Below, one piece after another: positions 1-64,000 of a stretch of DNA of 64,000 bases. The position numbers were made by a program, and so were the translations under genes. Source of the DNA: Pararhizobium sp. IMCC21322 (GTDB taxonomy: Bacteria > Pseudomonadota > Alphaproteobacteria > Rhizobiales > GCA-2746425); assembly GCF_030758295.1 (NCBI RefSeq), contig NZ_CP132335.1, forward strand, positions 4,750,412 through 4,814,411. Reading direction: 5' to 3'. The notes beneath the pieces are model-generated. The model ran no database searches, was not told the origin of the DNA, and worked only from the letters and a program-made list of their open reading frames with translations. Numbering within the stretch: the stretch's first letter is position 1; every line of letters begins with the position of its first letter.

Positions 1-2
1 CA

Positions 3-113
3 GGTGATATTCTGGAGGAGGTAAAGCGACCGCTTTTGATGGGCCTTACGCACGGCCAGACATGTTCTGAAGTTCAGAACTGCTGGGACGAATTTGCTCT
101 TCTGGCCTTGTGA
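3..113 (+). CDS. Possible 3' end of a gene cut by the left edge
   Basis: One plus-strand frame is open from the window edge to a TGA at 111-113 and would encode 36 residues ending in DEFALLAL. The other plus frames close within the first 25 bases. I cannot recognise a family, and an open run of this length can arise by chance, so this is only a possible truncated gene. From 114 to 276 I see no gene; that stretch lies downstream of the minus-strand flavoprotein gene and shows no clear terminator. Confidence 0.2.
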   Translation, partial: GDILEEVKRPLLMGLTHGQTCSEVQNCWDEFALLAL

Positions 114-276
114 TCTGCCCGTCCAAATCGCTGCGGCGATATCAGGTTGCTCCCTCTCCACGAAATGAAGGTGCTAATGGCAAACAATCAGTGTTCTCCG
201 TCCCGGAAAGGAAACCAGCAATTCGGGAATGGTGCGTAAAATAAATGTCTCAACAACAATCAAAGCAGATTATATT

Positions 277-1227
277 TTATGAGATTTCACGTCTCAAATG
301 ATCGCATAATTGTCTTGCGCTTTCGAATGCGGCCTCGACACGCCCACCAAGCATACCATCACCAATAGCAAACAGGCGCTGATCGTGACTGGCGAGATAG
401 GCGGTTCCAAAGGGCTTGTCCACCAACGCATAACGCCACCGGTGCGCTTCGGCATAAATCGGCTTGAGAGTCTGGTCTGCCATTGTCTCAAGCGCGTCTT
501 TCATAGCCGCAAGCGCCTGAGCCTTGTCCATCTCAAGATTGTCTTTGCTCCATTGCGCACCTGCTTGCGCGCATAGTGTTTCAATGCCAATGGACTGCGG
601 TTTGGAACTGTTTCGTGCCAGCCACGATAGGCTCTCTGTGTGCGCGCCTCGATAGTGATCGGGCAATGTCTCAATTGGCTCACTGAACGCAAACATGCTG
701 GTCCAGCATGGCATGTAAACAATGGTGTTCAACACGCCGAATACCGGATCGACCGGTGACAAAAGCGTGTAGGCTTGCGGTGAAGGTGTGGCCACAATCA
801 CTCTGTCGAAGCGATCAGCATTGCCGTCTTCATCGGTGCATACAATCTCATCATCTTTACGAGTGATATCGACGATGCGCGTCCGCTTTTTGACTTCAAA
901 TCCGATAAGAAGTGGTTTGACCAGGCCACTCATACCGGGTGTGCCAACATGCCATTCATTATCGCTGGTTTTGCCAACTGGTTCCCACAAGGCAACAGCA
1001 CCGGCATTTGACAATCCCGTCATCATGGCTCGGAAAGGTGCACTCCTGGCTGTGATGTATTGCGCGCCATGGTCGAAATTTCCATAATCTGTGCGCCGCG
1101 TGGAGAGCCGCCCACCGGTGCCTCCTGACTTTTCAAAAACTGTAATTTTGTGCCCGGCATCGGTCAGCTTACGCGCTGCGGTGATGCCAGCCATGCCCGC
1201 ACCAATAATCCCAATTTTCTCAGCCAT
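277..1227 (-). CDS. Renalase-like FAD/NAD(P)-binding oxidoreductase
   Basis: This 316-residue protein starts with a dinucleotide-binding strand and GAGMAG loop (residues 9-14), followed by a GGRLSTRR segment typical of the amine-oxidase/renalase flavoproteins, and ends with the usual FAD-closing region (FAIGDGMLGGRVEAAFES). Bacterial renalase-like enzymes oxidise dihydro isomers of NAD(P)H; whether this one does cannot be read from sequence. It has no signal peptide or membrane span, so it is probably cytoplasmic. It is divergent from the photolyase-like gene with 78 bases between the starts, so the two flavoproteins may share a promoter region. The length is normal for the family. Confidence 0.75.
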   Translation of the reverse strand: MAEKIGIIGAGMAGITAARKLTDAGHKITVFEKSGGTGGRLSTRRTDYGNFDHGAQYITARSAPFRAMMTGLSNAGAVALWEPVGKTSDNEWHVGTPGMSGLVKPLLIGFEVKKRTRIVDITRKDDEIVCTDEDGNADRFDRVIVATPSPQAYTLLSPVDPVFGVLNTIVYMPCWTSMFAFSEPIETLPDHYRGAHTESLSWLARNSSKPQSIGIETLCAQAGAQWSKDNLEMDKAQALAAMKDALETMADQTLKPIYAEAHRWRYALVDKPFGTAYLASHDQRLFAIGDGMLGGRVEAAFESARQLCDHLRREIS

Positions 1228-1305
1228 AGTTTTCGCCTTTTTGTCCTACTGCTCTAATTAGCTTGCTGAAGCCAAACATAAAGAGCAGCGGCGCATTTCT
1301 TTCCC

Positions 1306-2562
1306 ATGACCGACCTATTAACCCGCACAATCAAGTTCGACGCGACCCGCAAAGCAGGTCTGGACCGGTTGGACTCGTTTGTGCCTTTTGCGGCTACAAC
1401 ATATCGCACAGAGCGTAATTTTGATTATGGGCCGGCCAATCGGTCGAACGTTTCAGCGCTGTCTCCCTGGGTTCGTCATCGTCTCCTTACAGAGCAGGAA
1501 ATTTGCGCCCGAGTGATGCAGGATTTCGCATTGTCATCGACTGAGAAATTCATTCAGGAGGTTTTCTGGCGGACCTATTGGAAAGGCTGGTTGGAGATGC
1601 GTCCATCGGTTTGGTCTGTTTATGAGACAGTCAGGATGAAGGCGCTGAAGCGTACCCAAACAAATGGCAATATGCGCAGCGGTTACAACGCTGCCATTGA
1701 GGGCAACACCGGCATTGATTGCTTTGATGCCTGGGCAAAAGAATTGGTAGAAACAGGCTATTTGCATAATCACGCACGCATGTGGTTTGCATCAATCTGG
1801 ATATTCACCCTGCGCCTCGATTGGACACTCGGCGCTGATTTCTTTTTACGTCATTTAATGGATGCTGACGCGGCATCCAACACATTGTCATGGCGCTGGG
1901 TTGGCGGCTTGCAAACCAAGGGAAAGCATTATCTGGCGCGTGCATCCAACATACACAAATTCACGGACGGAAGGTTCAATCCGCAGGGCCTGAACGAAAA
2001 GGCCGGCCCGTTGGAAGATGACTTTGCTTTTGACCAACCAGTGCCGCCCAAACCACACACGCCTCTGCCCTTGGGCAAAAAAGCGATGCTGCTGATCACC
2101 GAAGATGATTGTACATTTGAGCAGTTGAGCTTTGGAACCAATGAAATCTGTTCCATCGCCACCTGGAATCTGAGTGATGGGCGGTCTCCGCTCAAAATTG
2201 GCAATGCAGCATCAGACTTCACCAGAGGTGCTCTTACCAACGCCGCCAACCGTGCCTGCGAAAAATTCGGTGGAAACACGACATCTTTTACAGGCAATAA
2301 TGCAATCGAAAACATGGCAACGGAAGCATATGATGCAGGCGCGGAATGCGTCATGGCACCCTTTACTGCACAAGGTTGGGCACGAGCCCCGATGAGCCAA
2401 CTGGCCGCCAAATGCACGGAGCGAGGTATCGTCTTTTGTGAAATTCCGCGCGATTGGGACACACAGGCTTGGTCCCATGCCACTAAAGGCTTTTTCCCAT
2501 TCAAGAAACAAATTCCTCAACTCATGCTCAATGCAGGTTTTGATATCAAAGGCAAAAGATAG
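1306..2562 (+). CDS. Photolyase/cryptochrome-like FAD-binding protein with apparently swapped domain order
   Basis: The 418-residue product begins directly with the alpha-helical FAD-binding domain of the DNA photolyase/cryptochrome family. Evidence is EKFIQEVFWRTYWKGW near residue 80, HNHARMWFASIWIF near 155, DWTLGADFFLRHLMDADAASNTLSWRWVGG in pieces near 175-205, and a YLARASNIHKFTDGRFNP segment near 210-225. The normal N-terminal antenna-binding Rossmann domain is absent from the front. From about residue 265 the protein instead continues with an alpha/beta region (AMLLITEDD, then AGAECVMAPFTAQGWAR, then HATKGFFPFKKQIP) whose order of elements resembles the end of that antenna domain. I infer a circular permutation. 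Repair activity, light sensing or another flavin role cannot be decided here. The adjacent divergent gene is another flavoprotein. Confidence 0.72.
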   Translation: MTDLLTRTIKFDATRKAGLDRLDSFVPFAATTYRTERNFDYGPANRSNVSALSPWVRHRLLTEQEICARVMQDFALSSTEKFIQEVFWRTYWKGWLEMRPSVWSVYETVRMKALKRTQTNGNMRSGYNAAIEGNTGIDCFDAWAKELVETGYLHNHARMWFASIWIFTLRLDWTLGADFFLRHLMDADAASNTLSWRWVGGLQTKGKHYLARASNIHKFTDGRFNPQGLNEKAGPLEDDFAFDQPVPPKPHTPLPLGKKAMLLITEDDCTFEQLSFGTNEICSIATWNLSDGRSPLKIGNAASDFTRGALTNAANRACEKFGGNTTSFTGNNAIENMATEAYDAGAECVMAPFTAQGWARAPMSQLAAKCTERGIVFCEIPRDWDTQAWSHATKGFFPFKKQIPQLMLNAGFDIKGKR

Positions 2563-2652
2563 AACTCTTGTCGATGCCCCATCAAAGGCAATGAAGGTTT
2601 CCCTTATCACCGAGGTTTGCAGCCTTCAAAAAAGCAACTCGACTTCCGGTCG

Positions 2653-3192
2653 ATGTCCAATATTATTGATATAATCCCTGATACTTTGACAATTGATGTG
2701 GGAAAAATGTTTAGAGCACTGTTTCGCATATTTTTTAGATCTACCCGAACAAAAATTCATCGTAAGCGTGGGAGGAGACAGCAGAAGCCGAAGAGTGTCG
2801 CCTCAACAAATATTCTGGGGGGTAAATGCCATGTAATAGATGGCGATACGATCATTGTCCGCGGCACCAAGATCAGATTGGCAGGAATTGATGCTCCTGA
2901 ACTTGAACACCCATGGGGCAAGAAAGCCAAATTTACCCTGATAGGTTTATGTAAAGGCAGGGTCGTTACCGCCATTATCAAGGACGAAATTTCTTATGAT
3001 CGTATTGTAGCAAAATGCTACCTGCCTGACGGAACTGATATTGCCGGTGAGCTGGTAAAACAGGGTCTGGCGCTTGATTGGCGTAAGTTCTCTGGGGGCG
3101 AGTACCGACATCTTGAACCAACGGACGCAAGAAAAAAATTGTGGCGGGCTGCGGCCAAACAACAGGGCCGCCTTAGGGACTTTAAATCGTAA
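2653..3192 (+). CDS. Thermonuclease (SNase-like) family protein
   Basis: A staphylococcal-nuclease-type fold is clear from VIDGDTIIV, IRLAGIDAPE and YDRIVAKCYLPDGTDIAGELVKQG in two pieces. These carry the expected calcium-binding aspartates, the catalytic glutamate and the two arginines. About 55 residues of basic, low-complexity sequence precede the domain, and no convincing signal peptide is visible. The start is uncertain: an in-frame TTG at 2617 and ATGs at 2653 and 2707 are all possible, and none has a strong ribosome site. I chose the ATG at 2653. The role is probably phosphodiester hydrolysis of nucleic acid; the cellular location is unclear. It stands alone between the photolyase-like gene and a small membrane protein. 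Confidence 0.75.
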   Translation: MSNIIDIIPDTLTIDVGKMFRALFRIFFRSTRTKIHRKRGRRQQKPKSVASTNILGGKCHVIDGDTIIVRGTKIRLAGIDAPELEHPWGKKAKFTLIGLCKGRVVTAIIKDEISYDRIVAKCYLPDGTDIAGELVKQGLALDWRKFSGGEYRHLEPTDARKKLWRAAAKQQGRLRDFKS

Positions 3193-3372
3193 GAATTAGA
3201 CCGGATCCGGCATGCCAGTACGCTCTCCAGGAGTTGTGGAGAACTGACCAACCATTGAAAAAACTCATATTATTTTGTCCAATATTTTGTGGCTTGAGGT
3301 TTCAGTTCCAATTGGGGGGCTGGACTGGCGCTCTTACATTTGGATAGAATGTTATACTTTGGAGCACAGCTG

Positions 3373-3807
3373 ATGACCATTGCAGATACGATCAAAGGAT
3401 TTGTCGCACTTATCGGCCTGGCCGGGTTCGTGTTCGGTGTGGTCAAATTTTTGGAGGTTCAGGCTGTTGAAGCCGAGAGGCCGTACCTTGAGAAAAAGTT
3501 GGCATGGTGTGAAGAAGCTGTTGAAACAACGTCGCGAATTGCCACGTCGGCGCAGCCTTCTCAGAAAGACATAGAACGATTTCGGCAGATGTATTGGGGT
3601 GTAATGGGCCTTATTGAGAAGGCCTCAATAACGACTGCCATGGTGGAATTCGGGAAATCTCTTGATTCCCTACCCTCACCTGCAGAAGGCTCAAAAGACC
3701 TGACAGAACATCTCGCTGGCACGCGGGGCAAATCATTGGCACTTGCTCATGCTTGCCGAAAAGAGCTGTCCGCAGAGTGGTCACCAAGCTGGTCTATCAG
3801 CCGATAG
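3373..3807 (+). CDS. Small membrane-anchored protein of unknown function
   Basis: The product is 144 residues from the ATG at 3373, which is preceded by GGAG at 3361-3364 at a good distance. In-frame upstream starts (TTG 3340, ATG 3349) lack such a site. Residues about 9-25 (FVALIGLAGFVFGVVKF) form one hydrophobic segment. The remainder is soluble and helical, with a Glu/Lys-rich stretch right after the membrane segment. I do not recognise a named family. The single N-terminal span suggests an inner-membrane protein with a cytoplasmic or periplasmic helical tail. The 200 bases after it (3808-4007) hold no gene or terminator that I can support. Confidence 0.55.
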   Translation: MTIADTIKGFVALIGLAGFVFGVVKFLEVQAVEAERPYLEKKLAWCEEAVETTSRIATSAQPSQKDIERFRQMYWGVMGLIEKASITTAMVEFGKSLDSLPSPAEGSKDLTEHLAGTRGKSLALAHACRKELSAEWSPSWSISR

Positions 3808-4007
3808 CCATCCGCGGTTGCGTTTCAAATGGATAATGCCACACACTTTGAACCAAAAGAACCGAGCTGCTGCCAGTTTCGTGGAAGGCAGAGAAGCAAA
3901 GGTCATTTCGTGTGCAAAATGTCAGCGGCTCACGTAGCTGGTGGCTCGCACCTCAGACTTTAATCGTTTTCAAAATCAAAACAGCAGCCCAGCCTGTAGC
4001 CGCAAAA

Positions 4008-5036
4008 TCACCCAGGTGGCGAGGGAATATCATCTGGAAGAAGGTTCTCATTGCGTAAATCAGACCAAAAAGCGTCTGGGATCTTGATATCCAGATAATT
4101 GACGTTTTGTTCGACTTCTTTTGAACTGACTGCGCCAAAAACCACCGAGGCAACTTCCGGGGCGGCCAGCGGAAATTGCAGCGCAGCCGCAGCCAGTGGC
4201 ACATTATGAGCATTGGCGACGCGCGTAAGTTGTTTGACCCGCTCAATGACATTCTCGGGCGCTTTGCCATACTCGTATTTCGCGTCATCGGTCACGCCTG
4301 TGGCCAGAATACCTGAATTGAATGCACCGCCAATCACCATAGACGCCCCATGATCGCCGGCTCTCACAATCTCGTCGCGGTAGATGTCGTGTTCAAGAAG
4401 CGTGTATCGGGACGCGACCAGGAAAACGTCAAGGTCGGCACCATCCAGAAACCTGTTGATCATGCCGCGCTCATTAATCCCGGCGCCAATGGCCTTGACC
4501 TCACCGGATCTTTTCAGCTCTTCGAGGGCTTTATAGCCACCCTTGTCCAATTCATTGAATTTGGCATCCAGATCACTTTCGTCTGCAAAGTAACCATGGT
4601 CCAGATCATGGATGAACAGAGCATCGACCTGATTGATGCCCAACCGTTGAAGACTGTCTTCATAAGAGCGCATGATCGCATCATATGTAAACTCGTGTTG
4701 CACATCGAATTGCAACGGTGCTTCCCAGGCCGGTGGTTGGTAGCTTGCCCGATCTTGGGGCGCGCGCAGGACACGGCCAACCTTCGTTGTTAATATGTAG
4801 TCCTGTCTTGGGCGGTCATATAAACTGCGACCGGTGCGGTGTTCGGCCTGACCCAAGCCATACCATGGCGCTGTATCGTAGAACCTTAGTCCAGCGTTCC
4901 AGGACGCCTCAAATGTGTCGCGCGCACTCGTTTCGTCAATGGCCGCATAAACGCCACCAAGCGGGCATGTTCCCAGTCCCAGAACGGGCAGCTTTAAATC
5001 TGTTTTGCCGACGGTGCGAAGGTCATCGGGCCGCAT
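4008..5036 (-). CDS. Aldo/keto reductase (aldose 1-dehydrogenase type)
   Basis: The protein is a 342-residue member of the aldo-keto reductase superfamily. LGLGTCPLGG lies near the N-terminus, RFYDTAPWYG carries the catalytic Asp and Tyr, and TTKVGR carries the active-site Lys. It resembles the sub-group that oxidises aldoses to lactones (L-fucose or D-threo-aldose 1-dehydrogenase, pyridoxal 4-dehydrogenase). An ATG at 5054 would add six residues, but the ATG at 5036 lies one base after the stop of the upstream dehydrogenase gene, so coupled translation makes it the better start. As the last gene of the sugar operon it probably acts on the imported aldose or a downstream aldehyde. Confidence 0.82.
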   Translation of the reverse strand: MRPDDLRTVGKTDLKLPVLGLGTCPLGGVYAAIDETSARDTFEASWNAGLRFYDTAPWYGLGQAEHRTGRSLYDRPRQDYILTTKVGRVLRAPQDRASYQPPAWEAPLQFDVQHEFTYDAIMRSYEDSLQRLGINQVDALFIHDLDHGYFADESDLDAKFNELDKGGYKALEELKRSGEVKAIGAGINERGMINRFLDGADLDVFLVASRYTLLEHDIYRDEIVRAGDHGASMVIGGAFNSGILATGVTDDAKYEYGKAPENVIERVKQLTRVANAHNVPLAAAALQFPLAAPEVASVVFGAVSSKEVEQNVNYLDIKIPDAFWSDLRNENLLPDDIPSPPG

Positions 5037-5037
5037 A

Positions 5038-6078
5038 TCAATCCACTTTCTCAAGGGACGATATTTCGATCAGTTTGCCGGTATCTGCGGACTGATAGGC
5101 TGCCTCTGCCAGACTATATGTCTGCAGGCTGTCTTCGGACGATGTCTCAAATGCTTGACCCGAGCGCAGCGCGTCAATGAAATGTTGCTGGGTTTTGGGC
5201 ACTGAATCTTGAATTTGAATCCAGGGCTCTGATGTCCATCTGCGGCCATCATCCTCAATCTTCTCTTCGCGCGTTGTTCCATTTGCATGAATACGCAGCA
5301 CTTCTCCTTCAAGAATTTGCACTGTGCCAAGTCGGCCTTCGATTTCGCCCAGCGTTTGTGGAAACAGGCTCGGAGTGCGATGTGAGGCGTAACTTACGTC
5401 AATAATTGATGTTGCAGCATTGTGGTGGCGCAACAGCATTGTTGCGGCGTCTTCACCTGCAATGCCTTCTTTGACGGATTGGTTGATGCAAGTGATCGCA
5501 TCCGCATTGCCCATCAGGAACCGCGCCAGATCAATCATATGAATTCCAACGTCCATGATCATGAAGCGCTTCGTTTTGGTCAGATATGGCTGGTTTGTGT
5601 AAACATCGATATCATTTCGCCAGGAAAGTCGAGCGAATGTGGTTTCACCGATTTCTCCGCTATCCAGAATTTCACGCAAGCGGCGGAAGACATTCTGAAA
5701 ACGAAAATTCTCGTGAAGCATGACACGCACATTGGCAGATTCAGCATTGGCCTGAATGCGCCGACACGTTTCAATATCAGGTGCAAATGGCTTCTGAACG
5801 ATCACCGGCACGCCTGCCTCCACAGCAAGCGCTACCAGATCTTCATGCGTATCCATTGTTGTACAGATATCAACGAAATCAAACGCGCCTGATTTCAAAA
5901 TCGACGCGTCCGTATAGAATTCCGGAATTGAATATTCCTGCGCATAGGCCTCTGCGCGCGCTGGATCAAGATCACAGACAGCACCGATCTGTGCCCCTTC
6001 AACATCCGCCCAGGCGTGCAAATGATTGCGTGAAAAGAAACCGCATCCTATCAGAAGTCCATTGAGTGGTTTGTTCAC
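5038..6078 (-). CDS. Gfo/Idh/MocA family NAD(P)-dependent sugar dehydrogenase
   Basis: The 346 residues show the N-terminal Rossmann nucleotide-binding domain (GLLIGCGFFSRNHL, residues 7-20), the family EKP-like position in VQKPFAPD near residue 95, and DVGIHMIDLARF near residue 178 with the conserved acid and histidine of the C-terminal substrate domain. The start codon is GTG at 6078. It overlaps the stop of the lactonase-like gene (GTGA) and is preceded by a strong GGAGGGGG site. Located beside a D-apionate-lactonase-like gene, it is a good candidate for the dehydrogenase that makes the lactone (the D-apiose dehydrogenase ApsD role). That role is inferred from context, since the family has many substrates. 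Confidence 0.82.
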   Translation of the reverse strand: MNKPLNGLLIGCGFFSRNHLHAWADVEGAQIGAVCDLDPARAEAYAQEYSIPEFYTDASILKSGAFDFVDICTTMDTHEDLVALAVEAGVPVIVQKPFAPDIETCRRIQANAESANVRVMLHENFRFQNVFRRLREILDSGEIGETTFARLSWRNDIDVYTNQPYLTKTKRFMIMDVGIHMIDLARFLMGNADAITCINQSVKEGIAGEDAATMLLRHHNAATSIIDVSYASHRTPSLFPQTLGEIEGRLGTVQILEGEVLRIHANGTTREEKIEDDGRRWTSEPWIQIQDSVPKTQQHFIDALRSGQAFETSSEDSLQTYSLAEAAYQSADTGKLIEISSLEKVD

Positions 6079-8012
6079 TGGCCCCCTCCTTCGCGCACAA
6101 ACATCACGGCATAAGCATCCAGTTCGTCGAAGTCTGCAATTGAGGTCGACGGTGCTGGTTTTAGATCACCTGATAAAGTGGCAAGGCTTGAGGCATCAAG
6201 CACAATGGCATTCGCATCAGCTATATCCATCTTTGGGATGGGTCGTGGCGTCGTAGCCAAATTTGCCATCAGCGCAAACCGGCTCCCGTCGCGCTCCCAC
6301 AACAGCTGCGCCACATTATTTTGTGTAGACGCGCCCAATATAGTACCGCCGCCAGCAGCGTTTATCCAACGCGCCACATGATAGAGCGGATACGCCGCGC
6401 CAGCCGGTTGGTCATCCCAGTAAGCGCGTGCAAATTTCTGAGGGGTGGACATTAGCCCGAAGGGGCCAACCGGCGCACCGAAAGCAAATCGGTCCAGTCC
6501 AAAGGGTGCACTACGTGCCAGATAGCCAACAATCCAGGCTGCAGCGAAAAGGCCACGTTGCCTTGGGTCTTGTGCGGCCATGCCTTCACGGTCATCCGGA
6601 TCATTATCTGATGGCGCCGGGCCATAAGGGTTCAACCGGGCGCCGATGCCAGTTGGCCCCACTGAAATTGGCAACCCGCCTGCAAGGGCAACCGCCGAGC
6701 CCAATATGTGCGGCAGCGATTGCAGTGTTTCCATGACGGACGCATCATCTGCGGCGTGAACCACCGGTGTGGTTGCAAAGGTGACACCATGCCAAAATGA
6801 TGGATCAGGTCTCTTCCGATTAAACTCAGTGAAGAATGCTGGCGTGCCGCCAATGCGCTTGGCTTCTGGAAATTGGTCCGCGAGATGCGCCGCGATGGCT
6901 TTTTCCAATGGATGCGGAGGGCGCTCCTCACCAGGCTGAAAGCTCTGCTCATCGACTTTTGCAAATGCGGAGACATGTGACACGGTTACGCCAGCCGCTT
7001 TCAAGCGATTGCCTATCGATGAAAGCTCGACGCCAGCGGCCTCATCATCGGTCGCTTCAAGAACAATCTGCAGCTCCAGCGCTGCGCCGGTGATTTCCAA
7101 TAATTTAGTCAGGTCTGAAAACGCGACATCTGTTTTTTCCACCGTACTATCGAACCGCAGCATGATGCGGTCTGGTGCCAGCGCACGCATCGCGTCAGAC
7201 TGTTCAAGCGCTTTTGCCGCCTGAGAAACAGTGTCCAAAGGCAGGGCATAGGACGGCATTTTCTGATCTGCAATTACCGGTGTGGCCACGGCAGATTTCG
7301 CCTGTGAAGACGCGCCATCATCGGTAATCTTGATGTGCACAGCCTGCTCGACCGGCTCATCAGGCAAAAGTTTATAAGGATAGGGCAAGCCAATTGGACG
7401 ACTATAGGTTTTGAAAGATGCATCGGACCAATTTCTGTGGTCCTCCATTTCAAAGATGTCGCCCTCAAATCGTGTTTCAACTGTCAGCCCTGAAACCGGC
7501 TTGTGAGTGATGGCTTTCATATCCATTACCGGTTGGCCGGGAGAGATTTGCGCAGGCATCTCAAGGGTCCGCGCTGGATCGCTTGCATGATCCACATTGA
7601 CCTGCGTGCCAGCAAACCCGTCCAATTGGTGCAGTATCACAAAGCCGCTTCTGTTTGTGTCAAAGGGAACTTCAGAGCGTATGGTTGATGTTGCAGACAA
7701 AGATCCAGCTGCGCTTCCTTCCAGGAGCACCTGCACAACAACGCCGCCATTCTTTTCGCCATAATGCGCATCATATGAGACGGAAAAACTATCCGTGTCC
7801 TGCTCAATGGCCAATTTGGAAATATCTGCCGGTGGCGTTCCCCATCCAGGCGTACGCACGAGAAACATGATCGCGCGCAATACTTCCAAACCGTCCCATT
7901 TGATCCAGCGCAACGCGCCCGCATCATACACAGCCTCCAGCTTTCCAGCCTTCAGGGCCTGTGTTTTGGGTTCCTGATTTGCAGTCCCTGTTAAAAAGAT
8001 ATTTCGTGTCAT
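6075..8012 (-). CDS. apnL: D-apionate lactonase-like protein
   Basis: This large 645-residue protein has no signal peptide. Its first 240 residues form a beta-rich region ending in FEMEDHRNWSDASFKTY, a stretch I recognise as characteristic of the D-apionate lactonase (ApnL) family. The rest includes a barrel-like region (PDRIMLRFDS, then FFTEFNRKRPD, then TPVVHAADD) and a beta-rich tail. ApnL hydrolyses D-apionolactone to D-apionate in the oxidative degradation of the plant branched sugar D-apiose. Start and stop overlap the permease gene upstream (ATGA) and the dehydrogenase downstream, so the genes are cotranscribed. The remaining apionate enzymes (oxidoisomerase ApnO, 3-oxo-isoapionate enzymes) are not in this window, so the exact substrate stays open. 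Confidence 0.6.
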   Translation of the reverse strand: MTRNIFLTGTANQEPKTQALKAGKLEAVYDAGALRWIKWDGLEVLRAIMFLVRTPGWGTPPADISKLAIEQDTDSFSVSYDAHYGEKNGGVVVQVLLEGSAAGSLSATSTIRSEVPFDTNRSGFVILHQLDGFAGTQVNVDHASDPARTLEMPAQISPGQPVMDMKAITHKPVSGLTVETRFEGDIFEMEDHRNWSDASFKTYSRPIGLPYPYKLLPDEPVEQAVHIKITDDGASSQAKSAVATPVIADQKMPSYALPLDTVSQAAKALEQSDAMRALAPDRIMLRFDSTVEKTDVAFSDLTKLLEITGAALELQIVLEATDDEAAGVELSSIGNRLKAAGVTVSHVSAFAKVDEQSFQPGEERPPHPLEKAIAAHLADQFPEAKRIGGTPAFFTEFNRKRPDPSFWHGVTFATTPVVHAADDASVMETLQSLPHILGSAVALAGGLPISVGPTGIGARLNPYGPAPSDNDPDDREGMAAQDPRQRGLFAAAWIVGYLARSAPFGLDRFAFGAPVGPFGLMSTPQKFARAYWDDQPAGAAYPLYHVARWINAAGGGTILGASTQNNVAQLLWERDGSRFALMANLATTPRPIPKMDIADANAIVLDASSLATLSGDLKPAPSTSIADFDELDAYAVMFVREGGGQ

Positions 8013-9016
8013 CGGCTTTGCTTCTTAATAAATGCGTCGAAGGCGACAGCAGCAATAATGATAAGTCCAATCATGACTTGTTGTGTGTAGGGCGACACAT
8101 TCAGGATGACGAGGCCGTTCATCAAAACGCCTGTCAGCAGCGCGCCGATGACCGTACCCACAACGCCGCCTGTTCCGCCATACAAACTCGTCCCCCCGAT
8201 GACCACCGCAGCAATCGCCGTCAGCTCATACCCCGTGCCAGCGACCGCTTCGGCGGAATTGAGACGTGCGGCCAGAACGAATCCAGCCATGCCCGAACAA
8301 AAACCAATCACACCATATGTGGCTATGGTGACAAGGTTCACATTGATACCTGAAAGCCTTGCGGCATCAGGATTTGACCCGACGGCATAAACGGCACGAC
8401 CAAACCGGGTTTGCGTGAGCACAAGATAAGCGACCAAAGCAACGACTGCGAATATGATAACCGGGACAGGAATAGGCCCCACCAGGCCACGGCCCCACCA
8501 ACCGAACTCCGCACTAAACCCCGAAACCGGGCCACCATTGCTTATGGCAAGCGCTATTCCCCTGAATATTGTAAGACCACCAAGCGTGACGACAAACGCT
8601 GGCACCCCCAGCCAGGCAATAGCCATTCCCTGTAAGACACCAGCCACCGTTCCTGCTGCAAGCGCAGCCACGGCCGCAAAAGCCCAGTGAAAACCAGTGC
8701 CATCTGCGGTCAACGAGAAATTTCCTTCGACACCGCCTTTGGCAACGACAGCGGCGCATAGTCCGGTCACCGCGACCAAAGAACCAACAGACAGATCAAT
8801 GCCGCGGATGAGAATAACAAAGGTCATACCGACCGCGATGATACCAAAAATTGAGACCTGTCTTAAGATGTTAAAGATGTTCAACGACATCAAAAAACGC
8901 GGCTGCAGAATGGCAAAAATGAGCACCAATAGAAGAAGGAAGATCAGCGGAGCCAGTTTGCCCAGCAGAGCATATCGGCGAGCACGGGCCATCGCTGCAT
9001 TAGGATCTTCAGTCAT
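8009..9016 (-). CDS. Sugar ABC transporter permease (RbsC/BPD_transp_2 type)
   Basis: The 335-residue hydrophobic protein has eight to ten predicted membrane spans and the family signatures RGIDLSVGS (near residue 70) and VVIGGTSLYGGTGGVVGT (near 275). It belongs to the carbohydrate uptake transporter 2 group (ribose, xylose, galactose and similar monosaccharides). The ATG at 9016 has AGGTG seven bases upstream; an ATG at 9022 is also in frame but too close to that site. It forms a complete importer with the tandem ATPase and the periplasmic binding protein upstream in the same operon. Confidence 0.85.
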   Translation of the reverse strand: MTEDPNAAMARARRYALLGKLAPLIFLLLLVLIFAILQPRFLMSLNIFNILRQVSIFGIIAVGMTFVILIRGIDLSVGSLVAVTGLCAAVVAKGGVEGNFSLTADGTGFHWAFAAVAALAAGTVAGVLQGMAIAWLGVPAFVVTLGGLTIFRGIALAISNGGPVSGFSAEFGWWGRGLVGPIPVPVIIFAVVALVAYLVLTQTRFGRAVYAVGSNPDAARLSGINVNLVTIATYGVIGFCSGMAGFVLAARLNSAEAVAGTGYELTAIAAVVIGGTSLYGGTGGVVGTVIGALLTGVLMNGLVILNVSPYTQQVMIGLIIIAAVAFDAFIKKQSR

Positions 9017-9049
9017 AAACATTCACCTGGGTCACGAAATTTTTGAATT

Positions 9050-10618
9050 TTAATCATGCTTTGTCATCTTCATCATCAGGGTTTCAGCGGTGGCAGAAGT
9101 GGCCTCGACTTCGCTGGTCACATTGCCTTCCAAAAGGGTGATTATGCGGTCTGACAGGGCAAGGATTTCAGGCAAATCCGATGAGATCAACAAGACCGCG
9201 ACACCTTGCGCCGAAATTTTGCGAATGAGCTCGTGGACATCCTCTTTGGCACCCACATCAACGCCTCGCGTGGGTTCATCCACAATCAGGACACGCGGAT
9301 GCCGCGCAATCCACCGTGCCAGAATGACCTTTTGTTGATTGCCCCCCGACAATGTCGCGATTGGTGATTTTATACTGGCCGCGCGGATGTCGAGTGTTTC
9401 AATGAACTGTTCCAACAGTTTTGCTTCACCCGCCTTGTCATTCCGTCCAAAGAGCTTGGGTGGCACAACGCCTGTGAGAGCGAAATTCTCCGCCACCGAT
9501 CTTTGCGGTAAAATTGACAAAGCTTTTCGGTCTTCGGAAACATAACCGATGCCGGCTTTCATGGCGGCAGCAGGGGAAGATGGCGCAAATGGCTCTCCTT
9601 CCAAGAGGACTTCACCGCTTCCAATCGGGTCCAGACCAAACAGCATCCGCGCTGTTTCAGTCCTCCCGGCTCCCACGATGCCAGCCAGACCAAGGATCTC
9701 GTTTTCGTGCAGTGTGAAAGAGACATCGCGCACACGCTGCGCAACCCGGCCATGGGAACGCGATGCAAGATTGCGAACCTCAAGAACAGCTTTGCCAGCA
9801 CTTCTTGCCGTGCCGGAGCGACCAATTTCCACATCGCGGCCAGCCATATCGCGAATAAGCAATGGTATGGTGGTGTCCTTGACATTGCCCTCGGAAATGG
9901 CCTTGCCATCCCGTAAAACCGTATAGGTTGAACAAAACGCCCGCACTTCATCAAGACGGTGACTCACATAAAGGACAGCGACCCCATCGCGCGACAGCTG
10001 AGCGATAATCTCCCCCAGATTTGCAACCTCTTTTGGAGATAGTGACGCTGTCGGTTCGTCCATGATAACGATTCGTGATTCACGGGTCAGCGCACGGGCA
10101 ATTTCCACCATTTGCTGCTCTGCGACCGAGAGGCTGTCGACCGGGGCGCGGACATCAACATCAAGGTCAAGACGCCCCAGAGCTTTCTGGGTCGCATCGC
10201 GCACATATTTCCAGTCTATCCGACCGAATTTGGTTGTTGGCAGGTGACCTGCAAATACGGCTTCAGCGACCGACAGGTCAGGAAATAAGGATAGCTCTTG
10301 CCGAATTACGCTGATACCTGCGTGATCAGCATCTATTGGCTGCATGAACCTCACGGGCTCACCATCCAGAAAAATTTCGCCGCCATCAGGCTGAAACACG
10401 CCGGACAGCAGATTGATCATGGTTGATTTTCCGGCGCCATTCTCACCCAAAAGCGCGCGCACTTCCCCCGGCTCCAGGGACATGGAAATACCATCCAGAA
10501 CGGTAACGCCGAAGAAGCGCTTAACAAGGCCGCGTGCTTCCAAAAGTATATTGCCAGGGCGCTGCGCGCGCCCTGGCAATTCAGTTTTCACCGGATCCAT
10601 GTCCAGCGACTGATTCAT
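9050..10618 (-). CDS. Sugar ABC transporter ATP-binding protein, duplicated (RbsA type)
   Basis: The 522-residue product has two ABC domains in tandem. The first has Walker A GENGAGKS near residue 58 and Walker B VIMDEPTASL near 185. The second has the ABC signature LSGGNQQK near 425 and Walker B VLIVDEPTRGVD near 450, and its Walker A position is degenerate (GIVGAGRTE near 315), as is usual in RbsA/XylG/MglA proteins. The protein energises monosaccharide import on the inner face of the membrane. Its ATG overlaps the stop of the binding-protein gene (ATGA). Confidence 0.88.
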   Translation of the reverse strand: MNQSLDMDPVKTELPGRAQRPGNILLEARGLVKRFFGVTVLDGISMSLEPGEVRALLGENGAGKSTMINLLSGVFQPDGGEIFLDGEPVRFMQPIDADHAGISVIRQELSLFPDLSVAEAVFAGHLPTTKFGRIDWKYVRDATQKALGRLDLDVDVRAPVDSLSVAEQQMVEIARALTRESRIVIMDEPTASLSPKEVANLGEIIAQLSRDGVAVLYVSHRLDEVRAFCSTYTVLRDGKAISEGNVKDTTIPLLIRDMAGRDVEIGRSGTARSAGKAVLEVRNLASRSHGRVAQRVRDVSFTLHENEILGLAGIVGAGRTETARMLFGLDPIGSGEVLLEGEPFAPSSPAAAMKAGIGYVSEDRKALSILPQRSVAENFALTGVVPPKLFGRNDKAGEAKLLEQFIETLDIRAASIKSPIATLSGGNQQKVILARWIARHPRVLIVDEPTRGVDVGAKEDVHELIRKISAQGVAVLLISSDLPEILALSDRIITLLEGNVTSEVEATSATAETLMMKMTKHD

Positions 10619-11583
10619 TCGCCGATAAGCCCTACACGCTCAGCGCTATCAAGGTTCTCTTTGGTGATAGCAATCGGGGCGATCAGGATATTATCGCTTT
10701 CAGGCTTTGCGCCTGTCCGGATATTTTCCACCAAGGTACGCACTGCAATGCGGCCCTGCAGACCAGGGAACTGATCAATCGTTCCAGCCAGGATACCATC
10801 GCGCACGCCGCGCAGAGCATCTTTCGAACCATCATAGCCATAGATGGCGACCTTGCCAGCCAAGCCGCGAGCCTCAACAGCCTGCGCAGCACCCAGAGCC
10901 ATATCATCATTGGCTGCGATGATAACTTGTGGCGTTTCAACTAGGCCAGTCAGCACATTTTCAGTAACGGACAAGCCTTTATCACGTGAGAAATCAGCAG
11001 CTTGTTCCGAAACAAACACGTATGTATCACCTGCGGCATCAAGGACCTTATGAGCACCACCATTACGGTCATTTGCTGTTTTGTCGCCTGGAATACCCTG
11101 AAGATTGACGATGGTTGCGCCATCCGGAAACGCAGCAACAACGGCCGCGCCCTGTGCTTCTGCACCAGCAAAATTGTCTGCTGCCACGTTAGCAAGAACA
11201 GTGGGCACACCATTTACCGGGCGATCGACTGTTACGACAGGAATGCCATTGTCGATAGCCTGTTTTACTGGTGCTGCAAGTGCATCCGCATCGGCAGGGG
11301 CAATGATGATCCCGTCAACACCTTGTACGATGGCTGATTCAATATCTGCCAATTGCTTGGGCGCGGAAAGCTGGCCATCGGCAACAACAAGCGTAACGCC
11401 GCCCAATTTTTTGGCTTCATCTTCCATTTGTTCGTACATGAAAACGAAATGTGGGAACGCAAAACTGAGTGGCGAAACAAAGATTTTAATCTCTTTCGCG
11501 TCCGACTGCGCGACACTCGGCAGCGCTGTGGCTCCAAGAAGCAGCGCCGCAGATGCGACAGCAAGAAATGTACGTTTAAGCAT
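10615..11583 (-). CDS. Periplasmic sugar-binding protein (RbsB type)
   Basis: The ATG at 11583 is preceded by GGAGGAA and opens a clear Sec signal peptide (KR, then hydrophobic AVASAALLLGATAL, then cleavage near SVAQ). The longer open frame to 11703 is not needed. The mature part is a type I periplasmic binding fold with GVDGIIIAPADADAL, GIPVVTVDRPV, AANDDMALGAAQA and YGYDGSKDALRGV, all typical of ribose/allose/galactose binding proteins. It is the first gene of the operon that continues with ATPase, permease, lactonase-like protein and two dehydrogenases, so it probably delivers the branched or pentose sugar that those enzymes oxidise. Unlike the four other binding-protein genes here, it is followed with no gap by its ATPase. 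Confidence 0.87.
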   Translation of the reverse strand: MLKRTFLAVASAALLLGATALPSVAQSDAKEIKIFVSPLSFAFPHFVFMYEQMEDEAKKLGGVTLVVADGQLSAPKQLADIESAIVQGVDGIIIAPADADALAAPVKQAIDNGIPVVTVDRPVNGVPTVLANVAADNFAGAEAQGAAVVAAFPDGATIVNLQGIPGDKTANDRNGGAHKVLDAAGDTYVFVSEQAADFSRDKGLSVTENVLTGLVETPQVIIAANDDMALGAAQAVEARGLAGKVAIYGYDGSKDALRGVRDGILAGTIDQFPGLQGRIAVRTLVENIRTGAKPESDNILIAPIAITKENLDSAERVGLIGE

Positions 11584-11607
11584 AGTAATAATTCCTCCCG
11601 TTGAACT

Positions 11608-11624
11608 CGGATAGACTGTATCCG
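11608..11624. promoter_or_regulatory. Candidate operator before the sugar operon
   Basis: CGGATA and TATCCG form a perfect 6-5-6 inverted repeat about 25 bases upstream of the binding-protein start. Further up, GAAAAC[A/T]GTAT occurs once in each orientation near 11652 and 11715, in AT-rich DNA that could hold the promoter. No dedicated regulator gene lies next to this operon, so the binding factor is unknown. Confidence 0.3.
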
Positions 11625-11861
11625 TACTGCCTACATATTGAAAACAAAAAATACAGTTTTCAAGGAAAATATAGCAGATTTGCGCAAAACACACGTAAAT
11701 CATGGGTTTTTGAATGAAAACAGTATACAGAATTCGAAAATATAGCTACAAACTGGCATGCAATCATCGTTAAGGTTGAGAATAAGGGACAAGTGAAAAT
11801 CCGTTGGTTGTCGCTCCATTAATTGCGACGCTGTGGTATGAACATTGTCAGAGAAAATTCC

Positions 11862-11904
11862 GGGGTCTGAACCCAATCAAGAGATTGATTTGGGTTCAGA
11901 CCCC
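11862..11904. repeat. Long intergenic palindrome (15-bp arms, extended hairpin)
   Basis: GGGGTCTGAACCCAA (11862-11876) is perfectly complementary to TTGGGTTCAGACCCC (11890-11904). TCAA/TTGA inside the loop extends the pairing around a GAGA apex with one bulged T. It lies between the divergent sugar operon and the SDR gene, in the otherwise gene-free stretch 11584-11975. No T-run follows, so it is not a simple terminator. A shorter element with the same CTGAACCC/GGGTTCAG arms lies at 52076-52108, which suggests a dispersed palindromic repeat family. Confidence 0.75.
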
Positions 11905-11975
11905 AATCAGGTATGCGAAATAACACCCGCCAAAAGCAGGCTGTTGTCGCCCCATTTGGAAATCAGGAGTGAACC

Positions 11976-12791
11976 ATGTCAGATTATCTATCTTCCCTCT
12001 ATTCACTGGAAGGTAAAACCGCCCTGGTCGCAGGTGGCGCGGGTGCCATTGGTTCGGTGATTTCAGAGGCTTTCGCAAAAGCTGGTGCCACTGTCATCGT
12101 TCATGATCTTTCCCAGGAGAGGCTCGATCTTGTTGAAAGTCATTTTAACAAGGAAGGCCTGAAATTTACCGGCATCCAGGCAGATCTCTCCACACGTGAG
12201 GCCACGCTGTCTTTGGCAGAGCAAGCAAGCAAGGTAACCGGGCAAATCGATATTCTGGTCAACCTTCAGGGTGCAAACAGACGAAAACCGATTTCAGAAG
12301 TGACTGACGAGGATTTTGACCTCATTACATCCGTCAATTTCAAATCGGTTTATTTTCTGTCTCAGGCAGTTCATCCCATAATGAAGAAACAGGGCGGCGG
12401 CAGCATCCTGCATTTCAGCTCGCTCTCAGCCAATGTTTCATTCGATACCATCTCCGTTTACGCAGCCACAAAAGCCGCAGTAACATCGCTCACGCGCTCG
12501 CAGGCGCATGAATGGGCTGACGATAATATCAGCGTCAACGCCATCGAACCCGGATTTGTCCAAACCGAGTTCACCCGCCCGCTGTGGGATGACGACTACA
12601 GGGCCGAATGGTTCGCAAATTACATTCCAATGGCACGTCTGGCAGTGCCTGAAGACCTTATTACAACGGCGCTCTATCTGGTGGCGCCCTCTACCAACTA
12701 CGTGACCGGGCAAAATCTCGTCATTGATGGTGGTGTTATGACCGGCAATAGTTGGGTAGAGAAGCCACGCCGCAAAGGCATCGAACGCTGA
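11976..12791 (+). CDS. Short-chain dehydrogenase/reductase
   Basis: The 271 residues form a classical SDR, with the cofactor loop AGGAGAIGS near residue 20, NLQGA (NNAG-like) near 92, catalytic Ser in LHFSSLSA near 150 and YAATK near 165. The ATG at 11976 follows CAGGAG at a normal distance. SDRs of this group oxidise sugar acids, polyols or 3-hydroxy acids; the NNAG position reads NLQG, as in some gluconate-5-dehydrogenase-like proteins. It is followed 13 bases later by a 3-mercaptopyruvate sulfurtransferase and the pair probably forms one transcript ending at the terminator near 13740. No substrate can be assigned. Confidence 0.82.
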   Translation: MSDYLSSLYSLEGKTALVAGGAGAIGSVISEAFAKAGATVIVHDLSQERLDLVESHFNKEGLKFTGIQADLSTREATLSLAEQASKVTGQIDILVNLQGANRRKPISEVTDEDFDLITSVNFKSVYFLSQAVHPIMKKQGGGSILHFSSLSANVSFDTISVYAATKAAVTSLTRSQAHEWADDNISVNAIEPGFVQTEFTRPLWDDDYRAEWFANYIPMARLAVPEDLITTALYLVAPSTNYVTGQNLVIDGGVMTGNSWVEKPRRKGIER

Positions 12792-12804
12792 AGAGGAACA
12801 AGCT

Positions 12805-13662
12805 ATGAGCAAATGGTTGATCGAGACGGATGAACTGGCGCAGCAAATGGTCTCCGGGTCACAGGCTGACAGGACCATCGTGGATTGTTCGTGGTATTTA
12901 CCGGACGCTGGAAAACATGCGATTGACGATTTTCGCCAGGGCCATATTCCCGGCGCGCAATTTCTCGATTTGACCGAAATTTCGGACCCAAAATCGGACT
13001 ATGTGAACATGCTTCCCGAAGCCGCGCTCTTCGCTGAAGTTGTTGGCAGGCTCGGCATCGGCTCGCAGACGGAAGTCATAATCTATGACGCGGGATACGT
13101 GTCTGCACGCATCTGGTGGATGTTCAGAACCTTTGGGCACGACAATGTTCGGATTCTCAACGGCGGATTGCGCAAGTGGAAAGCCGAAGACCGGGAACTG
13201 GAAACGGGGGATGCGAAACCGGTAACATCAAAATCATTTCCAGCCAAAGTCACCGAAGGCCGGGTGGCATCCATTTCTGATGTTCGCGCCGTCGTCGAAA
13301 ATGGGCAAACGCCTTTGATTGATGCCCGCACAGCAGCACGTTTTGATGGCCATGAAGGCTCTGGATACCCGGGGGTCGCCTCAGGCTTTATGCCCGGTGC
13401 AATCAACACGCCCTGGCAGCTGTTTTTCGAGCCTGCACCATCCCATCGCTTTGTGTCACCGCAAAAAGCAAAAGAGATTTTTGAAGAACGCGGTGTCGAT
13501 ACTTCAGGTGAAATCATCACAACCTGCGGCTCAGGTGTAACGGCCTCAATTCTGGGATTTATGCTTGAAGAGATTGGCCACTCCAATTGGCGGCTTTATG
13601 ATGGTTCGTGGCACGAATGGGGGCAGCAAGAAGATACCCCCAAAGAAATCAAACCATCATAG
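12805..13662 (+). CDS. sseA: 3-mercaptopyruvate sulfurtransferase
   Basis: The 285-residue protein has two rhodanese domains. The N-terminal one (about 10-145) lacks a catalytic cysteine, while the C-terminal one carries the active-site loop TTCGSGVTAS. CGSGVT is the form expected for 3-mercaptopyruvate sulfurtransferase rather than thiosulfate sulfurtransferase, which has an Arg/Lys-containing loop. It transfers sulfur from 3-mercaptopyruvate to thiols or cyanide in the cytoplasm. An AGAGGAA site precedes the ATG. The partner SDR upstream does not indicate a special role. Confidence 0.85.
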   Translation: MSKWLIETDELAQQMVSGSQADRTIVDCSWYLPDAGKHAIDDFRQGHIPGAQFLDLTEISDPKSDYVNMLPEAALFAEVVGRLGIGSQTEVIIYDAGYVSARIWWMFRTFGHDNVRILNGGLRKWKAEDRELETGDAKPVTSKSFPAKVTEGRVASISDVRAVVENGQTPLIDARTAARFDGHEGSGYPGVASGFMPGAINTPWQLFFEPAPSHRFVSPQKAKEIFEERGVDTSGEIITTCGSGVTASILGFMLEEIGHSNWRLYDGSWHEWGQQEDTPKEIKPS

Positions 13663-13715
13663 TACGTCGCCCAGGCTTTCTTTCGCCCCTTTAAAGCCAT
13701 TTGCACTTCCAATTA

Positions 13716-13745
13716 GCCCAAGCTCTTAGACCTGCTTGGGCTTTT
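13716..13745 (+). terminator. Rho-independent terminator after the SDR-sulfurtransferase pair
   Basis: GCCCAAGC (13716-13723) pairs with GCTTGGGC (13734-13741) across a 10-base loop and is followed by TTTT. It lies about 55 bases after the sulfurtransferase stop and overlaps the 3' end of the convergent VOC gene. On the minus strand there is no matching T-run, so it acts mainly for the plus-strand transcript. Confidence 0.65.
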
Positions 13746-14175
13746 GGATCATCTCGACAATCAATCCCTCTTCCGGCGTGCGTAAGTAAATAATGCGCGA
13801 GCCATTATTGGGACCGGCATCGATTTGAACCTCTTTGCCAACCACATCCAGCGGCCAGGCGAGTGCCTTTTCGAGCATGGCATCCATGTCTTCAACATTC
13901 ACAGCGATATGCAGAGATCCAAGGTCGCAGGGGCGCGGACGATAGTCTTCTCGCTCTTCGGGCTTGGAGTAACATAGCAGTTCAAAACTGACTGCCCCGT
14001 TGCGAACATAGGCAACTTCGATTTCCGCACCTTCCACACCAGTTACGCCAGATATGATTGCGGGGTCACGCGGTGCCCGCGAGAAGACTTCAAAATCAAA
14101 CAGCTCGCGAAACATCGCAATCGATCTATCGAGATCGTGAACTGTGATGCCTGTATGGTTGACGGTAACTGACAT
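13726..14175 (-). CDS. VOC (glyoxalase/bleomycin-resistance fold) family protein
   Basis: The 149-residue protein is made of two beta-alpha-beta-beta-beta units. Candidate metal ligands are His7 in VNHTGI, the Glu in VSFELLCYS, the His in SLHIAVNV and the Glu near the C-terminus (GLIVEMIQ). This pattern fits lactoylglutathione lyases, methylmalonyl-CoA epimerases and small dioxygenases. It is the last gene of the minus-strand operon with the acetaldehyde dehydrogenase and 4-hydroxy-2-oxovalerate aldolase genes, so a role in a ring-cleavage or 2-oxo acid pathway is plausible, but the fold alone does not show the reaction. Confidence 0.75.
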   Translation of the reverse strand: MSVTVNHTGITVHDLDRSIAMFRELFDFEVFSRAPRDPAIISGVTGVEGAEIEVAYVRNGAVSFELLCYSKPEEREDYRPRPCDLGSLHIAVNVEDMDAMLEKALAWPLDVVGKEVQIDAGPNNGSRIIYLRTPEEGLIVEMIQKPKQV

Positions 14176-14232
14176 AAATAACCTTTCAAAAAATCACATC
14201 AAGGCCCGCATTTTGCGGCCTGTTTTTTAAAC

Positions 14233-14979
14233 TCATCTGCCGCCGCTGACGGAGATAAAAGTGCCCGTCACGTAGCTGGCGGCGTCTGACAGCAACCAGA
14301 TAATAGCTTCTGCAGTTTCCGCTGCAGTCCCGGCGCGCCCAAGCGGTACACCGCCAGCCAGACGCTCGACACGCGCGGCATCGCCAGCGCTTCCGTGAAT
14401 ATCCGTATCAATCAATCCGGGGCGAACACCGTTTACCCGTATGCCGTCAGGACCAAGCTCTTTGGAAAGTCCGATTGTCAATGTATCAACGGCACCTTTG
14501 GACGCACCATAATCGACGAATTCGTGTGCAGCTCCCAGAACAGCCGCCATTGACGACACATTGACGATTGATCCGCCATGGCCCCCATGACGCGGTGACA
14601 TCAAGTGAACAGCTTGACGACAACACAAGAAAGTACCGGTGGTATTGACAGCAAACGTCTTGTTCCAACGCGCAAGATCAAAATCTTCAAGGCGCCCTAC
14701 TTCGGGCAAGATCCCGGCATTGTTGACAAGCCCGTCAAGTTGACCAAACGTCTCCTTGCACATGTTAAAGACCGAAATCACATCGGCCTCGACCGACACG
14801 TCACTGGCCACCGCGCGAGCCTGACCGCCAAGGGTTTCGATTTTTTCTGCAATTTGGGCCGCCGCCCTGGCATCCGAGCGATATGTCAGAACAACATTCC
14901 AGCCTAGACTGCCGGCTGCAATTGCCGTCGCGGCACCAATCCCGCGTGATCCGCCAGTGATGAGAATTGTCTTTGTCAT
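14233..14979 (-). CDS. Short-chain dehydrogenase/reductase (3-oxoacyl-ACP reductase-like)
   Basis: The 248-residue classical SDR has TGGSRGIG (residues 8-15), NNAG near 87, the Ser of VNVSSMAA near 140, YGASK near 155 and the VRPGLIDTDIH segment near 185. The ATG at 14979 follows GAGGAGG; the longer frame to 15030 has no such site. It belongs to the operon of aldolase, acylating acetaldehyde dehydrogenase and VOC protein, and may oxidise a diol or hydroxy intermediate of that pathway. The substrate is unknown. Confidence 0.82.
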   Translation of the reverse strand: MTKTILITGGSRGIGAATAIAAGSLGWNVVLTYRSDARAAAQIAEKIETLGGQARAVASDVSVEADVISVFNMCKETFGQLDGLVNNAGILPEVGRLEDFDLARWNKTFAVNTTGTFLCCRQAVHLMSPRHGGHGGSIVNVSSMAAVLGAAHEFVDYGASKGAVDTLTIGLSKELGPDGIRVNGVRPGLIDTDIHGSAGDAARVERLAGGVPLGRAGTAAETAEAIIWLLSDAASYVTGTFISVSGGR

Positions 14980-14989
14980 GCAAGCCTCC

Positions 14990-15178
14990 TCAATGACTGA
15001 TACGCTGTACAGAGAGTGGGCAAGACCCATCAGCAGCGCGCACGTGCCACCATACGGTCTGTCCGGTCACTTTGATCGCCCCGCGGCGCAGCAGGCCGCT
15101 TTCGCCCAATGCCTGCATCACAACTTGCGTGCCGCCCGCTTCATAGAAGCCGAACGTCACCTTCTCAGTTTTACTCAT
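14990..15178 (-). CDS. Small 62-residue protein, translationally coupled
   Basis: The ATG at 15178 overlaps the stop of the aldolase gene (ATGA), and the stop lies ten bases before the SDR start, so the frame exactly fills the space between two operon genes. That arrangement supports a real gene. The sequence begins [20 protein letters not shown] and continues with a Leu/Gly-rich middle and an aromatic WWHVRAADG segment. It has no cysteine motif, membrane span or signal peptide, and I do not recognise a family. It could be a small accessory subunit or the remnant of a larger enzyme. Confidence 0.5.
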
Positions 15179-16185
15179 TTGGTCTCACTGGCAAGGTCGA
15201 TCGCAACATCGACGATCATATCTTCCTGACCGCCAACCATTTTGCGTTTTCCCAATTCCACGAGGAGCGACCGTACATCCACGCCGTAGCGTTCCGATGC
15301 ATTTTGTGAATGTCGCAGAAAACTGGAATAGACCCCGGCATAGCCTAAAGACAGTGTATCCCGATCAACCCGCACGGGTCGGTCCATGAGTGGGCGAACC
15401 AAATCTTCACCAGCATCCTGAAGCGCGAATAAATCAGCACCATGATGATACCCTTCACGCTCTAAAACGGCGACCAGCGGTTCAATTGGCGTGTTGCCTG
15501 CCCCGGCACCCATTCCGCAAAGCGAAGCGTCAACGCGATAAGCGCCCTCATTGATAGCAACAATGGAATTGGCGACAGCAACAGACAGGTTCTGATGGGC
15601 GTGGATGCCAATCTGAGTTTTCTCGTCCAGAATATCGCGATAGGCACGAATGCGGTCGATGGTGCCTTTCATGGTCAGCGCACCACCGGAATCAGTGACA
15701 TAAACGCAATGCGCTCCATAACTTTCCATGAGCTTGGCTTGCTGCGCCAACATGTCTGCAGGCGCCATATGAGACATCATTAGAAAGCCGGATACATCAA
15801 GATCCAACTCGCGAGCGGCCTCGATGTGCTGGCGGGATATATCAGCCTCAGTACAGTGGGTCGCAATTCGAACCGAGCTTACACCAAGCGCGGCCGCTTT
15901 TCGCAAATGCTCAATTGTTCCGATGCCTGGCAACAACAATGTTGTCAGACGCGCGCGCTTGCAGTTTTCCGCTGCAGCCTCAATCCAGCTGTGGTCGCTA
16001 TTTGAACCAAACCCATAATTGAGCGATGAGCCGGCAAGGCCATCGCCATGCGCAACTTCAATTGCGTCAACTCCGGCAGCATCAAGTGCGGCTACAATTT
16101 CGCCAACACGTATGGGATCCACCTTGTGCCCGATGGCATGCATGCCATCTCTCAAGGTCACATCCTGCAAATAAATATCGGCCAT
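15175..16185 (-). CDS. 4-hydroxy-2-oxovalerate aldolase
   Basis: The 336 residues show the HMGL-like barrel of DmpG/BphI/MhpE, with [10 protein letters not shown] near the start (metal-binding Asp, catalytic Arg), [10 protein letters not shown] near 195 (metal-binding histidines) and [13 protein letters not shown] near 225. The enzyme splits 4-hydroxy-2-oxo acids into pyruvate and an aldehyde that is channelled to the partner dehydrogenase. The start is the ATG at 16185, overlapping the stop of the dehydrogenase gene (TGATG) and preceded by GGAGG. The usual upstream meta-cleavage enzymes (dioxygenase, hydrolase, 2-oxopent-4-enoate hydratase) are absent from the window, so the feeding pathway is unknown. 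Confidence 0.9.
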
Positions 16186-17114
16186 CACGCACGCCCTCCG
16201 GCTATCATTTTTTCCGCCGTTCGCATGGCTGCGGACGTCATAATGTCGAGGTTTCCAGCATAGGAAGGCAGGTAATGCGCAGCTCCTTCCACCTCCAGAA
16301 ACACCGATACTTTCAACCCTGAAAAACGGTCATCGAAATCAGCAAGCACAATTGGATCATTCGCGGATATTTCTTCAATCTGCACTTCGTGTTTCAATCG
16401 ATAGCCGGGTACGTACTGGCTCACTTCCGCGACCATCTCATTCACTGATGCGCGAATAGCGTCATGATCGCTGTCTTCGCACAGGCATAAAACTGTATCG
16501 CGCATGGTCAGCGGCGGTTCAGCGGGGTTCAAAACAATGATGGCCTTGCCATGCTTTGCGTTGCCGATTTTTTCAATGGCGCGCGAGGTCGTTTCGGTGA
16601 ACTCATCAATATTCGCACGCGTGCCAGGCCCCGCCGACTTGGAGGCAATTGCGGCAATAATCTCGGCATACCGAACGGGCGTCACTTTAGAGATCGCTGC
16701 TACGATCGGTATTGTTGCCTGCCCACCACATGTCACCATGTTGACGTTTGGTGCGCTGATATGTTCGTCAATATTGACCGAAGGCACAACAAATGGACCA
16801 ATGGCAGCTGGCGTCAAATCCACGACGGGAATGCCACGCGCGCTTAACATCTTGTCGTGCTTGACATGGGCACCTGCGCTGGTGGCATCGAAGACCAGAC
16901 CGATCTCTTCGGCTTCCGGCAATTCCAGAAAACCTTCAAGCCCGGTTTCGCAAGCTGCAACACCCATGCGTTTGGCCCGCGCCAGCCCATCCGATTGAGC
17001 ATCGATACCGATCATGCAGCCCATTTCCAGTACGTCGGAAATCCGCAAAACCTTGATCATTAAATCGGTTCCGATGTTGCCTGAACCAATGATCGCAATC
17101 TTATTACGTTTCAC
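16185..17114 (-). CDS. Acetaldehyde dehydrogenase (acylating)
   Basis: The 309-residue protein is DmpF/BphJ/MhpF-like. It has the NAD-binding [11 protein letters not shown] (residues 8-18), [12 protein letters not shown] near 75 and the catalytic cysteine in [11 protein letters not shown] near 130. It converts the aldehyde released by the aldolase to its CoA ester, normally acetaldehyde to acetyl-CoA, and the two proteins form a channelling complex. The overlapping gene junction supports that partnership. It is the first enzyme gene of the operon, 100 bases downstream of the GntR gene on the same strand. Confidence 0.9.
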
Positions 17115-17214
17115 GATTGGTCTCCGTATTTTGAGTTATTTGAGCAGTAGCCTGATTGCGCTACCTGGTTTGAAATCATCATTTTGAAGGTATTCGGATA
17201 TCGCTGGTTCCGAA

Positions 17215-17949
17215 TTAAATTGCTCGCATTTGGCTTGCGATGCTGGCATCAACTTTTGCTTTTCGAGACGGCCCGCTTTGGCCTTCAAGCGCAATGCGAA
17301 CAGCCGACCGAACAAGCCGTGGCTCGAACTGCGGTTCAATCTGGGCAATAATCGTAAGCGCGATGCGTGCATAGTGTTCAGCCAAAAGTGCGGCGACCAA
17401 CTCCCCGTCCCGAGCTTCGCAGGCTTCAAAAATGGCCTCGTGCTCGCTCTTTGATTGCTGATACGAACTGGCTTGAACGATGTACATTCGGCGGTATCGC
17501 TCAGCATGCTCGTTCAACTGCGCTGAATAAGTAATATGCCGCGGGCCAGCGGCCCGGATCGCGATCATGTGAAAGTTGCGGTGAGCCGCATCAAATTTTT
17601 CAAAATCTTCTGCAGACGAATTATTGTCCATTTTATCGAGACAGTCGCGCATCTCAACAAGATCGTCGTCTGTCAGATTTGGTACACACAAACGGACCGT
17701 TGCACTGTCGAGCTTGATGCGAAGCGCATACAATTCATCAAGATCCGCCATGGAAGTTGATGAAATTACAACCTGCCGCCCGCGTTGAGAAGTTATCAAG
17801 CCGTCCCGTTCAATGAGCCGCAACGCTTCCCGAACAGGGGTGCGGCTCAGGCCCAGCCTTTCAGCAATTTTGACCTGAGACAGTCTGGCGCCTGGTGAGA
17901 AGGTTCCGCGGAGAATTGCGTTCTTGATACGATCATAGGCATCCGCCAT
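17215..17949 (-). CDS. GntR-family transcriptional regulator (FadR/FCD subfamily)
   Basis: The core begins ADAYDRIKNAILRGTFSPG, the usual winged-helix start, with the recognition region LGLSRTPVREALRLIERDGL near residues 35-55. A helical FCD ligand domain follows (LYALRIKLDSATVR, AAHRNFHMIAIRAAG, EHEAIFEACEARD). ATG 17949 gives 244 residues. The frame stays open upstream, and a TTG at 18015 with GGGG eight bases before it could be the true start. It lies just upstream of the aldehyde dehydrogenase/aldolase operon on the same strand and probably represses it. From 17950 to 18601 no other gene is supported; that stretch should hold its promoter. Confidence 0.82.
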   Translation of the reverse strand: MADAYDRIKNAILRGTFSPGARLSQVKIAERLGLSRTPVREALRLIERDGLITSQRGRQVVISSTSMADLDELYALRIKLDSATVRLCVPNLTDDDLVEMRDCLDKMDNNSSAEDFEKFDAAHRNFHMIAIRAAGPRHITYSAQLNEHAERYRRMYIVQASSYQQSKSEHEAIFEACEARDGELVAALLAEHYARIALTIIAQIEPQFEPRLVRSAVRIALEGQSGPSRKAKVDASIASQMRAI

Positions 17950-18601
17950 CAGGGCGCCCGGCGCACTGGAATCAACTTCCGCACCATCAACCTCTTCGTC
18001 AAGGACTGGTTTCGCCAAGAACTTTACCCCGAAATATCTTATTCCAACACCAAAATCTGTATCCTGAAATGAAATATTGGTCAAGTTTCTGTATTCAATT
18101 TCAAACCGTTTCAATATCCAAAACCAAGTAAACGGCTCGTTTTTGCGCGCAAATTGGGAATTCTTTAATTTCACAATCGCACCAGTTTTTGAATGTCTCT
18201 TGCTAACTGCACACAATTTTTAAGTTTTCGTGGTTTCAGAAAATCACTCGGTGTTTTCAAATTTTCGGCAAGAAACCCAAAGCCAGCCTAGAAATTCATC
18301 TTGAATTCGATGGTACGGACAGAGCTTTCAAAGAGACCTGCGCTTCAATTTGCGCGCGCAGTGGCACTGGACTTTATGCAACAAAACAAGGGCCGAACCT
18401 GATGCAAAATGCAGAAGGGTATTGGCGCCTTCTGAGGAAGGTGTTTTTGGCACGAATGCTCCAGAAAAGACGGACCTGTTCTGATCTTCTCAACCAGCTT
18501 TTATTTGCGGGCAGCCCTGGAGCTTTTTCTGAAACCATTATAGCCCTCGGTCGCAACCAAGTTGGATGATGGTGTCAATGCGTTGCACCACCCCTCTTTA
18601 A

Positions 18602-19579
18602 TCAGTCCATTGATACTCTTGGTTGAAGTGTCGGGGCTATGACACACAGCATTTCAAAAATCAGTGACGCACCCAAATATGCGGTGCCCCCTGAAGCATC
18701 AAACGGCGGGGACACTTCGACCAGATCTGCCCCAACAATATTCACACCTTTCAGATGGCGTACAACCTCGATGGCCTGAAAGCTGTTGGGACCACCAATC
18801 TCAGGCGTTCCGGTTCCAGGAGCAAAGGCAGGATCAACGAAATCAATGTCATACGAAACATAAGTGTTTCCGGAACCAGCGATCTCTCGTGCTTCCAACA
18901 TCACATCTTTGACGCCTCGGGCATGGAATTCCTCAATCGAAATGACACGAATCCCGACGCTGTCGGCAAAGTCGCGGTCTTCATTATCGTATGTGGTTCC
19001 CCGAATACCGATCATGCAAACACGATGAGGGTCGAGCAACCCTTCTTCAACAGCCCTGCGGAATGGTGTTCCGTGGGTATATTTCGACCCGTTGAAATAG
19101 TCTTTGAACAAATCTGTGTGGCTATCGAAATGGATCATGCCGACGGGGTGTTTTTCCGCCACAGCCCTGAGAATGGGCAGCGTCGACAAATGGTCGCCCC
19201 CCGCAGTCATCGGAAAAATGCCTGCCTTCAGAACCGTTTGGTAGAACGATGTGATCCTGTTCATGCTGTCCATGAGATCGACCGGATTAGGCGGCACATC
19301 TCCAAGGTCAGCACAATTGACTTCTTCAAACGGACGGATACCAGTAGCGCCGTTCTGAGCCCGTATCATCGTAGACATATCGCGCAATTGGCGCGGGCCG
19401 TGGCGAGGCCCGGGGCGGTTTGTTGTGCCACTGTCCCAGGGCACACCTATCAAGCCAATATCAACGTCCGACAGGCGGGCATCATCCAAGGTCACGTGCG
19501 GCAAGCGCATGAAGGTCGGAATACCGGCGAAACGGGGTAAATCGAACCCGGAGGGTGGATGAAAAAACTGATCGCTCAT
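18602..19579 (-). CDS. Ureohydrolase (agmatinase/guanidino-acid hydrolase family) 1
   Basis: The 325-residue protein carries the three binuclear-metal motifs of arginase/agmatinase: AGGDHLS near 130, HFDSHTDLF near 155 and SYDIDFVDPAFAPGTG near 235. The family hydrolyses a guanidino group to urea and an amine. The first residue after Asp in the second motif is Ser rather than the more common Ala, which is within family variation. ATG 19579 follows AGAGGAA. It is the last gene of a NitT/TauT-type transporter operon and has a paralogue (23204-24178) in the divergent operon, which suggests that the imported substrate carries a guanidino group. The substrate cannot be chosen from sequence. Confidence 0.85.
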   Translation of the reverse strand: MSDQFFHPPSGFDLPRFAGIPTFMRLPHVTLDDARLSDVDIGLIGVPWDSGTTNRPGPRHGPRQLRDMSTMIRAQNGATGIRPFEEVNCADLGDVPPNPVDLMDSMNRITSFYQTVLKAGIFPMTAGGDHLSTLPILRAVAEKHPVGMIHFDSHTDLFKDYFNGSKYTHGTPFRRAVEEGLLDPHRVCMIGIRGTTYDNEDRDFADSVGIRVISIEEFHARGVKDVMLEAREIAGSGNTYVSYDIDFVDPAFAPGTGTPEIGGPNSFQAIEVVRHLKGVNIVGADLVEVSPPFDASGGTAYLGASLIFEMLCVIAPTLQPRVSMD

Positions 19580-19612
19580 GTGTTCCTCTTCTGACTGTCT
19601 GGTCGGCACCAA

Positions 19613-20440
19613 TCAGTGCTCGTCCCTTGCACCCTGTTCCTGCATCAAACGCATGATTTCCTTTTCCAGGATTCCGTAGCCTTCCAGACCAATAACCTCT
19701 TCTTTGCTCTGATAGCGCTTGCCTTGCTTCAACTCGGGAACGATGATCTTGTGGACGCGCCCGGGATGGCTGGACATGAAAACAATCTTATCCCCCAGAT
19801 AAATGGCCTCTTCAATGTCATGCGTAACCATCACCATTGTCGTGTTCGCAGTCTCAGCAATACCGACCAGCAATTCTTGCATATGCCAACGCGTCTCTGC
19901 ATCAAGCGCACCGAATGGCTCGTCCATCAGCAAGAGTGCGGGATCGTTTGCCAGCGTGCGGGCGATGGCCACTCTCTGTTTCATCCCACCAGACAATTGT
20001 GACGGAAAGGCATCTTCGAAACCACCCAGATGAACAAGATCGATGAATTCCTGTGTGCGTTCGCGGCGTTCTTTTTTAGGGACACCATTGATACGCATGC
20101 CGTATTCGACGTTCCCCCGAACCGTCAGCCAATCAAACGAGGTGTAGGCCTGAAACACCATGCCGCGTTCCCGGTCGGGGCCGGTAATGGCGCTGCCGTC
20201 AAGACGCAATTCGCCCGTAGTGGGCGTTTCCAGCCCTGCCATCATCCGAAGAATTGTTGACTTGCCACATCCGGAAGATCCCAGGATTGTGCAGATCTCG
20301 TTTTCTTCGACGATGAATGACGCCTCCGCGATGGCCTGGACCTCACGACCCTTTCCCAAAGAGAACCGTTTCGTAACGCCGTCCACAACCAATTTGGCCG
20401 AAGTGGTAGCCATCGTATTTGTGTGATGAAGTTCGGACAA
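19613..20440 (-). CDS. NitT/TauT-type ABC transporter ATP-binding protein
   Basis: The protein has Walker A LGSSGCGKST near residue 50, ABC signature LSGGMKQR near 150 and Walker B LLLMDEPFGALD near 170, with TauB/SsuB-like spacing. An ATG at 20413 is possible. However, GGAGG at 20448-20452 sits seven bases before a TTG at 20440, directly after the permease stop, so I prefer TTG and 275 residues. The C-terminal tail ends in charged sequence (MQEQGARDEH). It energises import together with the adjacent permease and binding protein. Confidence 0.85.
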   Translation of the reverse strand: MSELHHTNTMATTSAKLVVDGVTKRFSLGKGREVQAIAEASFIVEENEICTILGSSGCGKSTILRMMAGLETPTTGELRLDGSAITGPDRERGMVFQAYTSFDWLTVRGNVEYGMRINGVPKKERRERTQEFIDLVHLGGFEDAFPSQLSGGMKQRVAIARTLANDPALLLMDEPFGALDAETRWHMQELLVGIAETANTTMVMVTHDIEEAIYLGDKIVFMSSHPGRVHKIIVPELKQGKRYQSKEEVIGLEGYGILEKEIMRLMQEQGARDEH

Positions 20441-20441
20441 A

Positions 20442-21263
20442 TCAATTCCTCCGATCTTGGATATAGGGGAAGAACCAACGGTGCGCCCTGCGGAACAGGA
20501 TGTCGAAACACAATCCCAAAACTCCAATGACAATAATACCGGCCATGATTTCATCAGTATGCAGGAACCGCCGCGCCCGCATCATCATCGCGCCGACACC
20601 GGTGGTCGAGGCGACAATCTCGGCAATTACAAGGTAGGTCCAGGTCACAGCAAGCATCTGACGCATCGCCGTCAAAACATGTGGCAAAACCGCCGGCAGA
20701 ATAATTGTACGAACAATGGTCCAGCGCTTTGCGCCCAATGTCAGCCCTGTTTCAACCAGTTCGGTTCGCACTTCGCGCGTGTGATCCATGATGATTGTAA
20801 TCAGGAAGAAAACCACCCCAATGACCAAAAGTACGAGTTTGGGCGTCTCACCGGTTCCAAACCACATCAGCAAAATGGGAATGAACGATGGTGCGGGCAG
20901 ATAACGCCAGGCGGATACAAACGGGTTGAACACCGCCTCTATGGCCGGGAATGCCCCCATAGCGACACCCAGGGGAATAGCTACAGCACAGGCGATACTA
21001 AAACTGAAAACGACGCGCCAAACGCTGATCAATATATCTGAAACCAAACCTCTGTTTATCAGCATGTCCACCAATGTCGTGAGAACGGTATGAGGCGCTG
21101 GAACCAGCAGATCATTGACCAGACCTGCCAGTGAAACACCTTCCCAAACAGCGAAGAACAGCGTCCAGATGAAGATCGCTGAGAGAATAGATTGCTTTGA
21201 AGACACCTGTTTGCGCAACCCAAGCCAGGGCGCCCGCGCCGCTCCATTCGAGGATTTGTTCAT
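20442..21263 (-). CDS. NitT/TauT-type ABC transporter permease
   Basis: The 273-residue protein has about six membrane spans and the binding-protein-dependent permease loop (EVRTELVETGLTLGAKRW, then ILPAVLPHVLTAMRQML). It resembles SsuC/TauC. The gene lies between the binding-protein gene (after a stem-loop) and the ATPase gene (two-base gap). The N-terminal 25 residues are polar and cytoplasmic. Confidence 0.86.
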   Translation of the reverse strand: MNKSSNGAARAPWLGLRKQVSSKQSILSAIFIWTLFFAVWEGVSLAGLVNDLLVPAPHTVLTTLVDMLINRGLVSDILISVWRVVFSFSIACAVAIPLGVAMGAFPAIEAVFNPFVSAWRYLPAPSFIPILLMWFGTGETPKLVLLVIGVVFFLITIIMDHTREVRTELVETGLTLGAKRWTIVRTIILPAVLPHVLTAMRQMLAVTWTYLVIAEIVASTTGVGAMMMRARRFLHTDEIMAGIIVIGVLGLCFDILFRRAHRWFFPYIQDRRN

Positions 21264-21295
21264 TATAATCGCCTGTTGTCAGGTTTCCCGAAAAG

Positions 21296-21323
21296 CAGGA
21301 GGCCGCACATGGTCGGCCTCCTG
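21296..21323 (-). terminator. Intercistronic hairpin after the binding-protein gene
   Basis: CAGGAGGCCG and CGGCCTCCTG form a perfect 10-bp stem with an 8-base loop, 13 bases after the binding-protein stop. No T-run follows, so it more likely stabilises or partially terminates the transcript, giving more binding protein than membrane components. Confidence 0.6.
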
Positions 21324-21336
21324 AATGGACCGCTGT

Positions 21337-22398
21337 TTACTTGCGTGCTTCGAACGATTGGCGATAGCCCTGGCCGACCAGTTCAGCCATGAGTGAACAA
21401 TCCACACCAGCTGCAGGATCGTGGACCTCAGTCATCAGGCCAAAACGCACCCAATATTCATTGATCGTCTTGATGACGGTTGTGATGGACCCGTTTTCAA
21501 GGCCAAAAGGAGGCTCGCCTTCCAGAACGCCGCATACTTTGGCGGATTCATCAAAATCATACATGTAAATTCCACCATCCAGAAATTTCCCGTTGGTGCC
21601 AATGACAGACTCAATGTCAGCGAGCGGCCATTGCAGGTAATCAGACATCAGCTGATTTCCCTCATCAGTGTTGTCATGCCACCAGCCAACTGCATCAAAG
21701 CGTGCCTTCAGCATATCAAGCGCAGCGCCCCGGTGGTTTTTTATGAAATCTCCATTCATATAAATCACATCCGTGAAGATGCCGGTTTTAAGCATCCAAT
21801 CTTCGCTGGTATCTGCAGCCGAGGTAGATCCGGGAAGGTTCTCCATGACTTTGGAAATCCAGGGTTCATACAGATATGCAGCTGCCAGATCGCCCGAAAG
21901 CATCGGTCCGACGGCCTCGTCTGCCAGAAGATTGACCCAATTGACATCATCCAGAGGGATGTTCTCACCATCCAGCCACACGCCCATCAAAAGCTGACCG
22001 ATATAGGCCTGCGGGGCACCGATGCGCTTTCCCTTGATGTTTGACACATCAACGCCCGGCGAAAGAATAACATGGTCCACGCCAAAAGAAGGATTGGCAA
22101 ATGCGACGGTTACAACTCCGGTACCGCGGTCGATCGCCAAAGGCGTGTAATCCCCGGTGCATTCATAAATATCGATCTGACCGGCGGCCAATGCAGCCTG
22201 CCCACCCAGTGGGTCATCGAATATGACTGTGTTGATTTCGTAACCTTCAGCCAGACCTTTTTGTTTGGCGATCTCAAGCATGGCGTAGCCCGGCCATGAG
22301 ACACACAGCCCGACGTTGATTTCTTCGGCCGATGCAGCGCCCGCCACAAACGTCAAAGCTACGGCGCCAGCAGCTAATGCGGTTCCCATCTTTCTCAT
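21337..22398 (-). CDS. Periplasmic substrate-binding protein, NMT1/TauA-like
   Basis: The 353-residue protein has a Sec signal peptide (RKMGTALAAGAVALTFVAGAASA) and a type II periplasmic fold of the NitT/TauT class: NVGLCVSWPGYAMLEIAKQKG at the mature start (in pieces), AAGQIDIYECTGDYTPLAID near 80 and YLYEPWISKVM near 175. It is first in the operon transporter-ureohydrolase. Such binding proteins take sulfonates, nitrate, pyrimidine precursors or small amines. The linked ureohydrolases point to a guanidino compound. The divergent TetR gene lies across a 167-base promoter region. Confidence 0.82.
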   Translation of the reverse strand: MRKMGTALAAGAVALTFVAGAASAEEINVGLCVSWPGYAMLEIAKQKGLAEGYEINTVIFDDPLGGQAALAAGQIDIYECTGDYTPLAIDRGTGVVTVAFANPSFGVDHVILSPGVDVSNIKGKRIGAPQAYIGQLLMGVWLDGENIPLDDVNWVNLLADEAVGPMLSGDLAAAYLYEPWISKVMENLPGSTSAADTSEDWMLKTGIFTDVIYMNGDFIKNHRGAALDMLKARFDAVGWWHDNTDEGNQLMSDYLQWPLADIESVIGTNGKFLDGGIYMYDFDESAKVCGVLEGEPPFGLENGSITTVIKTINEYWVRFGLMTEVHDPAAGVDCSLMAELVGQGYRQSFEARK

Positions 22399-22429
22399 TA
22401 CATCGTCTCCATCTGATATTTATTTGTAT

Positions 22430-22449
22430 TGACTATTAAAGTTTAGTCA
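22430..22449. promoter_or_regulatory. Candidate TetR operator in divergent promoter region
   Basis: TGACTA and TAGTCA form a perfect inverted repeat with an eight-base AT-rich centre, about 30 bases before the transporter start and about 115 before the TetR start. Its size and position fit a TetR-family operator controlling both operons. Binding is inferred. Confidence 0.45.
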
Positions 22450-22565
22450 CTAAAATTCTTGTGTGTCTAGACGTTTTTTCAAACTCACTCTAGAGTTGCT
22501 CCGAAGCAAAGTTACCGACAGCAAAGTCTGGAAGGGCGCAAATGGTAAAAGTCTGGGAGGACGAC

Positions 22566-23207
22566 ATGGCAGTTTTGAGCTTGCGGAAGCGCCAAAAACT
22601 GGACCGGTCGAAACGCATTCTGGAAGTGGCGAGAACCCGGTTCCAGAACGAAGGCTACGGCAAAGTCACGATTGAAAGCATCGCCGCAGAGGCGGATGTA
22701 TCAGCGGTAACCGTTTATAATTACTATGAAACCAAGGCCAATCTGCTGTTGGCTTTGGTCAAGGAAAGCGACGTTCGACTGATTTCTCAGTTGAACTGCC
22801 TGATCGATGAACTGCCCATCGACATCCAGGATGCCGTCGCAAATTTTGGTCAGATCATGCGCAGGCACGCGATAACCTATCTTACCAAAAGCACTTGGCG
22901 TGAAGTGCTTGCTGCCAGCATTCTGGAAGGTGGCAAGCAATTTGGCCATACATACCGCGATCTGGATCGGACCCTGATCGAGTTGATGTCGGTCTTGGTA
23001 AAAGCATACCAGCGCCGTGGCACCCTGTCCGGGCACATTGACACCCATACATTGGCTGACACCTTGTTTGCGGTGCAGAATATCCGCTTTTTTCTGTTTA
23101 TCTCGGACGAAAACCAAACCGAAGAAGATGCGAACACACTTTTTCAACGGGATATTTTCGTGATTTTCGCTGACAAGCTCAAACCGAACTTGAAAGACGT
23201 TACATGA
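22566..23207 (+). CDS. TetR-family transcriptional regulator
   Basis: The 213-residue regulator has an N-terminal helix-turn-helix (ILEVARTRFQNEGYGKVTIE, then IAAEADVSAVTVYNYYETKANLL) and a helical ligand domain. The ATG at 22566 is five bases after GGGAGGA; the upstream ATG at 22542 lacks such a site. It is the first gene of a five-gene operon whose next gene overlaps it by four bases (ATGA). Placement beside the divergent transporter suggests that it responds to the imported compound or a metabolite. Confidence 0.86.
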   Translation: MAVLSLRKRQKLDRSKRILEVARTRFQNEGYGKVTIESIAAEADVSAVTVYNYYETKANLLLALVKESDVRLISQLNCLIDELPIDIQDAVANFGQIMRRHAITYLTKSTWREVLAASILEGGKQFGHTYRDLDRTLIELMSVLVKAYQRRGTLSGHIDTHTLADTLFAVQNIRFFLFISDENQTEEDANTLFQRDIFVIFADKLKPNLKDVT

Positions 23208-24178
23208 CACAAAACCAATATGAATCAGGTCGGCTTGATCTTCCTTTTGTTGGCATAGCAACGTTTGGCAAGAACCCCTATGTGGCAGATTGGGACAATA
23301 TAGAAGCCGATTTTGCCATTCTTGGTGCGCCATATGATTTTGGAACCCAATGGCGGCCCGGCGCCCGCTTTGGTCCACGCTCGATCCGCGAGGCCTCTAC
23401 CTTGTTTTCCTTTGGGCATGGTGGCGCTTACGACCATGAGGACGACGTAACATATTTGCCGGCTGGCCAGGTCAAGATCGTTGATCTTGGCGATGCGGAT
23501 ATCGTCCACACTGATACAATCAAAAGCCATGAGAACATCGAATTTGGGGTTCGCAAAATTCTGGACGCAGGCGCCATCCCCATCACTTTGGGCGGCGATC
23601 ATTCGATTAATATCCCCTGTGTAAATGCCTTCTCGGATCAAGAACCTATCCACCTCGTGCAGATTGATGCGCATCTTGATTTTGTAGATGAACGGCACGG
23701 CGTGCGCTTTGGTCACGGAAACCCCATGCGCCGCGCAGCTGAAAAGCCTTATGTGACCGGCCTGTCACAAATTGGTATTCGCAATGTCTCTTCCACCGCC
23801 AAAGAAGGCTATGATGACGCGCGCGCGATGGGCTCAGACATCCTTTCGGTGCGCCAATTCCGCAAATTGGGCGTTGACCAGGTACTTGGCCGCATACCCG
23901 AAGGGGTGCGCTATTATGTGACCATTGATATTGACGGGTTCGACCCCTCAATTGCAGCGGGAACAGGCACGCCATCGCATGGCGGTTTTCTCTATTATGA
24001 AATCCTTGAATTCCTCGACGGGCTGACAAAGCGCGGCCAGATTGTTGGTCTGGATCTGGTCGAGGTTGCACCGGATTACGACCACTCCGGAACTACAGCC
24101 ATTCTTGCTGCGCAGATCCTGATGAACACGATAGGTCGCATCTCTCACAACCGCCCACCACGAACCACATCAGAGTAA
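23204..24178 (+). CDS. Ureohydrolase (agmatinase/guanidino-acid hydrolase family) 2
   Basis: The 324-residue protein has all metal motifs in standard form: LGGDHSIN near 130, QIDAHLDFVDE near 155 and TIDIDGFDPSIAAGTG near 235. It differs substantially from the first ureohydrolase of this window, for example in its N-terminus (VGIATFGKNPYVADWDN). The two probably act on different substrates or form a mixed oligomer, as reported for some guanidino-acid hydrolases. The reaction gives urea and an amine. Its start overlaps the TetR stop, and two SDR genes and a deacetylase-fold gene follow. Confidence 0.86.
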   Translation: MTQNQYESGRLDLPFVGIATFGKNPYVADWDNIEADFAILGAPYDFGTQWRPGARFGPRSIREASTLFSFGHGGAYDHEDDVTYLPAGQVKIVDLGDADIVHTDTIKSHENIEFGVRKILDAGAIPITLGGDHSINIPCVNAFSDQEPIHLVQIDAHLDFVDERHGVRFGHGNPMRRAAEKPYVTGLSQIGIRNVSSTAKEGYDDARAMGSDILSVRQFRKLGVDQVLGRIPEGVRYYVTIDIDGFDPSIAAGTGTPSHGGFLYYEILEFLDGLTKRGQIVGLDLVEVAPDYDHSGTTAILAAQILMNTIGRISHNRPPRTTSE

Positions 24179-24181
24179 AAC

Positions 24182-24964
24182 ATGGGCAAAGTGACATATG
24201 ATTTTTCTGGCAAGACCGTTCTGGTGACCGGCGGAAGCCGTGGCATCGGATACGGGGTTGCAAAAGGATTTGGGCAGGCTGGTGCCGATTTGTCCATTCT
24301 CGCCGACGACGAGACCGTCTTTGATGCCGCTGAAAACCTGTCCGACGAGATCGGACAAACAGTTAAAGGCATTCGCTGCGACATTACCGATGTGGATCAG
24401 ATCAAACAGATTATGAGCCAATTTGCCCGGCTTGACATTCTCATCAATAATGCGGGCTTAGAGCGCACAACGCCAATAACCGACCCCGACGACGCCGTTG
24501 AAGCCACCTTTCGCCGGATCATCGACATCAACATTATGGGGACATTCCTGATGACGCGGCATGCTGTTCGCAAGATGGACAAAGGTGGCCGTATCATTTT
24601 GACAGCCTCCATCTGGGGCCGCACAGCGGTTGCTGATTATTCAGCGTACTGCGCATCAAAACACGCCAATATCGGCTTCATGCGTTCAATGGCGCACGAA
24701 CTGGCCCCGCTTGGCATCAATGTAAACGCGGTTTGCCCCGGCTGGGTCAAAACCGAAGCGTCCATGCTGACCCTTGCGAAAATGTCAAAAAGCTCTGGGC
24801 GTTCAGAAGATGAATTGCTCAAAGAAATCATCGCAGGTCAGGTCCTGGGGGGATTGCTGGAGCCCGACGATATGGCTTCGATCTATCTTTATCTGGCATC
24901 CGATGGGGCGCGTGACATCACCGGACAAGCCTATCATCTGGACCGTGGGGAGGTCATGGCATGA
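24182..24964 (+). CDS. Short-chain dehydrogenase/reductase
   Basis: The 260-residue classical SDR has TGGSRGIGYG (residues 14-23), NNAG near 92, the active Ser in LTASIWGR near 141 and YCASKHAN near 154. It lies three bases after the second ureohydrolase and overlaps the next SDR gene by four bases. The role is probably oxidation of a hydroxyl group in the compound handled by the cluster. It differs from its neighbour SDR enough to suggest a separate step or a heteromeric enzyme. Confidence 0.83.
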   Translation: MGKVTYDFSGKTVLVTGGSRGIGYGVAKGFGQAGADLSILADDETVFDAAENLSDEIGQTVKGIRCDITDVDQIKQIMSQFARLDILINNAGLERTTPITDPDDAVEATFRRIIDINIMGTFLMTRHAVRKMDKGGRIILTASIWGRTAVADYSAYCASKHANIGFMRSMAHELAPLGINVNAVCPGWVKTEASMLTLAKMSKSSGRSEDELLKEIIAGQVLGGLLEPDDMASIYLYLASDGARDITGQAYHLDRGEVMA

Positions 24965-25701
24965 CCCAGGGCTATGAAGGCATGAACGTTTTGGTGACAG
25001 GCGCTTACCGTGGCATCGGAGCAGCCTGTGCAAAAGTATTTGCAAGGGCAGGTGCGCACGTTTTATGCGCCGATCTGAACGATCCTGTCGAAACAGTCGA
25101 TACCATTCGCGCAGCAGACGGCTCGGCTGAAGGCATCATCTGCGATGTAACCGATGAGGCGTCAATCCTGGAGCTGTTCCAGCACGTCAACACCCACTTT
25201 TCCCCACTGAATGCTGTGGTCAATTGTGCCGGCATTATCCACGAACGCGGCCTTCTGGAAACCACAACCTCCGAGTTTGATCAGGTGATGGCCGTAAATC
25301 TGCGCGGCTCATTCATCATTGGTCGTGAGGCCATTCGTGCCATGCAGGGCAGCAAGGGACGCGTGATCATGATCGCATCGGATCTTTCCTATTACGGGCG
25401 CGAATCCTATGCGCCCTATGTGTCGTCCAAACACGGCGTTCTGGGCCTCGTTCGATGCTGGGCAAAGGAATTCGCGCCCCACATCCTGGTGAATGCACTT
25501 TGCCCGGGGCCAATCGACACAGAGATGCTGGCAGCCGAAAACATGAGCCCCGAATGGCGTGCCAAAGAGCTTGAAATTCCGTTGGCCAGATTTGGACAAC
25601 CAGAAGAGATTGCAGAGATGGCACTCTTTCTTGCAGGGCCAAACGCAGCATACATCACCGGCCAGGGGATCGGTGTAAATGGTGGGAGTATAATGCCATG
25701 A
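24961..25701 (+). CDS. Short-chain dehydrogenase/reductase
   Basis: The 246-residue classical SDR has TGAYRGIGAACA (residues 13-24), NCAG near 83, catalytic Ser in MIASDLSYYG near 138 and YVSSKHGV near 151. Start and stop both overlap neighbouring genes by four bases (ATGA), so it is tightly coupled in translation. The NNAG motif is changed to NCAG. It is paired with the upstream SDR, and the substrate is unknown. Confidence 0.83.
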   Translation: MTQGYEGMNVLVTGAYRGIGAACAKVFARAGAHVLCADLNDPVETVDTIRAADGSAEGIICDVTDEASILELFQHVNTHFSPLNAVVNCAGIIHERGLLETTTSEFDQVMAVNLRGSFIIGREAIRAMQGSKGRVIMIASDLSYYGRESYAPYVSSKHGVLGLVRCWAKEFAPHILVNALCPGPIDTEMLAAENMSPEWRAKELEIPLARFGQPEEIAEMALFLAGPNAAYITGQGIGVNGGSIMP

Positions 25702-26621
25702 TAAAAAACCCGGTGCCTTGGCCCAATGGGGCAAAATGCGCGGCCTGCGTGACGTTCGACATGGATGCAGATAGCCTGGTCCATATCAATCATCCAAAGG
25801 AAAGCCACCGAAAGTCAGCGACTACATCAATGCTGCAATATGGCCCGGAAATCGCCATTCCCCGCATTGTGGAAACCTATCGCCGCCTCGACATAAAGCA
25901 GACCTTCTTCATCCCGGCGTGGTGTGTTGAACGCTATCCACGGGCCGTCGACACAATTTTGGAGGGCGGTCATGAAATAGGCCATCACGGCTATATTCAT
26001 GAGCATCCGAATGAATTGACGCCAGACGAAGAGGCCCATTGGCTCGACGTTGGTATCGACATTCTCAAACGCGCAACTGGCAATGCCCCACGTGGATGGC
26101 GCGCCCCGCTTTACAATATGTCAGACGTTTCATGCGATCTGCTCGCTGAGCGCAATTTCAGTTATGATGCATCCCTGATGGGCGACGATCAGCCCTATAT
26201 GCTGGACACTGCCAAAGGTAGTCTGGTGGAATTGCCAACCCATTGGGGCCTTGATGACTGGCCGCAATTCGTCCAGTCAGAAGATCTGGGCTATTTCGGT
26301 AATATCATGGCTCCGACCATGGGCTTTGAGCCCTACATTCAGGAATTCAACACGATCAAGAAATATGGCGGGCTTTGGGTCGCAGTTGTTCACCCGTTTG
26401 CCACCGGCCGGCTGGCGCGTTGGGAGGTTGTCGCCAACTTCCTGGAAAAAGCTCTGGAGTCCGAGGATGTATGGTTTGCACCCATGGAGGAAATTGCAGC
26501 CCATGTCCGAAAGGTCACAGACTCCGGGGAATACACGCCGCGCCGGGTTGAGATGCCGGTTTATAATTCCCCCGTTTATGACAACGCTATAGAAAAATAC
26601 CGGCAAAATAAGTCTAGCTGA
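25698..26621 (+). CDS. Polysaccharide-deacetylase-fold hydrolase (PuuE/PgdA-like)
   Basis: The 307 residues carry a NodB-homology barrel with the metal Asp in TFDMDADS (motif 1), the metal histidines in HEIGHHGYIHEHP (motif 2), RGWRAPLYNMS (motif 3) and a final VVHPFATGR segment. This subgroup includes the allantoinase PuuE and Helicobacter-type PgdA, which act on cyclic ureides or amides rather than long polysaccharides. There is no signal peptide, so action in the cytoplasm is likely. In an operon with a ureohydrolase, ring opening or deacylation of a nitrogen compound is more plausible than cell-wall work, but that is inference. It is the last gene and overlaps the convergent dehydrogenase remnant by eight bases. 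Confidence 0.78.
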   Translation: MIKNPVPWPNGAKCAACVTFDMDADSLVHINHPKESHRKSATTSMLQYGPEIAIPRIVETYRRLDIKQTFFIPAWCVERYPRAVDTILEGGHEIGHHGYIHEHPNELTPDEEAHWLDVGIDILKRATGNAPRGWRAPLYNMSDVSCDLLAERNFSYDASLMGDDQPYMLDTAKGSLVELPTHWGLDDWPQFVQSEDLGYFGNIMAPTMGFEPYIQEFNTIKKYGGLWVAVVHPFATGRLARWEVVANFLEKALESEDVWFAPMEEIAAHVRKVTDSGEYTPRRVEMPVYNSPVYDNAIEKYRQNKSS

Positions 26622-26844
26622 AACTCAGTTGAACTTTCATGGCTTTTGACCGGTCACCAGCCAAAGCGAAAGCCTCGACCGCCTTATCAATCGGATAGAT
26701 CTGGGTGATCATTGGTTTCAAATCAATGCCACCTGTGTTGATGAGCTCTACAGCTTCAGCGAATTCGGTATGATGCGGGTTCCAACCAAAGGACGAGCCT
26801 GAAAATTGTTGGGTCAAATCCTGGCTATGCAAGCGCACAATGCC
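26614..26844 (-). pseudogene. 3' remnant of a zinc-type alcohol dehydrogenase
   Basis: The reading frame encodes about 76 residues matching only the C-terminal end of medium-chain dehydrogenases (EFAEAVELINTGGIDLKPMIT, in pieces, then YPIDKAVEAFALAGDRSKAMKVQLSF). The whole catalytic and cofactor part is missing. The remnant begins immediately after the TGA of the aldolase-SDR fusion gene and in the same frame, and it ends convergent with the deacetylase gene. It looks like the leftover of a larger dehydrogenase after a deletion or insertion of neighbouring DNA. Confidence 0.72.
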
Positions 26845-28794
26845 TCAGATAACCCTGTCATTGCCCCCGTCGACCGGCATTTGTGCGCCTGTCGTACGGC
26901 TCAAGGTGCCATCAACAAAAGCCGCCACGGCAAGTCCGACGTCTCGGGACGTTACCTCACACCCAAGTAGGTTTCGGGTCTTGTATTGATCTATCGACAA
27001 TCCGTAACGATCTGCCGATTTCTTGAGTGCTTCCGGCGTCCACAAATTTGTGTCGAATACGGCATCGGGGTGGACTGCATTTACGGTTATCCCCTCTCCC
27101 GCCAATTCGAGCGCAAGAACGCGCATCAATTGGGTGAGACCGGCTTTCGAGACAGAATAGGCCGAAGCACCGCCCCCAGGCGCTGCGACATTGCGCGACC
27201 CAATAAACACAATGGCAGGGTCGATACCATGGCGCAAAAAGGGAACCGCATGTTTGATCAGCATCCGGTGCGACGTCAGATTTACGGCCAGCGCAGCATC
27301 CCAGACGGCATTTTCCATTGTCTCGACTGTCTGACCGGTCTCGAAAATCCCGGCATTGGACACGACAATGTCCAGCCCGCCAAAGCTCTCGACCACATGT
27401 TCAAGGGCAGCGGTAACCTGAACCTCTTCCGTCAGGTCCACGACGATGCCCTGAAAGTCAGCCTGGCTCATTGAGGACAGAATATTCGGGTTAATGTCCA
27501 GCCCGACAACGACTGCGCCGCGTTCACGCAGCACATGCGCACATGCATGCCCAATGCCTGTCGCCGCGCCGCTGACGATAGCTATTTTCCCAGCCAGATC
27601 GGCGTCAGGCTTCTGTCTTTTTAACTTGTCCTGCTCCAGTTCCCAATATTCCAGATCACGCAGATTTTCAGATGAAAGCCCTTGCCAGTTGCCCAGTTCG
27701 GCGGCACAGCGCAGCGCCTCTGTGGTCGCCTCGGAGACGTCGCGTGAGATCGTCGCGCGTTTGAAGTTTAGGCCAAAGCTGCGCACATGGCCGGACTCAA
27801 ACAGCGCCCAGTGCGGAGCGGCAGGCATCATTGTCAGATGCGGATTGTTGTGCAGATCGACATAGCTTTCATACGCGCTGGCAAACGTCGCGATGGCTTC
27901 TGCAGGCCTCTCGCCAATGACCGCCGGAAAAGGTTTGTTGTGAATGACGTGCTCAGGCGTCAGCGTCCCGTGCCGTGCCTGTTCCGCCATCGCGTGTACC
28001 TGGCCGGGTTCCACACTTCCCGCTGGAAGCGACAGAACCGCTTTTCCAAAAGCATCGGAGACAGCTTTCCTCGCACGTGCAATTTCAACCGAATTCTGCG
28101 CGGCAAGGACAGGCCGCACCGCAGCCCCAACCCTAACGGCAAGCGCAGCCTCTGCTCGCTCCACCACGTCGATCATCCGATCATAAGCAGTGCGCGCATT
28201 CTCAGCGTAGGTGAACACGCCATGATGCTGCAATATGATGGCGGTATATTGCTCCAGCAAGCCGCGTTCTACAACGTCGCGGAACTGCAGCGCCAGATCA
28301 AACCCCGGTTTGACATAGGGCAGCACAAGAACATCATCGCCATAGATTTCCTTGAACATGGCGGGTGCGCTGTTCGAAATTGTCAGTACGGCATTGGCAT
28401 GGGTGTGATCGACAAATTTGTAGGGAATGACCGCATGCACAATCGCTTCGATAGACGGATTGGCCGCATTGGAATCAAATCGGGCGCAATTCACGTCATT
28501 GACCATGTCCGGGTCAGACAATTGATCAAGCTGCGCCAGTTGCAGGAGCGGGTTCAGTTGCAGTCCCGTAAACCCTTCGGTCCACATCTGGCCCAGATCA
28601 TAACCACTTGCTTTGACCCAGATCGCCTCATGTTCCACACCGAACCGATCCAGATGCACTGATTTTACCGATGTATTGCCACCACCATGCAGAACCAGAT
28701 CAGTGTCCATACCAATCAGGCGGGAGGTATAGGCACGCAGTTCCAGATCTGACGTATGGATCGCCGCGTCGCCATCATTCCATCGATTCTGCAT
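26845..28794 (-). CDS. Bifunctional class II aldolase / short-chain dehydrogenase (RhaD-SDR fusion)
   Basis: The 649-residue fusion has an N-terminal class II aldolase/adducin domain of about 400 residues (HGGGNTSVK near 38, metal histidines in DHTHANAVL near 135 and LQHHGVFTY near 195). A complete SDR follows (SGAATGIGHACA near 412, SNAG near 485, YSVSKAGL near 565). This architecture is known from rhamnulose-1-phosphate aldolase/lactaldehyde dehydrogenase-type proteins. One chain could cleave a ketose phosphate and oxidise the aldehyde, or oxidise a polyol before cleavage. It is the final complete gene of an operon with an LsrF-like protein, DhaL, DhaK and a two-ATPase importer. Confidence 0.83.
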   Translation of the reverse strand: MQNRWNDGDAAIHTSDLELRAYTSRLIGMDTDLVLHGGGNTSVKSVHLDRFGVEHEAIWVKASGYDLGQMWTEGFTGLQLNPLLQLAQLDQLSDPDMVNDVNCARFDSNAANPSIEAIVHAVIPYKFVDHTHANAVLTISNSAPAMFKEIYGDDVLVLPYVKPGFDLALQFRDVVERGLLEQYTAIILQHHGVFTYAENARTAYDRMIDVVERAEAALAVRVGAAVRPVLAAQNSVEIARARKAVSDAFGKAVLSLPAGSVEPGQVHAMAEQARHGTLTPEHVIHNKPFPAVIGERPAEAIATFASAYESYVDLHNNPHLTMMPAAPHWALFESGHVRSFGLNFKRATISRDVSEATTEALRCAAELGNWQGLSSENLRDLEYWELEQDKLKRQKPDADLAGKIAIVSGAATGIGHACAHVLRERGAVVVGLDINPNILSSMSQADFQGIVVDLTEEVQVTAALEHVVESFGGLDIVVSNAGIFETGQTVETMENAVWDAALAVNLTSHRMLIKHAVPFLRHGIDPAIVFIGSRNVAAPGGGASAYSVSKAGLTQLMRVLALELAGEGITVNAVHPDAVFDTNLWTPEALKKSADRYGLSIDQYKTRNLLGCEVTSRDVGLAVAAFVDGTLSRTTGAQMPVDGGNDRVI

Positions 28795-28855
28795 TGGGTG
28801 TCCTCACTCATTCTGCGGTCCGCCCGACACCCGGGCGGACAATTTCGTGGGAAAA

Positions 28856-29743
28856 TCAAGCGACTTTCAGGGGCGTTGCGTCCTGGAACAGGGCATAGGC
28901 CTCCTCGCCGGTCATGTCGTGATGTACGACCTGTTCCAGCGCCTGAAGCATGCCAACCGGGTTTGAGGATTGAAACACATTGCGCCCCATATCCACGCCA
29001 GCAGCGCCTTGGTTGATGGCGCGATAGGCCATCTCAAGTGCATCACGTTCGGGTAATTTTTTTCCGCCAGCGATGACAATCGGAACCGGGCAACCCAGCA
29101 CGATCTTCTCAAAACCATCCTCGACATAATAAGATTTGACCAACTGCGATCCGATCTCTGCAGCGATACGCGTTGCCAGCCCGAAATACCGTGCATCGCG
29201 CACCATATCCGCGCCTACACCCGTCACTGCCATTGTCGGAATGCCATAGCGCGTTCCGATATCAATCAGCTTGACGACATTGGCGATGGATTTGTGCTCA
29301 TATTCGGCACCAATATAGACCTGCGCTGCCATGGCAGATGCACCCAAGCGGATCGCATCATCGATCTCGACGCTGATCAGTTCATTTGACAACTCCGTCA
29401 GGATGCTGTTGCCGGCAGAGCAGCGCAGCACAACGGGCTTTTTTGTCTCTGGCCGGATGACCGTCCGTAAAGCACCGCGCGTACACATCAGCACATCTGT
29501 ATAGGGCGCAAGCGGCGCAATGCTGAGATCGAGACGTTCCAAACCGGTGGTCGGGCCCTGGAAATATCCATGATCAAAAGCCAGCATGACCGTTCTTCCG
29601 CTTTCCGGCCGGAAAATATTGGAAAGACGGGCTTTCATTCCCCAATCGTAATGTTCGCTGCCCTTCAGAAAGAAGCGGCTGACGTCCACCGGGCTGTCCT
29701 CGCCCCAGTCCTTGCCGTCCTTGATATCGTCAAGATCTGCCAT
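28856..29743 (-). CDS. lsrF: LsrF-like class I aldolase (3-hydroxy-5-phosphonooxypentane-2,4-dione thiolase family)
   Basis: The 295-residue protein is strikingly similar to Escherichia coli LsrF throughout: the start [12 protein letters not shown], then [65 protein letters not shown] and [11 protein letters not shown]. LsrF transfers an acetyl group from the phosphorylated AI-2 derivative to CoA, using a Schiff-base lysine. None of the other AI-2 genes (lsrK, lsrR, lsrG, lsrACDB) is present here; the neighbours are dihydroxyacetone-kinase subunits and a RhaD-like aldolase. The protein may therefore act on a related phosphorylated ketose or dione. Family assignment is firm, reaction uncertain. 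Confidence 0.85.
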
Positions 29744-29773
29744 GTGTTGTCTCCTTTTTCGATTTGGATGGTG

Positions 29774-30400
29774 TCAGAGCGATGCAGCGTAGGACTTCAT
29801 TGCGCCGAGGATAATCGACACCGAAATCGCACCCGGGTCGGGATGCCCGATGGAGCGCTCACCCAATGAACGTGCCTTGCCTGTTGTTGCAATCATCGCC
29901 TTGCTGGCCTCGACGCCATCAAGCGCACCGCGTTCAGCTGCTGTGAAAACCGCCACCAAATCATCCGATGCTTCCGCTTCGACAGCACGCGCGGCAGGCA
30001 TGACAGCATCCACCATTGTCTTGGCACCCTCTTCCACGCCACCACGCTTCGACACGGCTTGCGCTGATTGAGCAAGGAAATCCGCAAACCGCGCAGCATC
30101 AAGCGTTTTTGCATCCGCAAACGCTCCAGCGCCGCCGCGAAAAAACGTGCCAAATACCGCACCTGCTGCGCCGCCGGTCTTCGACATGATTGCCATACCG
30201 GTTTTCTTGAACGCGTCCTGCACCGAGAGGCCGGGAACCAAACCTTCAAGCGCCGCTTCACAGCCTCTACGCATACCGATTCCGTGATCTCCGTCCCCGG
30301 TTGCCAAATCGGCGTCCGTCAGCACATCTGTCTTGTCAATCACCGCTTTTGATACTTCCCTGAGCATCTCCACGACCTGGTTTTCAGTCAGTTCCTTCAT
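29774..30400 (-). CDS. dhaL: Dihydroxyacetone kinase subunit DhaL
   Basis: The 208-residue ATP/ADP-binding subunit has the DGDHGIGMRRG motif near residue 31, whose aspartates hold the magnesium-nucleotide, TGGAAGAVFGTFFRGG near 75-90 and a C-terminal GHPDPGAISVS segment. With DhaK it phosphorylates dihydroxyacetone or a longer ketose. No DhaM phosphotransferase is encoded nearby, so the kinase probably uses ATP directly, as in the DhaK-DhaL fusions. It is separated from dhaK by 11 bases. Confidence 0.87.
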   Translation of the reverse strand: MKELTENQVVEMLREVSKAVIDKTDVLTDADLATGDGDHGIGMRRGCEAALEGLVPGLSVQDAFKKTGMAIMSKTGGAAGAVFGTFFRGGAGAFADAKTLDAARFADFLAQSAQAVSKRGGVEEGAKTMVDAVMPAARAVEAEASDDLVAVFTAAERGALDGVEASKAMIATTGKARSLGERSIGHPDPGAISVSIILGAMKSYAASL

Positions 30401-30411
30401 CGTCTGTGTCC

Positions 30412-31419
30412 TTACATGTTCGATAGGCCAACCGAGCGCGCAGGCAGGTCCAGATAATGTTTCAACTCGTCATCAAGCTTCATCACCGTTATCGAAAAGC
30501 CCGCCATTTCCTGCACAGTCAGATATGTTCCAACATCGGTGCGATGCACGATGATTCCCCGATCCGCAAGAATCTGGCGCACACGGCGGTTCACGATCAG
30601 CATTTCCATCATGGTCGTTGCACCAAGATTGTTGATCATCAGCGCAATTTCATCACCTTCGCCCAGCGGTATATCCGCCAGAATCCGTTCCATGAGCTGA
30701 TCAGCAACCTCATCCGCGGAGGTCATCTTTTGTTTTGCGATGCCTGCCTCACCATGCGCGCCCATGCCAATCTCGATCTCATCGTCGGCAAGTTGGAATG
30801 TCAGCTTGCCGGTCTCGGGTATGGAACCTGCCGCAACAGCGACCCCCATCGACCGCAGATTATCGACAGCCTTGCGCGCAATGCGCTCAACTTCATCCAG
30901 CGTGTCACATTCACCGGCAGCCCCGCCTGCGACCTTGATGGCATAGATGTCACCTGCAATTCCCCGCCTGTCATCGGCACGCTTCGGCGGAGCGGCGGCC
31001 ACATCGTCATTGACGCGCACAGTGCGCACGTCGATGCCCTCTTCCTCCAGCAGCTCTGCGGCAATGTCGAAATTCATATTGTCGCCAGCGTAATTGCCGT
31101 ACAGAAACAGAACGCCCTTACCGCGATGCGCGGCCATGGCAGCGTCCATAATTGTGTCGGGTGAAGGGGCTGCAAAGACTTGCCCGCAGGCCGCAGCATC
31201 ACCCATATTCTTGCCGACAAAGCCGTGGAAAATTGGCTCGTGCCCGCTGCCCCCGCCAATAAGCAACGTCACTTTGCTGTCGGGAAGGTCGGTGCGGATT
31301 AAAATGTCCTTGCCGTCCAACCGTTCCAAGCGCCCGTCATTCGCCAATGCCAAACCATCAAGCATCTCGGTGACAACATTTCGCGGATCGTTCAGGATTT
31401 TCTTGGGTAGTTTCGCCAT
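30412..31419 (-). CDS. dhaK: Dihydroxyacetone kinase subunit DhaK (substrate-binding)
   Basis: The 335-residue subunit has the GGGSGHEPIFHGFVGKNMGD motif near residue 56 and the MGAHGEAGI motif near 220. The latter histidine forms the covalent hemiaminal with the ketose. The length is normal. DhaK homologues in catabolic operons also phosphorylate erythrulose-type tetroses, so the substrate need not be dihydroxyacetone. It lies in one operon downstream of the importer genes and upstream of dhaL and the LsrF-like gene. Confidence 0.88.
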   Translation of the reverse strand: MAKLPKKILNDPRNVVTEMLDGLALANDGRLERLDGKDILIRTDLPDSKVTLLIGGGSGHEPIFHGFVGKNMGDAAACGQVFAAPSPDTIMDAAMAAHRGKGVLFLYGNYAGDNMNFDIAAELLEEEGIDVRTVRVNDDVAAAPPKRADDRRGIAGDIYAIKVAGGAAGECDTLDEVERIARKAVDNLRSMGVAVAAGSIPETGKLTFQLADDEIEIGMGAHGEAGIAKQKMTSADEVADQLMERILADIPLGEGDEIALMINNLGATTMMEMLIVNRRVRQILADRGIIVHRTDVGTYLTVQEMAGFSITVMKLDDELKHYLDLPARSVGLSNM

Positions 31420-31614
31420 TTATATGTCCTCCTCAGTGACGGGTTTTTCCGGAATATGATCCAGGATCATAAACAGGATCACGCCAATCAACAGTACTGG
31501 AAACCCAAACGAAAACAGAAACAAGGAAACCGGCTGGCATAGCATCACGAAGCCGGCCACAATCATGAGCGTTGCTACCCGATAGGCAGTACTGAGCATC
31601 TTGTTGAAACCCAT
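31420..31614 (-). CDS. Small two-span membrane protein of the transporter operon
   Basis: The 64-residue protein has two hydrophobic segments (VATLMIVAGFVMLCQPVSLF and FSFGFPVLLIGVILFMIL) and an acidic tail (PEKPVTEEDI). Its ATG at 31614 overlaps the stop of the ATPase gene (TGATG) and follows GGGAGG; a GTG at 31617 is the alternative. Transporters of the GlpSTPQV type carry a small conserved membrane protein in the operon, and this gene holds the same place. It may assist the permease complex. Function is inferred from position only. Confidence 0.6.
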   Translation of the reverse strand: MGFNKMLSTAYRVATLMIVAGFVMLCQPVSLFLFSFGFPVLLIGVILFMILDHIPEKPVTEEDI

Positions 31615-32717
31615 CACAAACCTCCCTCGCCCTGATGTGATACCCGCGCACCGCTGGTTTTTTCAAACAGGAAACCGGCTCCGTCCGCAACGCGAAAACC
31701 ACAGGTCTCGCCTTGCTTGAGAAGCTGTCCCTCGTCCAGCACCTTGCGGAAAAGGCCTGCGCCATAGTCGATCTGGGCAGCGCATTCAAAGCCACGATTA
31801 TCCACCGCATAAACCGACGCGGAATTGGCCGCAGACCCGGCTTCTGTAATGCGGATGTCCTCAGGCCATACGCCCAGTTCAAATTCGCCCCTGGCCGCTG
31901 ATTCAAGCCCAAACTGACCCGCTGGCAAGGTCTGCTCGCAGCCTTTGATCTTGATTTCATCACCGTCCAGTGCAGCATCAAAAAACGCCATGGCCGGGCT
32001 GCCAATCAGCCTGCCTACAAATGCGTTTGCCGGGCGTTCGAAAATTTCTTCAATCGTGCCAGACTGCAGGATGCGGCCATGATTGATGACCCCAATGCGG
32101 TCCGCGATTGATATGGCCCCGTGATAATCATGGGTCGCGTAGAGCATGGTTGAATTCTGTTCACGATGGATCTGACGCAGCTCGGACCGCAGGCCCTCGC
32201 GCAGTTTCAGATCAAGTGCGGAGAGCGGCTCGTCCAACAGGAACATCAATGGTTGACGCACGAGCGCACGCGCAATCGCGACCCTCTGCTTTTCACCCCC
32301 CGACAATGTATTCACATCCCGATCAAGATGCTGCGCAATGCGTAACAATTCAGCCGTGTGCTGCACCCGTTTACGGATCTCACCCTCATCCTCACGATAG
32401 GCAGGAGACCGCAATGCAAAGGCAATATTGTCAAAAACATTCAACACCGGCAGCAGGTTGAAGCCCTCGAACACAATCGATAAATCACGGCCGGCGGGAT
32501 CGATGTCTGTCACATCACGTCCATCGAGAACAACCTGTCCCGCTTCCAGATCCAGCAGGCCTGCAGTGGCCTGAACCGTGCTGCTTTTACCTGCGCCAGT
32601 CGGTCCCAGCAGCGCGAATATCTCGTTCGGGCGCACATCCAGATCGATGCCGCGCAAGGCAGGTTTCCCACGGTAGGATTTTTTAAGGCCCTTAAGTTCG
32701 AGCAATGCATCACTCAT
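31614..32717 (-). CDS. ABC transporter ATP-binding protein (second of two; GlpT-like)
   Basis: The 367-residue MalK/UgpC-type ATPase has Walker A LGPTGAGKSS near residue 37, signature LSGGEKQR near 138, Walker B MFLLDEPLSALD near 158 and a C-terminal regulatory OB-like region (from about 240). The presence of two different MalK-type ATPase genes in one operon is the hallmark of GlpST-type glycerol/polyol importers, where they form a heterodimer. Its start overlaps the stop of the other ATPase gene by four bases. Confidence 0.84.
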   Translation of the reverse strand: MSDALLELKGLKKSYRGKPALRGIDLDVRPNEIFALLGPTGAGKSSTVQATAGLLDLEAGQVVLDGRDVTDIDPAGRDLSIVFEGFNLLPVLNVFDNIAFALRSPAYREDEGEIRKRVQHTAELLRIAQHLDRDVNTLSGGEKQRVAIARALVRQPLMFLLDEPLSALDLKLREGLRSELRQIHREQNSTMLYATHDYHGAISIADRIGVINHGRILQSGTIEEIFERPANAFVGRLIGSPAMAFFDAALDGDEIKIKGCEQTLPAGQFGLESAARGEFELGVWPEDIRITEAGSAANSASVYAVDNRGFECAAQIDYGAGLFRKVLDEGQLLKQGETCGFRVADGAGFLFEKTSGARVSHQGEGGL

Positions 32718-33802
32718 GCTGCAACCTCATCTGTTGCAATTCGGTGGCCGGTCTGTGCGTCAAAGAATTTCAGCCCTTCAAGGCGCAGTCCGATACTCGT
32801 TGCAGCACCCTGCGCTTCGGCCCGCACATCCACGCCCTGGGCAATGCCATCTCCTATTTCGAAGGTGAAGTAACGCTCCCGTCCAACAGAAAATATGTCC
32901 TGCACCGGCAGCTTGATCTCAATCGGCGCTGCACCATCAACCAGTTGCACGTCTCGAGGACGCACGCCCATGCGGATAGGCCGCTTTGTGTTACGGACAT
33001 GTTCGGGAACTGCCTCTGCCGGCAAAATGGCCTGACTGTCACCCAGACGAAACCCCGGACCCACAGGTATCAGATCAACAAAATTCATACTGGGCGATCC
33101 GATGAATTGACCGGAGAATTCGGAGTTGGGTTCAAAGAACATGCTCTGCGGATCTGCGACCTGCACAATCTTACTGTCATTCATCAGCACGATCCGGTCG
33201 GCCAGCGACATCGCTTCACGCTGATCATGAGTGACATAGATTGTGGTTACGCCCAATTCACGTTGGAGGTGTCCCAGTTCCCAACGCATTTCCTCGCGGA
33301 ACTGTTCGTCAATGGCCGATAGCGGCTCATCAAGCAGCAACACTGCAGGGTCGCGTACGACAGCACGCGCAAGGGCAACCTTTTGTGTTGTGCCAGGCGG
33401 CAGTGCACCGGGGTAACGTTTCAGCTCATCGCCCAGTTTGAAAATATCAACAACCCAGTCAAGCTTGCGGGCGATCTCGGCCTTGGCAACACCGCGTGCC
33501 TTCAATGGAAAGATGATATTTTCCCTGATATTCAGGTTCGGATAAAGCGAGACGAACTGAAACACCATCGCAATGTTACGCTGGCTCGGACTTTGGTCAT
33601 TGACCCTTTGCCCATCAAAAAGAATATCGCCTCGGGTGGCGTCCTGCAGCCCCGCAACCGCGCGCAGTGTCGTAGTCTTGCCGCACCCGGAGGGACCAAG
33701 ATAGACAGCAAACTCGCCATCTTCGACCGTCAGGTTCACATCATCGACCGCTTTGAACGCGCCAAATTCAATGGACAGGTTTTTCAGCTCGACCTTTGCC
33801 AT
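32714..33802 (-). CDS. ABC transporter ATP-binding protein (first of two; GlpS-like)
   Basis: The 362-residue protein has Walker A LGPSGCGKTT near residue 38 and Walker B VLLLDEPLSAID near 158, with the C-terminal regulatory domain after 240. The ABC signature position reads LPPGTTQKVALARA near 136, replacing the canonical LSGGQ. One ATP site of the heterodimer formed with the downstream ATPase is therefore probably degenerate. It lies two bases after the first permease gene. Confidence 0.83.
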   Translation of the reverse strand: MAKVELKNLSIEFGAFKAVDDVNLTVEDGEFAVYLGPSGCGKTTTLRAVAGLQDATRGDILFDGQRVNDQSPSQRNIAMVFQFVSLYPNLNIRENIIFPLKARGVAKAEIARKLDWVVDIFKLGDELKRYPGALPPGTTQKVALARAVVRDPAVLLLDEPLSAIDEQFREEMRWELGHLQRELGVTTIYVTHDQREAMSLADRIVLMNDSKIVQVADPQSMFFEPNSEFSGQFIGSPSMNFVDLIPVGPGFRLGDSQAILPAEAVPEHVRNTKRPIRMGVRPRDVQLVDGAAPIEIKLPVQDIFSVGRERYFTFEIGDGIAQGVDVRAEAQGAATSIGLRLEGLKFFDAQTGHRIATDEVAA

Positions 33803-33804
33803 GA

Positions 33805-34749
33805 TCAGTACTTCTCCCCCATTTTATTCAGGTGGCGGACAAGGATCATCGACAGACCGATTATGATGAACAGAAGGATCACCGCCAGTGCCGAAGCTTC
33901 GCCTGTGTAGAAATAATTGAACGCTGTTTTCGCGACGGCGAAAGAGACAGTCTCGGTACTCGAGCCCGGACCACCACCCGTGAGAGCAAAGAAAAGATCA
34001 TATTGCTTGAAGCTGTCGATAAGCCGCAGGATCAGTGCGATGAACAGCACGGGCGCAGACATGGGAAGGGTCAACCGGAAGAACTTGTAAGCCGGGCTTG
34101 CGCCATCCACGTCGGCCGCTTCATATATGGTTTCCGGGATGCCCCGAAAGGCGGCGGTGGCAAGCAGTATGATAAATGGCGTCCACATCCATGTATCAGC
34201 GGCGGCGGCGGCAAAAAGTGCTGGCGTGGTCTGGCTGAGCCAAAGAACTTTGTCCAGTCCCAGGCTGGAAATCAGATAATTCACGACTCCCCATTCAGAG
34301 TTCAGCATGTAACGCCACAGGAACCCCACAACCACCGGAGACAGCATCATAGGCATCATCAACAAGGTGAAGATCACATCCCGGCCTTTGAACTTTTTCT
34401 GAAGCTGATAGCCCACGAAAATGCCAATAACCATCTGCAGGCTGACGCAGACAAATACGAATTTGCCCGTGAAAATGAACCGTTGCCACAGGGCCTTGTC
34501 ACTCAACAGATAAGTGTAATTGCCCAATCCGACCCATTTGTATCCCTCGTGCGGGTTCAGAGCGGAGAAGTTGTAAAAGCTGTAGCTGATCAACGAGATG
34601 ATCGGATACGCCACCATGAAAATGAGGATCAACAGCGTCGGCGACAAAAATCCGAAGATCATCATACGGCCGCTGGATTTCTTCTTGCCAGTGGCTGGCA
34701 AGCTGTGTCTCGTCGATGCCGGGTTCTGGGATTGATCGGTTATGGTCAT
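33805..34749 (-). CDS. ABC transporter permease (MalF/UgpA-like)
   Basis: The 314-residue permease has six membrane spans, the first after a 30-residue polar N-terminus. The coupling-loop region (AADVDGASPAYKFFRLTLPM) marks the CUT1/MalF family. It forms the channel with the next permease. The gap to the second permease gene is three bases. The opposite strand also shows a long open frame across this and the next gene, which I treat as a shadow. Confidence 0.87.
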   Translation of the reverse strand: MTITDQSQNPASTRHSLPATGKKKSSGRMMIFGFLSPTLLILIFMVAYPIISLISYSFYNFSALNPHEGYKWVGLGNYTYLLSDKALWQRFIFTGKFVFVCVSLQMVIGIFVGYQLQKKFKGRDVIFTLLMMPMMLSPVVVGFLWRYMLNSEWGVVNYLISSLGLDKVLWLSQTTPALFAAAAADTWMWTPFIILLATAAFRGIPETIYEAADVDGASPAYKFFRLTLPMSAPVLFIALILRLIDSFKQYDLFFALTGGGPGSSTETVSFAVAKTAFNYFYTGEASALAVILLFIIIGLSMILVRHLNKMGEKY

Positions 34750-34752
34750 GGT

Positions 34753-35625
34753 TCAGCTCCGTCCCAGCACACCGAAAGTCATGCCCATAAGAAGGTGCTT
34801 TCGGATGAGATAAAAGAAGATCAGAACCGGGATGATCAATACGACACCTGCCGACATGATTTGAGTCCATTCGATACCCGTCGCGCCAGAGGCAGCGGAA
34901 ATCTTGACCGGCAGTGTCTTGGCTTTCGTGGTCGTCAGGATCGAAGCAAACGCGAATTCGTTCCATGCGAAAATAAAACAGAAGCCAGCTGTGGCGGCGA
35001 TGCCGCCCCGCACCATAGGCAGAACCAGATGGATAAAGGCATACATCCGACTGTATCCGCTGACCTGGGCAATCTGCTCGACTTCCTTGGGAACTCCATC
35101 GAAAAAGCCCTTCATTATCCAGGTGGCCAGACCGACATTTGCAAAGATGGCCACCAGGACCAATCCAATACGTGTGTCGGCAAGACCAAGGCGCGCGAAC
35201 ATCAGGTGATAGAAAACAAGTACGGCCACCGGCGGCAACATACGGGTTGAAAGGACGAAAAACAGAAAGTCGCCTTTGCCTCTGAAGTCGTAGCGGGAAC
35301 AGACATAACCTGCGAGCGTGCCCAGAAAGACGGCCAGTACCGTGCCGCTGGTGGACACAATGACCGAGTTGATCAAAGCGTCGACAACACCATATGCCGA
35401 AGCAGTTCCGGCTGCAGCGCCAACACCAAAAACACTCTCATAACCTGATGTGTTGATGTCGAAAACCCAGACGGGTGGCATTGCGAAAAGGTCTGCCCGG
35501 CCTTTAAAGGAAGAAATCAGAAGCCATAGGATCGGCCCGAGATTGTAAAATGTGTACACCGCAAGCAGCACCAGAATAAACCATCTGGTTATGTTTGCTG
35601 ATCTCGGTTGAGTAATCGCCGCCAT
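34753..35625 (-). CDS. ABC transporter permease (MalG/UgpE-like)
   Basis: The product is 290 residues from the ATG at 35625; an ATG at 35652 is also open, and neither has a strong ribosome site. Six membrane spans and the loop EQIAQVSGYSRMYAFIHLVLPM (in pieces) near 190-210 place it in the MalG group. It pairs with the preceding permease in a sugar/polyol importer. Confidence 0.86.
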   Translation of the reverse strand: MAAITQPRSANITRWFILVLLAVYTFYNLGPILWLLISSFKGRADLFAMPPVWVFDINTSGYESVFGVGAAAGTASAYGVVDALINSVIVSTSGTVLAVFLGTLAGYVCSRYDFRGKGDFLFFVLSTRMLPPVAVLVFYHLMFARLGLADTRIGLVLVAIFANVGLATWIMKGFFDGVPKEVEQIAQVSGYSRMYAFIHLVLPMVRGGIAATAGFCFIFAWNEFAFASILTTTKAKTLPVKISAASGATGIEWTQIMSAGVVLIIPVLIFFYLIRKHLLMGMTFGVLGRS

Positions 35626-35686
35626 GTTTTCCGACCCTTTGTCAAAATTCATTAATCGGCCGCACTGGGGCGGCTCGTAACAAAGT

Positions 35687-35726
35687 TTGCGGGCCGGAAA
35701 CCGGGGAGGACCGGTCCGGCCCGCAA
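35687..35726 (-). terminator. Intercistronic hairpin after the binding-protein gene
   Basis: TTGCGGGCCGGA and TCCGGCCCGCAA form a perfect 12-bp GC-rich stem with a 16-base loop, starting 20 bases after the binding-protein stop. There is no T-run, so it probably protects the upstream mRNA or reduces expression of the downstream transporter genes. Confidence 0.65.
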
Positions 35727-35745
35727 GGAAGATACCGCGAAGGGG

Positions 35746-37158
35746 TTAGTTCACTGCAATGATTTCTTTGGTACCGACAGGCGTAATTTCCTGATCCGGC
35801 ACTTCAGGCGTGCTGTCACTGCGCGTGATCTCATAGCCTGCACGCTCCAATGTACGCTCATGGCGCTTGGCAGCATCTGTCAGTGCTTCTTCAACCGACT
35901 TGGTGCCTGTGATTGCATTGGAGATTTCTTCCTGCAACTGGTCGAGCAGAACAGGATATTGCGGCAGATGCCAATAGTCGTTGAGGTACTGCAACGCGGT
36001 AGAGAATTGTGCATTGTAGCTGTTAAGCCCCTGCCAGTCGTCGCTTTCCAGAACCGCCTTCAGACCAGTCTGACAGACAGCTGCGTAGCGTTTCTGCTGT
36101 TCCGGTTGGAAATACCATTCCATGAAAGCTGTCAGCTCAGGCAGTTTTTTGGAATATTTGTTAATTCCCATGCCTTGCCCACCAACAGAGAATTGGCGAC
36201 GGAACATGCCATCGCGCCCAACGGCCCCTGGCAGAATTCCAAACGCGGTGCCCTCGGCATATTTGTTGACGCTGGGATCAGCGTTGGAGCCATTGAAGTA
36301 GAACCATTGCATGGCCATGGCGAGTTGCCCCTGCTGAAACGCAGCATTGACCTCGTCAAAACCCCAACTGCCCGAACCTGGGGGCGCGAATTTGAACATG
36401 TCGACATAGGCCTGAACACCATCAATGGAGGCTGGTGAATTCAGATAGCCCTGCACTTCATAAGTTTCGGGATTGTAAAGCTCTCCGCCAAAAGACCACA
36501 GGAAAGAGTTGGATGCTGTTGTTGCAAAATCATATTCGCGACCACCCATCTGGCCCCAGCCATAAAGCCCCTCATCAGGACGTGTGAAGAACTCAGCAAC
36601 TTCTTTGGCTTCCTGATACGTTTGCGGCACGGCCAGCTCGCGGCCATATTTCTCCTGAAACGCTGCCATCTCCGCAGGATCTTCAAACAGATCCCGACGA
36701 TACATCATTCCATAGGCATCCTGATTCATCGGCAAACCATAGAAATTGCCGGAATTGTCAGGATACTCACCATATTGCGAGATAGAGGCTGCAGGAAACA
36801 GTTCCGCTGACAAAGCCTCAGAGCTTGCAAAGACATCGTTGAGTTTGACCGCATGGCCACCGCCAGCAAATTCTGCCGTTGATTGGCTGTCCCACATGGC
36901 AAAGTCAAACCCGTCGCCCTGAATTGCAAATTCAGATGCAATCTTGTTGTGCCACTCAGGCCCGTAAGGCACGAGTGCAGGTACAAGCTTCACAGATTTA
37001 TCTGGATAATCCTTGGCAATTTCGACCAGCGCATCAGCGCAGGTACCCGCATGCCAGACAAAGGTAAGCTCGGTTTCGGCCTGCGCAGACGTGCCCAAGA
37101 GGACCGCTGCAATCACCGATACCGATGTGGTTGAGAGTAAACGTATTGAATTTTTCAT
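35746..37158 (-). CDS. Periplasmic substrate-binding protein (extracellular solute-binding family 1, GlpV-like)
   Basis: The 470-residue protein has a Sec signal peptide (NSIRLLSTTSVSVIAAVLLG, cleavage near SAQA) and a MalE/UgpB-type fold: WDSQSTAEFAGGGHAVKLND near 85-105 in pieces, and the aromatic-rich LNDYWHLPQYPVLLDQLQEE (in pieces) near the end. ATG 37158 follows GGAGGAAGAA. It heads the operon with two permeases, two ATPases, the small membrane protein, DhaK, DhaL, LsrF-like protein and aldolase-SDR fusion. The substrate is most likely a polyol or short ketose, from its neighbours. Confidence 0.82.
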   Translation of the reverse strand: MKNSIRLLSTTSVSVIAAVLLGTSAQAETELTFVWHAGTCADALVEIAKDYPDKSVKLVPALVPYGPEWHNKIASEFAIQGDGFDFAMWDSQSTAEFAGGGHAVKLNDVFASSEALSAELFPAASISQYGEYPDNSGNFYGLPMNQDAYGMMYRRDLFEDPAEMAAFQEKYGRELAVPQTYQEAKEVAEFFTRPDEGLYGWGQMGGREYDFATTASNSFLWSFGGELYNPETYEVQGYLNSPASIDGVQAYVDMFKFAPPGSGSWGFDEVNAAFQQGQLAMAMQWFYFNGSNADPSVNKYAEGTAFGILPGAVGRDGMFRRQFSVGGQGMGINKYSKKLPELTAFMEWYFQPEQQKRYAAVCQTGLKAVLESDDWQGLNSYNAQFSTALQYLNDYWHLPQYPVLLDQLQEEISNAITGTKSVEEALTDAAKRHERTLERAGYEITRSDSTPEVPDQEITPVGTKEIIAVN

Positions 37159-37408
37159 TTCTTCCTCCTCGTTGGTCCGGAGCCGACGTCCTCTCGCCGT
37201 TCCGCACTTCAACTCTAAACATTTTTTATGTTATATCTACCATTTTTTTGATATTTTTGCTGCATTCATTATTTTTCGTTTGTTATCAGAAACTTAAAAT
37301 GGATTTTGCTGGGATACCTTTGATAAAAACACGCAAATCCGGGTAAAACATGGTGAATAGATTCAAAATTTGTTGGAAATGCTTGTGTTTTTGAGATTTT
37401 TAAGGTCA

Positions 37409-37421
37409 TTTCGGGTCGAAA
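37409..37421. promoter_or_regulatory. Candidate DeoR/GlpR-type operator
   Basis: TTTCG-GGT-CGAAA is a small perfect inverted repeat 20 bases before the DeoR-type gene, and TTTTCG also occurs once more near 37277 in the same divergent promoter region (37159-37440). TTTCG half-sites are common for GlpR-like regulators, so both the regulator and the importer operon could be controlled here. Confidence 0.35.
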
Positions 37422-37440
37422 ATATCATAATCAACTTAGA

Positions 37441-38223
37441 ATGTGTTATATGAACAAGCGTGTATCAAAGAGCGACGCGCGCCGAGCGCGGATTCTGGAC
37501 CTGCTCCTGGGCGGGCAGGAAGTACCAATCAAGGACATTGCCCTTAAGCTGGATGTCAGCCTGATGACAATCCACCGCGATTTGGTGGAGCTGGAGCAGA
37601 ATGGCGCAATCACACGCGTGCGCGGGGCCGTTTCAGCCGAGAAATCCGTGCTGTTCGAAAGCAGCTACCTCTTCAGAAGCCAAAAACAGATCGAAGAAAA
37701 AAAACGTCTTGCCAAGGCGGCAATCAAGTTCATCGAACCGGGAAGCGCTTTGGCCTTTGACGACAGTACAACTGTCTACCAGATTGCCGAATACATTCAG
37801 GAAATTACGCCTGTGACCGTTCTGACCAATGGTCTTCCAATGGTCAATCGCCTGTCCACTGAACCAGGAGTTGAGGTGATTGCTCTTGGGGGCAAATACC
37901 ACCGCGGCTTCAGTGGGTTTTTCGGACTCCAGTGTGAGCAAGTCGCATCGCGCTACATCGTGGATGTGGCTGTCATGTCTTCAACCACTATCCAGGGTGC
38001 CTCTCTTTTCACGCAGGAGGAACAGGTGGTGCGCATGAAGCGCATCATGCTCAAAATTGCGAAAAAGAGCGTGCTGCTCGTGGACTCCAGCAAATTCACC
38101 TATTCAGCACTGAACCATATTGCGGATTTATCGGACTTCGACCATGTGATCGTCTCAAAGGACACGGAGGCCGACACACTCAAGTCTTTACGCTCAGCGG
38201 GGATTGCATTTGAACTGGCCTGA
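37441..38223 (+). CDS. DeoR/GlpR-family transcriptional repressor
   Basis: The 260-residue regulator has an N-terminal winged helix (RILDLLLGGQEVPIKDIA, then LDVSLMTIHRDLVELEQNG) and a C-terminal DeoRC sensor with DDSTTVYQIAEYI, VLTNGLPMVNRL and LLVDSSKFTYSA. These sensors bind phosphorylated sugars. It is divergent from the importer/DhaKL operon and probably represses it until a phosphorylated ketose appears. An ATG at 37450 is an alternative start. Confidence 0.87.
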   Translation: MCYMNKRVSKSDARRARILDLLLGGQEVPIKDIALKLDVSLMTIHRDLVELEQNGAITRVRGAVSAEKSVLFESSYLFRSQKQIEEKKRLAKAAIKFIEPGSALAFDDSTTVYQIAEYIQEITPVTVLTNGLPMVNRLSTEPGVEVIALGGKYHRGFSGFFGLQCEQVASRYIVDVAVMSSTTIQGASLFTQEEQVVRMKRIMLKIAKKSVLLVDSSKFTYSALNHIADLSDFDHVIVSKDTEADTLKSLRSAGIAFELA

Positions 38224-38328
38224 CCTCAGGTTGGAAACAAGACCCAGCGCCATTTCCGCGTGCCTGCACTCGCTTCTTTGGAACCCGCAACGATCCACGT
38301 CAAATGTGAAATGCACCTCTGGGATTTG

Positions 38329-39108
38329 TCATCGTGTGGTGTATCCACCATCAATCACGAGAATATCGCCAGTCACGTAGCTTGAGGCGGGTGAGGCCAG
38401 AAAAAGCGCAGCCATGGCCACTTCGTCCGGTTGGCCAACGCGCTGCATTGGTGTCATCTCTCTCCAGATCGGGAACATCTCGGGGTCGTCGATCCCACCT
38501 TGCGCCATATCGGTTTGAATGTATCCGGGCGCGAGCGCATTAACGCGGATATTATCCAGTGCAAGTTCGCTGGCAAGGCTTTTGGTCATCATGTGAACGG
38601 CAGCCTTCGAGGTGTTATAGGCAACCTGATTTTGCGGGATGTTGGAGGCGATACCGGACATGGATCCGACATTGACAATCGTTCCGCCGCCCTGCGCCCG
38701 CATGGCTGGAATGACCGAACGGCAGCACCGAAAGACCGCATCGACATTTAGCGCCATCAACCTTTGCAAGTCCTCATCCGTAAACTCGGGCGTATCACCA
38801 TGAATCGCGACACCGGCATTATTCACCAGAATGTCGAGGTGTCCGGACTGGTCAATCACGTCTGCAATGAGGGCAGCAGGTGCTTTGGGATCGGTCAGAT
38901 CGGCGGCAATAAATGTAACCTCATAGCCCAAATCGCGTAGCATCTTTTCTCCTTCTGCGCTGCCACTGCGGGCGCTGATGAAAAGCCGCGCACCTGCCTC
39001 TCCAAGGACCCTGGCTATGGCAAGGCCGATACCGCGGGTCCCACCGGTGATGAGAGCAACCTTGCCATCAAGCCTGAAGCGATCCAGCAGATTTTCGGTT
39101 TTCATCAT
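38329..39108 (-). CDS. Short-chain dehydrogenase/reductase
   Basis: The 259-residue classical SDR has TGGTRGIGLA (residues 20-29), NNAG near 98, Ser in VNVGSMSG near 148 and YNTSKAAV near 161, close to gluconate-5-dehydrogenase and sorbose-reductase types. The start is one of two consecutive ATGs (39108, 39105), and the frame to 39186 lacks a ribosome site. It stands between the DeoR gene and the aldehyde dehydrogenase operon, so it could supply the ketose for the kinase operon or belong to neither. Confidence 0.8.
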   Translation of the reverse strand: MMKTENLLDRFRLDGKVALITGGTRGIGLAIARVLGEAGARLFISARSGSAEGEKMLRDLGYEVTFIAADLTDPKAPAALIADVIDQSGHLDILVNNAGVAIHGDTPEFTDEDLQRLMALNVDAVFRCCRSVIPAMRAQGGGTIVNVGSMSGIASNIPQNQVAYNTSKAAVHMMTKSLASELALDNIRVNALAPGYIQTDMAQGGIDDPEMFPIWREMTPMQRVGQPDEVAMAALFLASPASSYVTGDILVIDGGYTTR

Positions 39109-39491
39109 ATCAAATTCCCATTCTCTTCTGATACTTTTTTGCCGCCCTAAACGCGTGTTAAGAGGCTCAGACTGATATCCATGCAAAATTCGGATACATC
39201 TGTCTTCCTCCTATACCCGGCCACTCCCTCACGGATGGATTAAGCAACCAACGCGCAGTTCTGTAGGCCCCACATTAGCAACCAGCGAACGACCGCGCTA
39301 CTGCAGAACAGATGAGAGGTCGGGATTTTGCAAAGTAAGCGCACTGGTTTGCGTGTTTTGGACTGTTTGCAAATCAAAATTAAGGGATAATAATGCATGG
39401 GAATTGGGGTGGGGACGACGACGGATGACGTGGTGTATCTTGATATACAAGCGACCTGATTAGCGACATAAATTCGTTATGACACCAAACG

Positions 39492-39545
39492 GCTTTCCGG
39501 TGCTCCCAAATCCAATGTTTGGGAGCGCCAGTCATTTCGGAAAGC
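39492..39545 (-). terminator. Nested stem-loop after the large imino-acid operon
   Basis: An inner stem GCTCCCAAA/TTTGGGAGC (39502-39510 with 39518-39526, 7-base loop) lies within an outer stem GCTTTCCG/CGGAAAGC (39492-39499 with 39538-39545). It begins 17 bases after the aldehyde dehydrogenase stop, at the end of a roughly 12-kb minus-strand gene series. No T-run follows, so it is a 3' stabiliser or a factor-dependent end. The rest of 39109-39562 shows no gene. Confidence 0.55.
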
Positions 39546-39562
39546 TTCGAACGAAGGCGCGC

Positions 39563-40999
39563 CTACAGCGCAAACTCGGTTACGAATTTTGTTCTTTGGT
39601 AGGCTTCAAGACCTTCAATGCCGCTTTCAGAACCAAAGCCGGAGGCATTAACGCCGCCAAACGGTGTTTCAGGGGTCGAGACCATCATGTGATTGACCCC
39701 CACCATGCCCGCATCCAGACGCGCCTCGGTTTTCATGGCCAGTGATGAACTGCTGGTGAAACAGAAGGATGCAAGGCCGTATGGCAATGCATTGGCCCTC
39801 TCGATCACCTCGTCAAAACCGGAGAACGGCATGATGGAGGCGATAGGACCGAAAGGTTCTTCAGACAAGATGCGAGCCGATTCAGGCACATCGGCCAGCA
39901 CGGTTGGGCTGAAGAAATACCCGGGGCCTTCCATACGACTGCCGCCAAGCTTCAGACTGGCACCCTTGTCCACAGCATCACTAATCAGATCATCAAGTGC
40001 ATCAAGACGGCGCGGTGCGATCATGGGGCCCATTTGGGTGCCCTCATCCAGACCATTGCCGATTTTCAGCTTGCTTGCCCGCTCCACGAAACCAGTCACG
40101 AATGCATCATAGAGGCTTTCATGAATGAAAAAACGCGTCGGCGATGTGCAGACCTGACCCGCATTTCTGTACTTGAAAGTCACGAGCATATTCATGGCGT
40201 GCTCCAGATCAGCATCCGCATGCACGATGACAGGCGCATGGCCACCAAGCTCCATTGTGCTGCGCATAATGGTTTCAGATGCACGCTTTTGCAGAAGCCG
40301 ACCAACTTCGGTAGAGCCGGTCAAAGACATCTTCTTGAAAACCGGAGACGCCAGCAGTGTTTTGGAGATATGATCCGGAGTTCCAAACACCATGTTGATA
40401 ACACCATCCGGCACACCGGCATCCTGGAAACAGCGGGCAAGGGCCACCGCTGTACCCGGCGTTTCTTCAGATGGCTTGACCACCACCGAACAGCCAGCAC
40501 CCAGCGCACCGGCAATTTTGCGAATGACATTGCCCGACGGAAAGTTCCAGGCGGCAAAAGCAGCAACCGGACCAACCGGTTCCTTATAGACCATCTGACG
40601 CACATTGGCCTGGCGCGCAGGCACAATGCGGCCATAGGCGCGCTTGCCCTCTTCCGCATACCAGCGCGTGACTTCCGCAGCGAACTGAACTTCCGGCACG
40701 CCCTCGGCAAGTGACTTGCCGTTTTCCATGGTTAGGTGACGGCCAATTCTGTCCTTGCGCTCTTCGATCAGATCAGCTGCTTTGGACATGATCGCATAGC
40801 GCTCAATGGCCGTCTTGTTCTTCCAGATTTGAAAGCCACGATCTGCAGCGTCCGCAGCTTCGGCAAGATCTGCATCTGTGCACACAGGCACGGTTGCCAA
40901 AACTTCTTCGGTTGCGGGATTTATCAAATCGGTTGTTTTGTTATCGCCGGACTGGCGCCATTTACCATCGATCAGAAGTTCAATCTTCTCGTCATACAT
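39563..40999 (-). CDS. NAD(P)-dependent aldehyde dehydrogenase (succinate-semialdehyde-type)
   Basis: The 478-residue ALDH has the cofactor segment AAWNFPSGN near 145, ELGGHAPVIV near 250 with the general-base Glu, and catalytic cysteine in NAGQVCTSPTRFF near 285. It resembles GabD/YneI and 2-oxoglutarate-semialdehyde dehydrogenases. The latter perform the last step of hydroxyproline breakdown, which fits the operon. It is the final gene, 50 bases after the first proline-racemase-family gene. Two ALDHs in the same operon mean that either could do this step. Confidence 0.85.
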   Translation of the reverse strand: MYDEKIELLIDGKWRQSGDNKTTDLINPATEEVLATVPVCTDADLAEAADAADRGFQIWKNKTAIERYAIMSKAADLIEERKDRIGRHLTMENGKSLAEGVPEVQFAAEVTRWYAEEGKRAYGRIVPARQANVRQMVYKEPVGPVAAFAAWNFPSGNVIRKIAGALGAGCSVVVKPSEETPGTAVALARCFQDAGVPDGVINMVFGTPDHISKTLLASPVFKKMSLTGSTEVGRLLQKRASETIMRSTMELGGHAPVIVHADADLEHAMNMLVTFKYRNAGQVCTSPTRFFIHESLYDAFVTGFVERASKLKIGNGLDEGTQMGPMIAPRRLDALDDLISDAVDKGASLKLGGSRMEGPGYFFSPTVLADVPESARILSEEPFGPIASIMPFSGFDEVIERANALPYGLASFCFTSSSSLAMKTEARLDAGMVGVNHMMVSTPETPFGGVNASGFGSESGIEGLEAYQRTKFVTEFAL

Positions 41000-41048
41000 C
41001 GCATAAACCTTTCAAAATCTATCTGCCTGTCTGTCTGTTGTCAGTCTG

Positions 41049-42050
41049 TCAGTTGCACAGAAAACCGTCCGCGAGCGGATCGTCCTGGCTACCGATAAAG
41101 GTGTGGGTGCCGGTAATGTGGGCAAGGCCTTCAATCACCGGGTCGTAGTGTGTTTTGGCGCAGTCACCGGCGTCAGAAACGGGCGTGGCCGACGCCATGA
41201 AATCGACATCCAGAATATTGCGCGAGACAATGCGTTCCCCGGGCTGGATTTCACCGGCTTCAATCAATTGGGCCAAACGCGCTGATGTGCCGGTTCCGCA
41301 AGGTGAGCGATCAAATTTGTTGGGTGCAAGGACAACAAGTTGGCGGTTGATGAATTGGCCGTCCACACGGCTTCCCTGATGAAACAGCACGCTGTGAATA
41401 CGCTCGGCCATGTGCGGAATGTCGCCTGCGTCGATATGCGCGTTAATCGCCATCTTGACGAAAGAGCCAACATCCATCGCATGTCGGACGCCATTCGGCG
41501 TTAAATCCACACTAGCTGAACGGGCCTCGATCAGCGCGTACCAATTCCCGCCATAAGCCAGATCGAACGTCGCCGGAATATCCGGGAACACCAAATCTGC
41601 TGCAATCATAAAGGCTGCAACGTTCTTGAAGCCGACCGAAATGATTTGCTCGTTTTCATAGCGGACCCTTACGGAAATAACGCCCGCAGGAACTTCCAGA
41701 TTGAATTGAAGGCTGTCGCGCCCTTTGGGTTGGATCAACCCAAGATGATCCAGTGTTACCGCCAACCCAATCGTCGCATGGCCGCACATGGGCAGGTAAT
41801 TGTAGGAGCCCAGAAAAAACACCCCGAAATCAGCCTGCGTGCTTTCTGTGAGGACAGCACCAACCATGGCCGCGTGACCGCGCGGTTCATGGAGCAGAAA
41901 GGTGCGCAAATGATCATGGTGCTGCGCAAAGTCGTCCATTTTGTCTGCAACGGTTTCGCCCTGCAATTCCGGCAATCCACCCGTTACAACACGCGTCGGG
42001 TGACCGGCGGTATGGCTGTCAACGGTGGTGATGTTTGGAGTGTCCGGCAT
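41049..42050 (-). CDS. Proline racemase family enzyme 1 (4-hydroxyproline epimerase-like)
   Basis: The 333-residue enzyme has both catalytic cysteines: C89 in PMCGHATIG and C251 in DRSPCGTGTSAR, plus DSHTAGHPTR at 11-20 for the carboxylate end. A Cys/Cys pair indicates a racemase or epimerase, whereas trans-3-hydroxy-L-proline dehydratases carry Thr at the second position. The probable reaction is interconversion of trans-4-hydroxy-L-proline and cis-4-hydroxy-D-proline, or a related imino acid. The gene is three bases from the GMC oxidoreductase gene and belongs to the operon led by the proline-racemase-domain regulator. Confidence 0.87.
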   Translation of the reverse strand: MPDTPNITTVDSHTAGHPTRVVTGGLPELQGETVADKMDDFAQHHDHLRTFLLHEPRGHAAMVGAVLTESTQADFGVFFLGSYNYLPMCGHATIGLAVTLDHLGLIQPKGRDSLQFNLEVPAGVISVRVRYENEQIISVGFKNVAAFMIAADLVFPDIPATFDLAYGGNWYALIEARSASVDLTPNGVRHAMDVGSFVKMAINAHIDAGDIPHMAERIHSVLFHQGSRVDGQFINRQLVVLAPNKFDRSPCGTGTSARLAQLIEAGEIQPGERIVSRNILDVDFMASATPVSDAGDCAKTHYDPVIEGLAHITGTHTFIGSQDDPLADGFLCN

Positions 42051-42052
42051 GA

Positions 42053-43786
42053 TTAGCGCCGATGCCTTTCCTTGATGCTGTCTGCTATTTTCTCAGCAGC
42101 CATGATCGTCGTCAGCATGGTATTGCCGCTGATCACAGACGGCATGATAGATGCATCCACAACCCGTAAACCGTCCACACCAATAACCCTTCCCTCAGCA
42201 TCAACGACCGCCATCGGGTCCTGCGTATCTCCAATTTTGCAAGTGCCGCTGGCGTGCCAACTGCCGCAGGCATTGTCGATGATCCAAGAGCGCAGAACAT
42301 TGGATGAGCTTCGAAGGGCACCCACATCAATATCTGGCACAATTGCGTTTTCAATCATGAGTTTGCGCGCCAGAGGACCACATTCCATGACCCCCGCCGC
42401 AAGCGACGTCAGGAACCAGTTCTTATGGCTGACCGCTCCAAGTTTGCGGACACGTTCGGAGAAGGTGGCAGGAAATATCTCACCAATGGCTGATGACAGC
42501 GCCGGATCGTCGACCATTGAGAAAAGCCGGTGCATGCCATCCTCAAGCCGCTTGAGGTCCCGTTCATCGGACAATTGCTTGAAATTGACATCCGGGCCGT
42601 GCGTTGGATCGGCATGTCGAAGTTTGACCTCACCGGTTGAATAAGGACGGTTTACGCAAACAATGAGGGAGGCAAGACGCTTGCCAAGTGGGTGCCAGGC
42701 CGCGCGGTTTGACGGCAGAATAAACATATCACCTGGATGGGTGTCTGGCAGTTCCGAGCTGTATCGATACCCCATCTGAATATGACGGCGCATACTCTGC
42801 GGAAGCCGCGATTTGCGAGGCAGAAAACCAGCCAGGGCAACCATGGGATGATCCTGCAAATTCTGCCCCACACCCTTGCGATCAGCACGCACTTCTATGC
42901 CCATCTGTTTCAAATGGTCGGCAGGCCCAATACCTGAGCGCATCAAGATTGCAGGAGACTGTAACGCACCGGCTGAAATAATAACTTCCTGGCCTTTAAG
43001 CTGCTTGCTGCCAGTGCCATTGGTAACCTCAATGCCACTGGCTCGGTTCCCGTCGAACACTATGCTGTTCATCTCGGTCGACGCCAGAATCTTCAAATTG
43101 GGACGTTTGCGCACCTCCCGGTTGAGATACGCAATGGCAGCCGAAACGCGCTTGCCATCAACATTGTTGATCGTCATCGGGAAGTAACCGTCTCGAAAAA
43201 TACCGTTGTGATCCTCGATATTTTCAACACCGCGCTTGTCCAGCACGCTGGCAGTCGCTTTGGCGATGGGAGACCAGTCTTCCTTCGGAATGCGGCGCAG
43301 TGGCAAGGGACCGCTGTCACCATGCAGTTCCGACGCGCCATAATCCAAATCAGTCTCAAGCTTGCGAAAGTATGGCAAGACGCCATTCCAGTCCCATCCG
43401 CTGGCGCCGCCCTGCGCCCATTCATCGTAATCCCAGGGTAGCCCGCGAAAGGCGAATTGTCCGTTGATAGACGTGCCGCCGCCCATCACCTTCGCCTGCT
43501 CATAAGTTCTGGGCTGCACGTCTGGTGATATTGGATTGTTCAGATGAACCTTGATATTCTGCCAATGGTAAGAGCTGTTGAAATAGGCAACGATTGGATA
43601 GGAATCGAGAATGTCTTCAGGAACATTTTCCGGAGGCGTATCAGGACCGGCTTCAACCAAAACGACCTGTAGATTTGGGTCTTCAGACAAGCGGCTTGCG
43701 AGCACAGCACCCGCTGCACCACCACCCACGACAATGTAATCAAATGCGGTTTCGCCGAGCCGCTCAGCCATGGTGGAGCCATACAT
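42053..43786 (-). CDS. GMC-family FAD oxidoreductase (choline-dehydrogenase-like)
   Basis: From the ATG at 43786 (43771 is also possible) the product is about 577 residues. It has FDYIVVGGGAAGAVLASRLSE (in pieces), GGGTSINGQFAFRG near 90, ISAGALQSPAILMRSGIGP (in pieces) near 265 and the C-terminal SWHASGTCKIG with the active-site His, then a late ISGNTMLTTIMAAEKIAD. These enzymes oxidise alcohols, usually passing electrons to quinone or oxygen. In a hydroxyproline-like operon one expects a D-hydroxyproline dehydrogenase of the amino-acid oxidase type. None is present, so this GMC enzyme may act on the hydroxyl group instead. It overlaps the aldehyde dehydrogenase gene by 23 bases. Confidence 0.83.
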   Translation of the reverse strand: MYGSTMAERLGETAFDYIVVGGGAAGAVLASRLSEDPNLQVVLVEAGPDTPPENVPEDILDSYPIVAYFNSSYHWQNIKVHLNNPISPDVQPRTYEQAKVMGGGTSINGQFAFRGLPWDYDEWAQGGASGWDWNGVLPYFRKLETDLDYGASELHGDSGPLPLRRIPKEDWSPIAKATASVLDKRGVENIEDHNGIFRDGYFPMTINNVDGKRVSAAIAYLNREVRKRPNLKILASTEMNSIVFDGNRASGIEVTNGTGSKQLKGQEVIISAGALQSPAILMRSGIGPADHLKQMGIEVRADRKGVGQNLQDHPMVALAGFLPRKSRLPQSMRRHIQMGYRYSSELPDTHPGDMFILPSNRAAWHPLGKRLASLIVCVNRPYSTGEVKLRHADPTHGPDVNFKQLSDERDLKRLEDGMHRLFSMVDDPALSSAIGEIFPATFSERVRKLGAVSHKNWFLTSLAAGVMECGPLARKLMIENAIVPDIDVGALRSSSNVLRSWIIDNACGSWHASGTCKIGDTQDPMAVVDAEGRVIGVDGLRVVDASIMPSVISGNTMLTTIMAAEKIADSIKERHRR

Positions 43787-45236
43787 TTTTGAACCGCAGG
43801 AAACTTTCAAGTCCGCTGCGACCCATCTCCTTGCCAAAGCCGGAACCGTTGAAACCACCTTGAGGGGTTGCATAGTCGGGCTGTCGACCATGGGCATTTA
43901 CCCAGACAGTCCCGGCCTCGATTTGAGAGGGAAGGCGCATCGCCTTGTTGAAATCATCCGTATAGACACTGGCCGCCAAAGCGTAGCTCGGATGATTGGT
44001 CATGGCTATGCCGTCCGCCTCATCCTCATACTCATAGACAGACAGGATTGGACCGAAAAACTCGTCGCGAAACCCGGTTGAAGTTTCGGGAACATTCCGC
44101 AGAATGGTTGGTTGGTAATAAGCGCCGGAATTCATGCTGGCATCACGACCACCACCACAGATGATTTCAGCGCCATCTGCCAGCGTCTGCGCCAGCATGT
44201 CGTCAATGCGTTTGGCCTGCTTTTCAGAAATGATCGGCGGCAGCGTGCAATCAGATTTCCATGTTGGCGCAGCCTTGCGCCCTGCTGCGATTTTCATAAC
44301 CCGTTCCAGCAGGTCTTCCGATTTACTGCTTGGTACAATCAGACGTGTTCCCGCCGTGCAGACCTGACCGGAATTGGCAAGGAAACCATTGGCAACATTT
44401 GTCGCCACCGCATCCATATCAGTGACATCTTTCAGCACCAGTTGCGGCGACTTGCCGCCCAGTTCCAGTGTCACTGGCTTTGTACCAGTCGCAGCAGCAT
44501 CTGCCATCACACGTGCACCTGTCGCAGAAGACCCAGTGAAGGTTATCTTCCTGACAAGGGGATGACGCACCAGATGAGAGCCAGACGGGCCAGCGCCCTG
44601 CATGACGTTCAACACGCCTTTTGGCAGTCCTGCCTCAAGCGCCAGTTCCGCGAAAACCAGTGCTGAATAAGGTGTGAGTTCCGATGGTTTGAGCACCACA
44701 GAATTGCCAACGGCCAAGGCGGGTGCCGATTTCCAGATCGCATTGATGGCGGGGAAATTGAAAGGCGCAATTCCCGCGATGACGCCATAAGGCTCAGGAC
44801 GAACCATCGACGTCGCGCTGTTGTTTCCGGCAATAATCTTGCCTTCAATTTTGTCAGCCCATTCAGCAAAGAACCGCAACGCACCAGATGCACGAACCAG
44901 ATCACGGTTGATGAGATCAGCAACTGGCCTGGTTGTTGATGCCGCTTCAATACGGGCAATCCGCTCGCGATTTTCGTCAATCAGGGCAGCCCAACGATGC
45001 AGAACCGCAGCGCGATCCAATGGGGACGCGTTGCGCCACTCTCCAGTCGTGAACGCGCGATGAGCTGACGTCACAGCCCGGTCAACAATCTCTTCATTAG
45101 CAATGGGAATCGGCGCTGTTTCAAATCCGTCAGACGGACGGAACACAGGCAGTTTTTCGCCATCGAAGACGCGCGCTCCATCAATCAAATGCGCTGCGAC
45201 GAGTTCTATAAAATTGGGATCGAAATCATATGTCAT
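43764..45236 (-). CDS. NAD(P)-dependent aldehyde dehydrogenase
   Basis: The 490-residue ALDH has IAPFNFPAINAIWKSAPALA (in pieces) near 155-175, LELGGKSPQLV near 260 and catalytic cysteine in NSGQVCTAGTRLIVP near 295. It resembles betaine-aldehyde, phenylacetaldehyde and 2-oxoglutarate-semialdehyde dehydrogenases. The gene pairs by overlap with the GMC alcohol oxidase, so a two-step alcohol-to-acid oxidation (alcohol, aldehyde, acid) is a natural reading. It is separated from the second proline-racemase-family gene by 19 bases. Confidence 0.85.
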   Translation of the reverse strand: MTYDFDPNFIELVAAHLIDGARVFDGEKLPVFRPSDGFETAPIPIANEEIVDRAVTSAHRAFTTGEWRNASPLDRAAVLHRWAALIDENRERIARIEAASTTRPVADLINRDLVRASGALRFFAEWADKIEGKIIAGNNSATSMVRPEPYGVIAGIAPFNFPAINAIWKSAPALAVGNSVVLKPSELTPYSALVFAELALEAGLPKGVLNVMQGAGPSGSHLVRHPLVRKITFTGSSATGARVMADAAATGTKPVTLELGGKSPQLVLKDVTDMDAVATNVANGFLANSGQVCTAGTRLIVPSSKSEDLLERVMKIAAGRKAAPTWKSDCTLPPIISEKQAKRIDDMLAQTLADGAEIICGGGRDASMNSGAYYQPTILRNVPETSTGFRDEFFGPILSVYEYEDEADGIAMTNHPSYALAASVYTDDFNKAMRLPSQIEAGTVWVNAHGRQPDYATPQGGFNGSGFGKEMGRSGLESFLRFKNVWLHHG

Positions 45237-45255
45237 TGAAACTTCCGCCTTGAAA

Positions 45256-46266
45256 TCAAACGCCGGTGAGCCTGAACCCTTCCGGGAATGGATCTCTCGG
45301 GTCCACGAAGAAATTAAACGAGCCGGTCAAATAGGCCGAGCCCGTTACGGTGCAGGATATGGCCGGCAGGTCACCGACTTGGGTAGCGCCCGTCACTTTG
45401 CCTGTAAACACCGTGTCGAGAATACCCGCATGGCGGAAACTATCACCGGCTTTCAGCTCACCTTTTGCCGCCAACATGGCCATGCGTGACGCTGTGCCAG
45501 TGCCGCAGGGCGACCGATCGATCACTGTCGGAGGGCATACGACAACATTCTTGGCATCGTAATTTTCACCATCACCATCGGCGATAATCTCAATCTGATA
45601 GATTTCATTGACATGCTTCATTGTCGGGTGCTGCACCGGATGCTCGACCAGAGCATCGCGCAACTCGGCGGCTGCAGTCACCACTTTCCAGGCATAGTCC
45701 GGCGTCAGTTCAAGACCCAGATCACTGGCCTTCACCAACAGATAAAAGTCCCCACCAAAAGCAATATCGGCGCGCACATCGCCATAATTTCTGGTTTTGA
45801 CCGTAATATCTTCGCGGTAGAGAAAGCTGGACGGCATTTCCAGCGTCACGTCCAGCGCCACGCCGTTTTCAACCCGCACCCGGGCCGGCACAACGCCAGC
45901 CGGTGTGTCCAGGCGAACCAGTGTCTCACCTTCCACCACATCCACATATCCAGCTTCCACCGCGATGGTTGCCACTGCCATGGCGCAGTGACCACACATG
46001 GGCGGATACGTGTCGGGCTCAAGAATAAGCATGCCGATATCAGCATCTGCCGAACACGCTTCGGTAAGAACAGCTGCGGGCATGTTGAAGCTGCCGCGCG
46101 GCTCAAACAGAACCAGTTTTCGCAGCCAGTCACGCGTCATCAGATCAGCGCGTTTTTCAACCATGGTCGAGCCGCGAATGGGGCCAAAACCGGAGGTGAC
46201 CAAACGCAGGGGACAGCCGGCTGTGTGGGAATCTATTCCCTGAATTATTCTGGAACTGCGCATCAA
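45256..46266 (-). CDS. Proline racemase family enzyme 2
   Basis: The 336-residue paralogue has both cysteines in place: C91 in PPMCGHCAMAVAT and C254 in DRSPCGTGTASR. The substrate loop reads DSHTAGCPLR instead of HTAGHPTR, and an extra cysteine follows the first motif (CGHC). These changes separate it from the first enzyme and suggest a different substrate or stereochemistry. Its start overlaps the DHDPS-family gene by four bases. The family acts without cofactor on the alpha carbon of proline-like amino acids. Confidence 0.86.
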   Translation of the reverse strand: MMRSSRIIQGIDSHTAGCPLRLVTSGFGPIRGSTMVEKRADLMTRDWLRKLVLFEPRGSFNMPAAVLTEACSADADIGMLILEPDTYPPMCGHCAMAVATIAVEAGYVDVVEGETLVRLDTPAGVVPARVRVENGVALDVTLEMPSSFLYREDITVKTRNYGDVRADIAFGGDFYLLVKASDLGLELTPDYAWKVVTAAAELRDALVEHPVQHPTMKHVNEIYQIEIIADGDGENYDAKNVVVCPPTVIDRSPCGTGTASRMAMLAAKGELKAGDSFRHAGILDTVFTGKVTGATQVGDLPAISCTVTGSAYLTGSFNFFVDPRDPFPEGFRLTGV

Positions 46267-47180
46267 GCCTGCTCTTCAAGGGAAGCGACAAGGCCGGCAA
46301 CATTGTTGTCCGAAAGTATCTTCTCTACCTTCGACATCTGCTCATCGCTGAATGGAAGAAGAGGTTTGCGTGGTTTGCCAACGGGCTGATCCAGACTGTT
46401 CATCACAGCTTTGATGCCAGCATAATAGCTGCCCTGCTTGAAGCACGAGTAGATGGCAAAGAGCGCAGGTTCGAGCTTGTCAATCACGTCTGTATTGTTG
46501 GCTGCACAGGCATCAAAATAGCGACGAACCATAGTGCCCGACAGTTGATGTGCCATTGCAACGACACCAACCGCCCCCACCGCAAGCGCAGGGCGGATCA
46601 TGGTTTCATAGCCGACAAAGACGTTGATTTTATCGCCCAGTTTGCGCACCAGTTCGGTGACCTGAATGATGTCCCCGGAGCTGTCTTTGATCGCGACGAC
46701 TGTCGGCAGTTCCGCCAGTTCTGAAACAATCCCGATATCAAGCGCCACTCCGGCCCTCTTCGGTGAATTATAGAGCATGACCGGAAGCTGCGTTGCGCCG
46801 CAAAGGTCTTTGAAATACTGAATAATCTCCCGACGATCAGGGGCGGCATAGATGGGCGGCATGGCCAGAATGCCATCGAGACCGGCCTTCTCAGCCTCAT
46901 GCGCCAATCGAATTGCATTTGCAGGCAAGAGATCTGAAACACCGGCAATCACGGGCACACTGCTTTTTGCCGCAGTCCGGGTGCATTTGAAAAGCTCGAT
47001 CCGCTCTTCCATTGTCATGGCGTAAAACTCGCCTGTGCTGCCACAGACGATCACAGCATCTGCACCATTTGAAATATTGGCTTCGACCAGCTCGCTGTAG
47101 CGTTTGAAATCTATATTGCCGCTATCGTCGAATGGTGTGACCAGAACACTTTGAATTCCAGACCAGTTGGGGTTGGGCAT
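46263..47180 (-). CDS. DHDPS/NAL-family lyase (candidate pyrroline-4-hydroxy-2-carboxylate deaminase)
   Basis: The 305-residue barrel protein has GSTGEFYAMT (47-56), the catalytic Tyr137 in VMLYNSP and the Schiff-base Lys165 in VVAIKDSSGD. In hydroxyproline operons a member of this family deaminates and opens 1-pyrroline-4-hydroxy-2-carboxylate to 2-oxoglutarate semialdehyde. The proline-racemase genes and aldehyde dehydrogenases beside it make that role likely, though dihydrodipicolinate synthase, keto-deoxy acid dehydratase and aldolase members share the same motifs. Confidence 0.82.
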   Translation of the reverse strand: MPNPNWSGIQSVLVTPFDDSGNIDFKRYSELVEANISNGADAVIVCGSTGEFYAMTMEERIELFKCTRTAAKSSVPVIAGVSDLLPANAIRLAHEAEKAGLDGILAMPPIYAAPDRREIIQYFKDLCGATQLPVMLYNSPKRAGVALDIGIVSELAELPTVVAIKDSSGDIIQVTELVRKLGDKINVFVGYETMIRPALAVGAVGVVAMAHQLSGTMVRRYFDACAANNTDVIDKLEPALFAIYSCFKQGSYYAGIKAVMNSLDQPVGKPRKPLLPFSDEQMSKVEKILSDNNVAGLVASLEEQA

Positions 47181-47202
47181 GTGTGCTTCCTGTTATTATT
47201 AT

Positions 47203-48027
47203 TCAGACTTTTATGAAGGGCTTCATCATCTCTGCGGTTTGATGAAAGCGGTTTACGAACCCCTTAACGCGCTCGTTTGGTGGGTTCATGAGAATATCAG
47301 ATGGCAGTCCATCAGCGCAGACGGTTCCCTGATCGAGAAACACAACCCGTTTTGCAACCTCCAGCGCAAAGCCAAGCTCATGGGTCACAACAATCATGGT
47401 CATGCCTTCTTTGGCCAATTCAATCATCGTGCCCAGAACCTCGCCAACGAGTTCCGGGTCCAGCGCCGATGTCGGCTCATCAAACAGCATGACTTCAGGC
47501 TCCATGTTCAATGCACGGGCAATGGAAACGCGCTGTTTCTGACCGCCAGAAAGGCTTGACGGAGACCGGTCGGCAAAGTCGGCCATACCGACCTTCTCCA
47601 GATAGCTCATTGCCCGATCACGATTGGTGTTGTGAGCCTCACCTTTGACCGTCTTCGGGCCTTCCATGACATTGGCCAGAACTTTCATGTGTGGAAACAG
47701 ATTGAACTGCTGGAACACCATGCCGATGCGGCTTCGGATGGCGTTGGTTTGCGCGGCTGAAAGCCCAAGCTCATCCTTGCCATTGTCAAAATGAAAGAAT
47801 GGGTCGCCACTCAATGAAATCTTGCCATGGCTTGGCTTGGCCAAAAGGTTCAAACAACGCAGGAGCGTGGTTTTACCGGAACCACTGGACCCGATCAGCG
47901 CCACCACGTCACCGCGATTGACCGTTAGATCAACGCCGGAAAGAACCTCCACAGCCCCATAAGATAACCGGATATCTTCGACCGAAATGGCAGGCATGGC
48001 TGAGGAAGCTTGCGGTTCGGAACTCAT
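47203..48027 (-). CDS. Polar amino-acid ABC transporter ATP-binding protein (GlnQ type)
   Basis: The 274-residue ATPase has Walker [12 protein letters not shown] near residue 35, signature LSGGQKQR near 160 and Walker [21 protein letters not shown] near 182. These are standard for polar amino-acid importers (GlnQ/HisP). The first 12 residues are a polar extension. It overlaps the permease gene by four bases and precedes the DHDPS-family gene. Confidence 0.88.
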
Positions 48028-48677
48028 GACTTCACCTCACCCTGTTCGAGGCGACGGGCGATGTAGGTCAGCGGAACCAAAATAGCCAGGAAGACCAGCG
48101 CAATGGTTGTGTAGACTTCCAGCGGACGATACGTGAAGGACGCAATATACTCGGCCTGATACAGCAGATCAGGCACCGTGATAACGGCAAGAAGCGTCGT
48201 GTTTTTCAATTGAATGATCATCTGGCCAGCGAGTGGCGGAATCATGCGGCGCAGGGCCTGTGGCAGGATGACCCGGACATTCATTTGTCGATAGGACATG
48301 CCAAGCGCCACCGCAGCGTCGCTTTGTCCTGAATCGATGGACTGAATTCCGGCTCTGAAAATCTCGGCAAAATAGGCGGCGCCATAAAGGCTCAACGCCA
48401 GGATGCCAGCTGCTTCCTTGGAGATGTTGATGCCCATGAAGATGGGCAGAGCGTAATAGGCCCAAAGCAACCAGACCAGCAGCGGAATATTTCGGAAAAA
48501 CTCAACAAACAGTCGACCGATCAACACGACGATCTTGTTGGTTGTCAATTGCATCAGGGCAACGATCAAACCAATCACCAGGCCGATCACCGACGTGATG
48601 AGGGTGTATTCAAGAGTGATCAGAACACCCGACCAAATCAGGTGCGAATTCTGTGTTATGGCCGACCAGTCAAACAT
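48024..48677 (-). CDS. Polar amino-acid ABC transporter permease
   Basis: The 217-residue permease has about five membrane spans and the HisM/GlnP motif ([20 protein letters not shown], then [29 protein letters not shown], in pieces). Only one permease gene is present, so it probably works as a homodimer. It is separated from the binding-protein gene by a stem-loop. Confidence 0.88.
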
Positions 48678-48703
48678 GATGGGTTCCAGATCCTGTTAGA
48701 AGT

Positions 48704-48727
48704 GTCGGCCCCGTAACCGGGGCCGAC
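48704..48727 (-). terminator. Intercistronic hairpin after the binding-protein gene
   Basis: GTCGGCCCCG and CGGGGCCGAC form a perfect 10-bp stem closed by a TAAC tetraloop, 9 bases after the binding-protein stop. No T-run follows. The likely effect is higher binding-protein than permease output. Confidence 0.65.
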
Positions 48728-48736
48728 TGTCGAAGA

Positions 48737-49579
48737 TTAGAAGCTGAAGTCGCCTGGTAGAACAGACAGATCCAGTCCGGCTTCTTCAAAGGACTTTGCA
48801 AGCTTGCCCTGGGCCAGACCCAGCGAGCGTTGCTGCGACGTCCAGTTTTCAAGCCAGTTCAGCCAACCCGCATTGCCAGCTTCCCTGCGCACACCGATCA
48901 CAGCGGTGTTTACGAGTGCAGGGCTTGGAACAAAGACTTCGCCATTGATTTCCGGCGCAACCTGCACAGCATCAAAACTGGCAAGCAGCATGGCATCAGC
49001 ACGATTGGAGTTGATTTCCAGAACGCCCAATGAGCGTGTGCCAACCACAATGATCTCTGCCTTCGGTGTCAGAGCTTCGGCAACCACTTGCATGGTGCTG
49101 CCTTTTTGAACGGCAAGACGAACCGATGGGTCGTTCAACTCTGCCCAGCTTTTCTTGTCGAAACCGGCTTTGGAGACGACGGTCCATGGACCATAGAAGA
49201 GCGGAATAGACGTGTAATCGACCACAAGGCCACGCTGTGGATTGGGGTTCAAGCCGATAGCAATATCGACCTTGCGTGCCTGAAAGTCAGCCGCAAGATT
49301 GCCCCATGTTGTTTCAACAAACTCGAGCTCGACACCCAGAATGGCGGCAATTTCCTGTCCCCATTCAACGTAGAAGCCACTCCATTCACCTGTACCAGGA
49401 TCCTTGATGTAGCTGGGCTCTTCGCCAATGATGACCGGGAATTTCAGAACGCCGGAGCTTCTGATGTTGTTCAGAACCAGCGACGGATCGTCGGCCTGAG
49501 CTGGCTGCGTAAACGCACCAACTGTCATGAACAGAGCTGCAAATGCGCAGATCCAGGTTTTAAACTTTCTAAAAGCCAT
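48737..49579 (-). CDS. Periplasmic amino-acid-binding protein (SBP_bac_3)
   Basis: The 280-residue protein has a signal peptide (FRKFKTWICAFAALFMTVGA, cleavage near PAQA) and the family-3 binding fold: WSGFYVEWGQEIAAILGVELEFVETTW (in pieces), ARKVDIAIGLNPNPQRG and LAVQKGSTMQVVAEAL. It should present an imino or amino acid to the adjacent GlnQ-type importer. As the gene directly downstream of the proline-racemase-domain regulator it is probably the first controlled transport gene. Confidence 0.86.
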   Translation of the reverse strand: MAFRKFKTWICAFAALFMTVGAFTQPAQADDPSLVLNNIRSSGVLKFPVIIGEEPSYIKDPGTGEWSGFYVEWGQEIAAILGVELEFVETTWGNLAADFQARKVDIAIGLNPNPQRGLVVDYTSIPLFYGPWTVVSKAGFDKKSWAELNDPSVRLAVQKGSTMQVVAEALTPKAEIIVVGTRSLGVLEINSNRADAMLLASFDAVQVAPEINGEVFVPSPALVNTAVIGVRREAGNAGWLNWLENWTSQQRSLGLAQGKLAKSFEEAGLDLSVLPGDFSF

Positions 49580-49608
49580 TTTATTACCTCCTGTTGATAG
49601 TCAAAAAA

Positions 49609-51501
49609 TTAAGAGCCGAGGAAGCCGCACTGCAATGGATCATCAGGCTCGAGCACGAGCGTGGAAATTCCATTGAGATGCGCACGTCCCGAAATTTTGG
49701 GGACGCATACGAGGCGTCCCTCGGGCGCCTTCGCAATACTGATAATTTGTCCAGAGAGCTGACCGCCAAAGATGCTGTCTGCATGGAAAGTCTGTCCGGC
49801 AGCCAATTGGCCTGCGACAACCTTTTGCACCATCCGCGCCGCAAGTGCGGTCACACCGGGGGATCGATCGTATCGGTTGCGGTCAATAGACAGGAAAAGG
49901 CGTTCTGAGTTTTTTGAAACCGTTTGAAACAGCAGCACAGATTCGATCAATTTGGTCTCGGGCCGGTCAAGCTCCGCAATCGCACTGCGCAACTCGTCTG
50001 CGGCCAGCAAAATCTCCTGCAGTGCATGATCGTTCAGGTCAAGTCCCAGCAAAGCTGCGTCAATAACGGCATGCGTGTTTCCGCCATATACTATTGACAG
50101 CTCGACCGTTCGGCCACGAAATGGCACTGAAATATCATCGGCGGTCACATAAGCCTGCGGCAACGCTACATCAATCTGATCACTGTCCGGATGCACCGTA
50201 ACGCCGACAGTCGCGCGCGGCATCTCGATGGTGAATTCGGTTCGGTCGTTCAACCGGCCCATGGATTTCAACGCTTTGGCATAACCAAATACGGCATGAC
50301 CACAAAGTTCGGGATAACCGTATGAAGTAATGAAAAACGCACCGAAGTCCGCCGTTTTGGAAGCAAACGGAACCAGGCCGAAAGAGCCACTATGCCCGCG
50401 AGGCTCTTGCAGCAGGAGCGTTCGCAGATGGTCGTGATTTTTCTCGAAGGACCGAGCCTTTTCGGTGGCTGTGTTGCCTTCAAGTCCTGGGAGGGACTCA
50501 ATCAGAATGCGTGTTGGGTGACCGGCAGTGTGCGTTTCCAGAACCCTGAAGGTTTCTGCGCCTTCCGGGAGCTGCACGTCCAACGTACCCTCGCCCAAAC
50601 CGGAACCATGCGAAACACCCAGGCCAAAACGATTGCGCGGCTGATCAAACTGCATGGCTGAAACGCGTGCTGCATCGGTGTTGACCCAAAGCACTTTTAC
50701 GGGGTCAGAGCCGAGATTTCGCCAGCGGTGCTCCAGGGAGCTGTTGAAGTAGGCACTGTCTCCAGGCTGCAAAATTGCGGGAGAGCGGCCAGCCAGCGTA
50801 ATCTCGAATTCACCCGACAGAATGTAAATCAGCTCCTCACCATCGTGAGAATAATAGCCATCGCTTTCAGCGCCAGGTTCAATGGTCCAAACTTCGACGT
50901 CCATCAGTTTTTCAGCAACTGTTAGCTGCTCGACCGAGACCCCCGGTCCGAACGTTCCAACAACACGGCCGGTTCCTTGGCGCACGATTGGAACATGGTC
51001 GTGATGCGTTCCACCCAGCAACTCTGCAAGAGAGCGCCCGAATGCCAGAGCGACACTGTTCAATCTGGCGGGAGACAAAAATGCCGTGCCACGCTCAAAC
51101 ATGCTCAGATGCGAGACACCAATATCGGTTTTTTCCGAAAGAGCCCGCAGCGACAAACCACTCTCTTTGCGCATGGTGCGAATGCGTGCGCCGATTTTGC
51201 TGAAATCGACTGTGGTGCGCTCAATACCTGAATCGTGAGTGATCGGTTTTTGCTCATCCGGTTCGCTATCGATCAGTTCCTTGATCTTTGTCAGGCTGTG
51301 ACCCGATAATTTGCGCATCTGTTCAATAGTGCGAATGCGATCCATGTCGTCAGACGAAAATGAACGATGGCCGCTGGCGGATTTGAACGGATTTATCAAC
51401 CCCGCATTTTCCCATGAGCGAAGCGTCGAAACGGACACGCCGATTACCTTGGCCACGTGACCAATCGAATACGGATTTTTGTCGTTTTGTGGCTTCAACA
51501 T
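49609..51501 (-). CDS. MerR-XRE-cupin-proline racemase fusion regulator
   Basis: This 630-residue protein contains four modules. Residues about 10-78 are a MerR-type winged helix (YSIGHVAKVIGVSVSTLRSW, then GHRSFSSDDMDRIRTI). Residues about 100-165 form an XRE/Cro helix-turn-helix (RIRTMRKESGLSLRALSEKT, then HLSMFERG). Residues about 195-275 form a cupin_2 sensor (HDGEELIYILSGEFEI, then LQPGDSAYF, then EHRWRN). Residues about 315-630 match the full proline-racemase fold (ETHTAGHPTR, LCGHAVFG with C400). At the second active-site loop the usual DRSPCGTGTSAR reads DRSPGVTALAAR, so the catalytic cysteine is Gly549 and the carboxylate-binding GTGT is lost. Racemisation is therefore unlikely; I infer a ligand-sensing or one-base lyase role. 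The gene heads the imino-acid operon with two intact racemase-family enzymes. Confidence 0.88.
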   Translation of the reverse strand: MLKPQNDKNPYSIGHVAKVIGVSVSTLRSWENAGLINPFKSASGHRSFSSDDMDRIRTIEQMRKLSGHSLTKIKELIDSEPDEQKPITHDSGIERTTVDFSKIGARIRTMRKESGLSLRALSEKTDIGVSHLSMFERGTAFLSPARLNSVALAFGRSLAELLGGTHHDHVPIVRQGTGRVVGTFGPGVSVEQLTVAEKLMDVEVWTIEPGAESDGYYSHDGEELIYILSGEFEITLAGRSPAILQPGDSAYFNSSLEHRWRNLGSDPVKVLWVNTDAARVSAMQFDQPRNRFGLGVSHGSGLGEGTLDVQLPEGAETFRVLETHTAGHPTRILIESLPGLEGNTATEKARSFEKNHDHLRTLLLQEPRGHSGSFGLVPFASKTADFGAFFITSYGYPELCGHAVFGYAKALKSMGRLNDRTEFTIEMPRATVGVTVHPDSDQIDVALPQAYVTADDISVPFRGRTVELSIVYGGNTHAVIDAALLGLDLNDHALQEILLAADELRSAIAELDRPETKLIESVLLFQTVSKNSERLFLSIDRNRYDRSPGVTALAARMVQKVVAGQLAAGQTFHADSIFGGQLSGQIISIAKAPEGRLVCVPKISGRAHLNGISTLVLEPDDPLQCGFLGS

Positions 51502-51818
51502 ATAGATATTTTCTTCATATATAGGTTTATTGAATTTTTCTGAGCGTAAGTTGATATTTTGAATATGTCAACGATCATTAGGCGCAATTTGGAAATACAA
51601 CCGATAGTTGCGCCCCGGAATGAGGGTGGAGCCGGCATGTCTATAATGACAGCGAAGAGCTTTCTTGCCCGGTGCAAGCCTCAAACAGGAAAGCGATAGG
51701 AACTGCCCCCCGTCAGAGCCTGTTTCCGTAGTCGCAATCATTGGCGCGGTTGTCATACCTGACGTAAATGGCCTGGAGCAGTGTCAGTTTATCGCTGTCT
51801 ACGATGGCGAAAAAACAC

Positions 51819-51834
51819 TGTATGGCGCCATACA
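51819..51834. promoter_or_regulatory. Perfect 16-bp palindrome upstream of the fusion regulator
   Basis: TGTATGGCGCCATACA is its own reverse complement. It lies about 320 bases before the regulator start and about 490 before the polyamine-type ATPase gene, in the gene-free stretch 51502-52320. It could be an operator for either side. AT-rich DNA at 51502-51560 directly before the regulator is the more likely promoter. Confidence 0.4.
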
Positions 51835-51844
51835 CATTCATTCG

Positions 51845-51886
51845 CCCTGCAGCATTAGCCCTGCAGCATTAGCCCTGCAGCATTAG
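51845..51886. repeat. Three tandem copies of a 14-bp unit
   Basis: CCCTGCAGCATTAG is repeated three times without change (51845-51858, 51859-51872, 51873-51886). The copies are identical, so the array is recent or prone to slippage. It lies in the intergenic region between the fusion regulator and the polyamine-type importer, 10 bases after a 16-bp palindrome. Confidence 0.9.
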
Positions 51887-52075
51887 CAGTATATGGCAGC
51901 ACCCGACTGGCGCGAGCGGACGCCTCCACTTCAGATTGCTCCACAAAGATGCGTTCTCCGGGGTCTGGACAAATAGCTCAGCCGGTCCGTTGGGCGCACA
52001 GGCAGACAATTGGTTTGGCTCACGATAATGCGCCCAGCGCCACACAATGATGTTGCCCAGAACTTGAACCCGAAC

Positions 52076-52108
52076 CTGAACCCGATTGGGAGCTGAAATT
52101 GGGTTCAG
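52076..52108. repeat. Palindromic element related to the one at 11862-11904
   Basis: CTGAACCCGATT (52076-52087) and AATTGGGTTCAG (52097-52108) are inverted with one mismatch in 12 pairs. The CTGAACCC/GGGTTCAG arms are the same as the inner arms of the palindrome near 11.9 kb. The remaining sequence of 51502-52320 shows no gene that I can support. Confidence 0.6.
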
Positions 52109-52320
52109 TCCCAAGAATTCTGCAGCCCCGAATAAGTCCCATGTAGAGGCGCGGCCGCTTGTAATATGCAAACAACAACCCAGAAAAAGTTGCATCAAAA
52201 TTAGTCACAGCCTGTGGCTTGGAACCTTTGGCGCGACTCGCCAGTAGATTGATGTTGCCAAATAAAAATCTGTGTGCCTAAATTCCGTTCAGTGACAATC
52301 CAACTCCTCGGGAGTTCAAT

Positions 52321-53415
52321 CTGACGCAAGATACTTCAGGCGATGCCTTCGTCGAATTCGACCGGGTCCAGAAAAGCTATGATGGCGAAGTGCTGGTCGT
52401 AAAAAATCTGAACCTTTCCATGCCAAAGGGTGAGTTTCTCACAATGCTTGGTCCGTCAGGGTCAGGCAAGACAACCTGTCTGATGATGCTGGCGGGGTTT
52501 GAAACCGCAACCCGCGGTGAAATTCGATTGGATGGCGCTGAAATCAACAACATTCCTCCGCACAAACGCGGCATTGGTATGGTGTTTCAGAACTATGCCT
52601 TGTTCCCTCATATGACTGTTGGTGAAAACCTGGCTTTTCCGCTGGAAGTGCGCGGCATGGGCAAGGCCGAGAGAGACGCCAAGGTGATCCGTGCGCTGGA
52701 TATGGTTCAGATGGGGGAATTTGGGTCCCGTCGCCCGGCGCAATTGTCAGGCGGCCAGCAACAAAGGGTTGCATTGGCGCGTGCCCTGGTTTTCGACCCA
52801 AGTCTGGTGCTGATGGATGAGCCCCTCGGAGCCCTCGACAAGCAGCTCCGCGAGCACATGCAATATGAAATCAAGCATCTGCATGAAAGCCTCGGCATTA
52901 CGGTTGTTTATGTGACACATGATCAATCAGAGGCGCTGACGATGTCTGATCGCGTTGCCGTATTTAATGATGGTGAAATCCAGCAGCTTGCACCACCGGC
53001 AGACTTGTATGAATGCCCGGACAATAGTTTTGTGGCGCAGTTTATTGGTGAGAACAATAAATTGAACGGCACTGTCAGCGAACGGTCCGGAGATGAAGTT
53101 TCTGTGAAACTGGAAAATGGTGCACAGTGCAAAGCATTGGCTGTGAATTGCGGTGGCGTGGGAGAAGAAACGCTCATTTCAATTCGCCCCGAGCGGGTTG
53201 CCATCGGTGGAAGTGTCGGTGATAATTCGACAGAGGCCCTTGTTAAGGAACTGATTTATCTCGGCGATCACATTCGCTGTCGGTTGAATGTTCATGGAAA
53301 TGACCAGTTTATTGTCAAAGTCTCAAACTCAGCTGGTCACAAACATCTGGTAGTAGGTGAAAAGACTCAGATCAACTGGGCGGTTCAGGATGCGCGTGCC
53401 TTGAACCCTCTGTAA
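52321..53415 (+). CDS. potA: Spermidine/putrescine-type ABC transporter ATP-binding protein (PotA), likely CTG start
   Basis: The ATPase has Walker A LGPSGSGKTT, signature LSGGQQQR, Walker B VLMDEPLGALD and a C-terminal TOBE-like regulatory region. The first ATG/GTG/TTG in this frame is GTG 52390, which would remove the first beta-strand and the A-loop tyrosine (VEFDRVQKSYDGE). The frame is open upstream to 52282 without any usual start codon. A CTG at 52321 has GGGAG six bases before it and would give 364 residues beginning TQDTSGDAFVEF, like ordinary family N-termini. I therefore infer a CUG start. It belongs to the importer operon with the binding protein and two permeases that follow. Confidence 0.8.
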   Translation: MTQDTSGDAFVEFDRVQKSYDGEVLVVKNLNLSMPKGEFLTMLGPSGSGKTTCLMMLAGFETATRGEIRLDGAEINNIPPHKRGIGMVFQNYALFPHMTVGENLAFPLEVRGMGKAERDAKVIRALDMVQMGEFGSRRPAQLSGGQQQRVALARALVFDPSLVLMDEPLGALDKQLREHMQYEIKHLHESLGITVVYVTHDQSEALTMSDRVAVFNDGEIQQLAPPADLYECPDNSFVAQFIGENNKLNGTVSERSGDEVSVKLENGAQCKALAVNCGGVGEETLISIRPERVAIGGSVGDNSTEALVKELIYLGDHIRCRLNVHGNDQFIVKVSNSAGHKHLVVGEKTQINWAVQDARALNPL

Positions 53416-53513
53416 GCATTATATGTGTTGGGGAAATGCCGAAAAATAAACAATTTGGGCAAAAATATCGGTCCAATTTTATCTAAAACGCAACATCCAT
53501 ATGGAGAAAACCA

Positions 53514-54587
53514 ATGAGAAAAACTCTACTTATTGCAACAGCCATAACCGGTTTTGCTTTCGCGGCGCAAGCTGCCGAAGTGACGGTCCTTGGTTGGGGT
53601 GGCGCATACACCAAAAGCCAGTCCGAAGCCTACCATAAGCCATTCACAGCTGAGACCGGTATCACCGTGAACTCTGTTGATGCCGATAACCCTGCAACGC
53701 CTATCAAAGCGCAGGTTGAGGCAGGCAATGTGACGATTGATGTCGCCAGTGTTGAATTTGCGGATGGTATTCGTCTCTGCGATGAAGGCCTGCTCGAAGA
53801 AATTGATCACTCAATTCTGCCAGCAGCACCGGACGGCACTCCGGCTACCGAAGATTTCCTGCCCGGCTCATTGACAGAGTGCATTATCGGCACAGATGTA
53901 TATGCCACCGTATTTGCCTATAATTCCAGCAAGTTTGATGGCAACGCACCAACGTCGATTGCGGACTTTTTTGATACAGCAGCGTTTCCTGGCAAACGCG
54001 GTATGCGCAAAACCGCAAAGGCAAATCTTGAAATGGCTCTGATGGCGGACGGTGTACCGGCTGCTGAAGTGTACGATCTGCTTGGAACCGATGAAGGCGT
54101 TGATCGTGCATTCGCCAAATTGGACCTGATTAAAGATTTGGTCGTCTGGTGGGAAGCTGGCGCTCAGCCACCACAACTTCTGGCAGATGGTGAAGTTGAC
54201 ATGTCAACTGCCTATAATGGCCGGATTTTCAATGCGGTCATCGGTGAAGATCAGCCATTTGAAATCATCTGGGATGGCCAGGTATACGAGTTTGAAGGCT
54301 ACGTGATTCCAAAAGGTGCGCCAAATATGGAAGAAGCGAAAGCGTTTGTGGCATTTGCTGCGCGCACGGAAGCTTTGGCCAAAGCTGCGGAATGGATCAG
54401 CTATGGTCCGCCCCGGGTTTCCTCTGGTCCATTGGTCGGCAAATATTTTGACGGATCAATCGAGATGGGTCCAAATCTGCCAACAACGGCTGCCAACCTG
54501 ACAAACGCCCTGGCATCCTCTAACGATTTCTGGGCTGACAAGGATACCGAGCTGAACGAACGCTTTAACGCGTGGCTCGCGAACTGA
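53514..54587 (+). CDS. Periplasmic polyamine-type substrate-binding protein (PotD-like)
   Basis: The 357-residue protein has a signal peptide (RKTLLIATAITGFAFAAQAA) and a SBP_bac_8 fold: VTVLGWGGAYTKSQSEAY, ADGIRLCDEGLLEEIDHS and FFDTAAFPGKRGMRKTAK. Family members bind spermidine, putrescine or opine-like and aromatic cations. It is placed between the ATPase gene and two permease genes. The arginine deiminase downstream is on the opposite strand, so a link between arginine-related compounds and this importer is only suggestive. Confidence 0.83.
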   Translation: MRKTLLIATAITGFAFAAQAAEVTVLGWGGAYTKSQSEAYHKPFTAETGITVNSVDADNPATPIKAQVEAGNVTIDVASVEFADGIRLCDEGLLEEIDHSILPAAPDGTPATEDFLPGSLTECIIGTDVYATVFAYNSSKFDGNAPTSIADFFDTAAFPGKRGMRKTAKANLEMALMADGVPAAEVYDLLGTDEGVDRAFAKLDLIKDLVVWWEAGAQPPQLLADGEVDMSTAYNGRIFNAVIGEDQPFEIIWDGQVYEFEGYVIPKGAPNMEEAKAFVAFAARTEALAKAAEWISYGPPRVSSGPLVGKYFDGSIEMGPNLPTTAANLTNALASSNDFWADKDTELNERFNAWLAN

Positions 54588-54596
54588 AACTTGAAC

Positions 54597-54617
54597 GGGG
54601 GCACCTTGTGTGCCCCC
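54597..54617 (+). terminator. Intercistronic hairpin after the binding-protein gene
   Basis: GGGGGCAC and GTGCCCCC pair perfectly around a CTTGT loop, 9 bases after the stop. There is no strong T-run. This is the same placement as in three other transporter operons of the window and probably favours binding-protein output. Confidence 0.65.
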
Positions 54618-54693
54618 ACTTCATTTGCAGGATTATTCTGAAATAACGCAAGTCTGACAGTCGTTTCTGGCAGTCGTTAAGGTGGGCAAACGG

Positions 54694-55977
54694 ATGGCTG
54701 ATACAGCAAACAGTTTTGACAACAGGCCCACGCAAGCAGAACTCGACCTCACAACGGTCGACGGAACACCGTTGAAAGTCGCACTGGCCAACGCTCAGAA
54801 GCGCGCACGACAGCGTGCCCTGTTTCTGGTTTTGCCCCTGTTGCTGTTCGTGCTGATAACGTTTCTTGCCCCGATTGGGCAAATGCTGTTCCGCTCGGTC
54901 CACAATCCAAGTTTTTCCGATCATATTCCAAATCTGAGCGTGTGGTTTGACGAAAACCCCGCTGGTACCGAGCCGGGTGAAGCTGCCTTTGAAGCGCTGG
55001 TTCTGGATCTGCGCAGCATGCGCGCGGACAAAACCATGGGCATCGCCGGAACCCGTATAAATTATGACCTGCCCGGAAGCCGGTCCCTGTTTACCGGTAC
55101 CGCACGCAAAGCCGGGGCGATGGAGCCTTCGTTTCAGGAAGCTATCCTGGCGGCCGACCAAAAATGGGCTGATCCGAAGCTTTGGCAAGTCATGCGCGGC
55201 GCATCCTCAGCCTACACGGCTGATTTTTACCTGGCCGCACTGGATCGCACGCGGGATGTGAACGGTGATATCGTTGCGGTCGATGATGATCGAAAAATCT
55301 ATGCGGCTAATTTTCTAAAAACGTTGTTTTTGGCAGGATTGATTACATTTTGTTGCCTGATCCTGGCCTTTCCGGTCGCCCATCTGCTGGCCACATTGCC
55401 GCTGCGCCAATCAAATTTACTGATGATTTTTGTATTGCTTCCATTCTGGACGTCATTGCTGGTCCGCACGACCAGCTGGATTGTGCTGCTGCAATCGCAA
55501 GGCGTGGTCAATGACACCTTGGTTGCGACCGGCATCGTAGCTGACGAAAGCCGGATACAGATGATCTACAATCAAACCGGAACGATTGTAGCCATGATCC
55601 ACATTCTGCTGCCCTTTATGATCCTGCCGCTTTATTCTGTCATGCGGCCAATCAACCCGAGCTATGTTCGCGCGGCCCGATCTTTGGGCGCGACAAGCTG
55701 GACTGCTTTTCGCCGGATATACCTGCCACAAACCATCCCGGGCATGGGCGCTGGAGGACTATTGGTTTTCATTCTTGGCGTTGGCTATTACATCACCCCG
55801 GCGCTGGTGGGTGGAGCGAGCGGTCAGTTGATCTCTAATTTTATTGCCTTTCACATGCAAAAATCATTGAACTGGTCGCTTGCAGCCGCGCTGGCAACCC
55901 TGCTGCTTTTGATGGTTTTGCTGTTGTACTGGCTTTATGACCGCCTCGTTGGCATCGACAATTTGAAGTTAGGGTAG
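54694..55977 (+). CDS. potB: Polyamine-type ABC transporter permease (PotB-like)
   Basis: The product is 427 residues from the ATG at 54694, which has AAGGTGG upstream; a GTG at 54682 is the alternative. The protein has one membrane span near residue 45 and then an unusually long periplasmic-like insert of about 150 residues. The remaining five spans follow, with the permease loop (YVRAARSLGATSWTAFRRIYLPQ, in pieces). Ordinary PotB is about 280-300 residues; the inserted form is known in a subgroup of putrescine/opine-type permeases. It pairs with the next permease. Confidence 0.84.
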   Translation: MADTANSFDNRPTQAELDLTTVDGTPLKVALANAQKRARQRALFLVLPLLLFVLITFLAPIGQMLFRSVHNPSFSDHIPNLSVWFDENPAGTEPGEAAFEALVLDLRSMRADKTMGIAGTRINYDLPGSRSLFTGTARKAGAMEPSFQEAILAADQKWADPKLWQVMRGASSAYTADFYLAALDRTRDVNGDIVAVDDDRKIYAANFLKTLFLAGLITFCCLILAFPVAHLLATLPLRQSNLLMIFVLLPFWTSLLVRTTSWIVLLQSQGVVNDTLVATGIVADESRIQMIYNQTGTIVAMIHILLPFMILPLYSVMRPINPSYVRAARSLGATSWTAFRRIYLPQTIPGMGAGGLLVFILGVGYYITPALVGGASGQLISNFIAFHMQKSLNWSLAAALATLLLLMVLLLYWLYDRLVGIDNLKLG

Positions 55978-55981
55978 CGCT

Positions 55982-56917
55982 ATGGCTCTTCCAAAACACG
56001 CATCAACCCTGGAACGGGTTTGGCACTACACCTATCTGGTGATTTGCGGGCTGATCTTCTTGTTTCTGATCGCGCCGATTCTCATCGTCATTCCATTGAG
56101 TTTCAATGCCGAGCCCTATTTCACATTCACCCAGAAAATGATGTCCTTCGACCCTGAGGGCTTTTCGACGCGCTGGTATGATCTGCTTCTGACATTCGGC
56201 ATGTCTGCGCCGGATGTGGCGCGAGACGGCAGCTGGTGGGCGGATGTCTGGCAGAATTCAGCCTGGGTACAAGCGGCAAAAAACTCGGTCATAGTGGGTG
56301 TGTTCGCAACCATTTTTGCAACTGTTCTGGGAACCATTGCGGCCTTGGGATTAAGCCGACCGGAAATGCCGTACAGGCGTTTAATCATGGCAGTTCTGAT
56401 TTCGCCAATGATTGTCCCGATCATCATCACCGCAACCGGATTGTTCTTTTTCTATTCATCCATCCAGATTGCAAAGTGGGAGCTGTTTGGATGGCAAATC
56501 CCATATCTCGGGATTATCCTGGCCCATGCGACTTTGGGCATTCCATTTGTCATCATCACCGTCACCGCAACCCTGGTGGGATTTGATCATTCTTTGACGC
56601 GTGCTGCCGCCTCGCTCGGCGCTAATCCAAGAACAACGTTTTTCAAAGTCACAATGCCACTCATACTTCCTGGTGTGATTTCCGGAGCGCTTTTTGCTTT
56701 TGTCACATCCTTTGATGAGGTGGTTGCCGTGCTGTTTATTGGCGCCTTTGACGAGCAGACAATCCCGCGCCAGATGTGGAATGGCATCCGTGAACAGATC
56801 AGCCCTGCCATCCTCAGCGTGGCAACTATTCTGGTGGTTATCTCCGTCTTGTTGTTGACGGTGCTGGAACTCCTGCGTCGACGCTCCGAACGCCTCAGAG
56901 GTCTGTCGCCCGGATAG
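55982..56917 (+). CDS. potC: Polyamine-type ABC transporter permease (PotC-like)
   Basis: The 311-residue permease has six spans and the loop LTRAAASLGANPRTTFFKVTMP (in pieces) near 200-220. It has an extra stretch of about 40 residues after the first span (DPEGFSTRWYDLL, then MSAPDVARDGSWWADVW). The gap to the previous gene is four bases. It ends the operon; 56918-57036 separates it from the convergent arginine deiminase and contains only a weak 6-bp stem. Confidence 0.85.
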   Translation: MALPKHASTLERVWHYTYLVICGLIFLFLIAPILIVIPLSFNAEPYFTFTQKMMSFDPEGFSTRWYDLLLTFGMSAPDVARDGSWWADVWQNSAWVQAAKNSVIVGVFATIFATVLGTIAALGLSRPEMPYRRLIMAVLISPMIVPIIITATGLFFFYSSIQIAKWELFGWQIPYLGIILAHATLGIPFVIITVTATLVGFDHSLTRAAASLGANPRTTFFKVTMPLILPGVISGALFAFVTSFDEVVAVLFIGAFDEQTIPRQMWNGIREQISPAILSVATILVVISVLLLTVLELLRRRSERLRGLSPG

Positions 56918-57036
56918 CAGGCAAATCAAAATCGCTGATTGGAGCCTTCGGAGTATCTGACACAAATGGCGATTTGGGTGCACAAGAACCCAACCCATTC
57001 GAAAATCACGGTGGTGTTCCGAAATTCCATTGATTG

Positions 57037-58263
57037 TCAGTCCACAAGATCGCGCAAAAGCGGACAGGTCATTCCATGCCCGCCACCTCGGCTGCGGCCA
57101 AGTTCAGCCCCATCAATTGTGATGACCTCAACACCGGCATCCTGCAGCCTTGTATTGGTACAAACATTGCGTGCATAGGCTATGACAACGCCGGGTTCCA
57201 ACGCGACAACAGTGTTGCCATCCTCCACTTGTTCCCGCTCGGCTGCATAGTAATCACCGCCGGTTGAGACGACGCGCAGCTTCTTCAAACCAAGAAGCGC
57301 AGCGACAGCGTCTGTGAAGCCGACATCAAGGCGCTTGCATGTCAAATTGCGGCTCCCTGAACCCGGCGTAATGCGATAGCTGACAAGAGCATCAATAACG
57401 GGCGAATAGGCGGTCACCAGATCGCGGTCGCAGAAGGAGAACACAGTATCCAGATGCAGAATCCTGGGGGTGCGGGGCATCACTGCAACAAGAATTTCAT
57501 CAGCAATGCCACGGGCAAACAGCTGCATCGCCAAATCCGTTACTGCCTGCGGGGTGGTGCGCTCGCTCATGCCAATGATGATCTTGCCATCGCCAACCGG
57601 CATGACATCTCCGCCTTCAAGAGAAGTGCTGTAGCTATCGCGCTCATCGCAGGTCCACAAAATATCAAAGACCTGCTGCTCGAAGGTGGGGTGGAAATGG
57701 TAGATCGCAGCAATATTGGCTGTCTCCTCGCGGCGCGCTGGCGAATGCATCGGATTCAGCACGACTCCGGAATAGATCCATGCCGAACTATCTCGGGTAA
57801 AAAGCTGGTTGGGCAACGGTGGAATGACAAATTCATGGGGTTTCAGCACAGAAGTGACAAATGAGCTGGATTTGAATGGCAGCTTTGCCAACGGCAAACC
57901 ACCAATCAAAATACGGGCAAGGTCTCTGGCTGGCATGTCATCGAACCATTGCTTCAGATCACAGGCAAGATCAGCACCCATCTTTCTTGGATGAATGCGC
58001 CGCTCCAGCAGCCATTCCCGGGCATCACCAAACTCCAGAGTTTCCTCCAGAAGCTTGGCAACCTGAAAAACCTCAACGCCGCGGCCACGCATGATAGCGG
58101 TAAAAGCATCATGCTCCTGCTTGGCTTTTTTCACCCAAAGGACATTATCAAACAGCAACTGATTGCAGTTTGATGGTGTCAGATATTCCAAACTCAATTC
58201 CGGCCTGTGAACCAGAACTTTACGCAGTTTTCCAATTTCCGAATGGACACCGAATGCAGCCAT
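57037..58263 (-). CDS. arcA: Arginine deiminase
   Basis: The 408 residues show the guanidine-modifying fold of Arc[18 protein letters not shown] at the start, [14 protein letters not shown] near 155, [11 protein letters not shown] near 215, the catalytic His in [14 protein letters not shown] near 270 and the nucleophilic cysteine in [13 protein letters not shown] at the C-terminus. It converts arginine to citrulline and ammonia. ATG 58263 starts the family-like MAAFGVHSE; the frame to 58332 is not needed. No arcB, arcC or antiporter gene is adjacent, so ATP generation by the full pathway needs genes elsewhere. A perfect FNR box lies 126 bases upstream. Confidence 0.9.
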
Positions 58264-58388
58264 AGCTATCTCACCACGGTTTGATGATATCGGTTTCTGC
58301 AGGGCTTCCATGCGCCACCATGCGTCTTCCAAAATTCATCTTTTCCACGAATTTGATAAGAGGATGCGCGCTCAAAACGACTATGGCA

Positions 58389-58402
58389 TTGATGGCCATC
58401 AA
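58389..58402. promoter_or_regulatory. FNR/FnrL-type binding box before arginine deiminase
   Basis: TTGATGGCCATCAA matches the FNR consensus TTGAT-N4-ATCAA in all ten fixed positions. It lies between the regulator gene and arcA. An FNR-type regulator is encoded immediately next to it, so oxygen control of arcA is likely, as with ANR in pseudomonads. Confidence 0.75.
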
Positions 58403-58417
58403 GAAAGTGTCAGGCCT

Positions 58418-59200
58418 TTACACCGGATAGTCTTCCAGCCATTCCTCATGGTTTGCGATTTTTGCAAGACGCCCGGGACTGGTAATTTGGAATGTGTTGC
58501 CATCAACAATTTTCAGGATGTTTGCTTTGGACATGGACTGAATTTGCCGCGAGATCGTTTCAATGGTGGTGCCCAGAAACAGGGCTATGTTTTTCCGGTT
58601 GATTGGAAACCGGATAGTCGGGTTGGGAGGCAGGTCTTCTTTCGGACATCCCGTCTGCAGAGAGCGCCTCAACAACATCAGCAGAAAGCTGGCTATCCGC
58701 TCCCGTGCATTTTGACAGCCAAGCAGAACCATCCACTCACGCGTCGCATCAAGTTCGGTCAGCACTTTTAAAAGCAACTCATGCTGCATTTCAGGGTTGT
58801 TCTGAACCAACGTCTCGAACGCCTTGCGATCGAAAACGCAGATTTCAACATCGCTTGCTGCCTCATACGCAAAGCGGCTGTGATCGGAGAATATGTGGCC
58901 CATGAAGTCTGACGGAAAGAGCAGACCCACAATCTGCTGCCGCCCATCCTCCAGGGTCTTGGACAGCTTCACAACGCCCGAGACAACATTGCCCACAAAG
59001 TCCAGCGAATCCTGTTCGGTGACAATAGTCTGCCCGGCTGAAATTCGCCGTGTTCGGCTGATCATCGCCAGTTCTCTGGCGGCTTCGTCTCCCGCAAATG
59101 CGCACATTGTCCGATTGTGAATTGGGCAAGTATCACATTTGGATTGAAGAGAATTTTGATTGATCTGCACTACTCGATCTCCAAAATCAAATTCTGCCAC
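58418..59200 (-). CDS. fnrL: FNR-type oxygen-responsive transcriptional regulator
   Basis: The 260-residue Crp/Fnr protein has N-terminal cysteines at 22, 25 and 33 (KCDTCPIHNRTMC) and a central cysteine in VEICVFD. Together these would hold an oxygen-labile 4Fe-4S cluster. The C-terminal helix-turn-helix reads LGTTIETISRQIQSM with the E..SR residues that read TTGAT half-sites. The start shown is GTG 59200; a GTG at 59170 with GGAG before it is also possible and keeps all cysteines. It probably controls the nearby arginine deiminase and PEP synthase genes. Confidence 0.86.
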   Translation of the reverse strand: MAEFDFGDRVVQINQNSLQSKCDTCPIHNRTMCAFAGDEAARELAMISRTRRISAGQTIVTEQDSLDFVGNVVSGVVKLSKTLEDGRQQIVGLLFPSDFMGHIFSDHSRFAYEAASDVEICVFDRKAFETLVQNNPEMQHELLLKVLTELDATREWMVLLGCQNARERIASFLLMLLRRSLQTGCPKEDLPPNPTIRFPINRKNIALFLGTTIETISRQIQSMSKANILKIVDGNTFQITSPGRLAKIANHEEWLEDYPV

Positions 59201-59357
59201 TGCTTAGACCATATATAGGGAACGACAACCAGAAGTTCCTGATCGGGATTTTCGTCTTCAATGCATCAATTGGAAGCTATCGCAGTCTTCTGTTCAGGAC
59301 GGTCTTGCAAGACAAATCCGCACGTTCACTCATGTCGAACACTGTCTGGACAGCGCC

Positions 59358-59591
59358 GACAAACTGATCGGTTATATCGATACCGCCGCAACGAAAACCA
59401 TAGATCGCAATGACTGGCCAAACGGCCCTTTCGGAGGTCGCCATCAAGCCGGATGAGGCGATATGTGTGGCACCCGATCCGCCTTTGGGCAAAATGTTTG
59501 AGAAATTGTCCTCCAATAGCAAACGCAAGGTTCTCGTTGTGATGGTCCAAAACTGTTGGGCGTTATCACCCTGTCAGATGTCTTGAATTAA
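59358..59591 (+). pseudogene. Broken CBS-domain gene remnant
   Basis: Three reading-frame pieces on the plus strand join into one CBS-domain C-terminus. KLIGYIDTAATKTIDRNDWP is followed, after a frame change near 59412, by ALSEVAIKPDEAICVAPDPP and then KMFEKLSSNSKRKVLVV. After a second change back near 59543 comes DGPKLLGVITLSDVLN with a stop at 59589-59591. The two shifts compensate each other. Such CBS tails occur in site-2-protease-like membrane peptidases. No intact N-terminal part is visible upstream, and the rest of 59201-59653 has no gene that I can support. Confidence 0.5.
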
Positions 59592-59653
59592 CTCACCGTG
59601 CAACAGGATATCGGAGAGATGATGATGTTGAAAATACCCACCACGCATCTTCA

Positions 59654-60091
59654 TCAAAGCAGCAGAACCTCATCAAAATGAGAGGCCATTTCTGCCGGCG
59701 GGGTGTTGACGAGATTTTTCTGTACGGTTGCTCTGACAGTCCCTCCCAGCATCGGCTCAACAGAGTTGACCAACGCAGACAGCATTTTGGGTCCTGCGCA
59801 TAAGACAAGTTGATCGAAGTTGCCACCCTTGTGAGCAGCAGCAAGTTTTGCCGCAATCTTTGTTGCAAACATTTCCTCTTCAGCCTGGCTGTTGACATGT
59901 GGTACCAGCGCACTTCGAGCGGAACCAAAGCTGGCAAAACTACGGCCAGGTTGATCACTCGCACCCGATGAAACATCCGCCTTCCATTGGGCTTCTTTGA
60001 CAGCTTTCAAGCCACTGCCGGGACCCTCATGTACCATCACGAAAGCGCGGCTCCGATCGGCAATGATTATCCATGTCGTTTTGGCTTTCAT
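59654..60091 (-). CDS. Host-attachment family protein
   Basis: The 145-residue protein begins KTTWIIIADRSRAFVMVHEGPG, has ALVPHVNSQAEEEMFATKIAAKL in the middle (in pieces) and ends with LVLCAGPKMLSAL and VRATVQKNLVNTPPAEMASH. This is the pattern of the host_attach (protein required for attachment to host cells) family, related to release-factor-1-like folds. The name comes from an Agrobacterium attachment study; a biochemical role is not established. ATG 60091 follows AAGGAG. It is cytoplasmic by sequence and lies near genes of anaerobic or stress metabolism. Confidence 0.75.
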   Translation of the reverse strand: MKAKTTWIIIADRSRAFVMVHEGPGSGLKAVKEAQWKADVSSGASDQPGRSFASFGSARSALVPHVNSQAEEEMFATKIAAKLAAAHKGGNFDQLVLCAGPKMLSALVNSVEPMLGGTVRATVQKNLVNTPPAEMASHFDEVLLL

Positions 60092-60171
60092 TTTTCAGGC
60101 TCCTTATGCAGACCTGAGTGAAAATATGCATGACATCCCCAATTGGCAGACCACTTTGATCTTACCCAAAG

Positions 60172-62580
60172 TCAATCAGAGGTGCTTTTTCCGACCAGAG
60201 CCCGTTCGGCTTCCGCGACCTGTGTCTTTACGGCCAGGAAGCTGTCCGGGGTCACTGAAATACTGTCAATTCCGGCATTGACTAGGAATTGCGCATAGGA
60301 CGGGTCATTACTTGGCGCCTGACCACAAAGCCCTACCTTGATGCCGCTCTCATGGGCACGATCTATTATCGTCTCAACCATCCACAACACGGCCGGATCG
60401 CTTTCCTCAAACAGGTCAGCAAGCTCCTCATTGTCACGGTCGATTCCAAGTGTCAGCTGGGTCAGCTCATTTGAGCCAATTGAGAAACCGTCAAAGCGTT
60501 CAGCAAATTCACTTGCGCGAATTGCATTGGATGGAATCTCACTCATGACATAAATCTCAAGCCCGTTCTCACCGCGCTGCAATCCGTTTTCCGCCATCAC
60601 CTCGAGCACCCGATCAGCTTCCTCGGGCGAGCGGCAAAACGGCACCATCAAAATGACGTTCGAAAATCCCATGACTTCGCGCAAATGGTGCATGGCCCTG
60701 CACTCAAGGGCAAAACCATCGCGATACATGTCGGAATAATAGCGTGAGGCACCGCGCAGTCCGATCATCGGGTTTTCTTCTTGCGGTTCAAACTGTGCGC
60801 CACCCAGAAGTTTGGCGTATTCATTTGTTTTGAAGTCGCTCATGCGTACAATGACCGGTTTGGGGTAAACTGCAGCTGCAATGCGCGACAGGCCGCGCGA
60901 AAGCGTCTCTACAAAGTAATCGCCTTTCTCGGCATAGCTCTCGGTCAGCAGACCGATTGCATCCTTGTCTGCCTTGTTCTCCAGCGCGTCGAAATGGGCG
61001 AGCGCCATAGGGTGGGCTTTCACTGCGGAATTGACCACAAATTCCATACGCGCCAGACCAACGCCATCACTTGGCAACCGCCACCACCGGAACGCCGCCG
61101 CAGGATTGGCCAGATTGAGCATGATTTTTGTGTTGGTTTTCGGAATGTGATCCAGCTGGATTTCTTCAATTTCAAAATCGAGCAAGCCAGCATAAACCTC
61201 ACCTTGCTCGCCCGAGGCACATGACACGGTGATGTCCTGGTTGTCGTGGAGCAATTGCGTTGCCCTGCCCGTGCCGACGATCGCCGGAATTCCCAGTTCG
61301 CGACTGACAATCGCGGCATGGGATGTGCGGCCGCCATGATCGGTAATAATTGCGGCTGCGCGCTTCATGATGGGCACCCAGTCCGGATCAGTCGTGGTTG
61401 TCACTAGCACGGCACCATCGACAAAATTCTCAATATCGGCGACATCTTCGATCAGGCAAACCGCGCCCTTGGCAATGGCGCTTCCGACACTGAGCCCCGA
61501 CAGAACAGGCTCCGCAGATGCGGTCAACCGGTAGGATTTCATGGCATGAACGTCGATACGTGATTGCACCGTTTCGGGCCGAGCCTGCACGATGTAGAGC
61601 ATCCCGTTTTCACCATCCTTGGCCCATTCCATATCCATGGGCTGTCCGTAATGCTGTTCAATGGTGACCGCCTGGCGCGCCAAAACAAGAATATCGGCGT
61701 CATTCAAAACGAATGATTGGCGCTCATGTTTCGATGTGGGAACGTTCTTGGTTTCACCACCGGACTGGCCTGCGTAAATCATCTTCTGTTCTTTTTCACC
61801 GCAGCGCTTTTCAAGAATCGGCACAAGTTCCAAATCCTCTAGAAATGGTTTGAAAACCTGATATTCATCCGGGTTGACCGTGCCCTGAACTACGTTTTCG
61901 CCCAGCCCCCATGCCCCGTTGATCAAGACGACCTTGTCGAAGCCCGTTTCCGTATCGATGGAAAACATGACGCCGGAAGCACCAATATCAGATCGCACCA
62001 TTTTCTGAACGCCGATGGAGAGCGCCACTTTGCTGTGATCAAAACCTTTCAATTGACGATAGGTGATTGCGCGATCAGTGAAGAGCGAGGCAAAGCAGCG
62101 TCGACATGTCTCAAGCAGGGCTCGTTCGCCGCGCACATTCAGAAAGGTTTCCTGCTGACCGGCAAAACTTGCATCCGGCAGATCTTCAGCAGTGGCACTG
62201 GAGCGCACGGCCACCGACAGATCATCGGAACCGGTGCGTGCGCCCAATTCCGCAAAGCAAGTCAGAATGTCATGCTTGATATCGGGTGGCCAATCGCCAG
62301 CCGTGAAGGCTCTTCGTATTTCAGCTCCGGCTTCCGCAAGGGTGACTTTATTATTCTCCAGGTCACCCAAAACCCGATCGAGCACGCGATCCAGTTGATT
62401 GAATTCCACATAGGCGCGGCATGCATCTGCAGTGGTGGCAAAGCCGGGCGGCACCTTGATGTCGACTTGTGACAGCTCTCTCACCATCTCGCCAAGCGAT
62501 GCATTTTTGCCGCCGACAAGGCTCACATCACCGCGCGACAAATCCTCGAACCACATTACATTTCTGGTTTTTGTTGTCAT
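60172..62580 (-). CDS. ppsA: Phosphoenolpyruvate synthase (pyruvate, water dikinase)
   Basis: The roughly 802-residue enzyme has an N-terminal ATP-grasp domain (VGGKNASLGEM near 25, VRSSATAEDLPDASFAGQQETF in pieces near 125), a phosphohistidine domain (TDHGGRTSHAAI near 415) and a C-terminal PEP barrel (FSIGSNELTQLTLGIDRDN in pieces near 705, GLCGQAPS near 755 with the catalytic cysteine). It makes PEP from pyruvate and ATP for gluconeogenesis. ATG 62580 is placed well behind AGGA; ATG 62589 is the alternative. A perfect FNR box lies about 60-70 bases upstream. The 80 bases after its stop carry no terminator. Confidence 0.92.
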   Translation of the reverse strand: MTTKTRNVMWFEDLSRGDVSLVGGKNASLGEMVRELSQVDIKVPPGFATTADACRAYVEFNQLDRVLDRVLGDLENNKVTLAEAGAEIRRAFTAGDWPPDIKHDILTCFAELGARTGSDDLSVAVRSSATAEDLPDASFAGQQETFLNVRGERALLETCRRCFASLFTDRAITYRQLKGFDHSKVALSIGVQKMVRSDIGASGVMFSIDTETGFDKVVLINGAWGLGENVVQGTVNPDEYQVFKPFLEDLELVPILEKRCGEKEQKMIYAGQSGGETKNVPTSKHERQSFVLNDADILVLARQAVTIEQHYGQPMDMEWAKDGENGMLYIVQARPETVQSRIDVHAMKSYRLTASAEPVLSGLSVGSAIAKGAVCLIEDVADIENFVDGAVLVTTTTDPDWVPIMKRAAAIITDHGGRTSHAAIVSRELGIPAIVGTGRATQLLHDNQDITVSCASGEQGEVYAGLLDFEIEEIQLDHIPKTNTKIMLNLANPAAAFRWWRLPSDGVGLARMEFVVNSAVKAHPMALAHFDALENKADKDAIGLLTESYAEKGDYFVETLSRGLSRIAAAVYPKPVIVRMSDFKTNEYAKLLGGAQFEPQEENPMIGLRGASRYYSDMYRDGFALECRAMHHLREVMGFSNVILMVPFCRSPEEADRVLEVMAENGLQRGENGLEIYVMSEIPSNAIRASEFAERFDGFSIGSNELTQLTLGIDRDNEELADLFEESDPAVLWMVETIIDRAHESGIKVGLCGQAPSNDPSYAQFLVNAGIDSISVTPDSFLAVKTQVAEAERALVGKSTSD

Positions 62581-62641
62581 ACTGGCCATCCTGAATGTGA
62601 AGGTATTGGACCCAGCTTCGCGCCTTTTTCACAAGCGTCCA

Positions 62642-62655
62642 TTGATGCACATCAA
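62642..62655. promoter_or_regulatory. FNR/FnrL-type binding box between ppsA and the divergent small gene
   Basis: TTGATGCACATCAA matches TTGAT-N4-ATCAA completely. It lies about 60 bases before ppsA and about 60 bases before the small plus-strand gene, so it could control one or both under low oxygen. Confidence 0.75.
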
Positions 62656-62714
62656 CGCAGGACACAGTGCAATGGCAGACCATATTTACAAGGCTTGCAA
62701 CGGGTGAGGATGTG

Positions 62715-63086
62715 ATGAATACCAAAGCACTGGCAAATGTCGTCAATCAGGTCAGACAGGCGAAAGTTCTCGATACCGAGTTATTGGCGCAAGCCATTGG
62801 TGCGATGGAACAGGCTTTCCCGGACGAGAACTTTGCTGATGCAAAACAGCTTGTCGATTTCGAACCCACAGAAGCTGTGCTGCATTTGATTGAGGCGCAT
62901 TTACCGGAATGGGCCATCACACTGAAAGGGCGCGCGGATGAAGTGGACGGAAGCTGGACATGCGCCCTGCGCAAAACTGATGCAAGCGACGACGACGCAT
63001 TTATCGGCATCGGATCAGGCCCGACGCTGCCTTTGGCGCTGCTGACGGCTGTTCTGAGAGCAAGCATTGTGCGCACCGCACGATGA
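62715..63086 (+). CDS. Small conserved-looking protein of unknown function
   Basis: The 123-residue protein starts at ATG 62715 behind GTGAGG; the longer frame to 62667 lacks such a site. An N-terminal helical half (KALANVVNQVRQAKVLDTEL in part) is followed by a beta-rich half (EWAITLKGRADEVDGSWTCALR in part) and an AFIGIGSGPTLPLALLTAVLRA helix. The second half resembles small ABA-sandwich proteins of phage and rhizobial genomes, but I cannot name a function. It is divergent from ppsA and may share the FNR box. A glycosyltransferase gene follows after 41 bases. Confidence 0.55.
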   Translation: MNTKALANVVNQVRQAKVLDTELLAQAIGAMEQAFPDENFADAKQLVDFEPTEAVLHLIEAHLPEWAITLKGRADEVDGSWTCALRKTDASDDDAFIGIGSGPTLPLALLTAVLRASIVRTAR

Positions 63087-63127
63087 AGTTCAGACTCTGG
63101 TGACACATGCGCGGAGCCTGTTGAAAC

Positions 63128-64000
63128 ATGAACGTGTTGATGTTCACCAATACGTTTACCCCGCATGTCGGCGGTGTTGCCCGAAGTGTGAGTGAATTGG
63201 CACACCAATTGCGCCAGGCGGGTGACAGCGTGCTGATTGTTGCGCCGGAATTTGAAGGAATGCCCTCGCAGGAAGACGGCGTGGTACGCATCCCCGCGTT
63301 GCAGAATTTTGGCGGCAGCGATTTTTCAGTACCGATACCACTCACCACGAATCTGTCGGACATCATCGAGGATTTTCAACCTGATATCGTTCACAGCCAT
63401 CATCCGTTCTTATTGGGTGACAGTGCCCTGCGGGCAGCCAGTTCCACGGAAACTCCGGTCATCTTCACCTATCACACGCGCTATGAATTATATGGTCACT
63501 ATGTCGCCCAGGATTCTGATCTTCTGAAACGGCTGGCACAGAGCCTGTCGATTGGCTATTGCGATCTTTGCGACGGCGTTATTGCGCCCAGCGACAGCAT
63601 TGAACGTTTTCTGCGCGCGCATTCGGTTAAAACCGAAATTGCAACCATTCCAACAGGTGTTGATACTGCAGTGTTCTGCAACGGCGTAGGCGCACACACG
63701 CGTCAGATATTTTCAATTCCCACCAAGGCCCCGCTTGTGGGCCATGTGGGCCGTCTGGCCCCTGAAAAGAACCTTGGCTTTTTGGCCGCCTCACTGGCGC
63801 TCTTTCTCAATCAGAACGCGGAAGCCCATGTTCTGATCGTGGGTGACGGGCCGTCACGCTCTCATATGTTGGAGATTTTTCGGTCGGTGAATGTTGACGA
63901 CCGTGTCCGATTTTCCGGCGTGTTACAGGGACCGGCATTGGTCGATGCTTACGCATCAATGGATGTCTTTGCCTTCACCTCCTGCTCAGAAACGCAAGGC
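63128..64000 (+). CDS. Group 4 glycosyltransferase, 5' part (cut by right edge)
   Basis: A frame opens at ATG 63128 and runs 291 codons to the window end without a stop. It has the GT-B start MNVLMFTNTFTPHVGGVARS, a FQPDIVHSHHPF segment near 85, the inter-domain VGHVGRLAPEKNLGFL near 205, VLIVGDGPSR near 235, RVRFSGVLQG near 258 and the donor-binding FTSCSETQG at the edge. This is the GT4 family (glycolipid, exopolysaccharide or trehalose-type synthases). Only the very C-terminal part is missing. Donor and acceptor are unknown. Confidence 0.85.
   Translation, partial: MNVLMFTNTFTPHVGGVARSVSELAHQLRQAGDSVLIVAPEFEGMPSQEDGVVRIPALQNFGGSDFSVPIPLTTNLSDIIEDFQPDIVHSHHPFLLGDSALRAASSTETPVIFTYHTRYELYGHYVAQDSDLLKRLAQSLSIGYCDLCDGVIAPSDSIERFLRAHSVKTEIATIPTGVDTAVFCNGVGAHTRQIFSIPTKAPLVGHVGRLAPEKNLGFLAASLALFLNQNAEAHVLIVGDGPSRSHMLEIFRSVNVDDRVRFSGVLQGPALVDAYASMDVFAFTSCSETQG

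Follow-up and report, generated by a model that had tools for sequence, protein, structure and literature searches.

A gene at the head of an amino-acid import and catabolism operon of Pararhizobium sp. IMCC21322 encodes one chain in which two DNA-binding modules and a cupin precede a proline-racemase fold with glycine in place of its second catalytic cysteine. What an enzyme fold does in such a regulator is the question that this locus raises. The original prediction, made from a stretch of 64,000 nucleotides (the window; contig NZ_CP132335.1, positions 4,750,412 to 4,814,411), was that the fold had been recruited as a sensor for the operon's own substrate. We followed up this prediction by domain, structural, phylogenetic and upstream-sequence analysis of the fusion and its relatives. 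The features of the operon are collected in Table 1.

Table 1. Features of the fusion operon, with positions in the window
Feature	Position	Strand	Basis or remark
Second aldehyde dehydrogenase, probably last operon gene	39563..40999	-	
RAC2, stand-alone proline-racemase-family enzyme, C89/C251	41049..42050	-	Pfam and residues
GMC oxidoreductase, choline-dehydrogenase-like	42053..43897	-	True start probably later, ORF overlapping neighbour
Aldehyde dehydrogenase	43764..45236	-	Pfam
RAC1, stand-alone proline-racemase-family enzyme, C91/C254	45256..46266	-	Pfam and residues
DHDPS-family lyase/aldolase	46263..47180	-	Pfam
Amino-acid ABC importer, ATP-binding protein	47203..48027	-	Domain/family profile match
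Amino-acid ABC importer, permease	48024..48677	-	Domain/family profile match
Amino-acid ABC importer, substrate-binding protein (SBP_bac_3)	48737..49579	-	Pfam; adjoins fusion in 16/16
Fusion regulator, 630 aa	49609..51501	-	MerR_1 11-79, HTH_3/XRE 107-161, Cupin_2 204-273, Pro_racemase 320-627, C400, G549
Candidate operator box 2	51516..51534	-	Repeats box 1 in direct orientation with a 29-bp offset, 12/19 matching
Candidate operator box 1, TTCAAAATATCAACTTACG	51545..51563	-	Within conserved 33-bp footprint
-35 like hexamer TTGACA	51566..51571	-	TTGACN in 16/16 upstream regions

A four-domain fusion at the head of an import and catabolism operon

The fusion gene is a single uninterrupted ORF with an ATG start. 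Its product matched four Pfam families above their curated cut-offs: MerR_1 (PF13411; E 4.9e-18), HTH_3 (E 8.3e-13), Cupin_2 (E 1.2e-19) and Pro_racemase (PF05544; E 1.9e-57, profile positions 1-324 of 325). The intact ORF and these matches bear out the proposed combination of MerR, XRE, cupin and full-length racemase domains in one chain. The protein has the helix-turn-helix of a MerR-family regulator as well as the HTH_3-then-cupin order of XRE-cupin regulators, the latter being present in all 16 fusion proteins found; MerR and XRE modules belong to two different DNA-binding families, and their presence in one chain is an unusual arrangement. The cupin residues H219, E223 and H258, potential metal ligands, were invariant in the 16 proteins and may form a metal site or a second ligand site.

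An AlphaFold2 model built from a 16-row alignment had a mean pLDDT of 72.1 and a pTM of 0.54. Ten-residue means of pLDDT were 80-97 over residues 331-610, except for residues 361-370 (55), which hold the EPRGH motif, and pLDDT was low in linkers and in parts of the cupin. In a Foldseek search the predicted fold of the C-terminal part resembled solved proline racemases, 4-hydroxyproline epimerases and trans-3-hydroxyproline dehydratases (TMt 0.75-0.87; 6r76, 6j7c, 4j9w and others) which, with the near-complete PF05544 match, places it in the fold of the proline racemase superfamily.

Full-length fusion genes were found in 16 genomes, window included. The other 15 proteins were 43-93% identical to the window protein, and each of the 16 contained all four Pfam families, as expected of an architecture shared by other proteins. 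The finding of the intact fusion in 16 genomes ruled out that separate genes had been joined by an assembly error or by chance. Full-length matches occurred in 8 of 397 genomes of the order (window included), in 1 further genome among 385 of the class, and in 8 of 248 genomes of one family, all of one genus and 7 of them new. Additional draws of 5, 1, 3, 299, 20 and 87 genomes contained no further fusion gene; among 72,556 plasmids, none had one place covering 80% of the fusion chain, and parts of it were matched in 890. These frequencies are lower bounds, with 3-14 candidates scored per genome in the larger searches, which were mostly even draws from larger groups. The fusion of genome G061 ended at a normal stop three residues short of the window protein's end. 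The called ORF of G089 (717 aa) starts too early, with the conserved upstream site falling within the extension, and its upstream region was delimited at the conserved KPYSIGHV codon.

The gene order and the cysteines of RAC1 and RAC2 agreed with the proposal that the fusion heads an operon with an importer and two intact racemase-family enzymes. In all 16 genomes the same-strand order was fusion, substrate-binding protein, permease, ATPase, DHDPS-family protein, RAC1, aldehyde dehydrogenase and GMC oxidoreductase. RAC2 followed in 15 of the 16 runs and was absent in G089, and an aldehyde-dehydrogenase-family gene, as judged by comparison with the first aldehyde dehydrogenase only, likewise closed the remaining 15 runs. 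No RAC2 orthologue was seen among the five PF05544 places of the G089 genome (fusion, RAC1 and three others); the three others were 29-33% identical to RAC2 of the window, versus 55-61% for RAC2 beside fusions (that of G003 excepted). A divergent ABC importer lies opposite the fusion operon on the plus strand (window 52390-56917), with a PotA-like ATPase, a binding protein and two permeases.

The DHDPS-family protein, the aldehyde dehydrogenase and the pair of racemase-family enzymes are reminiscent of hydroxyproline routes, but the oxidase here is a GMC protein and not a D-amino-acid oxidase. A 4-hydroxyproline pathway would need a D-amino-acid-oxidase-type protein, and no operon gene passed the Pfam cut-off for one. 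NCBIfam gave no substrate assignment, as RAC1 and RAC2 both scored below every equivalog cut-off.

Related clusters were found with other regulators. In Rhizobium sp. ACO-34A and genomes G246 and G121, an intact unfused racemase lay ahead of genes for a substrate-binding protein, permease, aldehyde dehydrogenase and GMC protein, and was preceded by a GntR/FCD gene in all three. In Bradyrhizobium sp. 187, Rhizobium etli and Mesorhizobium sp. AR02, the racemase gene lay within an importer-DHDPS cluster together with a PLP-aminotransferase-family gene; the Bradyrhizobium cluster ends in a gene with GntR and aminotransferase domains (L015 13976-15394), which are MocR-like. As judged by neighbourhood alone, at least three regulator types serve similar pathways, and two of these types are enzyme-fold fusions.

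Catalytic residues, selection and origin of the racemase domain

Cys400 and Gly549 were present at the predicted positions, and the usual DRSPCGTG sequence reads DRSPGVTA in the window protein, confirming loss of the GTG loop. Cys400 was retained in all 16 fusion proteins, whereas position 549 was Gly in 14 and Cys in two (G087 and G089). The window protein therefore lacks the pair of catalytic cysteines, in motifs CGH and DRSPCGTG, of two-base racemases and epimerases; it also differs from trans-3-hydroxyproline dehydratases in having Gly instead of Thr at position 549 and scored 142 bits against the NF045511 cut-off of 540. We infer from these residues that the window protein has probably lost racemase activity. 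The predicted inactivation fits the 14 Gly-type fusions, the window protein among them, but the two proteins with both cysteines mean that this is not a family of dead enzymes. Homologues that combined Cys549 with racemase activity had been named as evidence against inactivation; the cysteine half of that combination was found in these two proteins.

Several relatives had other combinations of residues. The G087 fusion (L040 4767-6668) keeps the second cysteine and has CAH in place of CGH at the first catalytic motif. The G089 fusion (L039) has both cysteines, its operon lacks RAC2, and the protein may combine the roles of regulator and enzyme. Stand-alone Cys/Gly proteins, with CGA at the first motif and DRSPGGTG at the second, are encoded by two adjacent genes on a plasmid of Agrobacterium deltaense (L064 4931-5986 and 5983-7017) and by one gene in G089 (L077).

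In addition to Cys400, residue His402 and the EPRGH and DRSP motifs were invariant in all 16 fusions, and the CGTG loop had become GV(T/A/G)(A/G) in the 14 Gly-type proteins. Among these 14, 89 of 313 racemase-domain positions were invariant, including H324, T325, G327, H328, EPRGH 366-370, C400, G401, H402 and DRSP 545-548. All 16 family-motif positions were thus invariant versus 89/313 for the domain; the chance of this under random draw is about 6e-10, a rough figure given that the positions were picked after viewing the alignment and that the parent family itself conserves its motif residues.

Racemase-domain dN/dS was 0.060 between the window and G003, its 93% relative, and ranged from 0.058 to 0.191 over eight pairs, exceeding the whole-chain value in seven of them. 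Mean pairwise identity over the same five genomes was 0.505 for the fused domain, 0.614 for RAC2 and 0.846 for RAC1. The domain is under purifying selection and evolves faster than RAC2 and RAC1. A pocket that was kept, with the second base lost and somewhat relaxed constraint elsewhere, would fit ligand binding without racemisation, though not uniquely.

The history of the domain was examined in a tree of 51 racemase-family rows, from which 12 of 63 rows (RAC1 and RAC2 of six of the eight species of genus g66) had been removed beforehand as thinning, and which carries a long-branch warning that includes the G061 fused domain and the ACO-34A racemase. The 16 fused domains formed one clade (100/99). 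Within it the 14 Gly549 domains formed one clade (100/100), and the two Cys-type fusions were its sister (100/97). Residues 8-300, the N-terminal part, gave a tree with the same Gly/Cys split, in which four stand-alone proteins fell outside and the branch of the Cys pair had only 86/79. Because there is a single fused clade, with the Gly clade inside it and the Cys pair as sister, the simplest history is probably one fusion of an intact racemase followed by one later loss of the second cysteine. The family is unusual in comprising two stages, one in which the fusion has both cysteines and one in which it has a single cysteine.

The nearest unfused racemase rows retain both cysteines; only a weakly supported branch (89/70) connects them with the fusions, so that the tree does not single out a donor of the racemase domain. 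A separate MerR-XRE-cupin gene beside an unfused racemase was ruled out in three relatives checked, which do not point to a donor of the N-terminal half because they carry the GntR/FCD gene there instead. We tentatively consider that the family may preserve an enzyme-to-sensor series, a reading to which we give somewhat less than even weight. An intact racemase joined to the double helix-turn-helix would have been a bifunctional trigger enzyme, and in one RAC2-bearing lineage catalysis would then have been given up at the second cysteine, with the pocket retained for sensing alone. The bifunctional stage is perhaps still seen in G089, where both cysteines occur in a genome in which no RAC2 orthologue was seen.

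The invariant Cys400, His402, EPRGH and DRSP would also suit a domain that still catalyses with one base, Cys400, for example as a hydroxyproline-type dehydratase, so that the chain would turn over its substrate and regulate. Known trans-3-hydroxyproline dehydratases have a single active-site cysteine with Thr at the second position, according to the part of PMC4113996 available, and the stand-alone Cys/Gly proteins offer further one-cysteine examples. However, those three proteins keep GGTG where the Gly-type fusions have the altered loop, the Gly fusions did not group with the two dehydratase rows in the racemase tree, and all 14 Gly-type genes are accompanied by RAC1 and RAC2, each of which has two cysteines. 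We therefore regard continued catalysis by the window protein as unlikely.

Somewhat less probable still is that the cupin is the real sensor and that the racemase domain merely dimerises or stabilises the chain. The MerR-XRE-cupin part can presumably work alone, because proteins exist that align to the first 280 residues of the chain and end there (S. meliloti L017, A. vitis L018, G094 L043 and G324 L044), and the potential metal ligands of the cupin are invariant. Conservation of the racemase domain nevertheless extends beyond the fold to its pocket motifs, and for a domain that only dimerises, Cys, EPRGH or DRSP should be dispensable. That the domain is a non-functional remnant of a decaying fusion is very improbable; the lost cysteine, the low identity relative to RAC1 and RAC2 and the raised dN/dS are in its favour, but full length in all 16 proteins, the range of dN/dS and the invariant motif residues mean that selection and conservation have already largely refuted it.

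A conserved footprint upstream of the fusion genes

Upstream of all 16 fusion genes we found a conserved footprint of TTGACN, 17 bases and TAYNNT, in which a TTCAA-rich box with a consensus near TTCAATAAATCNACATACS spans the spacer and the -10 element. The footprint starts 64-74 bp before the start codon used in 15 genes and 98 bp before the KPYSIGHV codon in G089. In nine of the 16 genomes, the 33-bp block had a mean identity of 0.77, versus 0.24-0.30 in the preceding ten-base blocks, with flanks at about 26%; this profile was anchored on the first ~17 footprint bases, and bases 20-30, past the anchor, still gave 0.76.

The operator pattern used in searches was chosen after viewing these sequences. 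The footprint pattern was absent at up to two mismatches from seven fetched loci with unfused racemase relatives, and the box was absent at up to three mismatches from three of four loci of stand-alone MerR-XRE-cupin-like genes. The fourth locus (L018) had five weak box matches, the best with two mismatches. The operon site was the only zero-mismatch place in eight of nine genomes, and the ninth had two one-mismatch places, both before its fusion gene. A regulon elsewhere was rejected: of 14 places with at most one mismatch in the nine genomes, 10 precede the fusion and 4 lie outside the operon, each with one mismatch, versus 5 for a reversed control.

For the two boxes of the window, 0.42 matches were expected by chance at the stringency used, and 10 of 100 shuffles reached two. 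A counterpart of box 2 was present at 28-29 bp in seven genomes (11-15/19 matching) and was weaker or differently built in the other nine, namely eight genomes of genus g66 and G048 (8-11/19). Reading the pair as an inverted repeat (7-11/19) was worse than the direct repeat in the seven genomes with a clear second box, and equal or better in six of the other nine. By eye, the second element in the genomes favouring the inverted reading is GGTATGTAGA, an inverted copy of TCTACATACC.

The minus-strand promoter of the fusion operon went unreported in a generic scan for promoters, because its -10 element (TACGCT) is weak; such an element makes it possible that the promoter needs an activator. In classical MerR activation the operator lies in an over-long promoter spacer of 19-20 bp. 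The TTGACN-TAYNNT spacing was 17 bp in 16/16 as read from the aligned regions, with some uncertainty in the -10 placement, and if this element is rightly placed the spacing would argue against classical MerR activation. The footprint is presumably the operator of the fusion protein itself; it could instead be owned by another regulator.

Proposed regulation and comparison with known systems

The reading that we favour, and consider reasonably likely, is that the fusion protein is a self-regulating repressor of a prolyl-type import and catabolism operon, with the racemase domain as ligand sensor. In its origin, an intact racemase, perhaps one that headed a related operon, would have become fused to a MerR-XRE-cupin regulator. 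Later, in the window lineage, the second catalytic cysteine and the GTG loop would have disappeared, with the first cysteine and the HTxGHPT, EPRGH, CGH and DRSP motifs retained. The MerR and XRE modules would bind an operator overlapping the operon's own promoter, with box 1 between and into the -35 and -10 hexamers and box 2 just downstream, and binding would hold the operon down. An imported or partly processed imino acid would close the racemase domain, releasing the operator; the candidate ligands are prolyl amino acids and products related to them. Members of the proline racemase superfamily are reported in PMC4113996 to adopt closed structures with ligand bound.

We propose repression because the footprint sits across the -35 and -10 elements and just downstream, as in EnuR of ectoine catabolism. 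This MocR-type repressor likewise controls an import-and-catabolism cluster, and its two predicted operators overlap the core elements of a sigma-70 type promoter, according to the portion of PMC8739950 available. As to recruitment of the enzyme fold as sensor, the one-chain regulator, the purifying selection, the kept motifs, the single cysteine loss and the footprint in all 16 genomes partly support the original prediction, and sensing itself may reasonably be inferred from the sequences. The fusion protein would offer a candidate sensor for prolyl amino acids. As a second enzyme fold used in this way, with relatives at three stages (stand-alone, fused with two cysteines and fused with one), it would allow a direct test of the exchange of catalysis for sensing, and the two-cysteine relatives point to a route by which an enzyme may become a sensor.

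Transcription factors that sense through an enzyme fold are already known from MocR/GabR regulators, while no description of one with a racemase fold was found in the literature searched. Like the fusion, MocR/GabR proteins such as EnuR join a DNA-binding domain to a metabolic-enzyme fold as effector domain (PMC8739950, in the part available). They differ in using a GntR winged helix and a PLP aminotransferase fold, neither of which was found in a Pfam scan of the fusion protein, instead of MerR, XRE, cupin and a racemase fold. ProR, 4HypE and t3HypD of the proline racemase superfamily share the full-length fold and the HTxGHPT, EPRGH, CGH and DRSP motifs with the window protein, which is unlike them in its Gly at the second catalytic residue, its replaced GTG loop and its fusion to a regulator; the words fusion and fused are absent from the available main text of PMC4113996. 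HypR of Streptomyces coelicolor controls hydroxyproline utilisation genes, a pathway type resembling the window operon, but is GntR-like by its title (PMC6608401); three unfused relatives of the window operon (G246, G121 and Rhizobium sp. ACO-34A) likewise carry a GntR/FCD gene in front.

In the literature searched, which was mostly without subscription journals, we found no description of a proline racemase joined to MerR and cupin or acting as a pseudoenzyme. For a fusion of proline racemase and helix-turn-helix only HypR came up, and for a MerR, XRE and cupin architecture only one jumbo-phage overview, both judged from the portions of text available.

Likenesses to the N-terminal half were also found. 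The match to the XRE-cupin regulator PuuR (NCBIfam PRK09943) extended over the HTH and cupin at residues 103-274, with 42.5 bits, far short of the cut-off of 211; to our knowledge the PuuR family has neither a MerR nor a racemase domain. The shorter proteins of L017, L018, L043 and L044 were 34-36% identical and covered residues ~4-13 to 275. They differ from the fusion in their length (268-281 aa), in being without a racemase domain and in falling outside the fused clade in the N-terminal tree, and the neighbours of the A. vitis gene differ from those of the fusion operon. Elsewhere in the source genome, a 45-position fragment matching the end of PF05544 (G000:C1:4071033-4071167; L084) is perhaps a remnant of another racemase gene.
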